64,000 nucleotides of DNA, taken from Halorhabdus utahensis DSM 12940 (GTDB lineage: Archaea > Halobacteriota > Halobacteria > Halobacteriales > Haloarculaceae). The notes under the pieces are model-generated. The model made no database searches. It saw only the letters and a list, made by a program, of their open reading frames with translations, and had not been told where the DNA came from. The stretch spans positions 124,001 to 188,000 of the forward strand of contig NC_013158.1 in assembly GCF_000023945.1 (NCBI RefSeq), written 5' to 3'. The stretch's first letter is position 1, and each line of letters starts with the position of its first letter. Shown here piece after piece: positions 1 to 64,000 of this stretch. Both the position numbers and the translations under genes were made by a program.

Positions 1-63
1 GATCAACCGCTCGCGGGCGTCCCCGTCGCTTGCGTCTTCCGTGTTGCCTGTGTCCGTGCTCAT
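1..63 (-). CDS. top6A: DNA topoisomerase VI subunit A, N-terminus only (cut by window edge)
   Basis: Only the first 21 codons are inside the window, reading leftward from the ATG at 63. They encode an acidic N-terminus that begins [10 protein letters not shown]. The ATG overlaps the stop of the upstream topoisomerase VI B gene (shared tcat on the plus strand, positions 60-63), which is the usual coupled B-A arrangement in haloarchaea. Subunit A would carry the catalytic tyrosine and Toprim domain of the type IIB enzyme. The sequence here is too short to show any domain, so the call rests on the overlap with top6B and on known gene order. Confidence 0.8.
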
Positions 64-2492
64 TGTTCACCGTCCACTGTGAGTTTCTCCTCGGCGATGC
101 CCTCGACCGAAATGTCGAACTCGGCATCATCGCTTACCTCGTACGACAGTGCGGCCTCGTCGCCACTCGAAACGGTCGGCGACCACTTGATGAACCACTC
201 GCCCTCCATCTCGACGACGCGCGCGTCGTCGCCGTCAGCCTCGACGTTCGCCGGCTCGGCGGTCACGATGTCCGTGATCTCGACGTCGGCGTTCGTGCTG
301 TCGTTGTTCTCGACGACAAGACTGACTGTCCCGTCCTCACGCTCCCGCTCGAGAAGGACGTTGTTCATGATCCGGGCCAGCGAGTCGTCGATGTTCAACT
401 CTGCGCGCCCGGTCACCGCAGTCAGCTTCGTCGCCATCTCCGGGAGGATCGTCCCGAGTTTGTCCTGCTTTTCGCGGCGCTGACGACGCGACCGCCGCTC
501 GTTGAGGAACGACTTGAGTTCGCGGGCCGCCTCGCGGATCGCGAGTTCGATCTCGTCTTCGATCTCTGGAATGTTGGCGATGGCGTCCTTCGATTCGCTC
601 GTGAACGGGACGTTCGTCGAGGCGACGTGGATCATCACCACGGCCGGCCCCTTCGGAATCCCGCTGCCGCCCGGTTGATCGAGACCGTAGTTGCGCCAGT
701 TGATTGTCTTGACGACGTCCGTCGTCGCACACGCTCCCCGCTGGTAGACCAGCGGGACGCGGTTCGCGAACCGCATGACGTCGACCGGGCCACCCTCGTC
801 GAGTTCGCCACCGTAGGCGATACCCGCCTCGACGATGAACGGATCCCCGCCGTGGACGGAGGCGTCCCGCGTCGAGGCCGCGTAGAAGTCGGCGTCGAAC
901 TCCTTTCGCAGTCCTTCCTCGACGAGTCGCTCGGAAATCGGCGCGAGACAATCAGTGGGCGGCGAGATGATGTCCGTCTCGCGCATCGCTTCGAGGAGGT
1001 CGGCGGCCACATCACGGTTGTCAGCGATCTCCGTCACGTTCGGCACATCGTCGGGGACCGTCTCCATGATCGCCCAGATCTCCGTGGTGACGTTCTCACG
1101 GGCAGTCTCCCCGATCGTGGCGTCGTCGTATTCCTCGGTGTTTTCGGCGGCCCGCTCGACGTACTCGGCGAGCTGATCGCGAGTACATCGGTGGCGGTCG
1201 TCCTCGTCAACGAACTTCGCGGCGATCCGGTCGGCCAGCCCCTCGATCGTCGCGTCGTCTTTCCGTTTGCTGGTGGCCGCGTCGACCAGGCCATAGAGGT
1301 CCGAGGCCAGCGTCTCCCGGACGTCACCTTCGTCCGTGTTGCCGATGAGTTGGGCCCACGCGGCCGCGGTTGCCTTCTCCCGGACGGTGCTGCCGAACGT
1401 CGTGCCGAAGCCCTCGGCCGCAGCTTCGGCAGCCTCGTCGACGATCGCTCGGAGTTCGTGGTGAGCAACTCGCTCACGATCGTCGATCGCGTCGGCCACT
1501 TCGCGGGCGAAGGACTTCGTCGCGTCCTTGCCCTTGTTGGCGACGGCAGCCCTGACGGCCACCTCCACGTCACCCTCGTGGACCTGTGGCGGTCGCCAGG
1601 CCATCTCGCGACCGAAGTGTCGGTCCCGGAAGTTATCGAGGACTTTGTCGGACGTTTTCCCGCCTACGCGGGTGAACTCCCCCTGCAAGAAGCCGGACAC
1701 CGAATACGAATCGGTGGCTTCGAGCATCTTCAGCAGCGTCCCGAGTTCGACGCCGTGGGGATGGGGGCGGATCTCCTTGGTCTCGGCTGGCAAATCCGCG
1801 CCCTCGACGCGTTCGAACTTCGCCGGCTCGGCCATGTTCGGCTCGTGGAACTCGATGCGAGCGTGGGGGTTGACCACGGCCGTGTGCTTGATGTAGTCGT
1901 GGAGCTGCTGGCGCGCCCGGAGATTGGCCTCCAGTTCGACCTCGATTCGCGTCCCGTGGGGGCGATCCCAGGTCGTCGTCTCGTCGACATCGATCTCGGG
2001 CTCGTTGGTGTCAGTGTCAATGATCAACTCGAAGTAGTGAGCCTCCTCGGAGCCCTTGGTTCGGGAGGTGATCTTGGCGGGCTTGCCGGACGTCAATTGC
2101 GAATAGAGGACGGCTGCGGAGATCCCGATCCCCTGCTGACCGCGGTTCTGTTCTCGCTTGTGAAACCGGCTGCCGTACAGCAGTTTACCGAAGACTTTGG
2201 GGAGTTGCTCCCGCGTGATACCCGGGCCGTTGTCCTCGATGACCAGCCGGTAGTACTCGCCGACGTCTTCGATCTCGACGTAGACGTCGGGGAAGATATC
2301 TGCCTCCTCACAGGCGTCGAGACTGTTGTCGACACCCTCTTTGACGGCCGTGACGAGTGCCCGGGCTCCCGAGTCGAACCCGAGCATGTGCTTGTTCTTC
2401 TCGAAGAACTCGGCGATGGAGATCTGGCGCTGGCTCTCGGCCAGTTCCTCGGCGATCCCCTCCTCGCCGAGCGTCGACTGCATCGATGGCAT
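60..2492 (-). CDS. top6B: DNA topoisomerase VI subunit B
   Basis: This is the ATPase subunit of the type IIB topoisomerase, which relaxes and decatenates DNA by ATP-driven double-strand passage together with subunit A. At 810 residues it is long for the family, as is normal in haloarchaea. The GHKL fold is visible near the N-terminus: an Asn-containing box ([13 protein letters not shown], about residues 53-65), the DNGPGI box at about 109-114, and a [10 protein letters not shown] glycine-rich lid at about 139-148. The transducer domain follows ([20 protein letters not shown] region), then a C-terminal immunoglobulin-like acidic domain. It overlaps top6A by 4 bp, so the two subunits are likely co-translated. 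A second in-frame ATG lies three codons downstream of the chosen start (MPSMQST). No abnormality is seen. Confidence 0.97.
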
Positions 2493-2562
2493 TCTCTATG
2501 CAATCAGCGACCGCGGGCGGGCTAAAGCCTTCCGGGTAACTGGTGGGCCCGTCCGTGTCCGT

Positions 2563-3633
2563 TCAGTCAGCAGCTTCGAGTTTGACCGTTCTGGCGGCGT
2601 ATTCCTCGAGGAACGCACCGTGGCCGCCAACGGTCGTCCGGCCCTCGTCGGTCTCAAGCACCAGCGTGTGCTCGATCGGGAACTCGTTGGTGACCGGGTC
2701 GACGATTCCCTGGTTCGTCTCGACGACGCGGCCGGTGACGGTTTCGACGTCCGCCCCACCCTCGTTCGGTGTCGCCTCCACACAGGCACTCACGGCAGTC
2801 CCCTCCCGCAGATGCAGCGTTGCCTGGAAGACCGCGTGCTCGAAGCTGTCGTACGTTTGGGGCAACGGCGCCGCCTCGATCACGGACAGTTCGTCGGCAC
2901 TCAGCCAGAAGTTCGCCAGGAACGATTCGAACAGTGTCGGAACGATCCGCTCCTGAACCAGCGATATTGCCCGTTCGTCGCTGTTTGCGACCGTCATCAT
3001 CTCCGAAGAGGAGACGATACCGAACTCACCATCGACGGTCAGCATCACTGGGACTGGAACGTTCCAACTCCGGACAGCACTCGCCACGGGGCGATCGTAC
3101 GCCGCAAACTCGGTTGGGTCCGGCTGTGCATCCGTCACCAGCAGGAGGACGAACACGCCCCGCTCAACGGCGTCCTGAAGCCCCTCGATCACGCGCGGCA
3201 GCGTCGAATGGGGGATCGACAACGCGATCCGCTGTTCGGATTCCTCGATGTACTCGTTGATCCGTTTCACCACGGTGACCCGGGACTTGATCACGTCGAA
3301 GCGCTGGGGCCGGGATGTGGCCTCTGAAAAGCGACGTTCGAGTGCCGGCTCGATCTCTTCGAGACGGTTCGAGAGGATCTCGATAACGTCTTCCGGCCGC
3401 TTGGCGCGGATCTTCGTCGGGACGACGTGATCGTTGACCTCGACAAACCCCTGGTCTTCGAGTTCTTCACAGACGCTGTAGACGTACCGTTTGGAGACGC
3501 CAGTCGCGTCCGCGATCGTACTCGCCTTTGCCTCACCGTTTTCGAGGACCGCAAGATAGGTCTGGATCTCGGTGTCCGACAGTCCGAAGTGCGCTAACTG
3601 CCGAGCGAGTGCCGAATCGTCGCCTTCAGACAT
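2563..3633 (-). CDS. TrmB-family transcriptional regulator
   Basis: The 356-residue protein has an N-terminal winged helix-turn-helix (about residues 12-80, FGLSDTEIQTYLAVLENGEAK... then TGVSKRYVYSVCEELE) typical of TrmB/Lrs14-type archaeal regulators. A short helical linker follows (EIEPALERRFSE), then a C-terminal effector domain of the TrmB type. TrmB proteins usually bind sugars or other metabolites and control sugar uptake and central carbon genes; the ligand here cannot be read from sequence. It sits between the convergently oriented top6 genes and the divergent gyrBA, about 260 bp from gyrB. Regulation of topoisomerase genes by it is possible but unsupported by any operator I could recognise. 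Confidence 0.9.
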   Translation of the reverse strand: MSEGDDSALARQLAHFGLSDTEIQTYLAVLENGEAKASTIADATGVSKRYVYSVCEELEDQGFVEVNDHVVPTKIRAKRPEDVIEILSNRLEEIEPALERRFSEATSRPQRFDVIKSRVTVVKRINEYIEESEQRIALSIPHSTLPRVIEGLQDAVERGVFVLLLVTDAQPDPTEFAAYDRPVASAVRSWNVPVPVMLTVDGEFGIVSSSEMMTVANSDERAISLVQERIVPTLFESFLANFWLSADELSVIEAAPLPQTYDSFEHAVFQATLHLREGTAVSACVEATPNEGGADVETVTGRVVETNQGIVDPVTNEFPIEHTLVLETDEGRTTVGGHGAFLEEYAARTVKLEAAD

Positions 3634-3850
3634 GCCTGCCCCTCGAAGCGAGATGCGTCTTCAGTGTTCGGTCTCCCACTCGCCCTCTCCCTCGATATTT
3701 CGAGGCATTGAATAGGGTCGCCGCTGATTCCCTCCCCAGAGGCCCACCACACTGTTCGTTCGCCATACTAGTGGGTAATACTGGGTCCGGGGGGATAAAT
3801 TGTTTGTATCATTTCTTCGTCTATCTATCGTGCATGCCCGCGCGCACGTG

Positions 3851-3860
3851 AAATTTAAGA
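3851..3860 (+). promoter_or_regulatory. TATA-like element upstream of gyrB
   Basis: An AT-rich box (aaatttaaga) stands out in GC-rich surroundings about 38 bp before the gyrB ATG. Transcription would start roughly 25 bp downstream, leaving a leader of about a dozen bases. The rest of 3634-3892 holds no gene; it contains a second AT-rich patch around 3798-3830. Confidence 0.4.
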
Positions 3861-3874
3861 CCCCCGAGACGTAA

Positions 3875-8274
<4,400 letters not shown>

Positions 8275-8293
8275 CGACTGTCCGGCAAGCGGA

Positions 8294-8764
8294 TCAGTAC
8301 AGGGGCGGATTGTATTCGTGCGGGACAAAGATCCGTCGAATGTTCGTCCCGATTGCACTGCCGACTATGCCCAACAGGCCACTCAAGGGAACATATCCTA
8401 ACCCACGAAACGAAAAGAGCCCGATATAATTGTTCAGTGTAGTTACTGTATCCCCCCATTCTACCCCACTACTGTAAAGAAAATAGAAAAATAATATGAA
8501 GACAAAGCTCCCGACCCATGCCAGGGCAGCGAGGGTGAAACCGATGCGGAATCCGACCGCAGCGGCGTCAAACGTGTTTTTGCCGTACTGAAACCCGCCA
8601 GCAAGTCCACCAGCGGCCGGACTCAGTACGGCCACATCCATTCGTCCAATAGACGCTCCGACGACAGCTGTCAGGGCCATGATCGCGAATCCGACGACGA
8701 TTGGTTGCCACTCAGTACCGAAAACGCGGGTGCGGAGGGACTGCTTTTGAGCGGGGATGCTCAT
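8294..8764 (-). CDS. Haloarchaeal small polytopic membrane protein, paralogue 1 (DUF5518-like)
   Basis: Function unknown. From the ATG at 8764 the protein is 156 residues (MSIPAQKQSLRTRVFG...), a start chosen because the paralogue at 8966-9412 begins with a matching MSFPAQQQSLRSRVFG. It has about four hydrophobic segments, a glycine-rich GGLAGGFQYGKNT loop between the second and third, and a C-terminal IGTNIRRIFVPHEYNPPLY tail on the putative cytoplasmic side. The architecture resembles haloarchaeal DUF5518-type proteins, but I cannot confirm the family. It is convergent with gyrA and is separated from it by only 19 bp. Confidence 0.75.
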   Translation of the reverse strand: MSIPAQKQSLRTRVFGTEWQPIVVGFAIMALTAVVGASIGRMDVAVLSPAAGGLAGGFQYGKNTFDAAAVGFRIGFTLAALAWVGSFVFILFFYFLYSSGVEWGDTVTTLNNYIGLFSFRGLGYVPLSGLLGIVGSAIGTNIRRIFVPHEYNPPLY

Positions 8765-8891
8765 ATCCGTAATACCAAGATCATCTACTAAATCGTTACT
8801 ACTTTTGAGCTTATAACTATGAGGTGGCAGGCATGTTACTACCGCCTGTCGCTGAGACTGACTGACAGTGGCCATTGCCGTTGTCGTCGAG

Positions 8892-8945
8892 GACACCGTC
8901 GCCAGCGTCGACGTGATCCCCGGGACAGTGATCGAGGACGCGTAG
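8892..8945 (+). pseudogene. Duplicated 3'-terminal fragment of gyrA
   Basis: These 54 bp match the last 54 bp of gyrA (8221-8274) at a constant offset of 671 bp, with about five mismatches by eye. The reading frame is kept: [12 protein letters not shown] is identical and the fragment ends in its own TAG. Weaker similarity may extend a little further upstream, to about 8870. Downstream of both copies lies the 3' end of a paralogous membrane gene on the minus strand, so the fragment appears to be a passenger from a tandem duplication of gyrA-tail plus membrane gene. It has no start codon or other gyrA sequence and is not expected to be functional. Confidence 0.85.
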
Positions 8946-8965
8946 CGACCGTCCAGTGGGTTGGT

Positions 8966-9412
8966 TCAGTGCAGGGGTGGATTGTATTCGTGCGGGACCA
9001 GAATCCGTCGAAGGTTCGTCCCGACTGCACCGCCGATCGTTGCCAGCAACCCACCTACCAAAAGATACCCCAATCCATAATAGAGGACGAAAGGGAGGGG
9101 TGCCGCGGCTTCGGTCTCACCGAGATAAACCGCTCTGAAGACAACAAACGACACGGCCCCGCCAGTTGCGAGGGCCACACTGACCATGCCGATACGTAAT
9201 CCGAGTCCAGCCGAATCCCCCGTGTTCTTGCCGTAGTGGAAGCCGCCGACGAGCCCACCCACACCCGGACTCGTGAGCGTCAGATCAGCTCGTCCGATGA
9301 AGAACCCCACAGCTGCTATGACAGCCGTGACGACGAGACCGACGACAACTGGCTGCCAGTTGGTACCGAAAACGCGGCTTCGGAGGGACTGCTGTTGAGC
9401 GGGGAAGCTCAT
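8966..9412 (-). CDS. Haloarchaeal small polytopic membrane protein, paralogue 2 (DUF5518-like)
   Basis: Function unknown; 148 residues. It is clearly homologous to the neighbour at 8294-8764: N-terminus MSFPAQQQSLRSRVFGTNWQ, glycine-rich GGLVGGFHYGKNT loop, and C-terminal VGTNLRRILVPHEYNPPLH. Four hydrophobic segments are visible. The two copies differ widely in the last two membrane segments while both termini are conserved, which suggests the termini matter most. A TATA-like box on the minus strand (around 9440-9450) gives it its own promoter. The duplicated gyrA fragment lies just past its stop codon. Confidence 0.75.
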   Translation of the reverse strand: MSFPAQQQSLRSRVFGTNWQPVVVGLVVTAVIAAVGFFIGRADLTLTSPGVGGLVGGFHYGKNTGDSAGLGLRIGMVSVALATGGAVSFVVFRAVYLGETEAAAPLPFVLYYGLGYLLVGGLLATIGGAVGTNLRRILVPHEYNPPLH

Positions 9413-9767
9413 AGAGAACTGTTCTGAGGAACGTATAATAAATCTTTACGATATTTAGAATTCCTGAATAACCTGGGGTCCTCAGGGCCATATTCCCGAA
9501 CGATGCGGAGAGAACCATTCGATCAGACGGTCGTCTTCGCTCCGTCGACGCCATGAAGCGGAAGACTGGTGACGAGACCATCTCAGCGTAAGATAGCGCG
9601 GAGCCCCCTTCGTCAACGAGCAGCGCAGTCCGCGCAAGCGGACAAGGAGCGCAGTAGGGAGGGGAGGAGCGCGTCACATCCCTCGACAATCACAGTTCTC
9701 TGCACTCGGCCAACTTCCCCACTATCTAATAAAAGAATTTAACTACATAGAAATTCTTGAAACGAGT
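9413..9767. other. Gene-free stretch upstream of tnpB, probable left end of the element
   Basis: About 355 bp with no credible coding gene. The left part carries the minus-strand promoter of the membrane protein at 8966-9412. The centre is GC-rich and includes a perfect GTCCGC-gcaa-GCGGAC hairpin at 9628-9643 with a GNRA-type loop. The last 45 bp before the tnpB ATG are AT-rich (9724-9767) and probably hold the tnpB promoter and left-end sequences. No TnpA gene is present and I could not fix the exact left boundary. Confidence 0.45.
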
Positions 9768-11015
9768 ATGGAGGTGCGTCGCACGCTGCCGGTAAAACTG
9801 AAAGTTTCCGACAGCGACAGAGGCGCACTTCTCGACACTATCGACCAGTACAAACACATCGCCAACGAGACCTGCGACCACTGCTGGAACGAAAACGACT
9901 ACAAGCAAACCGCGAAGTACGCCGTCAAAGACGAGCTGTACCACGACCTGAAAGACGAGTACGATCTCACCGCAAATCTCGTCCAGCAAGCCATCTTCCA
10001 AGCCGTCGAAGCCGTCAAGGCAGGCGTCGAACGCCTCGAAAAGAACGAGGACACCAGCCAACCCGAGTTCACCGCCGACACTGCACGGTACGATAAACGC
10101 GCCGCCACCTTCCACGACGACCACGTTTCGTTGTCCACTGTGGACGGACGTATCATGGCCGATTACGTGCTGCCTGAAGATGAGACAGATACGCCGTTCG
10201 AAACGTATCTTGACGGCGAGGAGTGGGAGTTCCGCACCAGCACGCTCCACTACAAGCCGTTTGAAGACGAATTCTGGTTGCACATCGGCTTCAAACGCAT
10301 CGAGGCAGACACTGACAGCAGACAATCTGACGCTGATGTCCCCGAGCACAACAACACTGTCCTCGGGATCGACCTCGGCGTCGAGAACCTTGCTGTCGCG
10401 TCAACCGGGCGGTTCTGGACGGGCGACGAACTCGACCACTGGCACCGTGAGTTTCAACAGCGGCGGGGTGACCTCCAACAAGCCGGCTCACAGGAGGCTC
10501 ACCGTACACTCCAGCGTGTCTCGAAGCACGAGACGGCCTACTACAAGCGGCATCTCCATATCATTGCTAATGAGATCGTCGAAGAAGCGGTGGAACACGA
10601 GTGTTCGGTGATCGCCTTCGAAGACTTGACCGACATCCGCAAACGAGCACAGGGGGCGACGTGGCATCACCGCTGGCGCTTTAACCGCCTGTATGAATAC
10701 GTCGAGTACAAGGCCAAGGCCTACGGCATCGACGTTGAAGAACTGGAACGAAGCCCGCAGGCGCAGACGGTGCCAGCCTACTACACCTCACAACGTTGCA
10801 GTAGCTGTGGGTTCACGCACGAGGACAACCGCCCCACGCAAGAACACTTCGAGTGCCAGAAGTGTGGCTACGAGAATCGCGCCGACTACAACGCCGCGAA
10901 GAACGTAGCGGTGCGGTGTTGTCGGCGGCTACTCCGTCGCAACCAAAATGGGGGCGACGGAGGCGCACCCGTAAACGTCGCGCTGAATGGCGGGACGATG
11001 ACCGTGAACGTGTAA
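9768..11015 (+). CDS. tnpB: IS200/IS605-family TnpB, RNA-guided nuclease (IS1341-type element)
   Basis: TnpB proteins are RuvC nucleases guided by a reRNA/omegaRNA made from the 3' end of their own element, and are ancestors of Cas12. This 415-residue protein looks intact. It has an N-terminal helical OrfB_N-type region and a split RuvC domain with catalytic Asp202 (LGIDLGVENLAV), Glu285 (IAFEDLTDI) and Asp373 (ENRADYNAAKN). A zinc ribbon with C344, C347, C363 and C366 sits between the last two RuvC motifs. No partner TnpA transposase is nearby, so the element is a lone IS1341-type unit that would need TnpA in trans to move. Its right end abuts the stop codon of the membrane gene at 11148-11861. 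GC content is somewhat lower than in neighbouring genes. Confidence 0.95.
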   Translation: MEVRRTLPVKLKVSDSDRGALLDTIDQYKHIANETCDHCWNENDYKQTAKYAVKDELYHDLKDEYDLTANLVQQAIFQAVEAVKAGVERLEKNEDTSQPEFTADTARYDKRAATFHDDHVSLSTVDGRIMADYVLPEDETDTPFETYLDGEEWEFRTSTLHYKPFEDEFWLHIGFKRIEADTDSRQSDADVPEHNNTVLGIDLGVENLAVASTGRFWTGDELDHWHREFQQRRGDLQQAGSQEAHRTLQRVSKHETAYYKRHLHIIANEIVEEAVEHECSVIAFEDLTDIRKRAQGATWHHRWRFNRLYEYVEYKAKAYGIDVEELERSPQAQTVPAYYTSQRCSSCGFTHEDNRPTQEHFECQKCGYENRADYNAAKNVAVRCCRRLLRRNQNGGDGGAPVNVALNGGTMTVNV

Positions 11016-11147
11016 GCACCGACACCCCTTCGACGGGGAGACGGGCCTCTCCGTGCCACGTACTGTGGCCTGAACGGGAGTCCACGTCAAAGCCCCACCC
11101 TCAACGAGCGAACCCCTCTGTGGGTGAGCGAAGTAGGGTGGGGTAGT
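11016..11147 (+). ncRNA. Right end of the TnpB element and probable omegaRNA scaffold
   Basis: TnpB omegaRNAs are transcribed from the 3' end of tnpB through the right end into the flanking guide. Here a 9-bp perfect stem pairs 11093-11101 (CCCCACCCT) with 11135-11143 (AGGGTGGGG). Inside its loop is a smaller ACCC/GGGT hairpin (11112-11125). The scaffold probably begins within the last part of tnpB. The guide would be the sequence starting near 11148, which is the 3' end of the adjacent membrane gene. The boundaries are inferred from structure only. Confidence 0.55.
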
Positions 11148-11861
11148 TTACAACGGAGGCGGGTTGTATTGAGCCGGAACGACTATCCGCCTGAGACTGG
11201 TTCCGACGACGCTTCCGATCCCGCCGAGCAGCGCACTCCCAGGGATGAAAATCAATGCGAACGTAGCCAAAAAGAACATCGACGTTTGCGGACCGAACTC
11301 ATCCACCCCAGAGTATGCATTTTCGGATTGGTTCGCGCCGGATTCTCCGCTGCCCGGAGTATCGACGCCGGATGATCCTGGTCCAGATGCTCCATTGCCG
11401 GATGCTCCGTCGCCAGCATCATCCACACTGGTTGCTCCTTCCGGAGGTTCTCCCAGATTAGCTGTGTCTGGAGCGGATTCATCCACGCCGGAGTCTCCCA
11501 GGTCGTACGCTTCTGCACCACTTTCTATAGTGTCAGTTACCCCTACGTTTTCGTCTGCCGGGTCCATGGTTAACGTCCAGGAGCCACTCGCCATCAGCAC
11601 CAGCCCGACTACAATGGCCAGGGAAGCGCCGATCGCTCCGATTCGGTATCCGATTATAGTGGTACGCTTTGGGTGTTTCCCGTACAGGAAACCGCCAACG
11701 AGTCCGCCGAATCCCGCGGTCGCTAACATGAGTGGTAGCACACCACCTACCACGCTCACCAGCCCGGTCAGCAACATGACTGCGATGCCAGCAATGACTG
11801 ATAGCCAGTAGTCGGCGGACCCACGGGAGTGGAGGGACGTGAGGGCGTCGGGGATCGCCAT
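11148..11861 (-). CDS. Haloarchaeal polytopic membrane protein, paralogue 3 with a long Gly/Ser/Asp-rich loop
   Basis: Function unknown; 237 residues from the ATG at 11861 (MAIPDALTSLHSR...), chosen by alignment with the MSIPAQ/MSFPAQ starts of the two paralogues at 8.3-9.4 kb. An upstream in-frame ATG at 11879 exists. It shares the GGLVGGFLYGKHP loop and the C-terminal VGTSLRRIVVPAQYNPPPL tail. It is unusual in carrying about 95 extra residues between the third and fourth membrane segments. These are rich in Gly, Ser, Asp, Glu and Pro (for example DGASGNGASGPGSSG), low in complexity and predicted to be disordered and outside the membrane. The TnpB element ends immediately after its stop codon. 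Confidence 0.75.
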   Translation of the reverse strand: MAIPDALTSLHSRGSADYWLSVIAGIAVMLLTGLVSVVGGVLPLMLATAGFGGLVGGFLYGKHPKRTTIIGYRIGAIGASLAIVVGLVLMASGSWTLTMDPADENVGVTDTIESGAEAYDLGDSGVDESAPDTANLGEPPEGATSVDDAGDGASGNGASGPGSSGVDTPGSGESGANQSENAYSGVDEFGPQTSMFFLATFALIFIPGSALLGGIGSVVGTSLRRIVVPAQYNPPPL

Positions 11862-11956
11862 AGCTAAGATGAAAAGCATTATTGTATAAATCTTCTCCTC
11901 GTCATTCCGTCGTGATCGTTTGAACTATACAGATTGGCGTCATACGATCAGGAGCC

Positions 11957-12244
11957 ATGAGTTCGATCAAGCGACTTGTACTCGACCTTCTGAAGCCAAA
12001 CGAGATCGAGAACGTGGAATTTGCCAGGACACTCGCCGACCTCGACGGGGTCGAGGGGGCGAACGTTTCCCTACTCGAGTCCGACAAGGACGTTCAGAAC
12101 CTCAAGATCACGATCGAGGGCGAATCGATCGAAAACGATACCGTCGCCTCGACGATCGAAAATCTCGGCGGGACGATTCACTCCGTCGACGAGGTCGTCT
12201 GTGGCGATCGCATGGTCGAGGAAAGCTCGACCCATCAGGACTGA
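11957..12244 (+). CDS. DUF211 family protein
   Basis: A 95-residue ferredoxin-like-fold protein of the archaeal DUF211 family. Recognisable features are the N-terminal SSIKRLVLDLLKPNEIENVEFA, the central DGVEGANVSLLESDKDVQNLKITIEG and the closing ENLGGTIHSVDEVVCG. Members form small multimers; their biochemical role is not established. It lies 3 bp upstream of a VIT-family membrane protein, and this pairing recurs in archaea, which suggests a role linked to metal ion transport or its sensing. That link is an inference. Confidence 0.9.
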   Translation: MSSIKRLVLDLLKPNEIENVEFARTLADLDGVEGANVSLLESDKDVQNLKITIEGESIENDTVASTIENLGGTIHSVDEVVCGDRMVEESSTHQD

Positions 12245-12247
12245 CCC

Positions 12248-12829
12248 GTGTCGTCGAGACTGGCCAATCTTCGGGAACTGTTGAAAGACGAGGACGTCCG
12301 ATCGATCTCCCGTCGATACTTTATTTCGAACGGCTTCGACGGGACTTTGACGACCATCGGCATCATCGTGGGATCGTTCCTCGGTGGGAGTCAATCGAGC
12401 ATGGAGATCGTTCGGGTTGTCGCCGGGGGGACCGTCGGACTCGCAGCCTCCGGCGTCTGGAGCGTCTGGGAGATCGAGCGCGCCGAGAAGCTCGCGGAAC
12501 TCAAGGCAGTCGAGGAGAAGATGCTCACCGGCCTCGAAGGGACTGCACTCCACGACCGGAAAGGCGACGCCCGGAAGGTCAACGCTATGATGAGCGGACT
12601 CGGGCCGACGATCGGCATGCTTCTCCCGATCATTCCGTACTTTTTCGTCGGGGTTGCGCTGTCGATGATGTGGGCGACGGTCATCGGCGTGTTGATCGGG
12701 GTCTCCCTGCTGTTCGTCTTCGGTGCGTACATGGGCAACCTCTCGGAGCAGAACTGGGTGATTGCCGGACTCCGGACCGGGGTCGTCGGGCTCGTCGTCG
12801 GCGGCATCAATATCATTCTGCCCGGGTAA
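12248..12829 (+). CDS. VIT1/CCC1-family integral membrane protein
   Basis: A 193-residue membrane protein starting at a GTG 3 bp after the DUF211 stop. The N-terminal cytoplasmic stretch (DVRSISRRYFISNGFDGTLTTIGIIVGSF) matches VIT/CCC1 proteins, which carry iron or manganese across membranes. About five transmembrane segments follow, with an amphipathic helical insert in the middle (EIERAEKLAELKAVEEKMLTG), comparable to the metal-binding helices of VIT1. The archaeal subfamily found beside DUF211 is not functionally characterised, so the substrate is uncertain. Co-transcription with the upstream gene is likely. Confidence 0.85.
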   Translation: MSSRLANLRELLKDEDVRSISRRYFISNGFDGTLTTIGIIVGSFLGGSQSSMEIVRVVAGGTVGLAASGVWSVWEIERAEKLAELKAVEEKMLTGLEGTALHDRKGDARKVNAMMSGLGPTIGMLLPIIPYFFVGVALSMMWATVIGVLIGVSLLFVFGAYMGNLSEQNWVIAGLRTGVVGLVVGGINIILPG

Positions 12830-12860
12830 TTCTCCGCAAATCTCCCCAGCAGCCGAACAG

Positions 12861-14297
12861 TTACGCCGATGTCAGTCGGTAGACAGCACCCGTCGAGCCG
12901 ACCAACTGTCCGCGCTCGCTGGCACAGACGTAAAGCTCGCCAGCCTGATCGCGGCCGAACGCCAGGATCATCGGGGCAAATTCGCTGTCATCCACCGAAA
13001 TCGTCGTGGTCTCCCAGAGCCCGTCCTCCGTTGGGGTGCCGACAAAGAGTGTCCCGTTGGCCTGCCAGTCGGCGAAGACGTACCGATCACGGAGCCCAGG
13101 GATCGACTCGCCCGTATAGAACTGTCCCCCGATCACCGCGACGCCGCTAACCGGCTGGCCGCTGTGAGGATACTCGATCACCGGGTCGAGCAAGGGTTCG
13201 CCATCCGGTGTCTCGATCGGGCAAGACCCATTCGACGACCCGGGCGAGAAACAGTGTGTCCCTTCCCGGACGTTCCAGCCGTAGTTCCCCCCGTTCGTGA
13301 CGCGGTTGACCTCCTCAAATCGACCCTGGCCGACGTCCGCCGCGTACAACTCGCCGTCGTGAAACGCCATCCGCCAGGGGTTGCGTAATCCCCACGCGTA
13401 ATACTCGTCGAGCCCATCCGTCCCCACGAGCGGATTGTCCTCGGGGATCGCATAGGGTTCCTCGCCGGTTTCGGTGACGTCGATCCGGAGCACACCGCCC
13501 AGAAGATTCTCGGTGACGTCCTGTCCATTCCCGCCGGAATTTGCAGCAAACCAATCGGAAACGTGCCCAGTGCCAGTGTCGTCGGCCCCACCGCCGTCAC
13601 CGACGGCGATGTAGAGATATCCATCGGGCCCGAATTCGAGTGCGCCTGCGTTGTGATTGGTCTGGGGTTCCGGAAATTCGAGTATCCGCTGTTCGGTGTC
13701 AGTGTCAGCAGCGAGCGTGTCCGTCTCGATCGAAAACGAGGAGAGCGCGAACGTATGAGAGTAGTCCTCCGGTGTCGCCTCACCCGGTGGCGCACTGTAC
13801 CGAACGAACAGGCGATCGTCCGCGGGATAGTCCGGATGGAGCGCAAAGCCGAGCAACCCTCGCTCGTCGTAGCCCGAGACGTCGATCATCCGATCCCTGA
13901 TATCGATCAGTGGTTCGTCCCGGACGCTCCCGTCCGAAACGACGTGGATCGTTCCCACCTGATCGGCAACGAGAACCACGCCGTCCTCTGGTGGAAACGT
14001 GACGCTTACAGGTGCCGTGAATCCTCCCGCGACTTGCTCGACGCCCACTGACGCCGGCAAACCCTCCTCATCGCTTTCGGTAGTTGTTTCGTCCGCTTCC
14101 GTCGTCGTTGTTTCGCTCTCGGTCGTCGACGGTGGCTCGTCAGTCTCGGGACTCTCCGTCGTCGATTCGGTATCAGTGGTCTCAGCCGTCTCAGTGTCTT
14201 CTGTCGGTGTCGAATCGTCTGTACAGCCCGCGAGACTGCCCCCGACCGCCGTAAATCCCGCCCCAAGCATTTCTCGTCGAGTAAAATGTGAACTCAT
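12861..14297 (-). CDS. PQQ-dependent aldose sugar dehydrogenase-like lipoprotein
   Basis: Predicted soluble-type glucose/aldose dehydrogenase that oxidises sugars outside the cell with PQQ. The 478-residue protein begins with a Tat-type lipoprotein signal (FTRREMLGAGFTAVGGSLAGC), so it should be exported folded and lipid-anchored at Cys25. A Thr/Glu/Ser-rich linker (about residues 26-75) precedes a six-bladed beta-propeller. Characteristic sugar dehydrogenase segments are visible: DQVGTIHVV, DERGLLGFALHPDY, NHNAGALEFGPDGYLYIAVGDGG, YAWGLRNPWRMAF and GGNYGWNVREGTHCF. It is a single gene, convergent with the VIT gene. No PQQ biosynthesis genes are in the window. Confidence 0.88.
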   Translation of the reverse strand: MSSHFTRREMLGAGFTAVGGSLAGCTDDSTPTEDTETAETTDTESTTESPETDEPPSTTESETTTTEADETTTESDEEGLPASVGVEQVAGGFTAPVSVTFPPEDGVVLVADQVGTIHVVSDGSVRDEPLIDIRDRMIDVSGYDERGLLGFALHPDYPADDRLFVRYSAPPGEATPEDYSHTFALSSFSIETDTLAADTDTEQRILEFPEPQTNHNAGALEFGPDGYLYIAVGDGGGADDTGTGHVSDWFAANSGGNGQDVTENLLGGVLRIDVTETGEEPYAIPEDNPLVGTDGLDEYYAWGLRNPWRMAFHDGELYAADVGQGRFEEVNRVTNGGNYGWNVREGTHCFSPGSSNGSCPIETPDGEPLLDPVIEYPHSGQPVSGVAVIGGQFYTGESIPGLRDRYVFADWQANGTLFVGTPTEDGLWETTTISVDDSEFAPMILAFGRDQAGELYVCASERGQLVGSTGAVYRLTSA

Positions 14298-14399
14298 GAC
14301 AAACTGCTCCGGCCCGACGGAAAAAACGGTTCGTGTGGCGGCAGGACAGTCCCCGACTCAGAGAGGGAATCATGTCCGGTAGCGACGACAAACGGCGAT

Positions 14400-14903
14400 C
14401 TACCCGGCGAATTCATAGAGCTCGTCGCCGACGTGGTGGATCGTGTCGACGACCTTGCCCTCGTCGCCGAGCATCGCCGACCCGTCGACGCGGGCGCGCC
14501 CCACTGCCAGTACCTTGCCGTGGTTCTCCTCGCTGATGACGAGGAGGTCCCCGCTGTCGATCGACTCGTCGGCTTCGACGATCCCGGGGCGCATCACGTC
14601 CGCGCCGTCAGAGACGAACGAGATGGCACCGGAATCGACGGTGACGACGTTCTGGGCAGGCTGATACTCGTTTGCTCCACGGACAGTGAGGAACGGATCG
14701 TCGGTGCTGTCCGGCGATTCGTCGTCGGGAACGTAGAAGACTGCGGGCGCACCCTCGACGAGAACGACCTCCCAGTCGCTGTCCTCGAACGTGACTTTCT
14801 CGTAGGTCTCGGCGTCGAGTTCGACGCCCAGTCCTTTGGCGAGTGCATCCTCGATCTCGTCGATCGCGTCAGCCCGGAGGTGGTGGCGGGATTTGACGTT
14901 CAT
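14400..14903 (-). CDS. PUA-domain RNA-binding protein (archaeal MCT-1-like)
   Basis: A 167-residue protein with an N-terminal pre-PUA-like domain (NVKSRHHLRADAIDEIEDALAKGLG...) and a C-terminal PUA domain. The PUA domain starts around residue 80 (VTVDSGAISFVSDGADVMRPGIVEADESIDSGD) and includes the loop NHGKVLAVGRARVD. The layout matches the archaeal COG2016 family, related to eukaryotic MCT-1/eIF2D, proteins that bind ribosomes or tRNA. It is divergent from the RNB-domain ribonuclease, with 79 bp between the starts, so the pair may share a promoter region. Specific targets are unknown. Confidence 0.85.
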   Translation of the reverse strand: MNVKSRHHLRADAIDEIEDALAKGLGVELDAETYEKVTFEDSDWEVVLVEGAPAVFYVPDDESPDSTDDPFLTVRGANEYQPAQNVVTVDSGAISFVSDGADVMRPGIVEADESIDSGDLLVISEENHGKVLAVGRARVDGSAMLGDEGKVVDTIHHVGDELYEFAG

Positions 14904-14982
14904 ACAGGAGGGCTGGTCGCGGGCCGGGATAAATCGATTGTTTGTCGAAACGCCTACCTATCGGCCAGTCATATCCGGTTGC

Positions 14983-16302
14983 ATGACTGCTAACGAGGAG
15001 GACGAGCAGGCCGCGGCGGGCACCCCCGAGGGGCAGGGTCCCGTCGAGATCGACGAGGAACTCGCCCGCCATCTCGAGAACAAACGCGAGGAACTCTTCG
15101 AGAAGTTCGAAATCCCGGACGGCTTTCCGCCCGAAGTCCTCGAAGAGGCGAAAGCCCGAACCGAGGACGTGGGAAGCGAGATCGAGGCGGAGATCGACGA
15201 GCGACGTGACCTTCGGGAGATGACGACCTGGACGACCGACCCGATCGACGCCCAGGACTTCGACGACGCCATCTCGATCGAGCATCGCGACGACGAGATC
15301 GTCCTCTGGGTTCATATCGCCGACGTGACTCACTACGTGAATCCGGACACGGCGATGTGGAGTTCGGCCGTCGAGCGCGCGAACACCGTCTATCTGCCGG
15401 GCTACACCGTCCACATGCTACCACCGATCCTGGCCGAGACGGTCTGCTCGCTGGTCCCCAACGAGGACCGACTCGCCCACACCGTCGAGATGCACCTCGA
15501 TCCGGAGACCCTCTCATACGAGAACATCGAGATCTACAAGTCTGTCATCCGAAGCGATGCCCGACTGACCTACACCGAGGCTGAACGCCTCCTCGACGAA
15601 CCCGAGACGGCCGAGGATGTTCTGGAAGACCAGTCGGTGGACCTCGCCGAAAAGACCCAGGCGATCTGGGAACTCGCGGATCAGATGCACGAGCAGCGCA
15701 AGGCGGACGGCTCACTCGTGTTGAACCCACGCCGCGATCGCGCCCATACGATCATCGAGGAGTGTATGCTCAAAGCCAACAAGGCCGTGACGCACGTCCT
15801 CATGTGGGATCGGGGCGTCGAGGCGATGTATCGCGTGCATCCACAGCCAAGCCCGGAGGAGTGGAACGAGGCGCTCCAGGAGATTCAGGACTTGGGCGGC
15901 GTCTCGATCCCAGGCGGGGGCTGGGACGATCCACGGCAGGCCGTCAACGCGACGCTGGAAGATGCCCCGGAGCGCCAGCTTGACAAGATCCAGTGGGCCG
16001 TGATGAAAGTGATGCCCCGTGCGAAGTATATGAACGACCCCTTCGGCGGCCACCACGCGCTGAACTTCGAGATCTACGGTCACTTCACGTCGCCGATCCG
16101 TCGGCTCTCCGACCTGATCAACCACTGGATCGTCCATACCAACGATGTTCCCGAGGATCTCGTTGCACTGTGTGATCGCGCCAGCGACAAACAGAAGGAC
16201 GCCGAACAGTGTGAACGGGAGTACAAGAAGTTCCTCGAAGAAGTCGGTCTCGACCCCGCAGCGGTCAACAACCGCGGCATCGAGGTTATCGACTCCGACT
16301 AG
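14983..16302 (+). CDS. RNB-domain (RNase II/R family) exoribonuclease-like protein
   Basis: The 439-residue protein contains an RNB catalytic domain, the 3'-5' hydrolytic ribonuclease module. The magnesium-binding signature is DPIDAQDFDDAISIEH (about residues 86-101), followed by VLWVHIADVTHYV and the NTVYLPGYTVHMLPP segment. The C-terminal part has YGHFTSPIRRLSDLINHW, the conserved end of RNB proteins. It lacks the cold-shock and S1 domains of bacterial RNase R, as is usual for the haloarchaeal form. I chose the ATG at 14983 (MTANEEDEQ) because upstream codons overlap the divergent PUA gene. In haloarchaea this enzyme substitutes for the archaeal exosome as the main 3' exonuclease (family knowledge). 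Confidence 0.93.
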   Translation: MTANEEDEQAAAGTPEGQGPVEIDEELARHLENKREELFEKFEIPDGFPPEVLEEAKARTEDVGSEIEAEIDERRDLREMTTWTTDPIDAQDFDDAISIEHRDDEIVLWVHIADVTHYVNPDTAMWSSAVERANTVYLPGYTVHMLPPILAETVCSLVPNEDRLAHTVEMHLDPETLSYENIEIYKSVIRSDARLTYTEAERLLDEPETAEDVLEDQSVDLAEKTQAIWELADQMHEQRKADGSLVLNPRRDRAHTIIEECMLKANKAVTHVLMWDRGVEAMYRVHPQPSPEEWNEALQEIQDLGGVSIPGGGWDDPRQAVNATLEDAPERQLDKIQWAVMKVMPRAKYMNDPFGGHHALNFEIYGHFTSPIRRLSDLINHWIVHTNDVPEDLVALCDRASDKQKDAEQCEREYKKFLEEVGLDPAAVNNRGIEVIDSD

Positions 16303-16854
16303 CTGTCGATCAATCGGGGGCGCAGCTGCATCCACTATTCAACACCAGCACCGACGAAACGTGCCCCCAAGGAAGCCACCAGTCGACCCTTCGGATCAGC
16401 GTGTGGAAATTTACTACATGGTGCATGACCAGTCTGCTCATATTCTGGCGAGCAGCTTGCCGCGTTGTCATACCAGTCCCGTCTGGACCTGAGAGAAACC
16501 GGTTCGGACGGGATATCTCCGGGATGTTTTGGCCCGTATAGCGGCCGTCTTCCACGGACATCCGGTTGCCCCCTGGCCGGTGAGCTCGTCACCTCGTGGC
16601 TGTCCGCCTTCCGGGCAGAATGTCTCGATGACATGAATGACTGACCTGGAGAACCAGTATGTAACTCAGTCTTCGAGGATCATGAGAACGAACTAAGCCG
16701 GAGACGGCATCTCGATGGTTCCCAAACTGGTTAGGCATGGGACCCATGGTATCCGAAGGTGTATCAAGACTACAGTGTTAGCGTCACGTCACGTTGCAGC
16801 TGTCGTCACCATTACAAGCAAGCCGTTCTTATGGAGAGATAACGCACTGTTGAT
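16303..16854. other. Gene-free stretch of about 550 bp before crtB
   Basis: No supportable gene is present. Minus-strand open frames exist at 16310-16561 and 16335-16634, but they have no recognisable domain, unusual amino acid use for a haloarchaeon (few acidic residues) and no promoter. The right end is more AT-rich and carries the crtB promoter. No tRNA-like or known small RNA structure was recognised. It may contain decayed mobile DNA, but nothing shows this. Confidence 0.5.
16826..16834 (+). promoter_or_regulatory. TATA-like box for a leaderless crtB transcript
   Basis: The box (ttcttatgg) is centred about 25 bp upstream of the crtB ATG at 16855. That is the spacing expected if transcription starts at or within a base or two of the start codon, the common haloarchaeal leaderless arrangement. 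Confidence 0.45.
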
Positions 16855-17829
16855 ATGATAGGCCGATCCGTCAAAACAAGCAAGGCAATCCACCGGCGGA
16901 CCGGAAAGACGTTTTATATCGCCACGAGATTGCTTCCCGAGCGAGTGCGGGAAGCGACGTACGCTCTATATGCGTTTTTCCGGATCGCCGACGACGTGGT
17001 CGACCGCCCGGACCCGCCCGATGCCGAGACCCAACGACGCCATCTGGAAGCGATCCGCGCCGCCGCAAACGGTGAACAGATCCAGCGGGGAGTCCTCTCG
17101 GAGACGGACCGTGAGGTTCTGGAGACGTTTCGATCGCTTGCCGAGGAGGCCGACATCGATCCCGCCGAGATCGACGTTTTCATCGACGCGATGGCCCAGG
17201 ACATCGATCATTCGGGTTACGAAACCTACGAGGAATTACGTGGCTACATGCGCGGCTCCGCCGCTGCCGTCGGAAACATGATGCTCTCGGTCATGGACCC
17301 ACCGGAAAGTGATCGTGCCACGCCTCACGCCAGGTCACTGGCCGAGGCATTTCAACTGACGAACTTCGTCAGAGACGTGCGGGAGGACATCAGCGAGTAC
17401 GATCGGGTGTATTTACCGGACGAAACGCTCGATCGGCACGACGTGACGGAAACACAACTCCGGCGCGGTGACATGACCGACGACGTGGCTGCCGTTATCC
17501 GGACCGAGCTTCACCGGACTGAATCCCTGTACCGACACGGTGTGGCGGGGATACGGTACCTCCCCGAGGACTGTCAGTTCGCCGTCCTGTTGGCGGCAGT
17601 CTTGTACGCTGATCACCACCGACAGATCAGACACCTCGAGTACGACGTCCTGAACGGCGACGCGTCGCTGTCGATGACGCGACGGCTGTGGCTACTTGCC
17701 CGAACCTGGTATCACTGGCGACGGACCCACGATCCCGAAGCAGCGTTCTACGCGGCAAGTGCAATTTCGGAAGACGGGCCGGCGAGCGATCACCCGGATC
17801 CACAGTTACAACCGGATCGCGTGATCTGA
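16855..17829 (+). CDS. crtB: Phytoene synthase (squalene/phytoene synthase family)
   Basis: Condenses two geranylgeranyl diphosphate molecules to phytoene, the first committed step toward C40 carotenoids and C50 bacterioruberin. The 324-residue protein has both aspartate-rich substrate/Mg sites: D46-x3-D50 in FFRIADDVVD, and NFVRDVREDISEYDRVYLP beginning at N170. The conserved opening (IHRRTGKTFYIATRLLPERVREATYALYAF) is intact. No other carotenoid gene is in the window, which is common because crtB is often unlinked in haloarchaea. The family also includes squalene synthases, but the Arg-rich opening and length favour phytoene synthase. Confidence 0.92.
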   Translation: MIGRSVKTSKAIHRRTGKTFYIATRLLPERVREATYALYAFFRIADDVVDRPDPPDAETQRRHLEAIRAAANGEQIQRGVLSETDREVLETFRSLAEEADIDPAEIDVFIDAMAQDIDHSGYETYEELRGYMRGSAAAVGNMMLSVMDPPESDRATPHARSLAEAFQLTNFVRDVREDISEYDRVYLPDETLDRHDVTETQLRRGDMTDDVAAVIRTELHRTESLYRHGVAGIRYLPEDCQFAVLLAAVLYADHHRQIRHLEYDVLNGDASLSMTRRLWLLARTWYHWRRTHDPEAAFYAASAISEDGPASDHPDPQLQPDRVI

Positions 17830-17936
17830 GACACTTTCGCATCGAGCCCGATCGTTTCATGCTGGCGATGACCGCCGTCATCGGCCGCATCGTGTCTGAC
17901 GTAAAACCTATACCCGTCCCGAACACCGGAATAGAT

Positions 17937-18296
17937 ATGGGACTGATGAGCAAAATTCTGGGGGGCTCAGGCGCCTCTCGCCGGACGGATGATTACGTCG
18001 AACTCGACGCCGGCGATGCCAGTACGACCGCCCCCGAGGCTGACACCGAGGTTCGAATCGCACGGATCGGAGACAAACAGGACGTCATCGAGATCAAAGA
18101 CGCCGTCTACGACGGCGACATCGTCCTCGCGGACATCACTCGTCACACCACGAAAGACCGGACGATGGAACACATCACTGACGAACTCAAACAGGTCGCA
18201 GGCGAGGTTGGCGGTGACATCGTCCAAAAGGACGACGATCAACTCATTATCACGCCATCGGGCGTCGCCGTCAACCGTGACCGGCTCGGCCGGTAG
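17937..18296 (+). CDS. sepF: Archaeal SepF cell-division protein
   Basis: SepF anchors the FtsZ1/FtsZ2 ring to the membrane in haloarchaea. The 119-residue protein starts with a short amphipathic membrane-binding helix (MGLMSKILGGS). An acidic linker and the SepF fold follow, with the motif VIEIKDAVYDGDIVLADITRHTTKDRTMEHITDELKQVA and the C-terminal DDQLIITPSGVAVNRDRLG. I chose the ATG at 17937 because the membrane-targeting helix must be N-terminal; longer upstream open frame has no conserved sequence. It is a single gene downstream of crtB, convergent with the gene at 18315. Confidence 0.93.
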   Translation: MGLMSKILGGSGASRRTDDYVELDAGDASTTAPEADTEVRIARIGDKQDVIEIKDAVYDGDIVLADITRHTTKDRTMEHITDELKQVAGEVGGDIVQKDDDQLIITPSGVAVNRDRLGR

Positions 18297-18314
18297 TCGA
18301 CGCTCACTACTCGG

Positions 18315-18707
18315 TCAGACCGAGTCAGGTTTATCGGCGTCGTCCTCGACCGACCGTTTCATCGAGTCGCGACGGGCTTTGGCGTCGCGACCCGTCGCCA
18401 TCTCGAGAAAGTCGTTTTTGACGTTGACGGCGTCTTCGGCCGCCTCGACGTGACCTTCAGCGATCACTTCTTCCGCCGGTCGCTCTTCGATATCGAGCGC
18501 GAGTTTGTCCTTCTTACTCCCGTATGGGACGGTTCCGACGGTGACACGCTCGAAAACCGGGTTGTCCGGCTCTTCGACGATGAACAGCTCCGTATCGTTG
18601 TAGGGTTCCGTACCAGCGATAGGGCCGAAGTACTCTTCGACTGTCTCGCGCATGTCCGGAATCCTGTCTTCGAGATACTCGCCGCGTCGCATCTTGTACT
18701 CGCGCAT
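18315..18707 (-). CDS. Haloarchaeal DUF5611-like protein
   Basis: A 130-residue acidic protein of unknown function. The N-terminal MREYKMRRGEYLEDRIPDMRETVEEYFG and the central FERVTVGTVPYGSKKDKLALDIEERP look like the haloarchaeal DUF5611 family, recognised by pattern rather than by search. No signal peptide or membrane segment is seen. The C-terminus is helical and charged. It is convergent with sepF, 18 bp apart, and is probably a single-gene transcript. Confidence 0.7.
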   Translation of the reverse strand: MREYKMRRGEYLEDRIPDMRETVEEYFGPIAGTEPYNDTELFIVEEPDNPVFERVTVGTVPYGSKKDKLALDIEERPAEEVIAEGHVEAAEDAVNVKNDFLEMATGRDAKARRDSMKRSVEDDADKPDSV

Positions 18708-18755
18708 AGAAGCCCGTTCGATAGTGTCGGGTTTACCCTTTTCGCGTCGGCTCGA

Positions 18756-19553
18756 TCACTGGGCCTCTATGACGAGCATCCCCTGATGACAGTCGGGACA
18801 GTAATCGCCCTCCCGGAGCGAGGAGGACTCGACCGGCGTCGTGAATCCACATTCCGTACATCGGAACTGGCCATCCACGATGGTGTTTGTCCCCGTGTCT
18901 CCATCCTCGACAGCTTGTTGGGCGTCGCCTAGATCGGGGTCAGTGCTCGACCACACTTCCGCTTCGTCGTCTGTCGACGACCCCTCGGCTGGCTCGGCGC
19001 TCGGCGATCCGTCGTCTGTTGTGACGTCAACGGAGAGGTCGGGACCTACGGACGGCTCGACATCCTCGGATTCAGTGGTGGTTTGGCCGGCCGAGCCAGT
19101 GTCCGTCCGCGTGGATTCTTCGGGGTCGGTAGATTCGGGCCACTCACCAGGCTCACGGACCGGATCGTCTTCGTCGTCGTCTTCGAGGATGACGCCGTCG
19201 TCTTCGGCAGGTGACTCGTACTGTGCTGTTTCGTCGGATGGCTCCGCGTTCGTGGGGTCGGCCTCGGCAACTGGCTCACCTGCCTCGGCGTCGACGATGT
19301 CTGTCGCCGCTGGCGTCGCATCCGGCTGCCCGTCGGATTCATCCGCCGTGGCTTCCTCTTCTGTAGCCACGTCTTCCGGCGTCTTGATCGTCGTTACTTC
19401 AGTGTTCTCGGAGACGACACGCGTTTCGCCACAGCGCCTGCACGTTTCGACCTCCCGGATCGTGCTGACGACCTCGTTGCCCTGTTCCTCCCGGTCGCGC
19501 TCGACGGTAGTCTCGCCGAAGTCGTGACCGAAGACCGAACACTTGATACCCAT
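18756..19553 (-). CDS. Haloarchaeal protein with two zinc ribbons joined by a long acidic linker
   Basis: Function unknown; 265 residues. The N-terminus (MGIKCSVFGHDFGETTVERDREEQG) and a CRRCGETR knuckle near residue 40 form one putative zinc site. A long disordered region of about 170 residues rich in Glu, Asp, Thr and Pro follows. A C-terminal zinc ribbon ends the protein (FRCTECGFTTPVESSSLREGDYCPDCHQG, with two CxxC pairs). I prefer the ATG at 19553 over the one at 19559 because a TTATAA-type box near 19581 would start transcription at about 19555. Homologues with the same ends occur across haloarchaea. Binding to RNA, DNA or protein cannot be decided from sequence. Confidence 0.75.
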   Translation of the reverse strand: MGIKCSVFGHDFGETTVERDREEQGNEVVSTIREVETCRRCGETRVVSENTEVTTIKTPEDVATEEEATADESDGQPDATPAATDIVDAEAGEPVAEADPTNAEPSDETAQYESPAEDDGVILEDDDEDDPVREPGEWPESTDPEESTRTDTGSAGQTTTESEDVEPSVGPDLSVDVTTDDGSPSAEPAEGSSTDDEAEVWSSTDPDLGDAQQAVEDGDTGTNTIVDGQFRCTECGFTTPVESSSLREGDYCPDCHQGMLVIEAQ

Positions 19554-19640
19554 TGCCATGAAGTGGCCACCTGCGAGTTATAAGCGTACTGCTTGGGGAG
19601 TGGGGACAAGTGTAAAACCTGCCACGGCAAAGTGGTTAGT

Positions 19641-19934
19641 ATGCAAGCGAAGCCGGAGTACCGTGACCGGGATGACACGGAAGTGGCGGTACTCGATGCG
19701 CTCGCCGAACGCCACGAGGAAGGCATGACCGTCTTCGAGTTACGGGCTTCCGTCGAGGTCGATATCGACCGGCTCGAAACCGCACTGGCGGACCTCAAGG
19801 CCGACGATCTTATCGAAGCCACTGACGAGGGCGAACAGACACGTATCGTTCCTGAGTCCACCGCGATCGGACCGGCAGACGACGAATCAACCGAGACCAT
19901 CCTCAACAGACTTCGCGAGCGGTTTTCGCTCTAG
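19641..19934 (+). CDS. Haloarchaeal winged-helix protein (DUF6432-like)
   Basis: A 97-residue protein from the ATG at 19641 (MQAKPEYRDRDDTEVAVLDALAERHEEGMTVFELR). The sequence reads as a winged helix: VAVLDALAERHEEGMTVFELRASV, then VDIDRLETALADLKADDLIE as recognition and wing region, so a DNA-binding or protein-docking role is likely. It resembles the haloarchaeal DUF6432 family. A longer frame from 19593 adds a Cys pair but lacks family support. Its stop overlaps the stop of the convergent gene at 19931-20302 (shared ctag). Confidence 0.75.
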   Translation: MQAKPEYRDRDDTEVAVLDALAERHEEGMTVFELRASVEVDIDRLETALADLKADDLIEATDEGEQTRIVPESTAIGPADDESTETILNRLRERFSL

Positions 19935-20302
19935 GAGACGGTAAGCGTCACGAAGACGACCGACAGATTCTGCGCGACGATCAGCATCCCGCCGCCGATC
20001 ATCCCGACAAACCAGACCCGCCACCCGGGGACTTGCTCGACCTGATCCCGACAGGCGAGGAGCACGAAACTGGCATACAGGGCAACGGCTCCCTTGAGGA
20101 ATACCACAGCCAGCGGATCGGCCGAAAGCAACATCCGGAGTAACGGATTCACCTCGCCGGCGACTGACCCGGTGACGTTCGACGCCAGTATCGTCGTGGC
20201 TGTGTCACCGACACCCCAGATGAGCGCCAGAAAGAGAACCAACTCGCGGTATCCGGGCGTCTCGACGCCCTGCGGCCGGTCGAGACGGGTCCGGACTGAC
20301 AT
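19931..20302 (-). CDS. Small integral membrane protein, function unknown
   Basis: A 123-residue protein from the ATG at 20302 (MSVRTRLDRPQGVETPGYREL). It has three clear hydrophobic segments (LVLFLALIWGVGDTATTILA, AVVFLKGAVALYASFVLLA and WFVGMIGGGMLIVAQNLSVV) and an EVNPLLRMLL loop between the first two. The pattern GDTATT...NPLL resembles DUF5658-type membrane proteins, which I state with low certainty. The upstream extension to 20416 is Lys/His-rich and unlike haloarchaeal coding sequence, so it is rejected. It ends overlapping the winged-helix gene. Confidence 0.65.
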   Translation of the reverse strand: MSVRTRLDRPQGVETPGYRELVLFLALIWGVGDTATTILASNVTGSVAGEVNPLLRMLLSADPLAVVFLKGAVALYASFVLLACRDQVEQVPGWRVWFVGMIGGGMLIVAQNLSVVFVTLTVS

Positions 20303-20604
20303 GGGTATACGAAATATGACGGCAGGCAGTGTCAAAAATCGCCCGCTCCAATTATCGGTTTTGAGTATCAGTTTGAGAATCAAATGATGTCTCGAATTCC
20401 TGCTACCGATTACCACCCGAGTTCCGGAAAGACAGTCCTATCAAATGTAAAACCAGACGCCGATACCACATGGAATCGCTCCGAAGTAGTCCCGGGTCAG
20501 TTTGGTTGATTCCCCTGAGATATTCACTCCCTGCATGCGACCCCCCGGTGAGCAGCTAACTCTCAGGGGGAGGGTCCAGTCAGGCGGTTCTCATCCGGAG
20601 ACGA
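20303..20604. other. Gene-free stretch between the small membrane protein and ubaA
   Basis: About 300 bp with no gene. The left half is AT-richer and would carry the minus-strand promoter of the membrane protein ending at 19931. The right end contains a strong hairpin described separately. Nothing else was recognised. Confidence 0.5.
20539..20576 (-). terminator. Hairpin downstream of ubaA, possible terminator
   Basis: The arms GACCCCCC and GGGGGAGGGTC pair around a loop of about 20 bp. The hairpin lies 28 bp beyond the ubaA stop codon. No long T-tract follows on the minus strand, so it may act in RNA 3'-end stability rather than classical termination. Confidence 0.35.
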
Positions 20605-21408
20605 TCACTCCAGGGTTGAGCCGCGGGTCCGCTCCGTGGCGGCCGGACCGCCTGCCGGTGATTCGCCACATGTCTGGCAATCTTCCCTGGATTCGAACGG
20701 GATTTCGGTGAACGACATCGACCGTGCATCGTATCGAAGCAATCTGCCGGTGAGTGTCGTCCCGATGTCGAGGAGGTGCTTGATCGCTTCCGTCGCCTGG
20801 ATGGACCCAATGACGCTCGGGACAGCGCCAATGACTCCGGCAGTTTCACAGTCCGGAATCGTACCCGCCGGTGGCGCTTCAGGGAAAAGACACCGGTAGC
20901 AGGGCGCACCACCGTCGAACGAGGTCACCTGTCCCTCGAACGCCGAGACGGCACCGTGGACGAGGGGCAACTCAGCGGTCACACAGGCATCGTTGAGTTG
21001 ATACAGCGCCTCAATGCTATCGGTCGCATCGATGACGACGTCGTACTCTCCGAGTGGCACCTCGTCTTCGTCGAATCGTGTCTCGTAGCAACGAACCGTG
21101 ACGTCCGGGTTGAGCTGAGCGACGAACGCCTCGGCGCTGTCGACCTTGGCCCGACCGACGTCGTCCGTGCCGTGGACGACCTGGCGCTGGAGGTTGCTCC
21201 GTTCGACGACGTCGTCGTCGACGAGACCCAGCGTGCCCACGCCCGCCGCTGCCAGGTACTGGATGACGGGTGAGCCCAGTCCCCCAACGCCGACGACGAG
21301 TACCGACCCCTCAAGGAGTGCGGCCTGTCCAGCCGGACCGACGTCGTCCATGACGATCTGCCGGGCATAGCGATCCAGTTGACCCTGTTCCAGATTCGGT
21401 GATGACAT
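20605..21408 (-). CDS. ubaA: E1-like SAMP-activating enzyme (HesA/MoeB/ThiF family)
   Basis: UbaA adenylates the C-terminal glycine of ubiquitin-like SAMP proteins, serving both protein conjugation and sulfur transfer for tRNA thiolation and molybdopterin. The protein is 267 residues from the ATG at 21408. A TATA-like box near 21434 (cttattcac on the minus strand) predicts a leaderless start there, so the alternative ATG at 21417 is less likely. Visible motifs are RYARQIVMDDVG, the nucleotide loop VLVVGVGGLGSPVIQYLAAAGVG, and DDDVVERSNLQRQVVH. The catalytic Cys region is PDCETAGVIGAVPSVIGSIQATE. The zinc site uses CYRC plus a C-terminal CQTC. No SAMP gene is adjacent. Confidence 0.88.
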   Translation of the reverse strand: MSSPNLEQGQLDRYARQIVMDDVGPAGQAALLEGSVLVVGVGGLGSPVIQYLAAAGVGTLGLVDDDVVERSNLQRQVVHGTDDVGRAKVDSAEAFVAQLNPDVTVRCYETRFDEDEVPLGEYDVVIDATDSIEALYQLNDACVTAELPLVHGAVSAFEGQVTSFDGGAPCYRCLFPEAPPAGTIPDCETAGVIGAVPSVIGSIQATEAIKHLLDIGTTLTGRLLRYDARSMSFTEIPFESREDCQTCGESPAGGPAATERTRGSTLE

Positions 21409-21481
21409 AGCAACCACTACCGACTACTCGTGAATAAGCAATGTGACCTGAATGGCTTCTGTGAGATTATGTCATATAAAA

Positions 21482-21489
21482 ATATTTAT
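21482..21489 (+). promoter_or_regulatory. TATA box for a leaderless transcript at 21514
   Basis: The box atatttat within the AT-rich run 21475-21490 is centred about 28 bp before the ATG at 21514. This spacing supports that ATG as the true start over upstream in-frame ATGs at 21430 and 21469. Confidence 0.55.
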
Positions 21490-21513
21490 CACGGTGGGTT
21501 CTGGCCTGCCAAT

Positions 21514-22119
21514 ATGGCCCCATCAACCCCGCTACGAGACCCCTCCGCGTATTTTCAACGTCACGACCGGCCGTCACTTTCTATCGCTGCAGGGGTTATC
21601 CTCACAGAAGCGATACTAATATCGATCACTGTCTGGCTATTTTTGCAGCAAGTCATGGCACAAGTGAATGTCTCTCCGGCCGAACGCGCGAGCGTGAATC
21701 ATGCCATCAGCGGCGGAATCATCGGTGTGTTCATCGGAATATTCTTCGGCTGGCTCCTGTTTGCAGCCATCTTTCACGTCTTCGTCTGGTTCGCCAGTGG
21801 TGATCGAGGATTCGGGACGACGCTGGCCGTCGTCGGTGAGGCGGATCTAGTCTCGATCGTTCTGTTCCCCATCGCGGCCGCTGGCCTGTTCATGATGGTC
21901 AGTGAGATCCCATCGAACCCAGCTGCCGCTGCCGAGTTCCTTGAGCAAACTGGTCCATATACATCCCCACTGTCGCTGCTTGCGAGCTTTGTCGGGTTCA
22001 TCTGGAAAGCAGCCGTTCAGGGAATCGGACTCGCCGAAGCCCACGGAATCTCCGTGTCGAAAATGCTGACGGTCGCACTTGTGCTTGGGTTCCTTGGATT
22101 CTTTTCGAACCTGGTTTGA
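21514..22119 (+). CDS. Yip1-like integral membrane protein
   Basis: A 201-residue protein (MAPSTPLRDPSAYFQRHDRPSLS...) with a short N-terminal cytoplasmic segment and five hydrophobic helices. The spacing and the PSAYFQ opening match haloarchaeal YIP1-family proteins. Polar or charged positions are few, apart from a short loop after the third helix (SEIPSNPAAAAEFLEQTGPYTSP). Function in archaea is unknown. It is convergent with the M32 peptidase gene, with 32 bp between the ends. Confidence 0.75.
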   Translation: MAPSTPLRDPSAYFQRHDRPSLSIAAGVILTEAILISITVWLFLQQVMAQVNVSPAERASVNHAISGGIIGVFIGIFFGWLLFAAIFHVFVWFASGDRGFGTTLAVVGEADLVSIVLFPIAAAGLFMMVSEIPSNPAAAAEFLEQTGPYTSPLSLLASFVGFIWKAAVQGIGLAEAHGISVSKMLTVALVLGFLGFFSNLV

Positions 22120-22151
22120 GGATCGCGGTTACGAGTCTCTCGGCCGTCCGA

Positions 22152-23645
22152 TCAGAGATCGTACAGGGACCCGTATTTCTCGGTCACGTACTCGAGGAAG
22201 TAATCCGCGGTATAGGTTTCACCGGTCGCTTCCTCGATCAGATCTTCGGTCGGGTAGCGCTTGCCGTGTTGGTGGACGTTCTCGGTAAGCCACTCGTGGA
22301 GCGCATCAAATTCGCCCGCTCGAACGGTGTCGTCAAACGGTCCGATCTCCGCGTCGGCCGCATCGTAGAGCTGGGCCGCGAGCACACTCCCGAGTGAGTA
22401 CGTGGGGAAGTACCCGAAGGTGCCGTTCGTCCAGTGGATGTCCTGGAGACAGCCCTCGGCGTCTGTGTCGGGACGGACCCCCAGGTATTCCTCCATCTTG
22501 TCGTTCCAGACGTGCGGGACCTCGCTGACGTCCAGATCGCCCCCGATCAGGGCACGCTCGATCTCGAATCGAAGCACGATATGCATGTGATAGGTGAGTT
22601 CGTCCGCTTCGACCCGGATGAGGTTGTCGTCGTAGACCCGGTTGACCGAGCGATATGCGTCCTCGGCACTCGCCCCAACGCCGAGATGATCTTCGACAGT
22701 GGGCATGAAATACTCCCAGAACGCCTGCGAGCGGCCGATGTGGTTCTCCCAGAGACGCGACTGTGATTCGTGGACCGTCAGGTCCCGGGACTCACCGAGT
22801 GGCGTGCCGTAGTGATCGTCCGGGAGGCCGAGAGAATAGGTCGCGTGTCCGAACTCGTGTATCGTCGAGGACAGCGAGTCCAGGGGCTTTTCCTCGTCAA
22901 ATCGGGTCGTGATCCGGGCGTCGAATTGTGTGCCGGAGGTGAACGGATGGGCCGAGGTATCCAGCCGACCGCGATTCCAGTCGAAGCCCAGTTCGTCCAG
23001 GGCTTCCCTGACCAGTGCTTCCTGATCGTCGACGTCGAACGTTCCTTCGAACGGGAGGGGCTGAGTAACGCCGCTATCGGCGACGTCGTCGATCAACGGA
23101 ACGAGTTCGTCCCGAAGCCGTTCGAGGATCCGTTCGGCGGTGTCCAACCCGAGATAGGGTTCGAACTCCTCGAAAAGCACTTCGTATGGGTCCCTGTCAG
23201 GATCGATTGCCTCGGCATATTCCCGTCGCAGTTCGACGAGTTCCTCGAGGACAGGCGCAAACGACTCGAAATCGTCGTCCGCCCGGGCTTGTTCCCACAC
23301 TGGCAAGGCCTCAGACGTGGTCTCGGAGATGCGTTCGACCAGATCACGAGGCACGTTTCGTGCCCGTTCGTGTTCACGACTGACCTCCCGAACAACCGCT
23401 TGCTGTTCGGGTTCGAGGTCGACAGCTTCGAGCTCTGCGAGCGAATCCGCGAGGTCGTCGTCCGTCAGCAGGTCGTGATGCAGCGTCGAAAGCGCCGACT
23501 GTTGTTTCGACCGGGCCGGCGTCCCGCCATCAGGCATCATTACCTGTTGGTCCCACCGGAGCAAGCCGCCAGCGTCCGCCACGTAGCTGAGCTGCTGTAC
23601 GTGATCGAGTAGTTCGGCGTAGGCGTCAGGCGCTTTGGCTCCCAT
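22152..23645 (-). CDS. Carboxypeptidase Taq family metallopeptidase (M32)
   Basis: Cytoplasmic zinc carboxypeptidase that trims C-terminal residues from peptides. At 497 residues it has the normal family length. The zinc motif HEFGH lies in TIHEFGHATYSLGLP, and conserved M32 segments LLRWDQQVMMPDGGTPARSKQQS, DRDPYEVLFEEFEPYL, TSGTQFDARITTRF and HESQSRLWENHIGRS are intact. I chose the ATG at 23645 (MGAKAPDAYAELLDH) because it gives the usual N-terminus. An in-frame ATG at 23696 adds 17 unconserved residues, although a tatata-type box near 23743 would be better spaced for that start. Single-gene transcript. Confidence 0.92.
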   Translation of the reverse strand: MGAKAPDAYAELLDHVQQLSYVADAGGLLRWDQQVMMPDGGTPARSKQQSALSTLHHDLLTDDDLADSLAELEAVDLEPEQQAVVREVSREHERARNVPRDLVERISETTSEALPVWEQARADDDFESFAPVLEELVELRREYAEAIDPDRDPYEVLFEEFEPYLGLDTAERILERLRDELVPLIDDVADSGVTQPLPFEGTFDVDDQEALVREALDELGFDWNRGRLDTSAHPFTSGTQFDARITTRFDEEKPLDSLSSTIHEFGHATYSLGLPDDHYGTPLGESRDLTVHESQSRLWENHIGRSQAFWEYFMPTVEDHLGVGASAEDAYRSVNRVYDDNLIRVEADELTYHMHIVLRFEIERALIGGDLDVSEVPHVWNDKMEEYLGVRPDTDAEGCLQDIHWTNGTFGYFPTYSLGSVLAAQLYDAADAEIGPFDDTVRAGEFDALHEWLTENVHQHGKRYPTEDLIEEATGETYTADYFLEYVTEKYGSLYDL

Positions 23646-23696
23646 GCCCGCTCCTTCGGCCGGGTCCGGCAAAGACCCGACGGTTCTACTCTGCAC

Positions 23697-25264
23697 AGAT
23701 GATCCCAGATGGATCCATCCGGACCGAACCCCTGCACCAAACTATATAGCGGCATATGATTTACCCATTCGAGGCGGAACGAACGGTCACTGAGTGACCA
23801 TTTCGCAGTTTCCAATAATATGTCACCCACACCCACAATCTCGCCGATCTGCCGGGGTCGGGAAGCGCTGATCAAAAGGTAAGCCGATTAACAGCCGAAT
23901 GCTGGCGGAGAGAAAGGTCGCGTCACGGAGACAGCTTTGCTGTTTCCATTCGAGGCGGCACAACCGCATTGCTGGCGTCACAGTTTGCGAAGATCGGCGG
24001 CGGCCACCCTTCCCGGAATCCCCAGATGGTGAGCCGACGGGAGCGAAGTCGCGAAGCGACCAGGTTACGGTGAACGGTGAAACCGCCAACAAGGCGACCG
24101 TCGTGAGCGCCTGCGCTCGCGGATACGACGCGAGACGCCAGTACAACCTCAGCCCGTCCGTGACTCCGGTGGGCACAGCCCACCACTGATCATGGAAACC
24201 AAAGCTTTCCGGAACGGCAAACGCGTGATCCGAACGGAATGAACATCTCGAACCCCTGAACGGCGACCCCAGGGTGCCTGGGAGTCACGGAACGCGTTTG
24301 GGGGCGGCTCGTGTGATCGCACGCGATTCGGCCCCTCGCCTGCACAGAATCTCGGACGCAGAATCCGGGCTCAGTCTGGTGTGTAACCGGCTGAGATGTC
24401 GCTCTCGAACCATTCCCGATCCGAGACGGAATCGGTCACGCAATCCGGTATGGAGAGTGAAGCGGACATTCGACGCCTCGCTAACAGAACACAGCGGGGT
24501 TCAGTCGTATAGGGATCTTACAGATATTTCGGCGTGAGCCCTCTCACTTGAGGGGAATCACTCACTTGCAGGGGCGGAACTCCTCAATCGGCCTGGGCAG
24601 GTTCGGACCCCGGAGGTTTCCAGTTCGGGATGGAATTGCCTTTGTGGGTAGATTGTATCGATACCAACGTTCACGTGGAGTCCCCCATCAGCCGGCAGAT
24701 TTCTGAGAGACGAAGTACAAACCACGAGAGTGAATAGGTATGGCCACTGGACATAACGATCGGCAACCTGACGGACAATCGTCGATCCAATGCAACCGTT
24801 TACGACCCTAGCCACACCAGGCCCACGTTAGTGGCAGACGCACTACTATCCGAAATCAGTATCCCGACCGTGGTCGAATCCAGCGTCCACATGTTCGCTT
24901 CGATTAACAGAGTCAAGGCGATCGTCCTGCTGCTGGACTCGTGAACTTTGAGAACCCCCCTTTGACTACCTCGAAGGCCAGCACAGAGAAGCAGTGGTTT
25001 CGCCGTCCAACCCCCAGGGGTCAGACCCTGAAAACCACTAGTCAGAAAACCGGGTCGAAACGAATACGTTGAGACAGCCACAGACAGTGTTCGTCGCCCG
25101 ATTCAGTTATCGGTGAAAATAGACCTCAAATTCAGTAATGTGGTCCTATAATTCCGGAATATACGGTGCAATTCGCTCGCATTACAGTCACACATACACA
25201 GATAACTCCCCTTATCGGCAATTGTAGGGATAGATTGAAGGTGGGACGAACCGAACGACCGAGC
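23697..25264. other. Gene-free, probably degenerate stretch upstream of the recombinase pair
   Basis: About 1.57 kb without a credible gene. Short frames (23899-24189, 24274-24537, 24558-24815, 24800-25081) have arginine- or cysteine-rich, non-acidic translations and no domains. A 7-bp perfect hairpin (GGTGGGC-aca-GCCCACC) lies at 24168-24184. At about 24828-24945 the plus strand reads an untypically clean short peptide (VADALLSEISIPTVVESSVHMF...) without a start codon, possibly a remnant of a transposase or other gene. GC content is lower and more variable than in flanking genes, consistent with decayed mobile DNA or an integration hot spot. No tRNA or attachment site was recognised. Confidence 0.5.
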
Positions 25265-25672
25265 ATGCCGGATGAAGAGTCGACGTCCCGAACAGCTGTC
25301 AAGACGTACGTCCCGGCCTACCAAAAAGATGCCTGGCAGTCCCACGCCGACGAACTCGGGATGAGCCAAAGCGAGTTCGTCAGGACGATGGTCCAGGCCG
25401 GACGGCGGCATTTTTCAGAGGACGAGACAGTTGCCGCTACTCGGACACCCCAGCCGAAACCCACTGACGGTAGCCAGACAGGCGAAGGTGGCCTGGCCGA
25501 TCGCGTCCGCGGGCAGCTATCAAGCGCGGGCGCACTAACATGGGACGAACTGGTCGCCGCCTTGACAGACGACATCGAGACACGGCTCGAAGATACACTG
25601 GACGAACTCCAGGAGGAAAACGCCATCAAGTATAGTGGCCGTGAGGGCGGCTACACCCTGGTCGAACCATGA
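25265..25672 (+). CDS. DUF5805-like protein: ribbon-helix-helix plus C-terminal winged helix
   Basis: A 135-residue protein from the ATG at 25265. Residues about 9-52 (RTAVKTYVPAYQKDAWQSHADELGMSQSEFVRTMVQAGRRHF) read as a ribbon-helix-helix DNA-binding unit. A Pro/Thr-rich linker follows, and the last 60 residues (ALTWDELVAALTDDIETRLEDTLDELQEENAIKYSGREGGYTLVEP) look like a small winged helix. It matches the haloarchaeal DUF5805 pattern. Its stop overlaps the start of the tyrosine recombinase (ATGA), so the two proteins are made together. It is therefore likely an accessory or autoregulatory DNA-binding partner of the recombinase, which is an inference. Confidence 0.8.
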   Translation: MPDEESTSRTAVKTYVPAYQKDAWQSHADELGMSQSEFVRTMVQAGRRHFSEDETVAATRTPQPKPTDGSQTGEGGLADRVRGQLSSAGALTWDELVAALTDDIETRLEDTLDELQEENAIKYSGREGGYTLVEP

Positions 25673-26730
25673 GTACCGGTACTGCCATTCCAGAGGAGGT
25701 TGAAGATCCGATCGAGTACTTCCTGACGGATATTACCTACCAGGGAAAGAGCCAGCGGACGAGTGACGCTTACGAACGGGTCCTCAGGGATTTCGAAGCA
25801 TCACTCCGTGAGAACGGCGAGAAGCCCCTCGCTGTGGCCTCACATCGTGATTGTATGGCGTGGATCCATTCCCAGCGAGAAGAGCTCTCAAAGAGCACTG
25901 TGGCCACGTACGCGTCCTATCTACACCGATTTTACGCCTATATGACCCAGATCGGCGTCTTCGATTCGAATCCGATGGCGATCGTCGTCGAAGAGATGGA
26001 CGAACGGATCGACGCTGATCCGGCTCGTCGCGACGTTTCGATCCCGGAAATGCAGGGCTTCGTCTCCGGAATCGACCATCCGCTGGACCGTGCGGTAATC
26101 GTCACGTTGCTGAAGACCGGGATGCGAGTCGGCGAGTTGTGTAATCTCGATCAGCGTGATCTCCATCTGTCCGATGATCCCCGCGAATCGGTAACGACAC
26201 GACCCGCCCTCGATGGGCGACCGGACTCACTGTTCGTCGCAAGTGAGCCCTCTCGGGGTGCAACAGTGAATGGCGAGCAGCGGGCTGCCTCGAACAAGCG
26301 CCGGCGAGACACAGTCGTTCCTGTCGATGCCGACCTGGCCGAGACGCTCCGGGCCTGGCTGGATGTTCGTCCTGACCCGGTTTCGTCCGCGCGTCCGCTG
26401 TTTACCAGTACGACGGACAACTGGGGCCAGCGGATCACGACTGATGGGGTACGTCACATCGTCACCAGCCACGCAAGTGTGCATGGGTGGTACGACAACG
26501 GTGGCGGTGTCGAGGAAAACGTCACGCCACACTACTTCCGGCACTTCTTCACCACACACCTTCGAGATCGAACCGGTGACCGTGGGATCGTGAAGTATCT
26601 GCGCGGCGACGTCGCCCAGGATATCATCGATACGTACACCCACGATTGGGGAGATCGGGTTCGTGACGTATACGAAGATCACATCTACGAGCTTCCGGTG
26701 GCTGCATATCGTACGATGTCAGAGACATAA
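25669..26730 (+). CDS. Tyrosine recombinase / phage-type integrase (XerC/D-like)
   Basis: A 353-residue site-specific recombinase. The N-terminal SAM-like core-binding domain (about residues 10-110) contains GKSQRTSDAYERVLRDFEASL and STVATYASYLHRFYAYM. The catalytic domain has the first Arg in LLKTGMRVGELCNLD, the HxxR box in TPHYFRHFFTTHLRDR, and the tyrosine nucleophile in IIDTYTHDWGD. An insertion of about 40 residues after the first Arg box (DDPRESVTTRPALDGRPDS...) is typical of haloarchaeal members. It is coupled to the upstream DUF5805-like gene. There is no adjacent tRNA or phage gene, so it may be a chromosomal Xer-like enzyme rather than the integrase of a current element. Confidence 0.9.
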   Translation: MSTGTAIPEEVEDPIEYFLTDITYQGKSQRTSDAYERVLRDFEASLRENGEKPLAVASHRDCMAWIHSQREELSKSTVATYASYLHRFYAYMTQIGVFDSNPMAIVVEEMDERIDADPARRDVSIPEMQGFVSGIDHPLDRAVIVTLLKTGMRVGELCNLDQRDLHLSDDPRESVTTRPALDGRPDSLFVASEPSRGATVNGEQRAASNKRRRDTVVPVDADLAETLRAWLDVRPDPVSSARPLFTSTTDNWGQRITTDGVRHIVTSHASVHGWYDNGGGVEENVTPHYFRHFFTTHLRDRTGDRGIVKYLRGDVAQDIIDTYTHDWGDRVRDVYEDHIYELPVAAYRTMSET

Positions 26731-26735
26731 ATCAC

Positions 26736-26753
26736 ATATCGCTATATAGATAT
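26736..26753. repeat. Short palindrome after the recombinase gene
   Basis: An inverted repeat ATATC-N8-GATAT begins 5 bp after the recombinase stop in a small AT-rich patch. It could be a transcript end, a regulator site, or part of a recombination site; sequence alone does not decide. Confidence 0.3.
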
Positions 26754-26802
26754 CGGCCCCATCCGGGACGCATGGTTGCACCCACAAACGCGACAATGAG
26801 CG

Positions 26803-29148
26803 CTAGCTGATCGGCTCGATACTGGTTTGGGTGAGGTACGAGCGAGCGGAGCCCGGGACGGCCTTCGTGTCCGTCACGTCGAACGCAGCAGTGTCGACGA
26901 TATCGGCCGCGGATGTGCCGACGCGGAGTTCGTATGACCCTTCTTCGACGACGAGGTTCATGGCCAAATCGTGGTAGGCAAGTCGAGTCATGTCGATTTC
27001 GAAGCTGACGCGCTTTGACTCGCCGGGTTCGAGATGCACGCGCTCGAAGCCGAGCAGTTCCTGGACGGGACGGGCCTGGCTCGGGTTCTCGGCGTGCTGG
27101 TAGAGCTGGACCACGTCGTCACCGGCGACGTCACCTGCATTCGTGACTGTGACGCTCGCGGTTAGCGTGCCCATCGGCGCGACCGTCTCGGCGTCGAGTT
27201 CGAGTTCGCCGTACTCGAAGTCGGTGTAACTCAGCCCGTAGCCGAACGGATACAGCGGCTCGCCATCGTCGTAGACGTGCTCCTCGTTCGCGGAATTGGG
27301 TTTCCGGCTGTAGTAGACTGGCTGCTGCCCGACGGATTTAGGGATCGAAAGTGGCAGGTGTCCGCTCGGATTGTGGTCGCCGAACAGTACGTCCACGATT
27401 CCGTTGCCGCCCTCCTCGCCGGGTAGCCACGCGTGAAGCAGGGATGGGACTGTCTCGGCGATCTCCGGGATCGCGTGGGGTTTGCCGCTGACCAGCACGA
27501 CGATCACCGGCGTCTCCGTCTTGGTGAGGCGGTCGAGCAGGTCCGCCTGCACGCCCGGCAGCCCGAGATCGGTGACGTCGCTCCCCTCACCGCTGGTCGG
27601 GATCATCGACTGGTTGCGGTGCGCGAGATCGTCGTCGGAGAGATCGACGGCCGAGCGTGCGCCGACGCAGGCGATCGCCACGTCCGCATCCGTGGCTGCC
27701 TCGGCAGCCGCGTCGAACTGCTCGGTCGAGGGGCCGGACGTGGTACAGCCTTCGACGTATTCGACGGCGAACCCAGCGTCTGCACCGCGCGTTTCGAGGG
27801 CGTCACGTGGCGTCGTCGCCTCGAAGTCGGTTTCTTCCTGATTGAAGTGCGCGGGGTATGCGTAATCACCCAGGAGTTCCTGATCGTCGTCGGCCTTCGG
27901 GCCGAGAAGGGCGACCGTGTCGAGGTCGTCTCCCAACGGAAGCAGCCCATCGTTTTCCAGCAGCGTGATCGACTCACGGGCCGCCGTCCTGGCGAGTCTG
28001 GCTTGTTCGTCGGTGTTGAAGGCTTGCGGGACAGCTTCGGGATCGACGAACGGATCATCGAGCACCCCGGTTTCGATCTTCGCCCGGAGGACGCGACCGA
28101 CGGCGGTGTCGATCGTCGCTTCGCTGACCGCTCCCGCCTCGAACGCTTCGAGCAGTGGGTCACCGTAGCAGTCGGTATTTGGCAACTCGACATCGAGACC
28201 CGCCTCCAGTGCAGCCACGCCGGCCTCGCGTTTGTTGGCGGCGACGCCATGTTCGCCGTCAAGGAGAGCAACGCTCCCGTAGTCCGAAATAACTGTCCCG
28301 TCAAAGCCCCACTCTCCACGGAGGACGTCCGTCAGGAGCCACTCGGAACTGGCACAGGGGACGCCGTCGATGTCGTGATACGCGTTCATGATCGAGGCGG
28401 CGTCGCCGTTCCGGATCACCGCCTCGTAGGGGTAGAGGTGGACCTCCCGGAGTTCGCGCTCACCGATCTGGACCGACGAGCGGTTCTTGCCGCCTTCCCC
28501 CATTGCGTGGCCAGCAAAGTGCTTGAGTGTGGCGTGGACGTCACGATCGTCTCCCCGAACGGCGTCCGTGGCCTGTAATCCCGAAACGTAGGCACGCGCC
28601 ATCGCTGCCACGAGTTGGGGGTCTTCGCCGAACGTCTCCTCGACACGGCCCCAGCGGAGGTCGCGGGCAACGTCGAGCACTGGCGAAAGCCCGTGGACCG
28701 CACCGGTCGCCTGCAGCTGGGTTCGGACCACGCCGGTGACCGATTCGAGCAGTTGCGGCGACCACGTGCTCGCTATGCCGATCATCTGCGGGAAGACAGT
28801 TCCCTGGGGACCCATGTAGCCGCTCAGGCATTCCTCGTGTGGAATCGCCGGAATACCGAGCCGCGTTTCCTCGATGAGGTACTCCTGGAGTTGGTTCGTG
28901 AGTAGCGCGGCCCGTTTCGGATCGAGATCGCCCTCGCCGGCAGTGCGGGTGAGATGACCGATCCCGTCGCTCAGCTGTGTTTCGACGCCGTCTCTCTCGA
29001 GCGTTTCGTCCTCGATGAAATGCGACGGGTTGGCCGAACCCAGCTGAGCGACTTTCTCCTCGATGGTCATTCGGTCGAGCAGGTTCGAAACCCGTCGTTC
29101 AGTGCGTCCCGTGGTTTTCCGCTCCGAGTGATCGTCTGGTGGGGCCAC
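26803..29148 (-). CDS. Glycoside hydrolase family 3 beta-glycosidase
   Basis: Likely cytoplasmic beta-glucosidase or beta-xylosidase that removes single sugars from non-reducing ends. The protein is 781 residues from a GTG at 29148. That start keeps the conserved opening RRVSNLLDRMTIEEKVAQL, whereas the longer frame to 29295 runs into the upstream gene. Domains in order: GH3 N-terminal barrel with the nucleophile Asp in GFDGTVISDYGSV and the substrate loop KHFAGHAMGEGGKNRS; GH3 C-terminal domain (ARESITLLENDGLLPLG, PSGHLPLSIPKSVGQQP); and a C-terminal fibronectin III-like domain (VTVTNAGDVAGDDVVQLY). There is no signal peptide. It follows the GH78 gene in the same orientation (67 bp gap), last in the uxaE-GH78-GH3 operon. 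Confidence 0.93.
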   Translation of the reverse strand: MAPPDDHSERKTTGRTERRVSNLLDRMTIEEKVAQLGSANPSHFIEDETLERDGVETQLSDGIGHLTRTAGEGDLDPKRAALLTNQLQEYLIEETRLGIPAIPHEECLSGYMGPQGTVFPQMIGIASTWSPQLLESVTGVVRTQLQATGAVHGLSPVLDVARDLRWGRVEETFGEDPQLVAAMARAYVSGLQATDAVRGDDRDVHATLKHFAGHAMGEGGKNRSSVQIGERELREVHLYPYEAVIRNGDAASIMNAYHDIDGVPCASSEWLLTDVLRGEWGFDGTVISDYGSVALLDGEHGVAANKREAGVAALEAGLDVELPNTDCYGDPLLEAFEAGAVSEATIDTAVGRVLRAKIETGVLDDPFVDPEAVPQAFNTDEQARLARTAARESITLLENDGLLPLGDDLDTVALLGPKADDDQELLGDYAYPAHFNQEETDFEATTPRDALETRGADAGFAVEYVEGCTTSGPSTEQFDAAAEAATDADVAIACVGARSAVDLSDDDLAHRNQSMIPTSGEGSDVTDLGLPGVQADLLDRLTKTETPVIVVLVSGKPHAIPEIAETVPSLLHAWLPGEEGGNGIVDVLFGDHNPSGHLPLSIPKSVGQQPVYYSRKPNSANEEHVYDDGEPLYPFGYGLSYTDFEYGELELDAETVAPMGTLTASVTVTNAGDVAGDDVVQLYQHAENPSQARPVQELLGFERVHLEPGESKRVSFEIDMTRLAYHDLAMNLVVEEGSYELRVGTSAADIVDTAAFDVTDTKAVPGSARSYLTQTSIEPIS

Positions 29149-29215
29149 AACGACGGTCCGTGCTCGGCACGCGGATTTGAACGTTTCGGACGCCGTTCTA
29201 CGGACCCGAGAGCGG

Positions 29216-32200
29216 TTACCGGACCGAGAGATCGAACTCGCCGGCGTCGAGAGCCAGGACAACCACGTCATCCTCGTAGTCGATCGATCGGACACCCTCG
29301 CGTGTGGGAGTCGTCTCGACGGATAGATCGACTCCCGATTCGGACACCGACCTACCGGCCGCGTCGGGGAGCCTGATGGTCGCCGACGTGTTCCAGGGCA
29401 CCCTCACCGACAGGTCATAGCCCCCGTCGGTCCGCTCCCAGTCGACGGCCATCTCCCCGTTACGGGTCTCGTAGCTGGCTTCGACCCATTCCAGGTCCTC
29501 GACGAGCGAGGGCGCGATCGTGACGTGGTCAGTCACGGGCCGATCGCCGATCTTGATCCCGGCCAGTACCTCGTAGAAGTATTCCGAGACGTGCGTGAGC
29601 GGGGAGTGGTTCAGCGAGTTCATACCCGAGCCGATGCTGTCGTCCGAATTCCAGCGCTCCCACATCGTGGTCGCGCCGTTACGCGCCATGTACACCCAGC
29701 CCGGCCGTTCGGGCTGGCTGACGACCTCGTATGCCAGGTCGTCGTAGCCGTGCTCGGCGAGCGTCTGGATGAGTGGGCGAGTCCCCAGGAACCCGGTCTT
29801 GAGCTTCCCGCCGTCGGAACGGACCTTCTCGGCCAGCCCAGCCGCGACCGTCTCGACGTGGTCCTCGGGGACGAGCCCGAGGAACAGCGGCACGGCGTAG
29901 GAGGCCTGCGTCCCGGGCCGATAGCGTCCCGCCGCGGGTTCGAAGAACTCCTCGTTGAACGCCGTCGGGAGCCGATCGGCCCACTCGCGGTAGCGAGCGG
30001 CGTCGCCATCGTTGTCGAGCACATCGGCGATCTTCGCGAGGATATCCGTGATCTGGTAGACGAACGCCGTCGTGAACAGATCGTAGGGGAGCCCGCGCCG
30101 ACCGTTGGTGTTCTCGAAGGCCAGCCAGTCGCCGAACTTCCCGTACGCGCCCGGAACCAGATCGTCCTCGGTCACCGACAGCCAGTACTCGACGTGGGCG
30201 CGCATGCCCTCGAACTGTTCTTCGAGAATGCGCTCGTCGCCGTCGTGGCGGTAGCGATGCCAGGGGATCACGACGCGGGTAATCGTCCACGTCGGGTCGC
30301 CCGGGTTCTCCGGGGCCTTGTTTGGGATGACGTCCGGCGCGTAGCCCAGTTCGCTCGCCGCGTCGTCGTGATCGCGCGCCCACTTCTCGTGGAAGCGTGC
30401 GGCGTCGAAGTTGAACGCAAGCGACCGAGCGGCGATCTGTGCGTCACCGGTCCAACCGAAGCGTTCGTCGCGCTGTGGACAGTCCTCCGGGATCGAGTGG
30501 GCATTACCGGCCAGCCCCCAGACGGCGTTGTGCTGGACCTGGTTCAGGTCGTCATTCGAGCAGGCGAACTCCCCGCGTCGATCCATCGCCGTGTGGACGA
30601 CCTTCGCCGTGACGGCCTCGGGATCGAGTTCGCTCGGATATCCCTCGACCTGGGCGTACCGGAACCCGTGGTACGTGAATCGGGGTTCGTAGGTCTCGCT
30701 CCCCTCGCCGCGGGCGAGGTAGGTGTCGGTCGCGTCGGCGCTCCGGAGGTCGACCGTCGCGAGGTCGCCGTCGTCGGTCAGCGTCTCGGCGTGTTTGAGC
30801 GTAATCTCCTCGCCGGCCGCCGGGTCCTCGATTTCGATTTCGAGCCAGCCGGTAAGGTTCTGGCCGAAGTCGAGGATCGGCCCGTCGGGGTGCTCGTGAA
30901 CGTCCTCGACGTCGAAGGTCTCGACGATTTCCATCGGTTCGATCCGCTCGGGTCTGAGCGTTCCTCCCGGGGAGTCGACGACTTCGGCACCGTCCCACTC
31001 CGGGTCCTCGAAGCCGGGGCGTCGCCAGCCGTCGGCCTCGCGGCGGGCATCGTAGGTCTCGCCGTCGTAGATGTCGTTTTCGACGATCGGGCTCTCCCGG
31101 GCCGCCCAGTCGCAGTCGGTAGATATCCGGCGGGTCGTCCCGTCCGTAAATTCGACCGTGAGAACGACGCGGGCTCGCGGTGATCCGTCGGCGACCCAGT
31201 AGGCCCCGCGTTTGGCGAACCAGCCGCGACCGAGCCACAGCCCGACGGCGTTGTCACCCTTGGTCAGTTGTTCGGTGACGTCGTCCGTCGAGTAGAGAAT
31301 CCGCTTCTCGTACTCGGTCCAGGCCGGGTCGAGCACGCGGTCGCCGACTTTCTCGCCGTTGATCGCGAGTTCCCCGTACCCGACGGCGGCGACGTGCGCA
31401 CGGGCCCGTTCGACTGGTTTCTCAAGCTCGAACTCCCGGCGGAGCTGTGGCGATGTTGAGGCCAGCCGCGAGTCGGTGTGGCCGTTCAGGAGATGCTCGC
31501 GGCCCCACGTCGCCGTCTCGACCGACGAGGAGACCTCGGCGGACGCGTCGCCGGTCAGATCCGTCCCCTCCCCGTCCCGGACGGTGACGCCGGCGAGGGC
31601 GAAACACTGCCAGGGGTGGACCCCCTCGGTCTTGCGGGAGTCTGCCGCGTCGCGGCTCGTCGGGGGGACGAACTCGAAGAGGTCGGTCGCCGTGATGCGG
31701 AGGTACCGCCCCCCGGCGTCGAGCCCGTCGTGGGTCTGGGGCGGCGTCGCGAGGTCGGTCGGGAGCCCGTCGGTGGTGCTTTCGCCCTGGTCCGGCATCC
31801 TCCGCTCGGCGACGACCGTACTCTCGGCGAAGTCGGGATCGTCGGATAGTTCGATGCGATAAGTCTCGGGGAAGCCAAAGCCAGCGAGTGGGTTCGACGA
31901 CCAGTGGATCGTCACCGCCACATCGTCGGGGGTCCGCACGACCGAGATCGGATCGGCCGGGTGAAGCGTGATTTCGTCGACAGGCCGGCTTTCGCCGAGG
32001 TCGAGTTGAACCCACTCCGCGGCGTCCTCCTCGGGCCGGTGCCACTGGCTACGCCAGCCGTCGGTGTCGCCGACGCCGGGCTGATGGGCGATCCACTCGC
32101 CCGACCAGTCTTCCGGACGGAGCGCCGTCGAAAACGATTCGGGCTCGGCCCACTCGGTCTCGCCGCGGTCCGTCCAGACCTTCACCGACCAGTAGTAGGT

Positions 32201-32470
32201 CCTGTCGGCTGCGAGGTCGGGACCGTCGTAGACGACGTTGGTGGCTCGATCCGAGTCGACCCGTTCGGAGTCCCACAGCGTTCCGTCGCCGTTGGCGACT
32301 GCGTCTGGATTGCGTCCGACGACGAGGCGGTAGGCTCGCTGGGCCGCGCCGCGACGTGCTGTCTCGATACGCCAGGAGAAACGGGGCGGACGCGACGGGT
32401 CGACGTTCGTCGGCGACTTCTCGTACTCGACGCGGAGGTGGCTCGGTGTCGCGTCCGCCGGTGTGGTCAT
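29216..32470 (-). CDS. Alpha-L-rhamnosidase (GH78)
   Basis: Predicted to hydrolyse terminal alpha-L-rhamnose from rhamnosides or rhamnogalacturonan oligosaccharides. The protein is 1084 residues from the ATG at 32470 (MTTPADATPSHLRVEYEKSP). It has the GH78 layout: N-terminal Ig-like domain (PRFSWRIETARRGAAQRAYRLVVG), a carbohydrate-binding beta-sandwich, a second sandwich (GYGELAINGEKVGDRVLDPAWTEYEKRILY), and the (alpha/alpha)6 barrel. The barrel holds the acidic motif IPEDCPQRDERFGWTGDAQIAARS, which includes the expected catalytic acid region. A C-terminal beta domain closes the protein. No signal peptide is seen, so it acts inside the cell on imported oligosaccharides. It sits 58 bp after the uxaE stop in a probable three-gene operon. 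Confidence 0.94.
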   Translation of the reverse strand: MTTPADATPSHLRVEYEKSPTNVDPSRPPRFSWRIETARRGAAQRAYRLVVGRNPDAVANGDGTLWDSERVDSDRATNVVYDGPDLAADRTYYWSVKVWTDRGETEWAEPESFSTALRPEDWSGEWIAHQPGVGDTDGWRSQWHRPEEDAAEWVQLDLGESRPVDEITLHPADPISVVRTPDDVAVTIHWSSNPLAGFGFPETYRIELSDDPDFAESTVVAERRMPDQGESTTDGLPTDLATPPQTHDGLDAGGRYLRITATDLFEFVPPTSRDAADSRKTEGVHPWQCFALAGVTVRDGEGTDLTGDASAEVSSSVETATWGREHLLNGHTDSRLASTSPQLRREFELEKPVERARAHVAAVGYGELAINGEKVGDRVLDPAWTEYEKRILYSTDDVTEQLTKGDNAVGLWLGRGWFAKRGAYWVADGSPRARVVLTVEFTDGTTRRISTDCDWAARESPIVENDIYDGETYDARREADGWRRPGFEDPEWDGAEVVDSPGGTLRPERIEPMEIVETFDVEDVHEHPDGPILDFGQNLTGWLEIEIEDPAAGEEITLKHAETLTDDGDLATVDLRSADATDTYLARGEGSETYEPRFTYHGFRYAQVEGYPSELDPEAVTAKVVHTAMDRRGEFACSNDDLNQVQHNAVWGLAGNAHSIPEDCPQRDERFGWTGDAQIAARSLAFNFDAARFHEKWARDHDDAASELGYAPDVIPNKAPENPGDPTWTITRVVIPWHRYRHDGDERILEEQFEGMRAHVEYWLSVTEDDLVPGAYGKFGDWLAFENTNGRRGLPYDLFTTAFVYQITDILAKIADVLDNDGDAARYREWADRLPTAFNEEFFEPAAGRYRPGTQASYAVPLFLGLVPEDHVETVAAGLAEKVRSDGGKLKTGFLGTRPLIQTLAEHGYDDLAYEVVSQPERPGWVYMARNGATTMWERWNSDDSIGSGMNSLNHSPLTHVSEYFYEVLAGIKIGDRPVTDHVTIAPSLVEDLEWVEASYETRNGEMAVDWERTDGGYDLSVRVPWNTSATIRLPDAAGRSVSESGVDLSVETTPTREGVRSIDYEDDVVVLALDAGEFDLSVR

Positions 32471-32528
32471 GGCCGCGGATGAGGATGGCAGCGGGCAAAA
32501 CACTGTGGGTCGCGGGACAGCCCCTCTC

Positions 32529-34037
32529 TTAGTCCTCGATCTCGCCGGTCAACAGATCGACGTGGTGGCCGAGGTGCTCTTCGAGGAACGCGTAGTGATC
32601 GTCCTCGTATTCGCGAAGTGTCCCCAGCAGGTCGTCCTTGAACCGGAACTCCCCGTTTTCATCCGTGGCTGACAGCACCGAGCCGTAGGTGATGTGCAAC
32701 AACTGCCGGCCGTCGTCCTGATCGAGAATTTTGGGAAATTCGTCGTCCGTCAGGTCGTCGATGTCCGGCACGTTCGAGAGGTCCGTGTTGACGTGGTAGG
32801 TGGCCTTGTCCTCGTCGAAGCGTTCGAGGGCGAACGCGTGAATCTCCCGATAGAGATCGGGATCGTTCTCGGCGACGACGCGGATCGCCTCGAGATAGCT
32901 CGTCCCGGCGGTCTTGACGTGCTGGTAGTCGCTGGCGTACTCCTCGAAGAATGGGTAGATGCTGAATTTGTCTGACCCCGAATGCAGCGAAAGCCGATAG
33001 GGGCCGTAGGTCTCGGCGATGGCGACGTGGCCCTTGAGATCCGCTTCGAACTCGTTGAGGTCGCCGATGTAGTCGATGCCCTTCTCCAGGGAGCCGACGA
33101 ACCGCGGGGCGAGGCTGGTCACCTCGACGCCGCGGCGGTCGAGTTCGCTAGCGATGAGGGCGTGTTCGAGGTGAGTCGTCGGCGTTTCGGTCTCGTCGAC
33201 GGAGACCTCGAAGTCGAAGTCGCCGTCGACCGCTTGCGCGACCCAGCCGTACAGTTCCTCGGCAAACTCAATGGCTTCGTAGTACTTCACTGCCGCCCGC
33301 TTGAGTTCGATCTCCGAGAAGGAATCCGACCAGGTGAACCCGTCGGTCTTGGCCTCGAAGGTCTCCCCGGCGTAGCGATCGAGGATCGCCTCGCTGTCCT
33401 CGATCTGGGCGAAGGCGGCCTCGACCTTCTCCTCGCTCATCGAATCCGCGTCGGCGACGACGTGCTCGCTCGGGTCGCAGGTGAACATCGTAAAGCCGAC
33501 CCCGGCCGTCCGTTCGACGTCCTCGCGGGCCATGAGGTGGTCGGCGTCGGCGACGAAGCCACCCTCATAGCCCTCCTGGAAGACGCCGAAGATGGCCGTC
33601 GCGAGGACGTCCTCGGGCGAGCGGCCGGTCCGGTCCATCTCGCGGATCGACTGTTGGGCGAACACCGGCACTAGATCGGAATCGCGGACCGCACGGACGT
33701 GCCCCGGCGTCGCCAGGCCGATCCGGTCGCCGAAGCCAAAGGCCGACTGCCGACCGGCGGTCGTCGGTTCGAGCCACGGGAAGACCTCCGCCAGCGCCAT
33801 GGCGTTCCCGTAGGTCAGCGGAAAGACCTGGCCGTCGCCCTGGACTGTGCCCCCGTCGAAGTCAGCGATCGCCGGCCCAGCGACGTAGAGCCGGCGTTTT
33901 CCATCCGCGTCGTTGACGAGGGCGAACGTCGAGTCCCCGTCGCTGTAGACCGATCGTTCGTAGACAGTCACGGCCGGCGGTAACGTCGCCTGTAGCTCGT
34001 CCGTCGCCATGGCGACCCGTTCTCCGGTGGGACTCAT
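32529..34037 (-). CDS. uxaE: Tagaturonate epimerase-like protein (UxaE family)
   Basis: UxaE interconverts D-tagaturonate and D-fructuronate, letting galacturonate enter the glucuronate/KDG route. The 502-residue protein shows family segments PLTYGNAMALAEVFPWLEP, GFGDRIGLATPGH, FQEGYEGGFVADADHLM and GSDKFSIYPFFEEY. The metal-site His/Asp residues fall within LSLHSGSDKF and ADADHL. It is divergent from uxaC, which makes the substrate, and leads the uxaE-GH78-GH3 operon, so context supports the call strongly. An alternative ATG at 34010 (MATDELQAT) would shorten the protein by nine residues. Confidence 0.85.
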   Translation of the reverse strand: MSPTGERVAMATDELQATLPPAVTVYERSVYSDGDSTFALVNDADGKRRLYVAGPAIADFDGGTVQGDGQVFPLTYGNAMALAEVFPWLEPTTAGRQSAFGFGDRIGLATPGHVRAVRDSDLVPVFAQQSIREMDRTGRSPEDVLATAIFGVFQEGYEGGFVADADHLMAREDVERTAGVGFTMFTCDPSEHVVADADSMSEEKVEAAFAQIEDSEAILDRYAGETFEAKTDGFTWSDSFSEIELKRAAVKYYEAIEFAEELYGWVAQAVDGDFDFEVSVDETETPTTHLEHALIASELDRRGVEVTSLAPRFVGSLEKGIDYIGDLNEFEADLKGHVAIAETYGPYRLSLHSGSDKFSIYPFFEEYASDYQHVKTAGTSYLEAIRVVAENDPDLYREIHAFALERFDEDKATYHVNTDLSNVPDIDDLTDDEFPKILDQDDGRQLLHITYGSVLSATDENGEFRFKDDLLGTLREYEDDHYAFLEEHLGHHVDLLTGEIED

Positions 34038-34130
34038 AAGCGTTCATCAGTGGGGCGGGAACCAGACGAGCGTTTCGAGGGGTCGACGCTCAGGGCAAAA
34101 TTGATTCGACCCTTCGCCGAAGGCCCTGCC

Positions 34131-35495
34131 ATGGCGTTCATCGACGAGGAGTACCTCCTCGAGACGGAGACGGCCGTCGAACTGTACGAGGCGATCGGCG
34201 ACGCACCGATCCTGGACCCGCACAGTCACGTGGACCTGCAGGAAGTCGTCGCAAACGACGGCTGGTCGGACATCTGGGAAGTCCAGGGTGCGACCGATCA
34301 CTACGTCTGGGAACTCATGCGCAAGCGCGGCGTCCCCGAGGAGAGGATCACCGGCGACGCCTCGAACAAGGAGAAGTGGCTCGCCCTCGCGGAGATCTTC
34401 CCCGAATTGGTCGGCAATCCGACCTACGAGTGGGTCCATCTCGACCTCAAGCGCCGATTCGGCATCGAAAAGCGGATCTCACCCGAGACAGCCGAGGAGA
34501 TCTGGACAAAGACGAAAGACCTCCTCGATCAGCCCGAGTACAAGCCCCAGGCACTCCTCGAGGACATGAACGTCGAGGTCATGTGCTCGACCGACGATCC
34601 CACGGACGATCTCACGTATCACGAGCGTGCGGCCGAGGAACTCGACGGGATCGCGGTCAAGCCGACCTGGCGGCCCGACCGGGCGATCAAGATCGCCGAC
34701 GACGGCTGGCGGGATTTCGTCGACGAACTCGAAGAAGCGCGCGGGATCGAGACGACTACGCTCGATGGGTTCCTCGCCGCAATGGAAGACAGCCACGACC
34801 ACTTCGACGACCACGGTTGCGTCGCAAGTGATCTGGGAATCAAGCAGCCGATCTCGAAACCTGTCAGCGAGGAGCGCGCCGCGCGGATCTACAAGCGAGC
34901 AATCGCCGGCGCGAACCTCGATCCCGACGAAGTCCGGGACTTCGAGGCCTTCATGCTCGAGCAGATCGGCGAGTGGAACCGCGAGACCGACTGGGTGACC
35001 CAGCTCCACATCGGGGCCGTCCGGGACTACCGTTGGGACCTCTACGAGAGGTTGGGTCCCGACACCGGCGGCGACATCTCCACGCAGGACGTCGAACTCG
35101 TCGATGCGCTGGAATACTTCCTCAACACGTTCGACGGGGAACTCGATATCGTCCTCTATACGGTCGACCCAACGCACTACCCGACGACGGCGACGATAGC
35201 ACGGGCGTTCCCGAACGTCAGCCTCGGCGCAGCCTGGTGGTTCAACGACAGCCCGTTCGGGATGGAACAACAGCTGAAGTACGTCGGGACGGTCGATCTC
35301 CTCTCGAACTATGCGGGGATGGTCAGCGATTCCCGAAAGCTCGTCTCGTATGGCTCGCGCTTCGAGATGTTCCGCCGGAGTCTCGCCAACGCCGTCGGCG
35401 ACATGGTCGAACGCGGGCAGGTTCCCAAGCCGGAGGCCCGCGACCTCGTTGAACGAATGGCGTACGACCGGCCGAAGGAACTGTTCGGATTCTGA
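34131..35495 (+). CDS. uxaC: Uronate isomerase (glucuronate/galacturonate isomerase)
   Basis: Isomerises D-galacturonate to D-tagaturonate and D-glucuronate to D-fructuronate. The 454-residue protein starts at 34131 (MAFIDEEYLLETETAVELYEAI) and belongs to the amidohydrolase fold. The first metal-binding motif is ILDPHSHVDLQEVV, and later signatures are EVMCSTDDPTDDLTYH, VKPTWRPDRA, TQLHIGAVRDYRW and SYGSRFEMFRRSLANAVGDMVERGQ. Upstream codons to 34050 are rejected because they fall in the divergent promoter region with uxaE. It is followed by a GH4 gene in the same direction, so galacturonate released there could be used at once. Confidence 0.95.
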   Translation: MAFIDEEYLLETETAVELYEAIGDAPILDPHSHVDLQEVVANDGWSDIWEVQGATDHYVWELMRKRGVPEERITGDASNKEKWLALAEIFPELVGNPTYEWVHLDLKRRFGIEKRISPETAEEIWTKTKDLLDQPEYKPQALLEDMNVEVMCSTDDPTDDLTYHERAAEELDGIAVKPTWRPDRAIKIADDGWRDFVDELEEARGIETTTLDGFLAAMEDSHDHFDDHGCVASDLGIKQPISKPVSEERAARIYKRAIAGANLDPDEVRDFEAFMLEQIGEWNRETDWVTQLHIGAVRDYRWDLYERLGPDTGGDISTQDVELVDALEYFLNTFDGELDIVLYTVDPTHYPTTATIARAFPNVSLGAAWWFNDSPFGMEQQLKYVGTVDLLSNYAGMVSDSRKLVSYGSRFEMFRRSLANAVGDMVERGQVPKPEARDLVERMAYDRPKELFGF

Positions 35496-35572
35496 TCGAC
35501 TCCGCGCCAGGCCGATCTCTCCGAGAAGCCGGAACCAGTACTTTCCTGGGCTCTGCTTTCCTGGTGCTTGCT

Positions 35573-36997
35573 ATGTGTGAGTCCCACGAGGAAGACGGCC
35601 GGTTCGAGGACGTGTCGATCGGGTTCGTCGGCGGCGGTTCTCGCGACTGGGCGGGCAAGATGATGACCGACCTCGCCAGACAGCACACTCTCGAGGGCGA
35701 GGTTCGCCTCTACGACGTCGACCAGGAGAGCGCCGAACAGAACGCCCGCCTCGGCGAGCTGATCCAGGATCGCGAGGAAGCGATCGCCGAGTGGGACTAC
35801 CGGGCCGTCCCGTCCCTCGCCGACGCGCTTTCGGGCGCGGACGTCGTTGTCCTCTCGACGCAGGACCCGCCGGCCGAGACGTTCGCCCACGACCTCGACA
35901 TCCCCGCCGAGTACGGCATCTACCAGTCCGTCGGCGACACGGTCGGCCCGGGCGGAACCTTTCGGGCGATGCGGGCCATCCCCCAGTATCGCGAGATCGC
36001 GGCCGCGATCCGCGAACACTGTCCCGACGCCTGGGTGCTCAACTACACCAACCCGATGACCGTCTGCACCCGGACGCTCTATGAGGAATTCCCCGATATC
36101 AAGGCCGTCGGGCTCTGTCACGAAGTGCTCCACGTCAAGGAGGACCTCGCCGCCTATGTCGAGAAGCACCGCGACGTCGCGGACGTCGACGGCGACGACC
36201 TCCGGGTGAACGTCAAGGGAATCAACCACTTCACCTGGATCGACGACGTCCGCTTCCGAAGCGAGGGCGTCTTCGACGTGATCGACGCCGAACTCGATTC
36301 CCAGCTCCCGCTCCCTGGCGGATTCGAACCCGGCGACCTCGACGGCGAGACCTTCTACGTCGACAACGATCAGATCGCGCTGGATCTCTATCGACGCTTC
36401 GGGCTCTTCCCCGCCGCGGGCGACCGCCACCTCGCCGAGTTCGTCCCGTGGTACCTGAACATCGACGATCCGCAAGACGTCCAGCGGTGGGGGATCCGCC
36501 TTACGCCGAGCGACCACCGGATCGAGCACTGGCCGACGAACGAGCGCCAGCGCGAGCGCCATCTGGAAGGCACCGAGGAGTTCGAATTCACCGACACCGG
36601 CGAGAAGATGGTCGAGCTCATGACGGCACTGCTCGGCGGCGAGGAACTGGTCACGAACGTCAACCTCCCCAACCGGGGGCAACTTTCCGGGGTTCGCGAG
36701 GGTGCGATCGTCGAGACCAACGCGCTGGTGACGGGCGACGACATCGTCCCGCACGCCGCCGGCGACCTGCCGGAGCAGGTCCGGAGCATGGTCAGAACGC
36801 ACGTGAGCAATCAGGAGACGCTGATCGAGGCCGGATTCGCTGGCGACCTCGATCTGGCGTACCGGGCGTTCCTGAACGATCCACTCGTGACGCTGCCGCC
36901 CGAAGACGCCCGAAGCCTCTTTGTCGACCTCGTCGACGCTGAACGCCCCTATCTCACCGACTGGAACCTGGAGGAGGCAACTGTCCTCGAAGCATAA
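35573..36997 (+). CDS. Glycoside hydrolase family 4, probable alpha-galacturonidase
   Basis: GH4 enzymes cleave glycosides by an NAD- and Mn-dependent oxidation/elimination mechanism. The 474-residue protein has the N-terminal Rossmann loop VSIGFVGGGSRDWAGKMMTDL, the catalytic-site segment WVLNYTNPMTVCTRTLYEEFPDIKAVGLCHEV with the metal-binding Cys, and the metal-binding His in VKGINHFTWIDD. GH4 covers alpha-glucosidases, alpha-galactosidases, alpha-glucuronidases and alpha-galacturonidases. The neighbours uxaC, uxaE and GH78 favour a uronide substrate, and the absence of a phospho-sugar system makes a 6-phospho-glycosidase unlikely. Start may be 35573 or nine bases upstream (ATG at 35564). 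Confidence 0.87.
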   Translation: MCESHEEDGRFEDVSIGFVGGGSRDWAGKMMTDLARQHTLEGEVRLYDVDQESAEQNARLGELIQDREEAIAEWDYRAVPSLADALSGADVVVLSTQDPPAETFAHDLDIPAEYGIYQSVGDTVGPGGTFRAMRAIPQYREIAAAIREHCPDAWVLNYTNPMTVCTRTLYEEFPDIKAVGLCHEVLHVKEDLAAYVEKHRDVADVDGDDLRVNVKGINHFTWIDDVRFRSEGVFDVIDAELDSQLPLPGGFEPGDLDGETFYVDNDQIALDLYRRFGLFPAAGDRHLAEFVPWYLNIDDPQDVQRWGIRLTPSDHRIEHWPTNERQRERHLEGTEEFEFTDTGEKMVELMTALLGGEELVTNVNLPNRGQLSGVREGAIVETNALVTGDDIVPHAAGDLPEQVRSMVRTHVSNQETLIEAGFAGDLDLAYRAFLNDPLVTLPPEDARSLFVDLVDAERPYLTDWNLEEATVLEA

Positions 36998-37051
36998 CGC
37001 CGGGTCGGCTACCGGTTTCTCGCACGGGTCGGCGATCCCCCTGCCAGCCGT

Positions 37052-38467
37052 TCACGTCGGGCCGATGGCGAGCAGGTCCCCGGAGAATTCGCTGACGTAC
37101 AGCCGCTCGCCGGCAACCGCAACGCCGGTTACAACCGACGGATACCCCGACATTCGATCGATAATGTCCCCGGAATCGGCGTCGATCGCCAATAACTGAC
37201 CCTCCTCCTCACCAGCGACGGAGAGATATATCGTTCCGTCGGCGACGATCGGGAACATACCCGGGTACAGGCCGTCGAGCGGAACCGTCCACTCCACGTC
37301 ACCGCTGTCAGCCGAGAGCGCGTAGAATTTCGGAACCATGTACTCGGGCGTGTCTTTGTGCCACCATTCGCCGAGATCTGACTCCGTGAGTTCATATCCG
37401 AACATGTAAACTGTCCCGTCGGCCAGCGCAGGTTTGCCGTAGACGCCGAGATGCAATCCCCCGGGGTTGTAGCCTGCGGGAACGTTCTCGAGGGCAGTCT
37501 GGCGACGTTCGGCGTCGAAGTCGGGTTTGAACTCCCAGCGAACGGATCCATCCGTCGGGTCGAGCGCCACGAGCTTCCCGTCGGAAACGGTTATCATACC
37601 GACGGAAGCGTAGATCGAATCGCCCGCGACGATGCTCCTCAGCGCGGCTCTCTCGCCGGACTGATCCGTGAGGAACTCGTCGGTGTACCAGTCACGTTCG
37701 CCCGAGCGATCGACGGCGACGATGCCGCCGCCGTACATCGGGACGTACGTCCGCTCTCCGTCAGCGGCCCCGGTACCGTCGGCAGGAACGACGTCGCCGT
37801 CCGCAGTCGTCGCCGAGAACGTCCAGGCGTGAGACCCGTCTGTCGAGGTGGCGTAGACCGTCCCGATGTCTGTGTTCCCTTGCACGATCACTTCTCCGTC
37901 GCGGACGATCGGATCGCCCAGCGCATACTTCTCGTGTTCCCACAGTATGTCGCCGGACTCAGCATCAAGCGCCCACAGTCCAGTCTCGTGATCGGCGTCG
38001 GGAGCGACGACATACACCGTCCCGGAGACGACGGAGAGAGACACTGGCCGCTCAGCCACAATGACCGTGGACGTGAGTGGGTCACTCGACCACGCGATCT
38101 CACCGTCATCCGCTATCTTGTGGAGGTGACACGCCGTGCTGAATTCGCGACCGCTAATTCCCTCCCAGGACGCGACGAAGATCGATCCGTCAGCGACGAC
38201 CGGCGGGGACACGTGCGGCGTTAGGTGTTGCTCGACACCGGCGTCACTTCTGAGGTCCCCGGCTGAGACGCTCCAGGCCTCCGAAAGGGAGTCTTTCGGT
38301 CCCGATGCCGAGGGATTGAACGCGGTATTTCCGGGTCCGTATCCGGTCATCGGCCACGAGCCGAGGGACTCCTCGCTTCCGAGAAAGCCCGAACAGCCGG
38401 CTAACGATCCGATTCCGAGCGCTCCACACGTCGAGAGGAGGCGGCGGCGGGAGACCAATTCGGACAT
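37052..38467 (-). CDS. PQQ-like beta-propeller lipoprotein (BamB-like repeats)
   Basis: A 471-residue exported protein with a Tat-type lipoprotein signal (MSELVSRRRLLSTCGALGIGSLAGC), so it is anchored outside the membrane. The mature part is a beta-propeller made of repeats of the form GTVYVVAPDADHETGLWALDAESGD. These repeats are also found in outer-surface binding proteins that carry no PQQ and have no enzyme activity, and catalytic residues cannot be identified here. An in-frame ATG at 38482 lies five codons upstream. It is a single gene convergent with the GH4 gene; a link to sugar use is possible but not shown. Confidence 0.8.
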   Translation of the reverse strand: MSELVSRRRLLSTCGALGIGSLAGCSGFLGSEESLGSWPMTGYGPGNTAFNPSASGPKDSLSEAWSVSAGDLRSDAGVEQHLTPHVSPPVVADGSIFVASWEGISGREFSTACHLHKIADDGEIAWSSDPLTSTVIVAERPVSLSVVSGTVYVVAPDADHETGLWALDAESGDILWEHEKYALGDPIVRDGEVIVQGNTDIGTVYATSTDGSHAWTFSATTADGDVVPADGTGAADGERTYVPMYGGGIVAVDRSGERDWYTDEFLTDQSGERAALRSIVAGDSIYASVGMITVSDGKLVALDPTDGSVRWEFKPDFDAERRQTALENVPAGYNPGGLHLGVYGKPALADGTVYMFGYELTESDLGEWWHKDTPEYMVPKFYALSADSGDVEWTVPLDGLYPGMFPIVADGTIYLSVAGEEEGQLLAIDADSGDIIDRMSGYPSVVTGVAVAGERLYVSEFSGDLLAIGPT

Positions 38468-38569
38468 ACGATAGTAACTCATTCATAACATCACAAGTAA
38501 CTTTATCTTACCGACTCAATTCATGCGATTCACATCTTCCCGGGTGCCCGAACGGACGGTCCGGAGTAC

Positions 38570-39385
38570 TCACTCGTCGACGTCGTCGGTCACTTGGGTC
38601 AATCGGTCGACTGCCTCCTCGACAGTGAGCGGTGGGTCAGGGAACCCGGCACGGACGAACGCTTCCGTGACGCGCGGCGGCGAGACGCCGACCGCCGACA
38701 GAGACTCGTGGTCGGTCAGCACCTCCCGGACCTGGCCATCGCGGACGATCGATCCCGTGCGATCCAGCAACACGACGCGGTCGGCAATCCGTGGCACCAG
38801 GTCGGCATCAGGCGTCGAGACGACGATCGTGGTTCCCGCCTCGTTGCGACGGTCGAGTGCGTCGAGGATCATCTCCCGGTGGTCGGCGTCGACGTCGGCG
38901 ACGGGTTCGTCGAGCAGGACGAGCTCCGGATCGACGGCGAGGGCCGCGGCCAGGGAAGCCCGGCGCTGCTCGCCGCCGCTGAGCCTGAAGGGCGGCTTCT
39001 CCAGCAATCCATCGAGTCCGAACTCGGCGGCGAGCGCGTCGATCCGCCCGGTCGCCGTCCCGCGGTCGATGCCAAGCTGTGCCGGACCGTATTCGAGGTC
39101 CTCACGGACGGTCGCGTTGAACAGGTAGTCCGCAGGCGTCTGCGGGCAGTGGGCGATCCGATCGCGGAGGTCGTCGGCCGATTCGTCGGTCCCGAAGTAC
39201 CGCACCTCGCCACTCGCGGGGTCGCGCAGGCCCGCCAGCAGCGAGAGCAGCGTGCTCTTGCCCGCGCCATTGGGACCGAGGATCGCCACGCGCTCGCCCG
39301 CCTCGATCGTCAGGTCGATCCCCCCGAGGGCGGTCGTGCCATCGGGGTACGCAAACGAGAGATCGCGAGCGTCGAGGGTGTTCAC
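38570..39385 (-). CDS. cbiO: ECF-type cobalt/nickel importer ATPase
   Basis: The ATP-hydrolysing subunit of a metal importer. The 271-residue protein has Walker A (LGPNGAGKSTLL at about residues 36-47), Q-loop (HCPQTPADYLFN, typical of CbiO-type ATPases), signature LSGGEQRRASLAAALA, and Walker B LVLLDEPVADVD. Its ATG overlaps the cbiQ stop by 4 bp. With cbiQ and cbiM it forms a complete cbiMQO operon on the minus strand. Nickel rather than cobalt is suggested by the divergent nikR gene. Confidence 0.93.
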   Translation of the reverse strand: MNTLDARDLSFAYPDGTTALGGIDLTIEAGERVAILGPNGAGKSTLLSLLAGLRDPASGEVRYFGTDESADDLRDRIAHCPQTPADYLFNATVREDLEYGPAQLGIDRGTATGRIDALAAEFGLDGLLEKPPFRLSGGEQRRASLAAALAVDPELVLLDEPVADVDADHREMILDALDRRNEAGTTIVVSTPDADLVPRIADRVVLLDRTGSIVRDGQVREVLTDHESLSAVGVSPPRVTEAFVRAGFPDPPLTVEEAVDRLTQVTDDVDE

Positions 39386-40176
39386 GCCAGCAACACCCCC
39401 GCCGCGACGGTCGCGAAGACGATGAACGCAAAGGCGGCGTCAGGCAAGCCGATCGCGTGCTGTCGGGCGTACGCCCGGCCCGCCGTCCCGCCCCGCGAAC
39501 GGGCCGCCCGCCCGACGCGCTCACCGCGGTCCAGCGCTCGCAGGAGGAAGGTTCCGAGCAGCGAACCGGCTTCACGCCAGGACTCCCGCAGCGTGGCGGA
39601 TCTGATCCGACGACTCCGCCTCGCGAGCACGAGCCGCGAGAGTTCTTCGAAGACGACCAGCAGGTACCGGTAGGTGATCGCCAGCAGCGTGACGACCGTT
39701 CGGGGAACGCGGAGCGTCCGCAGGGCACCCACCAGCGCGGCGAACCGCGTCGTCGAGAGCAACAGCCCGAGCAGCGAGACGCTCGCGCCGACGCGGAGGG
39801 TGAACGTCGCGACGTAGGCCGCGCCGGAAAGGGTGACCGGCCCGGCGAGCGTCGCGCCCGGGACGAGGACGGCCTGTGGCGCGACGATCAGCAGCGAGAC
39901 GGCCATGGGCACGCCCGTCCGGAGCGCGTGGGTGCCCAGCGGGACCCGGGAGAGGACTGCCGCGAGGACAGAGAGGGCGAGCATCGCGGCGGGTGGCCCC
40001 GGCCGGTCGAACGTGACGGTGACGACCAGCAGCGCCAGGACGCCGAGCAGTTTCAGAACAGGGTGGACGGCCTGGAGCCAGCCCCGTCGATCGGCGACGC
40101 GCTCGTCGGCCAGGAGACCTCGTGTCCGATCGGTCAGCGTGCCCGCCGATCGGCTGACGGGGTCAGCGCGGGTCAC
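39382..40176 (-). CDS. cbiQ: ECF-type cobalt/nickel importer transmembrane coupling subunit
   Basis: The 264-residue T component has about five or six hydrophobic helices. The ATPase-coupling motifs typical of CbiQ are present toward the C-terminus, with Arg-rich helices LVLARRSRRIRSATLRESWREAGSL and RALDRGERVGRAARSRGG. It overlaps cbiM at its start (14 bp) and cbiO at its end (4 bp), so the three genes are tightly coupled. The N-terminus carries an RGLLADERVADRRGWLQAVHPVLKLLGVL segment as in other T components. Confidence 0.9.
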   Translation of the reverse strand: MTRADPVSRSAGTLTDRTRGLLADERVADRRGWLQAVHPVLKLLGVLALLVVTVTFDRPGPPAAMLALSVLAAVLSRVPLGTHALRTGVPMAVSLLIVAPQAVLVPGATLAGPVTLSGAAYVATFTLRVGASVSLLGLLLSTTRFAALVGALRTLRVPRTVVTLLAITYRYLLVVFEELSRLVLARRSRRIRSATLRESWREAGSLLGTFLLRALDRGERVGRAARSRGGTAGRAYARQHAIGLPDAAFAFIVFATVAAGVLLA

Positions 40177-41095
40177 GTTGGGCGGTCAGCGGGCGGCCGG
40201 CGAGCCAGCCGATCACGAGGACGAGCGCCGCGCCGACGAGCCCCGAGACGAGCGTCCCAACGTAGGGATCGACGCCCGCGAGCCCGTAGTCCGGGAGCAG
40301 GGCGGGCAGCGTCGAGACGGCGTGGGCGGTCGCGCCGGTCGCACTCGCAGCGTGTTCTAACGGTTCAGTGTAGCCGACCTGTCCGGCCGCCCAGGCGAAC
40401 AGCGGCGAGAGGACCACCAGGCCACCGACGACGCCGGCCCCGCGACGGAGGAGTCGACGCCGGTCGATCGTCGGCGTCCGCTCGGCGAGCAGGTCGGGAC
40501 GGGCTTCGGCGACGAACTCGTAGGCCAGCAGCGTGATCGCGCCCTCGGCGATCCCCAGGAGGACGTGCCAGCCGCCGACGATCGCCAGCACGGTCGACAG
40601 TTCGTAGGCGAAAGCCTCGGAGACGCCGAGCATGACCGCCGCGACGAGGGCGGCCGCGGAGATGCCGACCCAGCCGGCGGCGAAGACGGCCCCGCGCTCG
40701 TGATAGGGAGCCAGCGCCCGGTAGACGGCGTAGCCGACGTAGACCTGCACGATCGCCATCGCGAGGACGTTGCCACCCATGACGAGCAGGCCGCCGTCGC
40801 CGAACACCAGCGCCTGGATCGCGAAGACGCTGGTCATCGCCAGCGCCGCGAGATGGGGGCCAAGCAGAATGGCAGCGAAGGCCCCGCCGACGAAGTGGAC
40901 GCTCGTCCCGCCGGGGATGGGAAGGTTCAGCATCTGTGCAGCGAAGATCGCGGCCGCCGTGACGCCCAGCAACGGTGCGTGGGGGCCGTCGAGGTCGCCC
41001 GCCGAGCGCCGCGCGGCCCACGCCAGGACAAGGACCGACAGCAGGGCCGCCCCGGCGGCGATCCAGAGGTCGAGGTATCCGTCGGCGATGTGCAT
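40163..41095 (-). CDS. cbiM: Cobalt/nickel importer substrate-binding membrane subunit with C-terminal CbiN-like part
   Basis: The protein binds the metal ion and sets specificity. I start it at 41095, giving 310 residues beginning MHIADGYL: in CbiM/NikM the free N-terminal Met and His2 coordinate the metal, so this start is functionally required and the longer frame to 41116 is not plausible. Other conserved parts are FAAQMLNLPIPGGTSVHFVGGAFAAILLGPHLA and a second metal-loop His. After the six-helix CbiM part there is a tail with two more helices (about residues 220-310, RRGAGVVGGLVVLSPLFAWAAG ... LVSGLVGAALVLVIGW) resembling fused CbiN/NikN. A TATA-like box lies at 41121-41129. Confidence 0.92.
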   Translation of the reverse strand: MHIADGYLDLWIAAGAALLSVLVLAWAARRSAGDLDGPHAPLLGVTAAAIFAAQMLNLPIPGGTSVHFVGGAFAAILLGPHLAALAMTSVFAIQALVFGDGGLLVMGGNVLAMAIVQVYVGYAVYRALAPYHERGAVFAAGWVGISAAALVAAVMLGVSEAFAYELSTVLAIVGGWHVLLGIAEGAITLLAYEFVAEARPDLLAERTPTIDRRRLLRRGAGVVGGLVVLSPLFAWAAGQVGYTEPLEHAASATGATAHAVSTLPALLPDYGLAGVDPYVGTLVSGLVGAALVLVIGWLAGRPLTAQRDPR

Positions 41096-41120
41096 CGATA
41101 GCCGGTGGTAGGTCACGCCA

Positions 41121-41154
41121 GGTAATAATACGTTTCGGAGTTTGAGTAATACTG
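41121..41154. promoter_or_regulatory. Direct repeats in the cbiM-nikR divergent promoter region
   Basis: The 106-bp gap between cbiM and nikR has two similar AT-rich boxes, GGTAATAATAC (41121-41131) and GAGTAATACTG (41144-41154), spaced 23 bp apart start to start. The first overlaps the presumed cbiM TATA box, read on the minus strand. They may be NikR operator half-sites. Their spacing and direct orientation differ from the inverted GTATGA repeats bound by E. coli NikR, so this is tentative. Confidence 0.35.
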
Positions 41155-41201
41155 GGAACGGAAGCTACAAGGCTGATATGACCGGCCGGTCAATCGGGTG
41201 T

Positions 41202-41696
41202 ATGGCCGACGACCTCGACAGGGTGAGTCTGACGTTGCCGCCCGAGATGACCGACCGCCTCGACGGCATCGTCACCGAGTGGGACTACGCGAGCCGATCG
41301 GAGGCCGTCCGGGACGCGTTGCGTGACTTCTTCACGACCTATGAATGGGAGGGCGGCGACGAGACGCGTCACTACGGCACGATCGTCATCGCTCACGAGC
41401 ATGACCACGACAGCGACGTGGCCGGCCGCCTCCAGACGATCCAACACGAGTACGCCGACGTCGTCACGTCGGTCCAGCACATCCACCTCTCGGAGGACCG
41501 CTGTATGGAGACGCTCGTGGTCGATGGCACCGCCGGCCAGATCGACGAACTGGCCAACCGCCTGCGAGCGATCGGCGGCGTCAAGCAGGTGAAAGTCGTC
41601 GTTGTCGGTAGCGGTGGGTCCGGGGCCGACAAAGTCGACAGTGATCGGGCGCACAAACACGATCACGCGGGCGAGCCGGCCGATCACGAACACTGA
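41202..41696 (+). CDS. nikR: Nickel-responsive regulator of the CopG/NikR family
   Basis: A 164-residue ribbon-helix-helix repressor expected to shut off nickel uptake when nickel is high. Residues about 5-45 (DRVSLTLPPEMTDRLDGIV ... YASRSEAVRDALRDFF) form the DNA-binding ribbon-helix-helix. The C-terminal ACT-like domain has nickel-ligand motifs: the HYGTIVIAHEHDHD segment, and VQHIHLSEDRCMETLVVDG, whose His-x-His and Cys match the square-planar site of NikR. The C-terminus carries an extra His-rich tail (HKHDHAGEPADHEH), probably an additional metal buffer. It is divergent from cbiMQO, which it probably controls. The start at 41202 gives the family N-terminus. Confidence 0.92.
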   Translation: MADDLDRVSLTLPPEMTDRLDGIVTEWDYASRSEAVRDALRDFFTTYEWEGGDETRHYGTIVIAHEHDHDSDVAGRLQTIQHEYADVVTSVQHIHLSEDRCMETLVVDGTAGQIDELANRLRAIGGVKQVKVVVVGSGGSGADKVDSDRAHKHDHAGEPADHEH

Positions 41697-41766
41697 TCGG
41701 CTCGCCCGGGGAACGGCGGCGGCCGACCAGTAGTTTTAAAAAGATATCCGTATGATACTATCAAAC

Positions 41767-42423
41767 ATGACAGGCGATCTGGAGAACGACGATCGCGGAT
41801 ACGAGCAACATCAACAAGAGATCAGCGAGTCGGTCGACGGCGGCGGGTGTGCTGAGACGTGGGAGACCCTCTCGGAACAGCGCACTCCGGACGAGTCCGA
41901 GGCGGACCAACAGCTGGATGTCGAGCGCGTCTTGCTCGACATCGACTGTTTGGAGTTTGCGGGCGACGGCGAGGACTTCAAGCTCCAGCCGTCGTTTCGG
42001 CGCGAGTGGCGGTCTGCGATCGAAGCACTCGACGAGGAGGCACTCGATACGGTTATCGCGGATGTCTTCGACGTGGATGGGGAGATTCAGATCGACGAAA
42101 CAGAACAGGCCGTTCACGTGCGACACGACGGTCGGTTGCTCGCGCAGTGGGTATCACATCCCGCGATGGTCGCCGACCTCGCGGCCTGTCACGTCTTCGA
42201 ACAGCGGGATGGCGACTGGCCGGATCGGTCGGCTGCCGAACGGAGCAAATTTGCCGGCAGCGTCCGACTGTATCTCGAATTCTGTCCCGACTGTGGGGGA
42301 CACGCGTCCTTCGACACGGACGTCGTGACCTCCTGCTGTAACGATTATGAGGTCGCAACCGTCTCCTGTGAGGACTGTGAGGTTACGCTGTTCGAAATGC
42401 CGGTCGCTGCGGATCCGGCGTGA
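41767..42423 (+). CDS. Haloarchaeal protein with N-terminal CAE-W-LSEQR motif and C-terminal zinc ribbon
   Basis: Function unknown; 218 residues from the ATG at 41767 (an in-frame ATG lies five codons upstream). The acidic N-terminus contains GGGCAETWETLSEQRTPDE (about residues 24-42), the same motif found in the 49-residue protein at 54601-54750. The middle is a mixed alpha/beta region (ERVLLDIDCLEFAGDGEDFKL). The C-terminus has several CxxC or Cys-rich knuckles (FCPDCGG, SCCND, SCEDC) and so probably binds zinc or an iron-sulfur cluster. It stands alone after nikR, and nothing identifies a pathway. Confidence 0.7.
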   Translation: MTGDLENDDRGYEQHQQEISESVDGGGCAETWETLSEQRTPDESEADQQLDVERVLLDIDCLEFAGDGEDFKLQPSFRREWRSAIEALDEEALDTVIADVFDVDGEIQIDETEQAVHVRHDGRLLAQWVSHPAMVADLAACHVFEQRDGDWPDRSAAERSKFAGSVRLYLEFCPDCGGHASFDTDVVTSCCNDYEVATVSCEDCEVTLFEMPVAADPA

Positions 42424-42441
42424 CTCCTGCCGACTGATCCC

Positions 42442-42693
42442 TCAGTGACGGTAGTGATCGACAGTCCGGAAACACACGTACAACAGGGCGTTGAGCATGC
42501 CCGTCAGCCAGAAGATCGCCCCGAGATTCAACCCGAAAACGCCGGGGCGGTTGACCGCGACGACATCTTCGAACAACCAGCCGACTGCGACGGCGATGAT
42601 GCCCCAGACGATCAGAATGGCGGCGATCCGTGCACCCTCTTCGATGTAGTCGGTGATCGGATCCGCGTCGCTGGCGGTCGAATCAAGTGACAT
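42442..42693 (-). CDS. Small two-helix membrane protein
   Basis: An 83-residue protein from the ATG at 42693 (MSLDSTASDADPITDYIEEGAR). Two hydrophobic helices are visible (IAAILIVWGIIAVAVGWLF and LNLGAIFWLTGMLNALLYVCF). The longer frame to 42741 runs into the adjacent oxidoreductase gene and lacks typical sequence. Function unknown. It follows the oxidoreductase at 42738 in the same direction, 44 bp downstream, and may be co-transcribed with it. Confidence 0.65.
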   Translation of the reverse strand: MSLDSTASDADPITDYIEEGARIAAILIVWGIIAVAVGWLFEDVVAVNRPGVFGLNLGAIFWLTGMLNALLYVCFRTVDHYRH

Positions 42694-42737
42694 GATCGTG
42701 CGTCCGTCGTATGTGCCATAAGTCTTCCCCACGGATC

Positions 42738-43748
42738 TCAAAGCCGAGTCGAGAGTCGTCGGCCCGCCTCAAGTCCCGTTTCCAGGGCGGCGTGCGTTCG
42801 GCCGGTCCCGGCGAGCCAGTCGCCGGCGAGGCCGAGGTCGTGCTCGAGTGCCTGCTCAAACAGGGCCGGATTGACCCGGTCCCCGGGCAAAGCGTATCTG
42901 AATCGTTCATGATCCCACCAGTCCGGCTCGGCCAGTCGGTCGTCGGCCAGCAGCGTCGCGGCGTGAGTGCTCGCGGCGTCGGCCGCTTCCGCCGGCGTCG
43001 CGTCAGGACGTCCGGCTGCCCAGGCTGGACTCAACTGGACGATCAGGATCTCCTCGCCATCGGGGACGTGGCCAGGTTTGCACGACTCCCTGGAGAGCCA
43101 CCCGACGGCGTGTTCCTTGTCGGTGTTGACCAGGGCGTAATAAGGTACGTCCATCTCGAAGGGATAATGGAGCGCGACCGAATCGATCGTCCGATAGGAC
43201 TGTCGCTGCCGGGCGGCCACCAGCGTTTCTCTGAAGTCGGCTTCCCAGTCCGCTTTGGCGAGGAGATCCCCGGCCGGCGGCGTCACGACGACCGCATCGG
43301 ACGCCAACCGTTCGCCGTCGGCAGTAACCGCCCACCCGTCCGCTGTACGAGCGAGCCGGTTGACAGCTGTCTGCTCCTGAACTGTCGCGTCGCTGGCATC
43401 GAGGAACGCACGGACGATTTCGTCGATGCCGTCACGCCCGGACAGTTTGACTCCCTGATTCGGCCGGCCCTCCTCGACTTCACCGGATTCGTCGAACACC
43501 CAGACGTCCCCGGTCGTCTCGGCGAGTCTGTCACCGACGACCGAACGGAAGCGCTCTTCGACGCGGTCGTTCGGTGGATCGACGTAGTTGGCACCGTAAT
43601 CGTAGACACAGTCCTCCCGGTGGGCCGAGACCATCCGCCCGCCGATGTCCTCCGCCTCGAAGACCGTCACCTCGGCTGCCTCGTCCAGCGCGTACGCTGC
43701 TCCTGCTCCGGCGATGCCGGCACCGACGATACAAACCTTCGATGTCAC
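42738..43748 (-). CDS. Renalase-like NAD(P)/FAD-dependent oxidoreductase
   Basis: A 336-residue flavoprotein starting at a GTG at 43748. The N-terminal dinucleotide fold is KVCIVGAGIAGAGAAYALDEAAEVTVFEAEDIGGRM (about residues 4-39), followed by YDYGANYVDP as in renalase and amine-oxidase-like proteins. A C-terminal FAD-closing motif is present (GLAGDWLAGTGRTHAALETGLEAGRRL). Substrate is unknown: members oxidise amines or aberrant NAD(P)H isomers, and context gives no hint. No membrane segment or signal is seen. Confidence 0.85.
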   Translation of the reverse strand: MTSKVCIVGAGIAGAGAAYALDEAAEVTVFEAEDIGGRMVSAHREDCVYDYGANYVDPPNDRVEERFRSVVGDRLAETTGDVWVFDESGEVEEGRPNQGVKLSGRDGIDEIVRAFLDASDATVQEQTAVNRLARTADGWAVTADGERLASDAVVVTPPAGDLLAKADWEADFRETLVAARQRQSYRTIDSVALHYPFEMDVPYYALVNTDKEHAVGWLSRESCKPGHVPDGEEILIVQLSPAWAAGRPDATPAEAADAASTHAATLLADDRLAEPDWWDHERFRYALPGDRVNPALFEQALEHDLGLAGDWLAGTGRTHAALETGLEAGRRLSTRL

Positions 43749-43815
43749 GAACAGCGCTACGGTGGCGAGCGGATAAAGGACTGGGGCCTCGACACGGCCG
43801 ATCGAACACGGTCAG

Positions 43816-44583
43816 TCACTCCTCGCCCGGCATCGGCTCCAGTGCAACGAACTCCAGGTTCTTTTCGGCCAGGAGTTCCTGCGCTCGGTCCGTCGCCGAG
43901 GGCGCGACGAGGATGCCACGTATCTCCCGGTCAGCGTGGAGATCTCGGGCCAGCGCGTCGACGTAGCGGTCGAGCTGGCCGACGGCGTCCGGCCCGACCC
44001 GCCGGCGTTTGAGTTCGACCACGACTGCCCGGTTCTCGCTGTCCTCGCCGTAGATGTCAATTGCGCCGGCGGGTGTCGATCGCTCGGTCGCCAGCGGTTC
44101 GAAATCAGGCTCGATCAACCCGGGCGACTCCAGAACCCGCTCGCGGAGGTCTTCCTCCGTGCCGGACAGCGAGAGGTCCTCCGGATCAGTCACGTCGACA
44201 GTCGTGACGTATTCGATCGATTCGAACGTGACTTCGAGATATTCTTCCGGACCTGTCCGGCGGCTTTCGATGTGAAGCTGGGCGTCGTCAAGCCCCACTT
44301 CGTGCGTCGAGCCCGGTGGCTGCCAGTTGACCGGCTGATGGCCCTCGTCGGTGTGGACCAGTGCCGTGCCGTCGGGTTTGAGCACGAGCAGTCGATCGCC
44401 GGGACCGAGTGTGCTTTTCGCACGGCCGTCGTACTCGACGCGACAGCGACCGAAGACCGTCACCATGTCGCCTCGATCGACAGCTCCGGCGATTCGTTCG
44501 CGGGCAGTCTCGGCCGGCGGATCGACTGCCAGTTCGGGAGTCCGCTCGAACGTTGGCCCGTGATCGTCACCCGTATCGGTCAC
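43816..44583 (-). CDS. nucS: Mismatch-specific endonuclease NucS/EndoMS
   Basis: NucS cuts both strands at mismatches (and branched ssDNA ends) and provides non-canonical mismatch repair in many archaea and Actinobacteria. The 255-residue protein has the N-terminal DNA-binding beta domain (MVTVFGRCRVEYDGRAKSTLGPGDRLLVLKPDGT). The RecB-like nuclease core has GAIDIYGEDSENRAVVVELKRRR (catalytic Asp and the E-x-K pair), and VGQLDRYVDALARD follows. The start is a GTG at 44583, and the gene overlaps the end of the upstream frameshifted gene by 17 bp. The C-terminal tail ends in an acidic PGEE, as in homologues that contact the sliding clamp, though a clear PIP box is not evident. Confidence 0.92.
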   Translation of the reverse strand: MTDTGDDHGPTFERTPELAVDPPAETARERIAGAVDRGDMVTVFGRCRVEYDGRAKSTLGPGDRLLVLKPDGTALVHTDEGHQPVNWQPPGSTHEVGLDDAQLHIESRRTGPEEYLEVTFESIEYVTTVDVTDPEDLSLSGTEEDLRERVLESPGLIEPDFEPLATERSTPAGAIDIYGEDSENRAVVVELKRRRVGPDAVGQLDRYVDALARDLHADREIRGILVAPSATDRAQELLAEKNLEFVALEPMPGEE

Positions 44584-45110
44584 GGATTTTGGTAGCCGGG
44601 CCGGTCACAAAAGCGTCGCGTGTCGCGATCACATCCGGGAGGATCTCCGACGACCAGCTCACGATTCCCCGCTCGGTGACGAAGTCCCGCCAGCAACCGT
44701 CGTCGTCCCGCCGCGATCGACAGTCCGTTGGTTCGGACGGCGTCGGCGACGGTCGCTTTCGCCCCCCGGAGCCAGGTTCGTAGCGCTGGCCCATCCCGTG
44801 GAGAGTAGATCGCAACTACCGCCCCGTCACCGCATGGTTCCGGGACTGGCTTCCCCAGATAGTGCTCGACGGCCAGCCAACACATCACAAACGCCGTCCA
44901 CTCGCCACCAGCGCGACGGTACATGCCGTCAAACCGGGCGAAATCGAGCGACTCGACGACATCCCGAAGCGAGTCAGCCGCAGATGGGGGTTTTCGGGGC
45001 GGCCGCCAGCCGTCAATTGGTTTGGTGCGTCCATCCTGCCAGGTCGTCTCCCCATGCCACCACCCATCCTCGGTGGGGATCACGACAAGAGCGCGGTGGC
45101 TCACCGGCAC
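44567..45110 (-). pseudogene. Uncharacterised haloarchaeal gene with an apparent frameshift near its 3' end
   Basis: The frame from the GTG at 45110 (MPVSHRALVVIPTEDGWWHG...) looks like ordinary haloarchaeal coding sequence to about residue 130. After the run at 44697-44714 (gcggcgggacgacgacgg on the minus strand) it turns Arg/Cys-rich with poor GC3 and stops at 44580. A neighbouring frame takes over with normal, acidic sequence (CWRDFVTERGIVSWSSEILPDVIATRDAFVTG, read in two pieces) and ends at 44567. A single-base indel in the tract would restore a protein of about 180 residues overlapping nucS by 17 bp. Function is unknown. It could be a sequencing error, a true frameshift, or programmed. 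Confidence 0.65.
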
Positions 45111-45262
45111 TCCCTCCGCTGGTCGCTGGTTGGATCCATTCGCATGTATATTTCGAGAGTGGTTCTGTTCCGGTATTTGAAGCCGCGGGCCGGCAGTTCG
45201 ACTTGATCGGTGGAACGTCTTCGGCGTGGCCTATTTGAAGCCGGGTCACCTTGTGATGGTAG

Positions 45263-46390
45263 ATGCTGGAAGACGACTTCGGTCGTGAACTCACCGGTCT
45301 GCGAGTGTCGCTGACCGACCGGTGCAATTTCGATTGCGTGTACTGTCACAACGAGGGGCTGGGCGACACGCGCGGGCCGATGGCGCCGAGCGAGGAGGAG
45401 CTTTCGACCGATGAAGTCGTCCGCGTCATCGAGGTCGCCGCCGACCACGGTGTCGAGGCCGTGAAGTTCACCGGCGGCGAGCCGATGCTCCGGACCGATC
45501 TGGGGGAGATCGTTCGCCGGACGCCCGCGGGCGTCGAGACGTCAATGACGACAAACGGAACCTTCCTCCCCGATCGCGCGGCCGAGCTGGCTGACGCGGG
45601 GCTCGAACGCGTCAACGTCTCACAAGACGCCCTCGATCCGGAGGACTTCGCGACGCTCACGCAGTCGGGGGCCTACGACCAGGTGCTCTCGGGCGTCGAG
45701 GCCGCCCTCGACGCCGGCCTCGCGCCAGTCAAACTCAACATGGTCGTCTTCGAGCACACTGCCGGCTACGTCCCGGAGATGGTCGAGCATGTCGCCGACG
45801 GCGACGGCCTGCGCCTGCAACTCATCGAGTACATGCCCGAACTCGCCGGCCGGCCCGAGTGGGCGATCGACATCGACCGTGTCCACGACTGGCTGGCCGA
45901 GCAGGCCACCGAAGTCACCGCCCGTGAGATGCACGACCGGACGCGCTACTGGATCGACGGGACTCCTGATGACGGCGATGGCGGCCTCGTCGAAGTGGTC
46001 GATCCCGTGGGCAACACGGACTTCTGTGAGAACTGCCACCGCGTTCGCGTCACCCACGACGGCTATCTGAAGGGCTGTCTCAACCGCAACGACGACCTCC
46101 GGTCGCTGGGCGATCGCTCCCGGGAGGCCATCGAAGCAGCGCTCAGAGATACCGTCGCCGAACGAGTCCCGTACTACGGCGAGTACCTGATTGAAGACGA
46201 CAACGGCGAGTGGGTACGGAACCCGGCCTACGAGGGGAGCAAAGGTGATCGAGCCCCATACGAGTACGAAAACGATGCCCCGGGATCGGAACGGGCAGAC
46301 GACCAGCCCGCCACTGAGAAGGGTGGTGAAGATGCCAGCCATGCGGCGACCGATGGCGGCGAATCCACTGGAAGCGTACCCGACAACTGA
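45263..46390 (+). CDS. moaA: GTP 3',8-cyclase (molybdenum cofactor biosynthesis)
   Basis: Radical SAM enzyme that, with MoaC, converts GTP to cyclic pyranopterin monophosphate. The 375-residue protein has the SAM-binding 4Fe-4S triad C21-x3-C25-x2-C28 ([15 protein letters not shown]), a GGEP motif in [11 protein letters not shown], and the C-terminal cluster motif [20 protein letters not shown], where bacterial enzymes usually have CNR. The last 50 residues are a disordered acidic extension not needed for catalysis. No other moa gene is within the window. It has its own short upstream region after the divergent frameshifted gene. Confidence 0.95.
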
Positions 46391-46464
46391 TCGGCGCTGA
46401 CTGTCTGAGTGTCCCAGACGCGAATCAATCCCTTCAAGTCACCCGCGAGCGTCGATTCACCCGT

Positions 46465-46629
46465 ATGACAGACTGCCCGGAATGCGGGGCCGAGGTTTCC
46501 CTGCACGACGACGTCGAAGTCGGAGAGATCGTCGACTGTGCCACCTGTGGCGCGGAACTCGAAGTCGTCGCGGACGATCCCGCGACGCTCGAACCTGCCC
46601 CGGAACTCGAAGAAGACTGGGGCGAGTAA
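46465..46629 (+). CDS. lysW: LysW-type amino-group carrier protein (orphan)
   Basis: A 54-residue protein. LysW binds the amino group of glutamate or aminoadipate through its C-terminal glutamate and shields intermediates of arginine/lysine synthesis. It starts MTDCPECGAEVSLHDDVEVG, has a second CATCGAEL pair (zinc ribbon), and ends EDWGE, the characteristic carrier C-terminus. None of the usual partners (lysX/argX, argB, argC, argD, argE) is adjacent. It is followed by a convergent DUF2249 gene. The small acidic carrier is complete, so it is probably functional in trans or serves another amide-bond pathway. Confidence 0.88.
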   Translation: MTDCPECGAEVSLHDDVEVGEIVDCATCGAELEVVADDPATLEPAPELEEDWGE

Positions 46630-46667
46630 CGGCGCACGCTTTTCACGAAAACAGCGACGACCAGCCC

Positions 46668-46931
46668 TTAGCTTTCGCGCCAGATCACGGTGACCGTCGC
46701 GTCGTCGGTCTCGACAGTGTCGTGAGAGAGGCCGCGATCGTCGAGTTTCGGATAGAGATGCTGTGGCGCGCGATCGTTGAACTGGACCAGTACTTCATCG
46801 TCGGCGAGGTCGGCTGTCGCTTCCAGCGTTTTCTGCAACGGCTTGGGCGGGCCGAGGTTCCGAACATCCAATTCGACTGTCGAGCGGTCGTCAGGGGCCC
46901 CACTCGCCGCCACCGGATCCCCGGCGTTCAT
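46668..46931 (-). CDS. DUF2249 domain protein
   Basis: An 87-residue protein with the DUF2249 core: VELDVRNLGPPKPLQKTLEATADLADDEVLVQFNDRAPQHLYPKL, closing with HDTVETDDATVTVIWRES. This TusA/SirA-like small fold is common in haloarchaeal clusters around denitrification and NO-related genes. Its start overlaps the stop of the 170-residue protein upstream (4 bp), so the two are co-translated. The cysteine of true TusA proteins is absent, so sulfur carriage is unlikely. Confidence 0.85.
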   Translation of the reverse strand: MNAGDPVAASGAPDDRSTVELDVRNLGPPKPLQKTLEATADLADDEVLVQFNDRAPQHLYPKLDDRGLSHDTVETDDATVTVIWRES

Positions 46932-47440
46932 GGCGATTCCTCCGTGAGGGCATCGGGACCTGGAACCTCACCAGTCTCCTCGAATATCTCTTCAAGACGC
47001 TGGAGGTCGTCGTTCAGCGACTCGCTCTCGTTATGCATCTCGGCGACGCGGACTCGAACCAGATCGTAGTCGTGGCGCTCGGCAAGTCCGTTCCAGGCCC
47101 GGAACGCGCCGATCGCCAGGGAATTGCCGGCCGGACAGAACTCCGTCGTCGGCGTGAACTCCGCCCTGAGGACGCCATCTTCGTCGGTGTCCTCGGCGTA
47201 GCGAAAACCGGCACCTGGATGACGCGTATCGAGATTCAGCTTCGCCAGGTTGTAGCCGAAGGTCATGTCGTAGACGCCGCGTTCCTCGAAGACGTCCCAG
47301 GTTGTCGCGTGAAAGTCGACGTGATCTTCGCCCGTCAGGACATCGTGCCCGTCGAGAAATGCGTCCGGTTCAGGTACATTCTCGGGGACAAACGACCCTT
47401 CCTCGTCGAACGTGTCGCTGCTTGCACCGAGTCGCTTCAT
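46928..47440 (-). CDS. Uncharacterised haloarchaeal protein coupled to DUF2249
   Basis: A 170-residue acidic protein from the ATG at 47440 (MKRLGASSDTFDEEGS); the longer frame starts at a GTG (47464). No catalytic motif is certain. The segment FTPTTEFCPAGNSLAIGAFRAWN loosely recalls the TPTxxxCP region of MIP18-type iron-sulfur assembly proteins, but the match is weak. The C-terminus is helical (SESLNDDLQRLEEIFEETG). It is coupled to the DUF2249 gene by a 4-bp overlap and lies after the polytopic membrane protein at 47529-48866 on the same strand. Confidence 0.65.
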   Translation of the reverse strand: MKRLGASSDTFDEEGSFVPENVPEPDAFLDGHDVLTGEDHVDFHATTWDVFEERGVYDMTFGYNLAKLNLDTRHPGAGFRYAEDTDEDGVLRAEFTPTTEFCPAGNSLAIGAFRAWNGLAERHDYDLVRVRVAEMHNESESLNDDLQRLEEIFEETGEVPGPDALTEESP

Positions 47441-47528
47441 GGTTTCACGTATGTCTCCGGGCACCCCGGAGGTTGTGCCGAACGTGTTCGGGCCCGTGGC
47501 CGGTATCGCGAACAGACGCCAGTTGCCT

Positions 47529-48866
47529 TCAGGTGTCCTCGGCTGGCGAAGCCGACAGTGACGGGAACAATACCCTGCCAGGCGAGTGTGGTCCGTGGTG
47601 GTGGACGGTCAACCCGAGGTTGACCGCGACGATGGCAAACCCAGCCCCGATGGCAACGACACCGGCAAGTTCAATCGTGGAACCGACGTCCATGGCTCCA
47701 CCGACGGCCTGAATGAGCACGCCAGCCAGGAGGACGAGAAAGTCTGCGTTCGCGAGCCGACTGTCGTAGAGGTCTTCGACCATCGGGACGGGCTCGTAGC
47801 CGATGCGGTCGCTGTAGGTTTCCAGCCAGACGAGGAAGGGCACAATGTGATACAGCGTCCCGATCACGACGAACCCGAGCACGCCGACCAGCAGGACGGG
47901 CTCACTCGCCGGCGTACCGAGCACTGTCAGGCGGTTGGTCGGTTCGGCCAGCCAGGCTGGGAGTGTCAGGCCCGCCCAGATGACCATGGCGAACGCGACG
48001 ACCGCGTACCGTACGAGGACGGTCGAAATCTCGGTCCGGGATCGAAATAGCTTCCGGGCGAGGGAGAGCCCAACGATGGCGATCGACCCAGTCACGAAGA
48101 CGACACCGATTCGGGCGAGGAGAGCGTGTCCGAGCAACCGCCCGAGAGCCAGGGCCCCGACACCGAACGGGTACGCGACGAGTTCGCCGCGCTGGACGAG
48201 CCTGTCGAGGCGGTCGTCATCTGCCTGTGTGAACATCTCGCCAAGCTGATAGAGCGCACCGATCACCGTGGTCAGAAAAGCCCCGAAGACAGCGACGGTC
48301 ACGTGGGCGCTCGCAACGCCCGTCCGGCTGATCGCGAGACCGATAAACAGCGGTTGGGTATAATCAAGAGAGAGGAGATATCCCAGGATAGTCAGGAGGA
48401 AAAACGCCAGCAGCGCGATGACGAAGTGCCACTCCGTTGTGTCGAGTGGTCGCGCACGCCAGAGCGTCCGCCCGATGTTGTAGACGAACACCCAGATCCC
48501 GGCGACCAGCAGCGTCCCGGCGACGTGCAACATCGTCAGTTCTGCAGTAAGCATCGAGGCGACGAAACCGGCGAGGCCCGCAACGACTAGCCAGGCTTCG
48601 ACCGCACTCAGCCGCTGGGAGTACAGTCCAACGCCGGACCAGACGGGGACGAACTGGGTCATCGCTCCCATGATCGTCACACCGACGAAACCGGCGAGAA
48701 ACAGATGGGTGTGAGCGATCCCCGAGAGTCCGATCGGGTTGTCGACGGTCGCCACAGCGAGTATCTGCCCGGCGAGTGCGACCAGCACCGCAAGGGCCAC
48801 GTGATGCAGCGTTATCGCGACCGGCGGCCCCTTTTCAGTATCTACGTCCTGCGTGAGGGTACGCAT
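47529..48866 (-). CDS. Polytopic membrane protein resembling heme-copper oxidase subunit I / NnrS
   Basis: A 445-residue protein with about 12 transmembrane helices from the ATG at 48866 (MRTLTQDVDTEKGPPV). Conserved histidines appear in GIAHTHLFLAGFVGVTIMGAMTQFVPVW, VASAHVTVAVFGAF, GTLYHIVPFLVW and LTVHHHGPH, as in NnrS-like and oxidase-like membrane proteins. The complete heme/Cu ligand set of a true terminal oxidase is not evident. Its neighbours (DUF2249 and the 170-residue protein) are of types often found near nitrogen-oxide genes in haloarchaea. A role in NO or heme-related stress is suggested, not shown. Confidence 0.7.
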   Translation of the reverse strand: MRTLTQDVDTEKGPPVAITLHHVALAVLVALAGQILAVATVDNPIGLSGIAHTHLFLAGFVGVTIMGAMTQFVPVWSGVGLYSQRLSAVEAWLVVAGLAGFVASMLTAELTMLHVAGTLLVAGIWVFVYNIGRTLWRARPLDTTEWHFVIALLAFFLLTILGYLLSLDYTQPLFIGLAISRTGVASAHVTVAVFGAFLTTVIGALYQLGEMFTQADDDRLDRLVQRGELVAYPFGVGALALGRLLGHALLARIGVVFVTGSIAIVGLSLARKLFRSRTEISTVLVRYAVVAFAMVIWAGLTLPAWLAEPTNRLTVLGTPASEPVLLVGVLGFVVIGTLYHIVPFLVWLETYSDRIGYEPVPMVEDLYDSRLANADFLVLLAGVLIQAVGGAMDVGSTIELAGVVAIGAGFAIVAVNLGLTVHHHGPHSPGRVLFPSLSASPAEDT

Positions 48867-49004
48867 ACGCCCCCGTTGGACCGCTCGCATCCTGCCACAT
48901 TTGCCGAACATATTCGGTAGCGTTCTACCGGCCGCGTCGATGGGCAACGATGGCACGGCGGCCTGCTATCGGGCCAGCGAAAATGGGGAAGGGAGGCGAT
49001 CCGA

Positions 49005-49292
49005 TCAGGCTTCCTCGGGTTCGGGGGGTGCGTCGATATCGACCGCCGGCTCGTCAGTGTCGTCCTCGCCACGTTCGAGTAGCAGACCTGTGATACCCGC
49101 GGCGAGGAGTCCAACGCCGGCTGCTCGTACCGCATCGAGATACCACGCTTTGGGTTCGAGTTCCCCGGGATTTTCGAAGCCACAGAGTGAGAGTCGCGTC
49201 GAAAGCCGGACCAGTTGTTTCGGCAGGAGGGCGGCGAGCAGTCCCTGCAGGGCGATCCATCCGTACCCAACGCGGCGGAGTATCCCGAGCAT
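49005..49292 (-). CDS. Small haloarchaeal membrane-associated protein
   Basis: A 95-residue protein from the ATG at 49292 (MLGILRRVGYGWIALQGLLAALLPK). The N-terminus has a hydrophobic helix, a second one follows (AVRAAGVGLLAAGITGLLLE), and the C-terminus is strongly acidic (DDTDEPAVDIDAPPEPEEA). The longer frame to 49337 adds unconserved basic residues. Function unknown. Single gene divergent from the histidine kinase, 207 bp apart. Confidence 0.65.
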   Translation of the reverse strand: MLGILRRVGYGWIALQGLLAALLPKQLVRLSTRLSLCGFENPGELEPKAWYLDAVRAAGVGLLAAGITGLLLERGEDDTDEPAVDIDAPPEPEEA

Positions 49293-49499
49293 CACCCCTG
49301 TTTGGACCCGGAATACCCTCAATTTGTGGGTCCGCAACCAGTGGGTAGGAAGTCATCCAGCGTGATCCAGTAGCCCGTGTTATATGATTTGATTGAGATG
49401 AGCACTGAAGCGGGCATGATCCGGTGATTTGGGTCCGAAACCCGGTAATCTACTGGGTATGCCCCTAGTCTTCTTAGGTTTCTGGTAATATTACCATGT

Positions 49500-50468
49500 A
49501 TGGACTGGTTTGCATCGCGATCAAGTGAAGCGTGGCCCGAACCAGGGCTCGTCGGGAACTTCAGGGCCTCGCTGTCCCAGTGGGACTTGACGCCACGGCG
49601 CATCGCTGCGGTGTACCTCCTCTTTGGATTCGTCGGGCTGTATATCTCAGATGTCATATTTGCCAGTATTTTCGCCGAGCCCCTTCGCAGTCAGATCCAG
49701 GCGCTCAAGGGCGCGGTCGAGATTCTGGTCACTGCCGGGTTCATCTACGCCATCAGTGTCGCGAGTCGCCACCAGCTCGAACGGACCAATCGCCGACTCG
49801 AACGGCGGAACGAGGAATTGCACGTTCTCCATCGAGTACTGCGGCACAACCTTCGCAACGACCTCAACGTGATCGAGGGCCACGCCGAGTACGTCGTCGA
49901 ATCCCAGCGTGATGAGGAGGATCTATCCGAGCCATGCAAGACGATTCTTCGGAAGACGGAGGCGATCATCTCCTACATTCAACGTGCGGGCCAGATCAGA
50001 CGGTTAAACGAACGGGAGTCCGTCGAGACGTACGACCTCCCGGAGATCATCCCTTCTGTCGTCGAACGCAGCGAAGCGATCACGGATGCAGTGGATGTGA
50101 CGACCGAGATACCCGAGGAAGCCACGATCTGGGCCAATCATATGTTTCCGGCCGCGCTCGATGAACTCCTCACGAACGCGGTCATCCACGCCGACAGCGA
50201 TACACCCCAGGTTTCGATCAGCGTCTCGAAGACTGATGGACCAGACGGAATGACCGCCGTCGATATCGCGGACGATGGTCCCGGCATCCCCGAGTCAGTC
50301 CGACGCGTCATCGAGTCCGACGAACACGACCAACTGGCCCATCTCAGCGGCCTCGGTCTGTGGTTCGTCCACTGGACGCTCACCGACGCCGGTGGCTCCC
50401 TTTCGTTTGACACAGATGGGGACGGAACGACGGTCCGGATGCTGGTTCCGACCGCCGACAGTTCGTAA
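49500..50468 (+). CDS. Membrane sensor histidine kinase
   Basis: A 322-residue haloarchaeal-type kinase. Two transmembrane helices (AAVYLLFGFVGLYISDVIFA and GAVEILVTAGFIYAISVASR) precede a short coiled coil (ERTNRRLERRNEELHVLHR). The dimerisation/phosphoacceptor box is VLRHNLRNDLNVIEGHAEYV, with His116. The ATPase domain has N-box DELLTNAVIHA, G1 DIADDGPGI and G2 LSGLGLWFVHW. No extracellular sensor domain of any size is present, so the signal is probably sensed in the membrane. No response regulator is adjacent, as is common in this group. Confidence 0.9.
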   Translation: MDWFASRSSEAWPEPGLVGNFRASLSQWDLTPRRIAAVYLLFGFVGLYISDVIFASIFAEPLRSQIQALKGAVEILVTAGFIYAISVASRHQLERTNRRLERRNEELHVLHRVLRHNLRNDLNVIEGHAEYVVESQRDEEDLSEPCKTILRKTEAIISYIQRAGQIRRLNERESVETYDLPEIIPSVVERSEAITDAVDVTTEIPEEATIWANHMFPAALDELLTNAVIHADSDTPQVSISVSKTDGPDGMTAVDIADDGPGIPESVRRVIESDEHDQLAHLSGLGLWFVHWTLTDAGGSLSFDTDGDGTTVRMLVPTADSS

Positions 50469-50953
50469 CGTGCCCCATAGAAGACGCCGTTTTCGCTTCG
50501 CTGTTTGATGACACCGAAAATCTCGCTGTAGCCACCTCGACGGGCCCATGGTCCATGATTGTCCGATTTTGGAGCCAGAGCCCCCTCCCAGAAACCGGCA
50601 AAAATAACCGCATAATGCGACACAATTCGGCTTTGTCTTGCGTATGGGCCCATATCAATAACGATTTATCAACCGGTATACAGTGGACAGACGGTTTCGG
50701 ACGGCGCTCATAATAGCCCCCAATATCGGGGTCGGTCACTCACGGGAAGACAGCATCTCTCGGAAAGATGATATATTGGCGGACCTGGTGACCTGGGCCC
50801 AGAGATTGAAAGAATCAAACTCTGGTCGAATGTATTCCAACAAAGTGAATTATACCGCGGATAAGTCGATATATTTTCGTCATGGGGCGCGGCAAGAGAT
50901 GGGCCGAAGCAGGCAACTATGACCGGTAAGGTTCGAATACGGAGTACTGTCAC
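50469..50953. other. Gene-free stretch before the redox operon
   Basis: About 485 bp with no supportable gene; the frame 50683-50922 has no domain, and its basic, Ser-rich translation is unlike local proteins. The right half is AT-rich, with a TATA-like gatatatttt at about 50868-50877, so the operon starting at 50954 probably has a leader of some tens of bases. A GGTTCGAAT string at 50930-50938 resembles a tRNA T-loop, but no pairing stem surrounds it. Confidence 0.5.
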
Positions 50954-53335
50954 ATGAGTGCTATCGAATTCATCCCGCCGGCTGCGCTCGGCGACCGAGA
51001 CGCGGCGATCGTCGACGTCCGCGAGGCGGCGGCGTACACCGACCTCGGTCACGTCCCGGGCGCAGCCAATATCCCAGTCGATCGGTTCCGGGACCCGACC
51101 GGGATCGCAAGGGGGATGCTGCCCGATCCGACGGACCTGGCAACGTGGCTCGGTGAGGCCGGAATCAGCCCCACCGATCCAGTGATCGCCTACGACGACG
51201 ACTGTGGCGTCTACGCCGCTCGCTTCCTGGCGACGCTTGCGGCGTTCGGTCACGATGGCGACCTGTATCTCCTGGACGGGGACTACAGCGTCTACGAACG
51301 CGAGGCAGACGTCACGGTCGAACAGCCGGACGTCGAGCCTGTCGAATACGAACCGGACGACCTCGACGAGACTCTTCTCGCCGACCGCGAGGACGTCGAG
51401 GCGGCAGTCGACGGCGAGGCGATCGTCGTCGACACCCGGACCGAACCGGAGTTCGAGCAGGCCCACATTCCCGGGGCCGTCCAGCTCGACTGGAAGGTTT
51501 TCGTCGACGACGAGACCGGACGACGACGGAGCGTCGAAGCGATCGGGTCAACCCTCGCTGAACACGGCCTCGAACCCGATCGACCGGTCGTCCTCTACTG
51601 TAACACGGCTCGCCGACTGAGTTACGTCTTTGCGGTACTCGAAGACCTCGGCTACGGGGACGTCAGGTTCTACGAGGGGAGCCTCGAAGACTGGCTTCGC
51701 ACCGAGACCGACGACTGGGACCCCGCCGAGATCAAGCGCCGCGTCCGCGAACACGCCAACCAGGGACCAGCGGCGGTCAAAGAAGCCCTCGGGGAGGACG
51801 CCGCGGCGAAGCTCAAGCTGGTCGGCCTCTACGGGCAGAAGCAAAGCGGCTATTTCATGTTCCGGACGAAGATTCCGGGCGGTGTCCTGACAGCCGACGC
51901 GGCCAGGGCGCTCGGGACCGTCGCCGAGGAGTACGCCACGCTGCCCGAAGAGCGCGACCCCAAAAGGTCGCCGTTCGGTGACGGGTACCTCGACGTGACT
52001 ACCCGTCAGGACGTGCAGTTCCACTGGATCCGAATGGCGGACGTTCCCGAGATCTGGGAGCTGCTGGATCCGGCCGGCGTCTCGACGTTCCAGACCGGCG
52101 GCAACTCCGTCCGGAACGTCGTCTCGTGTCCGGCAGCGGGCGTCGCCGACGACGAGGTGCTCGACGCCCGCCCGGTCGCCGAGGCGATCACCGAGGCGTT
52201 TCTGGCCGACCGCCGGTACGCCAACCTGCCCCGGAAGCTGAAGGTTAGCGTCAACGGCTGTCGCGGGGCCTGTGCCCAGCCGGAGATCAACGACCTCGGA
52301 TTCACCCCCGCGCGGAAGGGCGATCGGGTGGGCTTCAACCTCGCCGCCGGGGGCGGCCTCTCGGACAGCCCCCGCGTCGCCAGCGACCTCGATGTCTTCG
52401 TCGAACGGGACCAGGTCGTGGACGTGGTGCGAGCCACGGCGGACCTGTTCATCGAACACGGGAGTTATCTCGACACGGCAGTCAATCGCCTGCGCTTTCT
52501 CGTCGAGGAGTGGGGGGCCGAACAGTTCCGCGAGGAACTACAGCGCTTTGCCCCCTTCGAGTTCGAATCTGCCGGTGAGGACCTTGTCACGCATCACCAC
52601 CCCGACCACGTCGGCGTCCACGAGCAGGCCGACGGAGACAATTACGTCGGCCTCTCGATCCCGGTCGGCCGGATCGACGGCACGGACTTCCGGGGGATGG
52701 CCGATCTCGCGGAATCCTACGGGAACGGCGAGATTCGATTGACCACCCAGCAGAACCTCCTGCTTCCGGACGTTGCCGATGGGGATCTCGACGACCTGCG
52801 GGCCGAACCGTTGCTCGACGAATACTCCCCCGATCCCGGGCCGTTCACACGCGGCGTCGTCACCTGCACCGGTCGGGAGTTCTGTAATTACGCCCTTGTC
52901 GAAACAAAAGCCCGCGCGAAACGCTGGGCCGCCGAACTCGACGAGCGGGTCGACATCGATCAGGATCGGGTCGGGCTGCGCTTCAGCGGGTGTACCGCTT
53001 CCTGCGCCCAGCCACAGATCGACGACATCGGCCTGCGTGGGGAAACTCGCCAGACCGACGACGGAGTGGAGAGTGCTGTCGACATCGCCGTCGGCGGCAA
53101 ACTCAATGTCGATCCACAGTTCGCGACCTGGATCGCACCACGCGTCCCCATCGAGTCCGCCCCCGATGCGATCGAGCGACTGGTCGCGGTCTTCGAACGC
53201 GAAGGGCGCGATTGTGAGCAACTCCACGAGTTATGTCGACTGGCGGACGATGATCGACTCGCGGAGGTACTGCATCCAGCAGCAATAGATCCTGTCGAAG
53301 CCGCTGCAAACGGAGGCCGAACCGATGCCGACTGA
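50954..53335 (+). CDS. Tandem rhodanese fused to a siroheme/4Fe-4S nitrite or sulfite reductase
   Basis: A 793-residue fusion. Residues about 1-120 form a rhodanese domain that looks inactive (VIAYDDDCGVYAARF, Asp at the usual Cys position). Residues about 140-255 form a second rhodanese with catalytic Cys216 (VVLYCNTARRLSYVF). From about 270 on it is a two-repeat nitrite/sulfite reductase. The C-terminal repeat holds the siroheme-bridging 4Fe-4S ligands C638 and C644 (CTGREFCNYAL) and C680 and C684 (FSGCTASCAQPQIDD). The first repeat has a partial copy (GCRGACAQPEIND, C436 and C440) without the matching Cys pair. Rhodaneses carry persulfide sulfur, so sulfite or sulfur-compound reduction fits better than nitrite. 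Its 3' end overlaps the FrhB-type gene by 11 bp. Confidence 0.9.
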   Translation: MSAIEFIPPAALGDRDAAIVDVREAAAYTDLGHVPGAANIPVDRFRDPTGIARGMLPDPTDLATWLGEAGISPTDPVIAYDDDCGVYAARFLATLAAFGHDGDLYLLDGDYSVYEREADVTVEQPDVEPVEYEPDDLDETLLADREDVEAAVDGEAIVVDTRTEPEFEQAHIPGAVQLDWKVFVDDETGRRRSVEAIGSTLAEHGLEPDRPVVLYCNTARRLSYVFAVLEDLGYGDVRFYEGSLEDWLRTETDDWDPAEIKRRVREHANQGPAAVKEALGEDAAAKLKLVGLYGQKQSGYFMFRTKIPGGVLTADAARALGTVAEEYATLPEERDPKRSPFGDGYLDVTTRQDVQFHWIRMADVPEIWELLDPAGVSTFQTGGNSVRNVVSCPAAGVADDEVLDARPVAEAITEAFLADRRYANLPRKLKVSVNGCRGACAQPEINDLGFTPARKGDRVGFNLAAGGGLSDSPRVASDLDVFVERDQVVDVVRATADLFIEHGSYLDTAVNRLRFLVEEWGAEQFREELQRFAPFEFESAGEDLVTHHHPDHVGVHEQADGDNYVGLSIPVGRIDGTDFRGMADLAESYGNGEIRLTTQQNLLLPDVADGDLDDLRAEPLLDEYSPDPGPFTRGVVTCTGREFCNYALVETKARAKRWAAELDERVDIDQDRVGLRFSGCTASCAQPQIDDIGLRGETRQTDDGVESAVDIAVGGKLNVDPQFATWIAPRVPIESAPDAIERLVAVFEREGRDCEQLHELCRLADDDRLAEVLHPAAIDPVEAAANGGRTDAD

Positions 53336-54599
53336 GAAATCACCACAGCCCCGTGCGCCCGCAGTGGGCGACGATCCACGGGAAGCGACGACCGACGTAC
53401 AGCCACCGGACGGAAAAGTGCGCTTTCGCCACCTCGACGAGGCCGTCATCGAGGCCGATCGGTGTGTGCAGTGTGGCTCGTGTGTTGCCGCCTGCCCCTC
53501 GGACTCGATCGGGATCGCCGACAGCGATCGCCGGCCGACCCTCGTGAAGATGTGTACGGGCTGTTCGCGCTGCTGGGACACCTGTCCGCGGGCCGGTCTC
53601 CGGTATGAAAGACTGCCGACGCTCGACGGTGCCGATCCCGAAACGGTCGACGGCGGCATCGGTCCGATCGAGGACGGCTACGCCGCAAGCGCGGCCGCCG
53701 ACGTGGCCGGCGCACAGCACGGCGGGGTCGTCACTGCATTGCTTGCGGCCCTGCTCGAATCCCCCGATGGGATCGACGGGGCCGTTGTCGCCACGGAAGC
53801 AACGGACGGCACCGGACTCGCCGAGCCAGCGCTGGCGACCACGCCGGCCGAGGTTCAGGAATACGCCGGGACGTTGTTCACCCAACCGTTGCAACTTGCA
53901 GCGCTTGAGGAACTGCTTGCTGATGCGGATCTCCCGGCGGACCCGAGCCTGGCACTTGTCGGCACGCCCTGCGTGATCGAAGGCGTGACTGCACTCGACC
54001 GGAGCCCCTACCGCGATGACCGTTTCGACGAATCGCGCCCGCTCGATCACGTCGACCTGACGGTCGCACTCACGTGCACGCAAGCGCTGGACGACGAGGG
54101 GCTCGAACACGTCCTCTCCCGGGAGTACGGCCTCGATCCTGACGACGTGGCGGGCCTGGATCTCGTCGGCCAGGGGATCCGGATCGACCTGACCGATGGC
54201 GGAGACGAGCGCGCCCCCCTCGGGGACTTTCGGGGAGCGATCTTAGACGGGTGTCTGGAGTGTGCCGACGCGACGGGGGGGACGGCCGACCTCACGGTTG
54301 GGACCGTCGGCAGCGCACAGGGGGAGTCGACGGTGCTGGTCAGGACCGAGCGTGGGGCAGCGGCGTTCGACCGTGCCGAGGCTTCACTCGACGCCAGACC
54401 ACTCGAAGCCCTCGCGCCCGTCGAACAGCTCGCACAGTGGAACGCGGATCGCGCCCGAGAGGCGACGGCCCGGGATATCGACCCCGAGGGCGACCTGTGG
54501 ATCCCCTACAGCGCCCACCGGGAAGCGTACGATGACACCGACCGCGCGCCGGTCGCGTTCAACCCGGCGCGCGTTCACCAGTACGAGGAGTGGTGCTGA
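53325..54599 (+). CDS. FrhB-family F420-linked iron-sulfur flavoprotein
   Basis: A 424-residue protein with a dicluster ferredoxin module (C47/C50/C53/C57 in CVQCGSCVAACP and C77/C80/C83/C87 in CTGCSRCWDTCP). The FrhB/FdhB-type domains follow, with QHGGVVTALLAALL, the GTPCVIEGV loop and GCLECADATGGTADLTVG. FrhB proteins bind FAD and pass electrons between coenzyme F420 and iron-sulfur clusters. The gene overlaps the rhodanese-reductase gene and is followed 1 bp later by a tiny protein, so the three form one operon. It most likely supplies electrons to the siroheme reductase. F420 as donor is inferred from the family; ferredoxin is an alternative. Confidence 0.88.
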   Translation: MPTEKSPQPRAPAVGDDPREATTDVQPPDGKVRFRHLDEAVIEADRCVQCGSCVAACPSDSIGIADSDRRPTLVKMCTGCSRCWDTCPRAGLRYERLPTLDGADPETVDGGIGPIEDGYAASAAADVAGAQHGGVVTALLAALLESPDGIDGAVVATEATDGTGLAEPALATTPAEVQEYAGTLFTQPLQLAALEELLADADLPADPSLALVGTPCVIEGVTALDRSPYRDDRFDESRPLDHVDLTVALTCTQALDDEGLEHVLSREYGLDPDDVAGLDLVGQGIRIDLTDGGDERAPLGDFRGAILDGCLECADATGGTADLTVGTVGSAQGESTVLVRTERGAAAFDRAEASLDARPLEALAPVEQLAQWNADRAREATARDIDPEGDLWIPYSAHREAYDDTDRAPVAFNPARVHQYEEWC

Positions 54600-54600
54600 G

Positions 54601-54750
54601 ATGTCCGACATGAGACAGTCCACTGCTGACGAGGAGACGACCGAAGACGCTGCACAGTCCATTGAAGACGACCACCTCGAAGATGTCGAGGACGGGTGTG
54701 GGTGTGCGGAGGTCTGGGAACATCTTTCCGAACAACGCGAGGACACCTAG
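54601..54750 (+). CDS. 49-residue protein with the CAE-W-LSEQR motif
   Basis: The ATG follows the FrhB-type stop by 1 bp. The protein is strongly acidic at the N-terminus and ends in DGCGCAEVWEHLSEQREDT, with two closely spaced Cys. The same motif appears in the protein at 41767-42423. There is no signal or membrane helix. Its position at the end of the redox operon suggests a small partner, for example a metal- or sulfur-handling peptide or an anchor for the reductase. The function is not known. Confidence 0.75.
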   Translation: MSDMRQSTADEETTEDAAQSIEDDHLEDVEDGCGCAEVWEHLSEQREDT

Positions 54751-54824
54751 GGGCGTCTCTGGAACGAAGGGGACACGGCAAATCGCTCGACACCATTATC
54801 AGCACACGGAACATATCCTCAGGT

Positions 54825-55031
54825 ATGGGAAAGCGAATCGAAAAAGCGGTCAGTCGGGCAAAGTTCGCAGCTATCGGCGGGGCCATCGGGGCCGCAGTCG
54901 GCGGGTTCGTGAGCCGGAAGGCTGCCAGTACCGGAGCCGGCATCGGCGCGCTCGTCGGTGCGTCGATCGGTGAGAAGCGCGTCGACCTGGGCGAAATGGC
55001 CGAGAAGGTGACGGATCGCTCGGGCGAGTAG
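54825..55031 (+). CDS. Small glycine-zipper membrane protein
   Basis: A 68-residue protein (MGKRIEKAVSRAKFAAIGGAIGAAVGGFVSRK...) with one or two Gly/Ala-rich hydrophobic helices of the glycine-zipper type and a charged C-terminal tail (EKRVDLGEMAEKVTDRSGE). Such proteins are common in haloarchaea but uncharacterised. It lies 74 bp after the 49-residue gene; co-transcription is possible but not required. Confidence 0.7.
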   Translation: MGKRIEKAVSRAKFAAIGGAIGAAVGGFVSRKAASTGAGIGALVGASIGEKRVDLGEMAEKVTDRSGE

Positions 55032-55043
55032 TGGGCAACAAAT

Positions 55044-56276
55044 TCATCGCTCTTTGTCGGTGGACGATTCCCTAGCCTGGAGAAAGTACCCCGCGAAGAA
55101 CAGCGGAATGCCGGTAACGAATAAGATCCCGTACGTGACGGGAAGTACTTCCGCAACGTGATTTATTCCCGGTCCAGTATGAGAGGGGTTCAAGAAGAGA
55201 GCCACGAGTCCAGGGATGGGGAGACAGAGGAGTGCCAGGAAGGCCGACCGTTCAACTCGCGGATAGCGACCAGTGGCAAATCCGAGCACAAAGAACAACG
55301 TAGCTGGGAGAAGTGGCACCAGAGCGAGGACGAGCTCGACATTTTGAACGACCGCCGGAATGGATAGCAGTACGCCGAACACGCTCACCGAAATTCCAAG
55401 AACGACAGCGATCAGCCCGACAGGAGGCCGGTCGGTGAGTCGATCGAACACTGACTCTCCCTCCCCGACGGTCTGAAATGGGAATCGATCTTGCGTTCGT
55501 GAGGTGAGGACGGCCAGTACGGGCACGTTGACGACCGTAAGTATGAACCAGATCGCGATCACTTCCGGGAGGAGCCACTCGGCCTGATGGGTCGCGAGCG
55601 TGAGTCGCATGTCGACTCTGTCCGCAAGTTCCGTGGATGGTGCATACACGATGTAGAAATCACGCGGAACGAGCGTCCGCTTGCCCTCCCACACGACAGA
55701 TTGTCGATTGTCACTCACTATTCCCGTGTCGGGTGGTTTCACCACGATTTTGTCTGCGTCAGTCGTCAACGTGGCTTGATCCGCACCAAGTTCGTACCTG
55801 TGGAAATCCGCTGTCTCGTGATGGAAGAAATATACGAGCGTCACGTCACCGAACCCTTGTGTGGCGAAGTCTTCGACGGTGAACGACATGAAAAGTTCCG
55901 ATCCGTTCATCCGGGCGGTTAGATCGGTCGTTTTTCCACCATGCATCGAAATGCGAGCCACTAGGTCGTGAAAGATTTTATCAACGACTGCGCTCTCGGC
56001 AAGCCGATCTACCCGATGTGGACTCTCACGTAAGGTCTCGACACTCTGGCCAGTAAGATTAGATCGGACGTGCCACCGTGCACTCCCATCCGGCTTGACC
56101 ACGATGGATACGTTACTCGATTCAACAGTCACACTCTCCGGTGTTTCGTCGGCGACAATGCCCTGTTCACAGGATAGACACACGTAATGAGAGGGTGGAT
56201 AATCACAGCCGCTGAGTGCGATCAGTGACACGACCAAGAGCGTGAGTGCGAACTTACGCCGGGCAGTCGCCATCAC
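55044..56276 (-). CDS. Lipoprotein-signal membrane protein with C-terminal helical bundle
   Basis: A 410-residue protein of unknown function. It begins with a Sec-type lipoprotein signal (RRKFALTLLVVSLIALSGC). A Cys-containing segment (HYVCLSCEQG) and an extracellular beta-rich domain of about 190 residues follow. The C-terminal half has about six transmembrane helices. This layout (surface domain followed by helices) recalls sensor or assembly proteins, but no family was recognised. The DNA is less GC-rich than the neighbours, suggesting a recently acquired or fast-evolving gene. The ATG one codon downstream is equally possible. Confidence 0.65.
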   Translation of the reverse strand: MMATARRKFALTLLVVSLIALSGCDYPPSHYVCLSCEQGIVADETPESVTVESSNVSIVVKPDGSARWHVRSNLTGQSVETLRESPHRVDRLAESAVVDKIFHDLVARISMHGGKTTDLTARMNGSELFMSFTVEDFATQGFGDVTLVYFFHHETADFHRYELGADQATLTTDADKIVVKPPDTGIVSDNRQSVVWEGKRTLVPRDFYIVYAPSTELADRVDMRLTLATHQAEWLLPEVIAIWFILTVVNVPVLAVLTSRTQDRFPFQTVGEGESVFDRLTDRPPVGLIAVVLGISVSVFGVLLSIPAVVQNVELVLALVPLLPATLFFVLGFATGRYPRVERSAFLALLCLPIPGLVALFLNPSHTGPGINHVAEVLPVTYGILFVTGIPLFFAGYFLQARESSTDKER

Positions 56277-56490
56277 CGTGCCTGTTCTGTTACTTGCATC
56301 ATAAATATGGGTGATTACTGCCGCTTTCCACGTCAGGAACTAGTAAGAATACGTCGAGAGTAACGGCAACAGCGACACACTGGCCGGTCGTCACCATCCA
56401 CTCAACGCGGATATCTGCAGCCAAGATCGATACCGGCGCGGCACGTACCCATCTCAAAGCCTAAATGCGCCCGCGCCTCACACCGGGACA
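56277..56490. other. Divergent promoter region between the lipoprotein gene and aroC
   Basis: The 214 bp separate the divergent starts. An AT-rich box (cataaatatgg, about 56300-56310) could serve the minus-strand lipoprotein gene. A ctcaaagcctaaatg stretch about 30 bp before aroC could serve aroC. No gene or structure is present. Confidence 0.35.
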
Positions 56491-57690
56491 ATGAACGGTA
56501 ACAGCTTCGGTCGGCTTTTTCAGGTGACCACGTACGGCGAGTCACACGGCGAGGCGATGGGGTGTACGGTTTCGGGCGTCCCGGCGGGCGTCGAACTCGA
56601 CGAGGATGACATCCAGCACGACCTCGACCGGCGCAAACCCGGCCAGTCGATGATCACGACCTCGCGGGACGAACCCGACGCCGTCACGATCAACTCGGGC
56701 CTGCAGGACGGCTACACGACTGGCACGCCGATCGGGATGGTCATCCAGAACAAGGATTCCCGTTCGGGCAAGTACGAGCCCTTCGTCACGGCCCCCCGCC
56801 CCTCCCACGGAGACTTTACCTACTCGGCGAAGTTCGGCACGCGCAACTGGGGCGGCGGTGGCCGGTCCTCGGCCCGGGAGACGGTCAACTGGGTCGCCGC
56901 GGGTGCCATCGCCAAGCAGGTCCTCGACCAGAGCGAGTACGATGTCCAGATCAAGGCTCACGTCAACCAGATCGGCGAGATCGAAGCCCCGGATGTCACC
57001 TTCGAGGAGATGCTCGAACACAGCGAAGAAAACGACATCCGGTGTGCTCACCCGGAAACTGCCGAGGAGATGCGCGATCTGGCCGAACAGTACCAGCAAG
57101 AAGGTGATTCCATCGGCGGGTCGGTCTACTTCGAATGCCAGGGCGTCCCGCGGGGACTCGGCGCGCCCCGCTTCGACTCCATCCCTTCGCGGCTGGGACA
57201 ACTGATCTACTCGATCCCGGCGGTCAACGACTTCGAGTACGGGGTCGGCCGCGACGCCCGGACGATGGCCGGTAGCGAGTACAACGAGGACTGGGAATTT
57301 GATTCGAATGGGGATCCGGTCCCCGTCGGCAACGACCACGGCGGGATCCAGGGCGGGATCACGACCGGCGACCCCATCTACGGCGAGATCACCTGGCATC
57401 CGCCGGTCTCGATCCCGAAAGCCCAGGAGACCGTCGACTGGGAGACGGGCGAGCGCAAGGAGATCCAGGTCGTCGGCCGCCACGACCCCGTTCTCCCGCC
57501 GCGTGCCGTCCCCGTCGTCGAGGGGCTCCTGTACTGTACGGTGCTAGACTTCATGCTGCTCGGTGGACGGATCAACCCCGACCGACTCGACGGCCGGCCC
57601 GGCGAGTACGACACCGACTACCATCCCTCGAGTCCGGTCAACGACCCCGACGACGCCGCGACGCAGGCCGAGACGATCGACGACGAGTGA
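56491..57690 (+). CDS. aroC: Chorismate synthase
   Basis: Converts 5-enolpyruvylshikimate-3-phosphate to chorismate using reduced FMN, the last common step of aromatic amino acid synthesis. The 399-residue protein has normal length. Signatures include FGRLFQVTTYGESHG near the N-terminus, RRKPGQSMITTSRDEPD, RPSHGDFTYSAKFGTRNWGGGGRSSARET and NDHGGIQGGITTGDPIY. The C-terminal acidic tail (PDDAATQAETIDDE) is usual in haloarchaea. It is not linked to other aro genes here. Confidence 0.97.
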   Translation: MNGNSFGRLFQVTTYGESHGEAMGCTVSGVPAGVELDEDDIQHDLDRRKPGQSMITTSRDEPDAVTINSGLQDGYTTGTPIGMVIQNKDSRSGKYEPFVTAPRPSHGDFTYSAKFGTRNWGGGGRSSARETVNWVAAGAIAKQVLDQSEYDVQIKAHVNQIGEIEAPDVTFEEMLEHSEENDIRCAHPETAEEMRDLAEQYQQEGDSIGGSVYFECQGVPRGLGAPRFDSIPSRLGQLIYSIPAVNDFEYGVGRDARTMAGSEYNEDWEFDSNGDPVPVGNDHGGIQGGITTGDPIYGEITWHPPVSIPKAQETVDWETGERKEIQVVGRHDPVLPPRAVPVVEGLLYCTVLDFMLLGGRINPDRLDGRPGEYDTDYHPSSPVNDPDDAATQAETIDDE

Positions 57691-57703
57691 CGGCGACTCC
57701 GGA

Positions 57704-57916
57704 TCACTCCCCAGCCGACACGTCGCCACCGAACAGCGACATATCTAGGGAGCGCCAGCGCCGGATCGCACACACCAGCGCATCCAGCCCCACAATGGCA
57801 ACGCCGACGATCCCGACCGCTTCGAGTGTCGGGTACTGGGCAAAGATGGACGTGAATTGCTGGATGGCGATGAACGCGACGAGGTACGCCACGCGGCCGA
57901 TGCGACGCAGATTCAT
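57704..57916 (-). CDS. Small two-helix membrane protein
   Basis: A 70-residue protein (MNLRRIGRVAYLVAFIAIQQFTSIFAQYPTLEAVGIVGVAIVGLDALVCAIRRW, read in parts) with two hydrophobic helices and a short polar tail (DMSLFGGDVSAGE). Function unknown. It is convergent with aroC (13 bp between ends) and divergent from the uracil-DNA glycosylase gene. The opposite-strand frames here lack coding character. Confidence 0.6.
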   Translation of the reverse strand: MNLRRIGRVAYLVAFIAIQQFTSIFAQYPTLEAVGIVGVAIVGLDALVCAIRRWRSLDMSLFGGDVSAGE

Positions 57917-58018
57917 GGTTCAGTGTACGCGCGACAGAGCCAAGAACGTGTGGACTCCGGCAGCAAGCCGTTCGCCGCGACCGCGCGCGTTTTGAGTCAC
58001 CCACCCCATCCAGGTACC

Positions 58019-58651
58019 ATGAGCCCGGACATCCCGGATCCACGGAACCCCTACAGCATGGACGAGGACTGTACCAACTGCCCGGCGCTGGTCGAGTCAC
58101 GGACGCAGGTCGTCCATGGCTACGGCGACCCGACGGCGGACGTGATCGTCCTCGGGTCGGCTCCGACGCCGGGTGCAGATCGGACCGGCATCCCGTTCAC
58201 TGGCGACGAGACCGGCGAGACAATACAGGAAATTCTCGGGGCGGTCGGCCTCAGTGATTCCCCACCCGACACCACTGAACCTGACCTCACGGAGGTCTAT
58301 CTCACCTACGTCACGCGGTGTCACCACTCGGATCGAAGCGCAACCGAGGAGGAACGGCACAACTGCGAGGGGTATCGCACGGCGGAACTTCGCCGGATCA
58401 ACCCGGAACTGATCGTGGCTGTCGGGCAGGAGCCACTGGAAGCACTGGCGTTCGAGTACACGATGGAAAGCGCCGACGAACTGGACGTGACTGCCGAACA
58501 CGCGACGACGATCCAGGGCCGCGGATTCGAGATCCTGCCGATGATCGAACCGGTGGCTGCCAGCGAAAGCGAATTGACAGCCTTCCGCGAGCACTTCGCC
58601 GAAGAACTCGACCGGGATTATCGACAGACAAAGGGGCAACGCCGGAAGTAG
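58019..58651 (+). CDS. Uracil-DNA glycosylase-like protein (family 4-type fold)
   Basis: A 210-residue protein of the UDG superfamily, which removes uracil from DNA. Four cysteines that could hold a 4Fe-4S cluster are placed as in family 4/5 enzymes: CTNC near the N-terminus, and Cys in VTRCHHSD and RHNCEGYR. The catalytic loop reads VLGSAPTPGADRTGIPFTGD instead of the common GEAPGxxED, and the second motif is LIVAVGQEPLEAL. Substrate preference may therefore differ from classical family 4. The start at 58019 gives MSPDIPDPRNPYSMDED. It is convergent with the CBS protein. Confidence 0.82.
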   Translation: MSPDIPDPRNPYSMDEDCTNCPALVESRTQVVHGYGDPTADVIVLGSAPTPGADRTGIPFTGDETGETIQEILGAVGLSDSPPDTTEPDLTEVYLTYVTRCHHSDRSATEEERHNCEGYRTAELRRINPELIVAVGQEPLEALAFEYTMESADELDVTAEHATTIQGRGFEILPMIEPVAASESELTAFREHFAEELDRDYRQTKGQRRK

Positions 58652-58669
58652 CCGACGACAGCGGCGGCG

Positions 58670-59098
58670 TCAATCGAGTTCCCAATCTTCCGGGGCAGTA
58701 GACATATCGCCGACTTCGGCGCGGATGTCCGACAGTCGCCAGACGATATCGGTGAGCGTGACCATGCCGACGAGCGAGAGGTCGTCCATCACCGGGACCT
58801 TCTTGACGTCGTTGTCGGCCATTTTCCTGGCGACCCACTGGACGGTTGCGGAGGGACTCGTCGTGATGACCGGCCGATGGGCCAGATCCATCACACGAAT
58901 GTCTTCGAAGGGGTTGCCCGTTCGATAGCCCGCGTTGAGCGCGTCGGTTTCGGTGACGATCCCCACTGGATTGCCCTCGTTGCTGACGACGACAACCGAC
59001 CCGACCTCGTGTGTGAGCAACTTCCCGACCGCATCTCGGAGCGAGGCGTCGCGATCGACGGTAACCACGTCCGTCGACATGATTTCCGTGACTTGCAT
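58670..59098 (-). CDS. Tandem CBS-domain protein
   Basis: A 142-residue protein made of two CBS domains: MQVTEIMSTDVVTVDRDASLRDAVGKLLTHEVGSVVVVSNEGNPVGIVTETDAL, and a second from about residue 65 (VITTSPSATVQWVARKMADNDVKKVPVMDDLSLVGMVTLTDIVW), both read in parts. Such stand-alone pairs bind adenine nucleotides and regulate partner proteins. I chose the ATG at 59098; an ATG at 59125 gives nine more residues. No obvious partner gene is adjacent. Confidence 0.87.
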   Translation of the reverse strand: MQVTEIMSTDVVTVDRDASLRDAVGKLLTHEVGSVVVVSNEGNPVGIVTETDALNAGYRTGNPFEDIRVMDLAHRPVITTSPSATVQWVARKMADNDVKKVPVMDDLSLVGMVTLTDIVWRLSDIRAEVGDMSTAPEDWELD

Positions 59099-59226
59099 GC
59101 TTCGGTCTCCGTCCGGGGCGGACATAATGGTACACGGTAACACAAAACGATCGGAGACACATCGATATGCCAACATGAATCTCGGAAAGCAGCGCATACA
59201 AGAGCACGAGTCTCCCACCTACTGGC

Positions 59227-59967
59227 ATGGCTACCGTCGTCGTTCGCGCTGACGCACCGATTTCGGGGACTGCCCTCCCACACCTCGTCGCGGAGACCCC
59301 ACTGACCGAGCGAGAAGCCGCCGAGCTCTACCAGAGTGCGCTACAGGATGTGTGCGAAGCTGTCGCCGGCAGCGGCGCAGACCTGCTCGTGAACTATCGT
59401 GAGCGAGACGAGATCGAGGACAATGTCGAAGCGGACCTCCGGGACGTCGTCACAACAGCGCTCGACGATCCCGAGGCGGCACGCTTCGAGGTGCAGGTCG
59501 GATCGACGCCGGCGGCCCGGATCGGCAATACGGTGACCCACCTGCTCGAATCGGAGGGGGAATCCTCAGTCGCCATCCTGGATCCAACAGCGGTGCTTGC
59601 CGCTCGGCCGCGGCTCGATCAGGCGTCGATGCAACTTCGGCGCAACGAGGTCGTCGTCGGTCCCTCGGTGAACGGCGAGGTGTTCTACGCGGGCTTCACC
59701 GAATCGATCGACTTCAGCGGGATTGACGGCCGGTTGGACATCGAGACGATCGTCGACCGGGCAAACGATGCGGGACTCGCAGTGAGTACGCTCGAGATGG
59801 CACCGACGCTCCGAACGGCGGCGCAGTTACGTTCGGCACTGCCGGTCCTGCGGGCGCGGCGAGTTGGCGGACTCCCGGTACCCGAACGTACGGTCGCACG
59901 TCTCGAAGAACTTGGCCTCCGGACAGTCGAAAACGAGGACAGCGAGATCAGCGTCGAGCGATCGTAA
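59227..59967 (+). CDS. DUF2064-like nucleotidyltransferase-fold protein
   Basis: A 246-residue haloarchaeal protein that resembles the DUF2064 group, related to glycosyl/nucleotidyltransferases. Segments such as TEREAAELYQSALQDVCEAVAGSGADLLVNYRER, GNTVTHLLE and NEVVVGPSVNGEVFYAGFTE fit that fold; the usual N-terminal nucleotide loop is reduced (MATVVVRADAPISG). Function is not established. It ends 12 bp before the end of the convergent cdcH-type gene. Confidence 0.7.
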   Translation: MATVVVRADAPISGTALPHLVAETPLTEREAAELYQSALQDVCEAVAGSGADLLVNYRERDEIEDNVEADLRDVVTTALDDPEAARFEVQVGSTPAARIGNTVTHLLESEGESSVAILDPTAVLAARPRLDQASMQLRRNEVVVGPSVNGEVFYAGFTESIDFSGIDGRLDIETIVDRANDAGLAVSTLEMAPTLRTAAQLRSALPVLRARRVGGLPVPERTVARLEELGLRTVENEDSEISVERS

Positions 59968-59979
59968 TTCCGGGGACGA

Positions 59980-62244
59980 TCACTGGAAGGTCTTGCCGAC
60001 CTCGGGTTCGTCGAGTTCAGTCTCGCGTTTGTCGAAGCGCTGTTCGATCTCCTCGTAGCGCTCGCGGACCTCGCGGTCGACGCTCGGCTGGACTTCTCCG
60101 AGCGCGGTTTCGAAGTGGCTCTCGTCGATCAGGACGTTCCCGACGCTGTCGTCGACGTCTTCGGGATCGACGCTCCGGATGAACTCACGCGTGGCGGCCA
60201 TCGCAGCCTCGCGGGCGACGGCCTCCAGATCGGCACCGACGTAGCCGTCGGTCCGGCGCGCCAGGTCGTCGAGGTCCACGCTCTCGGCGAGCGGCTTGTC
60301 CCGCGTGTGCACCTCGAGGATCTTCCGGCGCGCGTCCTCGTCGGGCACGGGGACGTGGATGTGTCGGTCGAGTCGACCGGGTCGGATGAGCGCGGCGTCG
60401 ATGAGATCCGGGCGGTTCGTGGTGGCGATCACGACGACGTCCTCCAGATCCTCGAGCCCGTCGAGTTCGGTCAACAGTTGGGAGACGACGCGTTCACCGA
60501 CGCCCGAATCGCCCATATTGCGCCCCCGCTCGCCCGCGATCGAGTCGATCTCGTCGAAGAACACCACCGTGGGTGCGTTCTCACGCGCCTTCGAGAAGAC
60601 TTCGCGGACGCCCTTCTCGGACTCCCCGACGTACTTGTTGAGGAGTTCCGGCCCCTTCACGGAGATGAAGTTGCTCTGGGCCTCGTTGGCGACGGCCTTG
60701 GCGAGCAGCGTCTTCCCCGTGCCTGGTGGGCCATAGAGCAGCACGCCCTTGGCGGACTCCATGTCCATCTGCTCGAAGACGCCGGGGTACTCCAGGGGCC
60801 ACTGGATGGTCTCTCTGAGGCGTTCGGTGGTGTCTTCGAGCCCGCCGACATCTTCCCAGGAGACGTCGGGCACCTCGACGAACACTTCCCGGAGCGCCGA
60901 GGGTTCGATCCCCTTCAGTGCCGCCTTGAAATCGTCTTCAGTGATTTCCAGGGATTCGAGGATCTCGGCGTCGATCTCGTCGGCTTCGAGATCGATCTCC
61001 GGACGGATCCGGCGAAGCGCGTTCATCGCCCCCTCTTTGGCGAGTTGTTCGAGGTCCGCACCGACGAAGCCGTGGGTCCGTTCGGCGTATTCGTCGATGT
61101 CGATCCCGTCGTTCAACGGCATCCCGCGGGTGTGAACCTGCAGGACTTCTTTGCGACCCTTTTTATCGGGCACCCCGATCTCGATCTCGCGATCGAAGCG
61201 ACCGCCACGACGGAGGGCGGGGTCGAGCGCATCAAGTCGGTTGGTCGCGCCGATGACGATCACGTCGCCGCGCTCCTCGAGGCCGTCCATGAGGCTGAGG
61301 AGTTGGGCGACGACGCGGCGTTCGACATCGCCGCTCGTGTCATCACGCTTGGGGGCGATGGAGTCGATCTCGTCGATGAAGACGATCGCCGGGGCGTTCT
61401 CCTCGGCCTCGTCGAACATCTCCCGCAACTGCTCTTCGCTCTCGCCGTAGTACTTCGACATGATCTCCGGGCCCGAGATCGTGGTGAAGTAGGCGTCGAT
61501 CTCGTTGGCGACGGCTTTGGCCATCAGCGTCTTGCCGGTGCCGGGCGGCCCGTGCAGGAGGACGCCCTTCGGCGGCTCGATGCCCAGCTGGTTGAACAGC
61601 TCGGGGTGGCGCATCGGCAACTCGATCATCTCCCGGACCTGCTCTAGCTCGTCGTCGAGCCCGCCGATGTCCTCGTAGGTCACGTCGGGCGTCCCGCGGG
61701 CGTCCTCGGGTGCCTCGCCGGTGATCTGCTCGGCGGGCTGTTGGCTGACCTCGATCTCGGTTTGCTCGGTGACGACGACCGTCCCCTCGGGATCGGTCTC
61801 GGCAATCTTCAGCGGGATCTTCTGGCCACCGACACTGGAGACCGGGCCGAGCCCGAGCGAGAACGGCACAGTTTGGCCTGTCGTGACTGCCTGCCCGGAG
61901 AGCTTGTTCCGGACGTGCGGGCCGATGTTTCCGCGGACGCGGAGGTTCTGGGGAAGGGCGACCGAGATCGAGCGGGCGGGTTTGACGTCGGCCTTCTCGA
62001 CGTCGATCCGGTCGTCGATGCCGACGTCCGCTTCCTGTCGGAGCTGCCCGTCGATCCGGACGACGCCGTCGCCGGTGTCCTCGGGATACCCGGGCCAGAC
62101 ACGGGCAACAGCCCGTCCCTCGCGCCCCTCGAGAACGACGTAGTCGCCGTTCTCCAGGTCGAGTTGCTCCATCGCCGCCCGATCGATCGCGGCCAGCCCA
62201 CGACCGGCGTCCTTCTGTTTGAGTGGTTTGACGGTGAGTTTCAT
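59980..62244 (-). CDS. Cdc48/VCP-type AAA+ ATPase
   Basis: Archaeal p97 homologue: a hexameric unfoldase that extracts and unfolds proteins, often for the proteasome. The 754-residue protein has the N-terminal double-psi beta-barrel and beta-clam domain (about residues 1-190, [24 protein letters not shown]). Two AAA modules follow. D1 has Walker A GPPGTGKT at about 232-239 and Walker [15 protein letters not shown]2 has GPPGTGKT at about 505-512 and [14 protein letters not shown]. Both have sensor and Arg-finger motifs ([35 protein letters not shown]). The start overlaps the stop of the small gene upstream by 4 bp, so the two are coupled. Confidence 0.97.
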
Positions 62245-62468
62245 CCTTTCACCTCGATGGTAAGAACGCCGTTGTTCATAAAGGCTGTTGGCTCCCCCCC
62301 ATCCGGCAGAGAGACGTCATACTGGTCGTCGTCGGTGATGACGATTGCCGTATCGCCGACGACGTCGACAGCACCGTCACGGCCGATATCGGCCACGAAG
62401 GTCGTCGCGTCCTCGTAGTCGAACCGGCGGATCGCCGCGTCGCCGACTGTCTGCTGTTCTAATCTCAT
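62241..62468 (-). CDS. Small Hsp20-like haloarchaeal protein coupled to Cdc48 (DUF7127-like)
   Basis: A 75-residue protein ([32 protein letters not shown]...). The pattern [42 protein letters not shown], read in parts, recalls the beta-sandwich end of Hsp20/alpha-crystallin proteins, with a C-terminal NGVLTIEV strand. It has no catalytic motif. Overlap with the Cdc48 gene (ATGA) and a shared leaderless promoter make it a likely substrate adaptor or chaperone partner of Cdc48; that role is inferred. Confidence 0.75.
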
Positions 62469-62493
62469 GCTAACCTTGAGTTAGCTCTAGTAC

Positions 62494-62502
62494 TATTTAA
62501 AT
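62494..62502 (-). promoter_or_regulatory. TATA box of the DUF7127-cdc48 operon
   Basis: TATTTAAAT is centred about 30 bp before the ATG at 62468 on the minus strand, correct for transcription starting 2-4 bases before the start codon. It is the clearest TATA element in the window. Confidence 0.65.
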
Positions 62503-62572
62503 CTACCGCTGAAATACGCCATACGTGCCACTATATCGCCAATCAAGTAGAAAAGCGGTTCACACCCTTTAC

Positions 62573-63379
62573 TCAGTCGAGATCGAGATCGTCCGCGACG
62601 TGGCAGTGTTCCTCGGCCGGGAACTGACCGCCTTCGACGGCGTCGACGTACCCGTCGAGTGCGTCGGCGTAAGCATCCCGGACGTTGCCGAACGCTTCGG
62701 CGAAGGGCGGAGCTGACTCGCTGAGGCCCACCGCGTCGTCGACGACCAAAACCTGGCCGTCACAGTCAGGTCCAGCCCCGATACCGATCGTCGGAATCTC
62801 GAGGTCGGCAGTGATGGCCGCCGCAAGGTTGGCAGGGACGTGTTCGAGCACGAGTGCGAACGCCCCGGCGTCCTCGTGGGCCACGGCGAGGTCGCGGATC
62901 TCTTCGGCTGCGTCCTGGGTGGTTCCCTGCCGGGTGTATCCCAGTCGGTTGACGTGCTGGGGCGTCAAGCCGAGGTGGGCCATGACCGGGATGCCGAGAT
63001 CAGTCAGGTGCTCGGTCAACTCGACGGTGTGGGGGCCACTCTCGATCTTGACCGCGTTCGCCCCGGCCTCCTTGAGCAGTCGGCCGGCGTTCTCGACCGA
63101 GTCGCCCCGGTCCGCCCCAACGCTCAGGAAGGGAAGATCTGTGACGACCAGCGCGTCGTCGGTTCCCCGGACGACCGCCGCCGTGTGGCTCGCCATCTGG
63201 TCCATCGTGACGGGGAGCGTCGAGTCGTGACCCAGAACGACGTTGCCGAGACTGTCCCCGACCAGAATCACGTCCACGCCGGCATCTTCGACCAGTTCGG
63301 CCGTCGTGGCGTCGTAGGCTGTCAGCATCGTGATCGGCTCCGTCCCGACCATCTCCCGGACGTCTCGCACCGTAGTCAT
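62573..63379 (-). CDS. panB: 3-methyl-2-oxobutanoate hydroxymethyltransferase
   Basis: Catalyses hydroxymethyl transfer from methylene-tetrahydrofolate/pterin to ketoisovalerate, giving ketopantoate on the route to pantothenate and coenzyme A. The 268-residue protein has the family hallmarks: ITMLTAYDATTAELVEDAGVDVILVGDSLGNVVLG at the N-terminus with metal-binding Asp, VKIESGPHTVELTEHL, PVMAHLGLTPQHVNRLGY and IPTIGIGAGPDCDGQVLVVDD. It ends in an acidic tail. It is an isolated gene, as is common in archaea. Confidence 0.96.
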   Translation of the reverse strand: MTTVRDVREMVGTEPITMLTAYDATTAELVEDAGVDVILVGDSLGNVVLGHDSTLPVTMDQMASHTAAVVRGTDDALVVTDLPFLSVGADRGDSVENAGRLLKEAGANAVKIESGPHTVELTEHLTDLGIPVMAHLGLTPQHVNRLGYTRQGTTQDAAEEIRDLAVAHEDAGAFALVLEHVPANLAAAITADLEIPTIGIGAGPDCDGQVLVVDDAVGLSESAPPFAEAFGNVRDAYADALDGYVDAVEGGQFPAEEHCHVADDLDLD

Positions 63380-63497
63380 GCGTGCTAGTCCGTCACGGCT
63401 CGCTATTACGCCTTCGGGTCAGTCACCACCGGTGGCAGTTGCGCGATCGGTGGGATAAACCGACAGACGCAAGAACACGGCCCACACAGACCCACCT

Positions 63498-63731
63498 GTG
63501 GCCGAACCGAGTGCGCGCACCGATCCCGACGGCGTCGATCACGGGTGGGTCCTGCAGACGACGTTCGTCGTGACAATCGTCCTCGGCGCGCCGATCGTCG
63601 CCGTCCTCTCGCTCGGACAATCGCTGCCGACCTGGACAGCACGGGCAACCTTTGCGATACGCGTCGGTGCAGTGGTCTGGTTTCTGACCGCAGTCGGCGT
63701 CTTCGTATACGAACGGCGGTATCGCGCCTGA
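63498..63731 (+). CDS. Small two-helix membrane protein (DUF5822-like)
   Basis: A 77-residue protein starting at a GTG at 63498 (MAEPSARTDPDGVDHGWVLQTTFVVTIVLGAPIVAVLSLGQSLPTW, read in parts). It has two transmembrane helices and a short basic C-terminus (YERRYRA). It resembles the haloarchaeal DUF5822 pattern; its role is unknown. It is convergent with the HAD-type gene at the window edge. Confidence 0.65.
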   Translation: MAEPSARTDPDGVDHGWVLQTTFVVTIVLGAPIVAVLSLGQSLPTWTARATFAIRVGAVVWFLTAVGVFVYERRYRA

Positions 63732-63753
63732 GAGTGGACATCGGCCGGAGCGA

Positions 63754-64000
63754 TCACTTTTCGAGCCACTCCTCGACGTACTGGAAGTCCATCCCGGCCC
63801 GATCAGCCGTTCGTTCGTCTTTCGCCGTGTCGCCGACGAACAGTGTCCGCGCAGGGTCGGCGTCGAGTCGGTCGGCCAGTGCGAGCAGGGGTTCGGGATC
63901 CGGTTTCTGGGCTGAGAGCGTGTCCCGACCCACGACCGCCTCGACGGCTTCGAGCAGGTCGTGGCGCTCCAGGGCCGTTCGAACCGCCGCCTCAGCGTTC
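63754..64000 (-). CDS. HAD-family hydrolase, C-terminal part (cut by window edge)
   Basis: The last 81 codons of a gene that continues beyond 64000. The sequence shows HAD motif III as LSAQKPDPEPLLALADRL and motif IV as ARTLFVGDTAKDERTADRAG, then ends in DFQYVEEWLEK. This matches phosphoglycolate-phosphatase-like HAD enzymes. The nucleophile motif lies outside the window, so substrate and start cannot be given. Confidence 0.85.
   Translation of the reverse strand, partial: NAEAAVRTALERHDLLEAVEAVVGRDTLSAQKPDPEPLLALADRLDADPARTLFVGDTAKDERTADRAGMDFQYVEEWLEK

Follow-up and report, generated by a model that had tools for sequence, protein, structure and literature searches.

A rhodanese-reductase fusion is coupled to an FrhB-type gene

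Which reaction is catalyzed by a protein that joins two rhodanese domains to a siroheme reductase, and what supplies its electrons? The question is raised by three consecutive plus-strand open reading frames, at positions 50954-53335 (793 aa), 53325-54599 (424 aa) and 54601-54750 (49 aa) of the window, by which we mean the whole stretch of 64,000 nucleotides of Halorhabdus utahensis DSM 12940 (NC_013158.1) that was analyzed. The first two, here called alpha and beta, overlap by 11 bp, and the gap between beta and the third is 1 bp. Pfam searches of the three proteins returned two rhodanese domains, two NIR_SIR + NIR_SIR_ferr repeats, and FrhB_FdhB_N/C with a Fer4 dicluster, and together with the coordinates this bears out the layout given in an earlier note on this DNA: a 793-residue protein, an FrhB-type protein and a 49-residue protein, with the same overlap and gap. 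The features are as follows.

50954..53335, plus strand: alpha, tandem rhodanese and NirA/aSir-type siroheme reductase, 793 aa (Pfam, tree, AlphaFold, Foldseek)
50963..51307, plus strand: rhodanese domain 1, structural; loop Cys only in the window protein and its closest relative
51389..51700, plus strand: rhodanese domain 2, catalytic loop LYCNTARRLSY; Cys216 codon 51599-51601
51800..53203, plus strand: siroheme/[4Fe-4S] reductase module, two pseudo-repeats; predicted coupled-cluster ligands C638/C644 (52865-52885) and C680/C684 (52991-53005)
52235..52243, plus strand: substrate-site lysines K428 and K430 (PRKxK), sulfite-type; NasD-lineage counterpart PRKFN
53325..54599, plus strand: beta, Fsr-N/FrhB-type putative F420H2 oxidase with two N-terminal ferredoxin clusters, 424 aa (Pfam, sequence and modelled fold)
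53463..53585, plus strand: dicluster ferredoxin motif of beta, C47-C87 (Pfam, conservation)
54594..54596, plus strand: Cys424, C-terminal residue of beta (tail PARVHQYEEWC), confined to the fusion clade
54601..54750, plus strand: 49-aa protein with the motif HLxxVxDGCGC[TA]E[IV]WEHLSE of a small-protein family found across Halobacteria (motif survey)

The AlphaFold model of alpha (mean pLDDT 86) was matched by Foldseek to tobacco NiR, M. tuberculosis NirA and tandem sulfurtransferases. C638, C644, C680 and C684, the reductase cysteines named in the earlier note, are invariant in 37 aligned homologues. Both of the rhodanese domains that it described are present, with a conserved catalytic Cys in the second domain only, which is the arrangement of a tandem rhodanese. 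The CNTARR loop of this second domain is found in 32/32 fusion proteins, and its conservation supports a fused rhodanese that looks active.

In beta, the two 4Fe-4S motifs that had been claimed correspond to eight ferredoxin-type cysteines (47, 50, 53, 57, 77, 80, 83 and 87), and a third cluster, that of FrhB, comprises C216, C251, C310 and C313; all 12 cluster cysteines are invariant across 62 homologues. The C-terminal Cys behaves differently, being present in 32/32 FrhB proteins of the fusion clade and in 0/30 other FrhB proteins, and the tail that carries it is modelled at pLDDT <50.

The fusion occurs in 30/391 halobacterial genomes, and in 32/32 fusion loci the reductase stop and the FrhB start are -11 to +3 bp apart; with 30 genomes and FrhB always coupled, the locus is not a product of chance. 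The sister clade B, whose reductase has no rhodanese, is equally FrhB-coupled (27/27 loci where both genes were found). Among 295 genomes sampled from the phylum, no beta-type FrhB was detected outside the order of the window at E<=1e-40, all 13 matching genomes having the same order. Distances among alpha and among beta proteins inside the fusion clade correlate with a Spearman coefficient of 0.93, to which shared species history contributes a part. A search of genome contigs with alpha returned, besides two more Halorhabdus records, nothing but distant NirA proteins of campylobacteria, and identity among haloarchaeal NirA/NasD-type homologues is about 40-49%. The tree joins the fusion clade to sister clade B (96) and separates both from NasD and from the siroheme-operon lineage. 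Two observations had been named in advance as counting against the earlier note, a fusion that lacks FrhB and a reductase inside the NasD nitrite reductase clade; since every one of the 32 fusion loci has FrhB and the tree places the fusion outside NasD, neither holds.

The 49-aa protein is not specific to the operon

The earlier note had suggested scoring across Halobacteria how often the three genes occur together; the fusion and FrhB do so consistently, but not the 49-aa protein, which lies 3' of 8/32 fusion loci and of 0/30 other FrhB loci. The reading frame matched nothing in Pfam or NCBIfam, and its family motif is present in 340/391 halobacterial genomes in many contexts. With the motif so widespread and so few fusion loci having it downstream, we reject the protein as the dedicated partner that it had been taken for: the reading frame is real, yet its product is probably no dedicated component of the enzyme.

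The substrate site is of the sulfite type

The closest relatives of the reductase with solved structures are plant NiR and M. tuberculosis NirA (1e-82 to 1e-67), and Fsr follows at 3e-9. Against the NCBIfam ferredoxin--nitrite reductase equivalog NF007125, alpha scored 380.8 bits, below the 594-bit cut-off, and the homologue in the siroheme operon of the same genome likewise fell short (422 bits). CobG precorrin-3B synthase was rejected as an identity for alpha (195.6 bits against the TIGR02435 cut-off of 234.8 bits). R304, R387, K428 and K430 of alpha coincide with a set of four residues that is described as conserved among sulfite reductases (PMC10229431). At the site of K430, every aligned A, B and C protein has Lys, whereas NasD homologues and wild-type tobacco NiR (N226) have Asn. 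Alpha thus lacks the Asn of the tobacco enzyme, and on the tree it lies outside the nasA-linked clade.

Taking these features together with the gene coupling, we propose that alpha and beta form a two-subunit, F420H2-driven, assimilatory-type siroheme sulfite reductase (aFsr) with a built-in tandem rhodanese, a reading to which we give an even chance of being right in full. F420H2-dependent reduction of sulfite is the most likely activity of the pair, and thiosulfate sulfurtransferase activity is what we would most likely predict for the fused rhodanese.

The relationship to plant nitrite reductases could also mean that the pair is an F420H2-dependent, ammonia-forming nitrite reductase serving assimilation or detoxification, with the rhodanese acting in regulation, cyanide or sulfur repair and not in substrate supply. 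There is a precedent, in that the Fsr-like FsrII of ANME reduces nitrite with F420H2, and not sulfite or thiosulfate (PMC9295563); residue patterns therefore do not settle the substrate. Some fusion loci also lie near nitrogen-oxide genes: nosZ adjoins the fusion locus of Natronococcus occultus, and a NasD-lineage reductase and a transporter lie about 5 kb upstream of that of the closest relative, contexts that speak against sulfite. The latter gene, however, means that the closest relative already has a NasD-lineage reductase of its own, and the invariant Lys, the position on the tree apart from NasD, and the fusion to a sulfurtransferase whose loop is invariant, for which nitrite reduction gives no reason, make this explanation unlikely.

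The electron donor is probably F420H2

The preferred sulfite reductase would draw its electrons from F420H2 through beta, which resembles Fsr-N, FrhB and F420-dependent CODH subunits in both sequence and modelled fold. The same fold also matches plant HCAR, a ferredoxin-using enzyme, and beta scores below the cut-offs of the curated models for F420 proteins, FrhB and FpoF among them. The same sulfite reductase might accordingly have a beta subunit fed by ferredoxin or another donor. We regard this as improbable: the best matches of beta are all F420 enzymes, the genome encodes F420 biosynthesis (CofD) and an F420:NADP reductase (NpdG), and an unfused NirA homologue drawing directly on ferredoxin would need no FrhB.

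Thiosulfate as a candidate source of sulfite

If sulfite is the substrate, its origin has to be considered. Sulfate activation is absent from 79/80 genomes: ATP sulfurylase was found in 1/80, CysD above its cut-off in 0/80, and strong PAPS-reductase matches (E<1e-30) in 3/80. Because these genes are so scarce, the known assimilation route from sulfate is an unlikely source of the sulfite. A thiosulfate-sulfite-sulfide route through separate enzymes was suggested earlier for haloarchaea (PMC3402447), and the fusion provides an independent argument for it. In the mechanism that we propose, Cys216 would accept the sulfane sulfur of thiosulfate and so free sulfite, which R304, R387, K428 and K430 would hold at alpha's own siroheme for six-electron reduction to sulfide. 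Electrons would pass from F420H2 to FAD, to the FrhB [4Fe-4S] cluster and on to the two ferredoxin clusters of beta, presumably within an alpha-beta complex. The sulfane sulfur left on Cys216 would then move to a thiol acceptor, perhaps Cys424, whose restriction to the fusion clade points to a possible sulfur transfer between the subunits.

An extension of this mechanism, which we hold to be doubtful, is a complete cytosolic thiosulfate reductase, in which the flexible Cys tail of beta would reach Cys216 and take up the sulfane sulfur, beta would supply the electrons that free this atom as sulfide, and the chain that carries Cys216 would also reduce the sulfite. F420H2 would in that case pay for the reduction of both sulfurs of thiosulfate, and sulfite would never be set free.

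Sulfur might instead flow in the opposite direction, the reductase making zero-valent sulfur or sulfide and the rhodanese taking it up as persulfide for cysteine or cofactor synthesis. Assimilatory sulfite reductases are reported, in the part of the source available to us, to yield zero-valent sulfur (PMC13188885); rhodaneses are sulfur carriers, and Cys424 could serve as the acceptor here too. A source of sulfite is, however, what these genomes lack, and the fused domain shares its subfamily with a widespread stand-alone haloarchaeal rhodanese, so that we consider such a reversal quite unlikely. Most fusion genomes also hold a stand-alone rhodanese of this subfamily, to one of which the fused copies are 42-57% identical. 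With both forms in most fusion genomes there is no complementary distribution of the kind that a replacement of the separate enzyme by the fusion would leave; given the stand-alone copy, the fused one may have another donor or acceptor.

For the sulfite reductase that we favor, the wider interest is that coenzyme F420 has been described as having no known function in haloarchaea (PMC3403918) and that little is known of haloarchaeal sulfide production (PMC3402447). The operon offers a specific candidate, open to genetic tests, for an F420 function and for sulfide formation without sulfate.

Comparison with known systems

Methanogen group I Fsr (PDB 7np8, 7npa) likewise has a siroheme reductase that is fed by an F420H2 oxidase module with the fold of beta; it is a single chain with a single-repeat, Dsr-related reductase, whereas here there are two chains and a double-repeat reductase of NirA/aSir type. 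The earlier note had inferred that the two activities of Fsr are on separate but coupled genes, which stands for the arrangement, the coupling and the Fsr-N-type input protein, but not for kinship of the reductase to methanogen Fsr, given the match at 3e-9. Ferredoxin-dependent NirA/NasD enzymes share the fold of the reductase module and differ in their separate clade, in Asn where alpha has Lys at the substrate site, and in having neither a coupled FrhB nor a fused rhodanese. Stand-alone tandem rhodaneses (thiosulfate/mercaptopyruvate sulfurtransferases) share the two-domain layout, in which the second domain holds the catalytic Cys; here both domains are joined to a reductase.

The nearest precedent is the pair itself, predicted from sequence in haloarchaea as "aFsr" in 2012, with Halorhabdus utahensis in the tree legend (Susanti and Mukhopadhyay, PMC3448663). 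Its definition, an aSir-type alpha and an Fsr-N-type beta (FrhB with two N-terminal [4Fe-4S] clusters) on separate genes, describes the present locus, where alpha has the double NIR_SIR repeat with CX5C...CX3C, beta is FrhB with two ferredoxin-type [4Fe-4S] clusters, and the genes are linked. That paper has zero mentions of rhodanese, and the parts accessible to us neither separate the two clades nor report enzyme data. A NirA-rhodanese fusion of the same kind was noted in Halobacteria in 2024 as cluster 195.2 (19/529 halobacterial NirA), with a suggested sulfur role; the portion of that source available to us neither connects it with FrhB, F420 or aFsr nor offers a mechanism or an analysis of the active site (PMC11237513). 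The system is therefore not undescribed, contrary to what the earlier note had supposed, and our literature search found no paper that joins the aFsr prediction with the NirA-rhodanese fusion or reports enzyme data. New here are the sulfite-type active-site lysines, the absence of sulfate activation (79/80) and the C-terminal Cys found on FrhB of the fusion clade only.

A rhodanese-reductase fusion is coupled to FrhB at every locus examined

The operon lies in a genome of one contig (3,116,795 bp).

Features of the window and its genome (G000)
50954-53335, + strand: alpha (793 aa), tandem rhodanese and double-repeat NIR_SIR reductase (ORF call, Pfam/NCBIfam)
53325-54599, + strand: beta (424 aa), FrhB/FdhB-type protein with dicluster ferredoxin motif (ORF call, Pfam/NCBIfam)
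54601-54750, + strand: third ORF (49 aa; ORF call), one small-protein family copy; others at G000:C1:1081792, 1767307 and 1989184
46465-48956: LysW-like, DUF2249 (weak TusA similarity) and COX1-like membrane protein genes

The AlphaFold model of alpha (mean pLDDT 86) matched tobacco nitrite reductase and M. tuberculosis NirA, with tandem sulfurtransferases as a separate match; the weaker beta model (mean pLDDT 69) matched structures of F420-dependent CODH, Fsr and FrhB. The fusion was found in 30 of 391 halobacterial genomes (31 copies) and FrhB of the beta family in 126; Halorhabdus genome G078 has neither. Re-annotation by a simple gene caller covered about 70 fetched regions with fusion, B-type (unfused, FrhB-coupled) or other NirA-type genes. 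At all 32 fusion loci examined, the distance between reductase stop and FrhB start is -11 to +3 bp. The three-ORF arrangement described in the earlier note is real, its first two genes being a conserved pair, and a fusion lacking coupled FrhB, which that note would have counted against its reading, was seen at none of these loci. At 27 clade B loci the distance is -11 to +7 bp, nearly all 8- or 11-bp overlaps, and the window genome also carries such a locus (about G000:C1:1298295-1301556).

The third ORF gave no match in Pfam or NCBIfam. Its motif, G[CA]GC[TA]E[IV]WEHLSE, occurs in 340/391 genomes (reversed pattern, 0 in listed genomes), and this unnamed family is Halobacteria-wide, most genomes having 1-4 copies, in contexts including siroheme reductase operons, TrmB-like regulators and glycosyltransferases.

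The fusion reductase stands apart from nitrate-assimilation enzymes

A quick-method tree covered 88 reductase modules; its branch support is SH-aLRT alone, and the bacterial rows are long branches. In it, fusion proteins formed one clade (99) and B proteins another (100), the two being sisters (96). The clade uniting the siroheme-operon lineage (C) with nasA-linked NasD stands apart from both; placement among nitrate-assimilation NasD, the other adverse outcome foreseen earlier, was therefore not found. The FrhB tree recovers the same fusion clade (100), and alpha and beta pairwise distances correlate at 0.93 within it and 0.46 in B, partly through shared species history.

R304, R387 and K428 are unchanged across 37 aligned reductases. 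Position 430 is Lys in every aligned A (fusion), B and C protein, and NasD-lineage proteins carry Asn there, as does wild-type tobacco nitrite reductase. The structure of the tobacco N226K mutant exists, and this mutation favours sulfite. Haloarchaeal NirA-type proteins have in their first reductase repeat a CX3C plus an extra Cys (C392, C436 and C440 in alpha), which resemble second-repeat cluster ligands and are missing from the three bacterial sulfite reductase homologues compared.

A nitrogen-oxide role of the pair is possible, because nosZ adjoins it in Natronococcus occultus and G088, the closest relative, carries genes for a NasD-lineage reductase and a transporter some 5 kb upstream of it. 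The next same-strand gene falls in a DmsR-type HTH regulator cluster at 14/29 fusion loci; in Natrialbaceae-type genomes a DmsR_N/HTH_10 regulator is directly 3' of the pair (e.g. L101 12005-12667), and those inspected have a CxCE motif. Upstream of the Halorhabdus operon, a DUF2249 protein and a COX1-like membrane protein belong to a group encoded on the opposite strand, and the genes at 46465-48956 stay beside the operon in several genomes of this genus. The window genome's C-type reductase (L072 7644-10140) is preceded by a protein of 111 aa that contains Cys and belongs to no known family, and followed by a DUF6360 protein, also present in NasD operon L140.

A C-terminal Cys marks the fusion-clade FrhB

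The CNTARR rhodanese loop is present in 32/32 fusion proteins; the first rhodanese domain has no conserved Cys in those aligned. Counted by eye, 12 genomes, all of one family, have the stand-alone rhodanese within about 11 kb of a clade B pair, which may be plain synteny.

The 12 cluster Cys of FrhB are invariant (62 sequences). Fusion-clade proteins end in Cys in 32/32 cases (tail ...NPARVHQYEEWC) and the others in 0/30, and this tail has very low model confidence, as expected of a flexible one. This Cys appears the most informative new feature, any function being predicted from sequence. Clade B FrhB proteins (L071 8296-9792 and others) are extended at the N terminus by a long acidic stretch, which often includes Cys-rich CGCGxxC motifs and which the fusion clade lacks. 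A third type ends in PSSSS (L088 9059-10342, L118 8801-10084), with no adjoining NirA-type reductase in the fetched stretches (L088 near a contig end).

Comparison with known systems

Among 80 haloarchaeal genomes, ATP sulfurylase was found in one, strong matches to PAPS reductase occurred in three, and no CysD scored above cut-off; CofD and NpdG are above cut-off in the window genome. According to a genome paper (PMC3402447), sequenced haloarchaea lack a sulfate-to-sulfide route, and thiosulfate was suggested there to yield sulfite (sulfurtransferase) and then sulfide (sulfite reductase); that paper also reports growth with sulfate as the only source of sulfur and puts forward another enzyme for it. 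Judged by its predicted domains, alpha unites exactly these two activities. Alpha-beta is probably an F420H2-driven sulfite reductase of some kind; the chances that it is the full thiosulfate version are about even.

The earlier note knew of no such haloarchaeal system, which holds only in part. The pair carries all sequence features given for aFsr, predicted in haloarchaea in 2012 (PMC3448663), and the NirA-rhodanese fusion was already counted in 2024 (PMC11237513). No paper linking the two was found in the open-access literature searched. With the rhodanese fused and a C-terminal Cys specific to its clade, this form appears new and is open to a sharp test. Alpha-beta probably resembles the single-chain methanogen Fsr by mechanism, but the alpha reductase is not an Fsr by descent.
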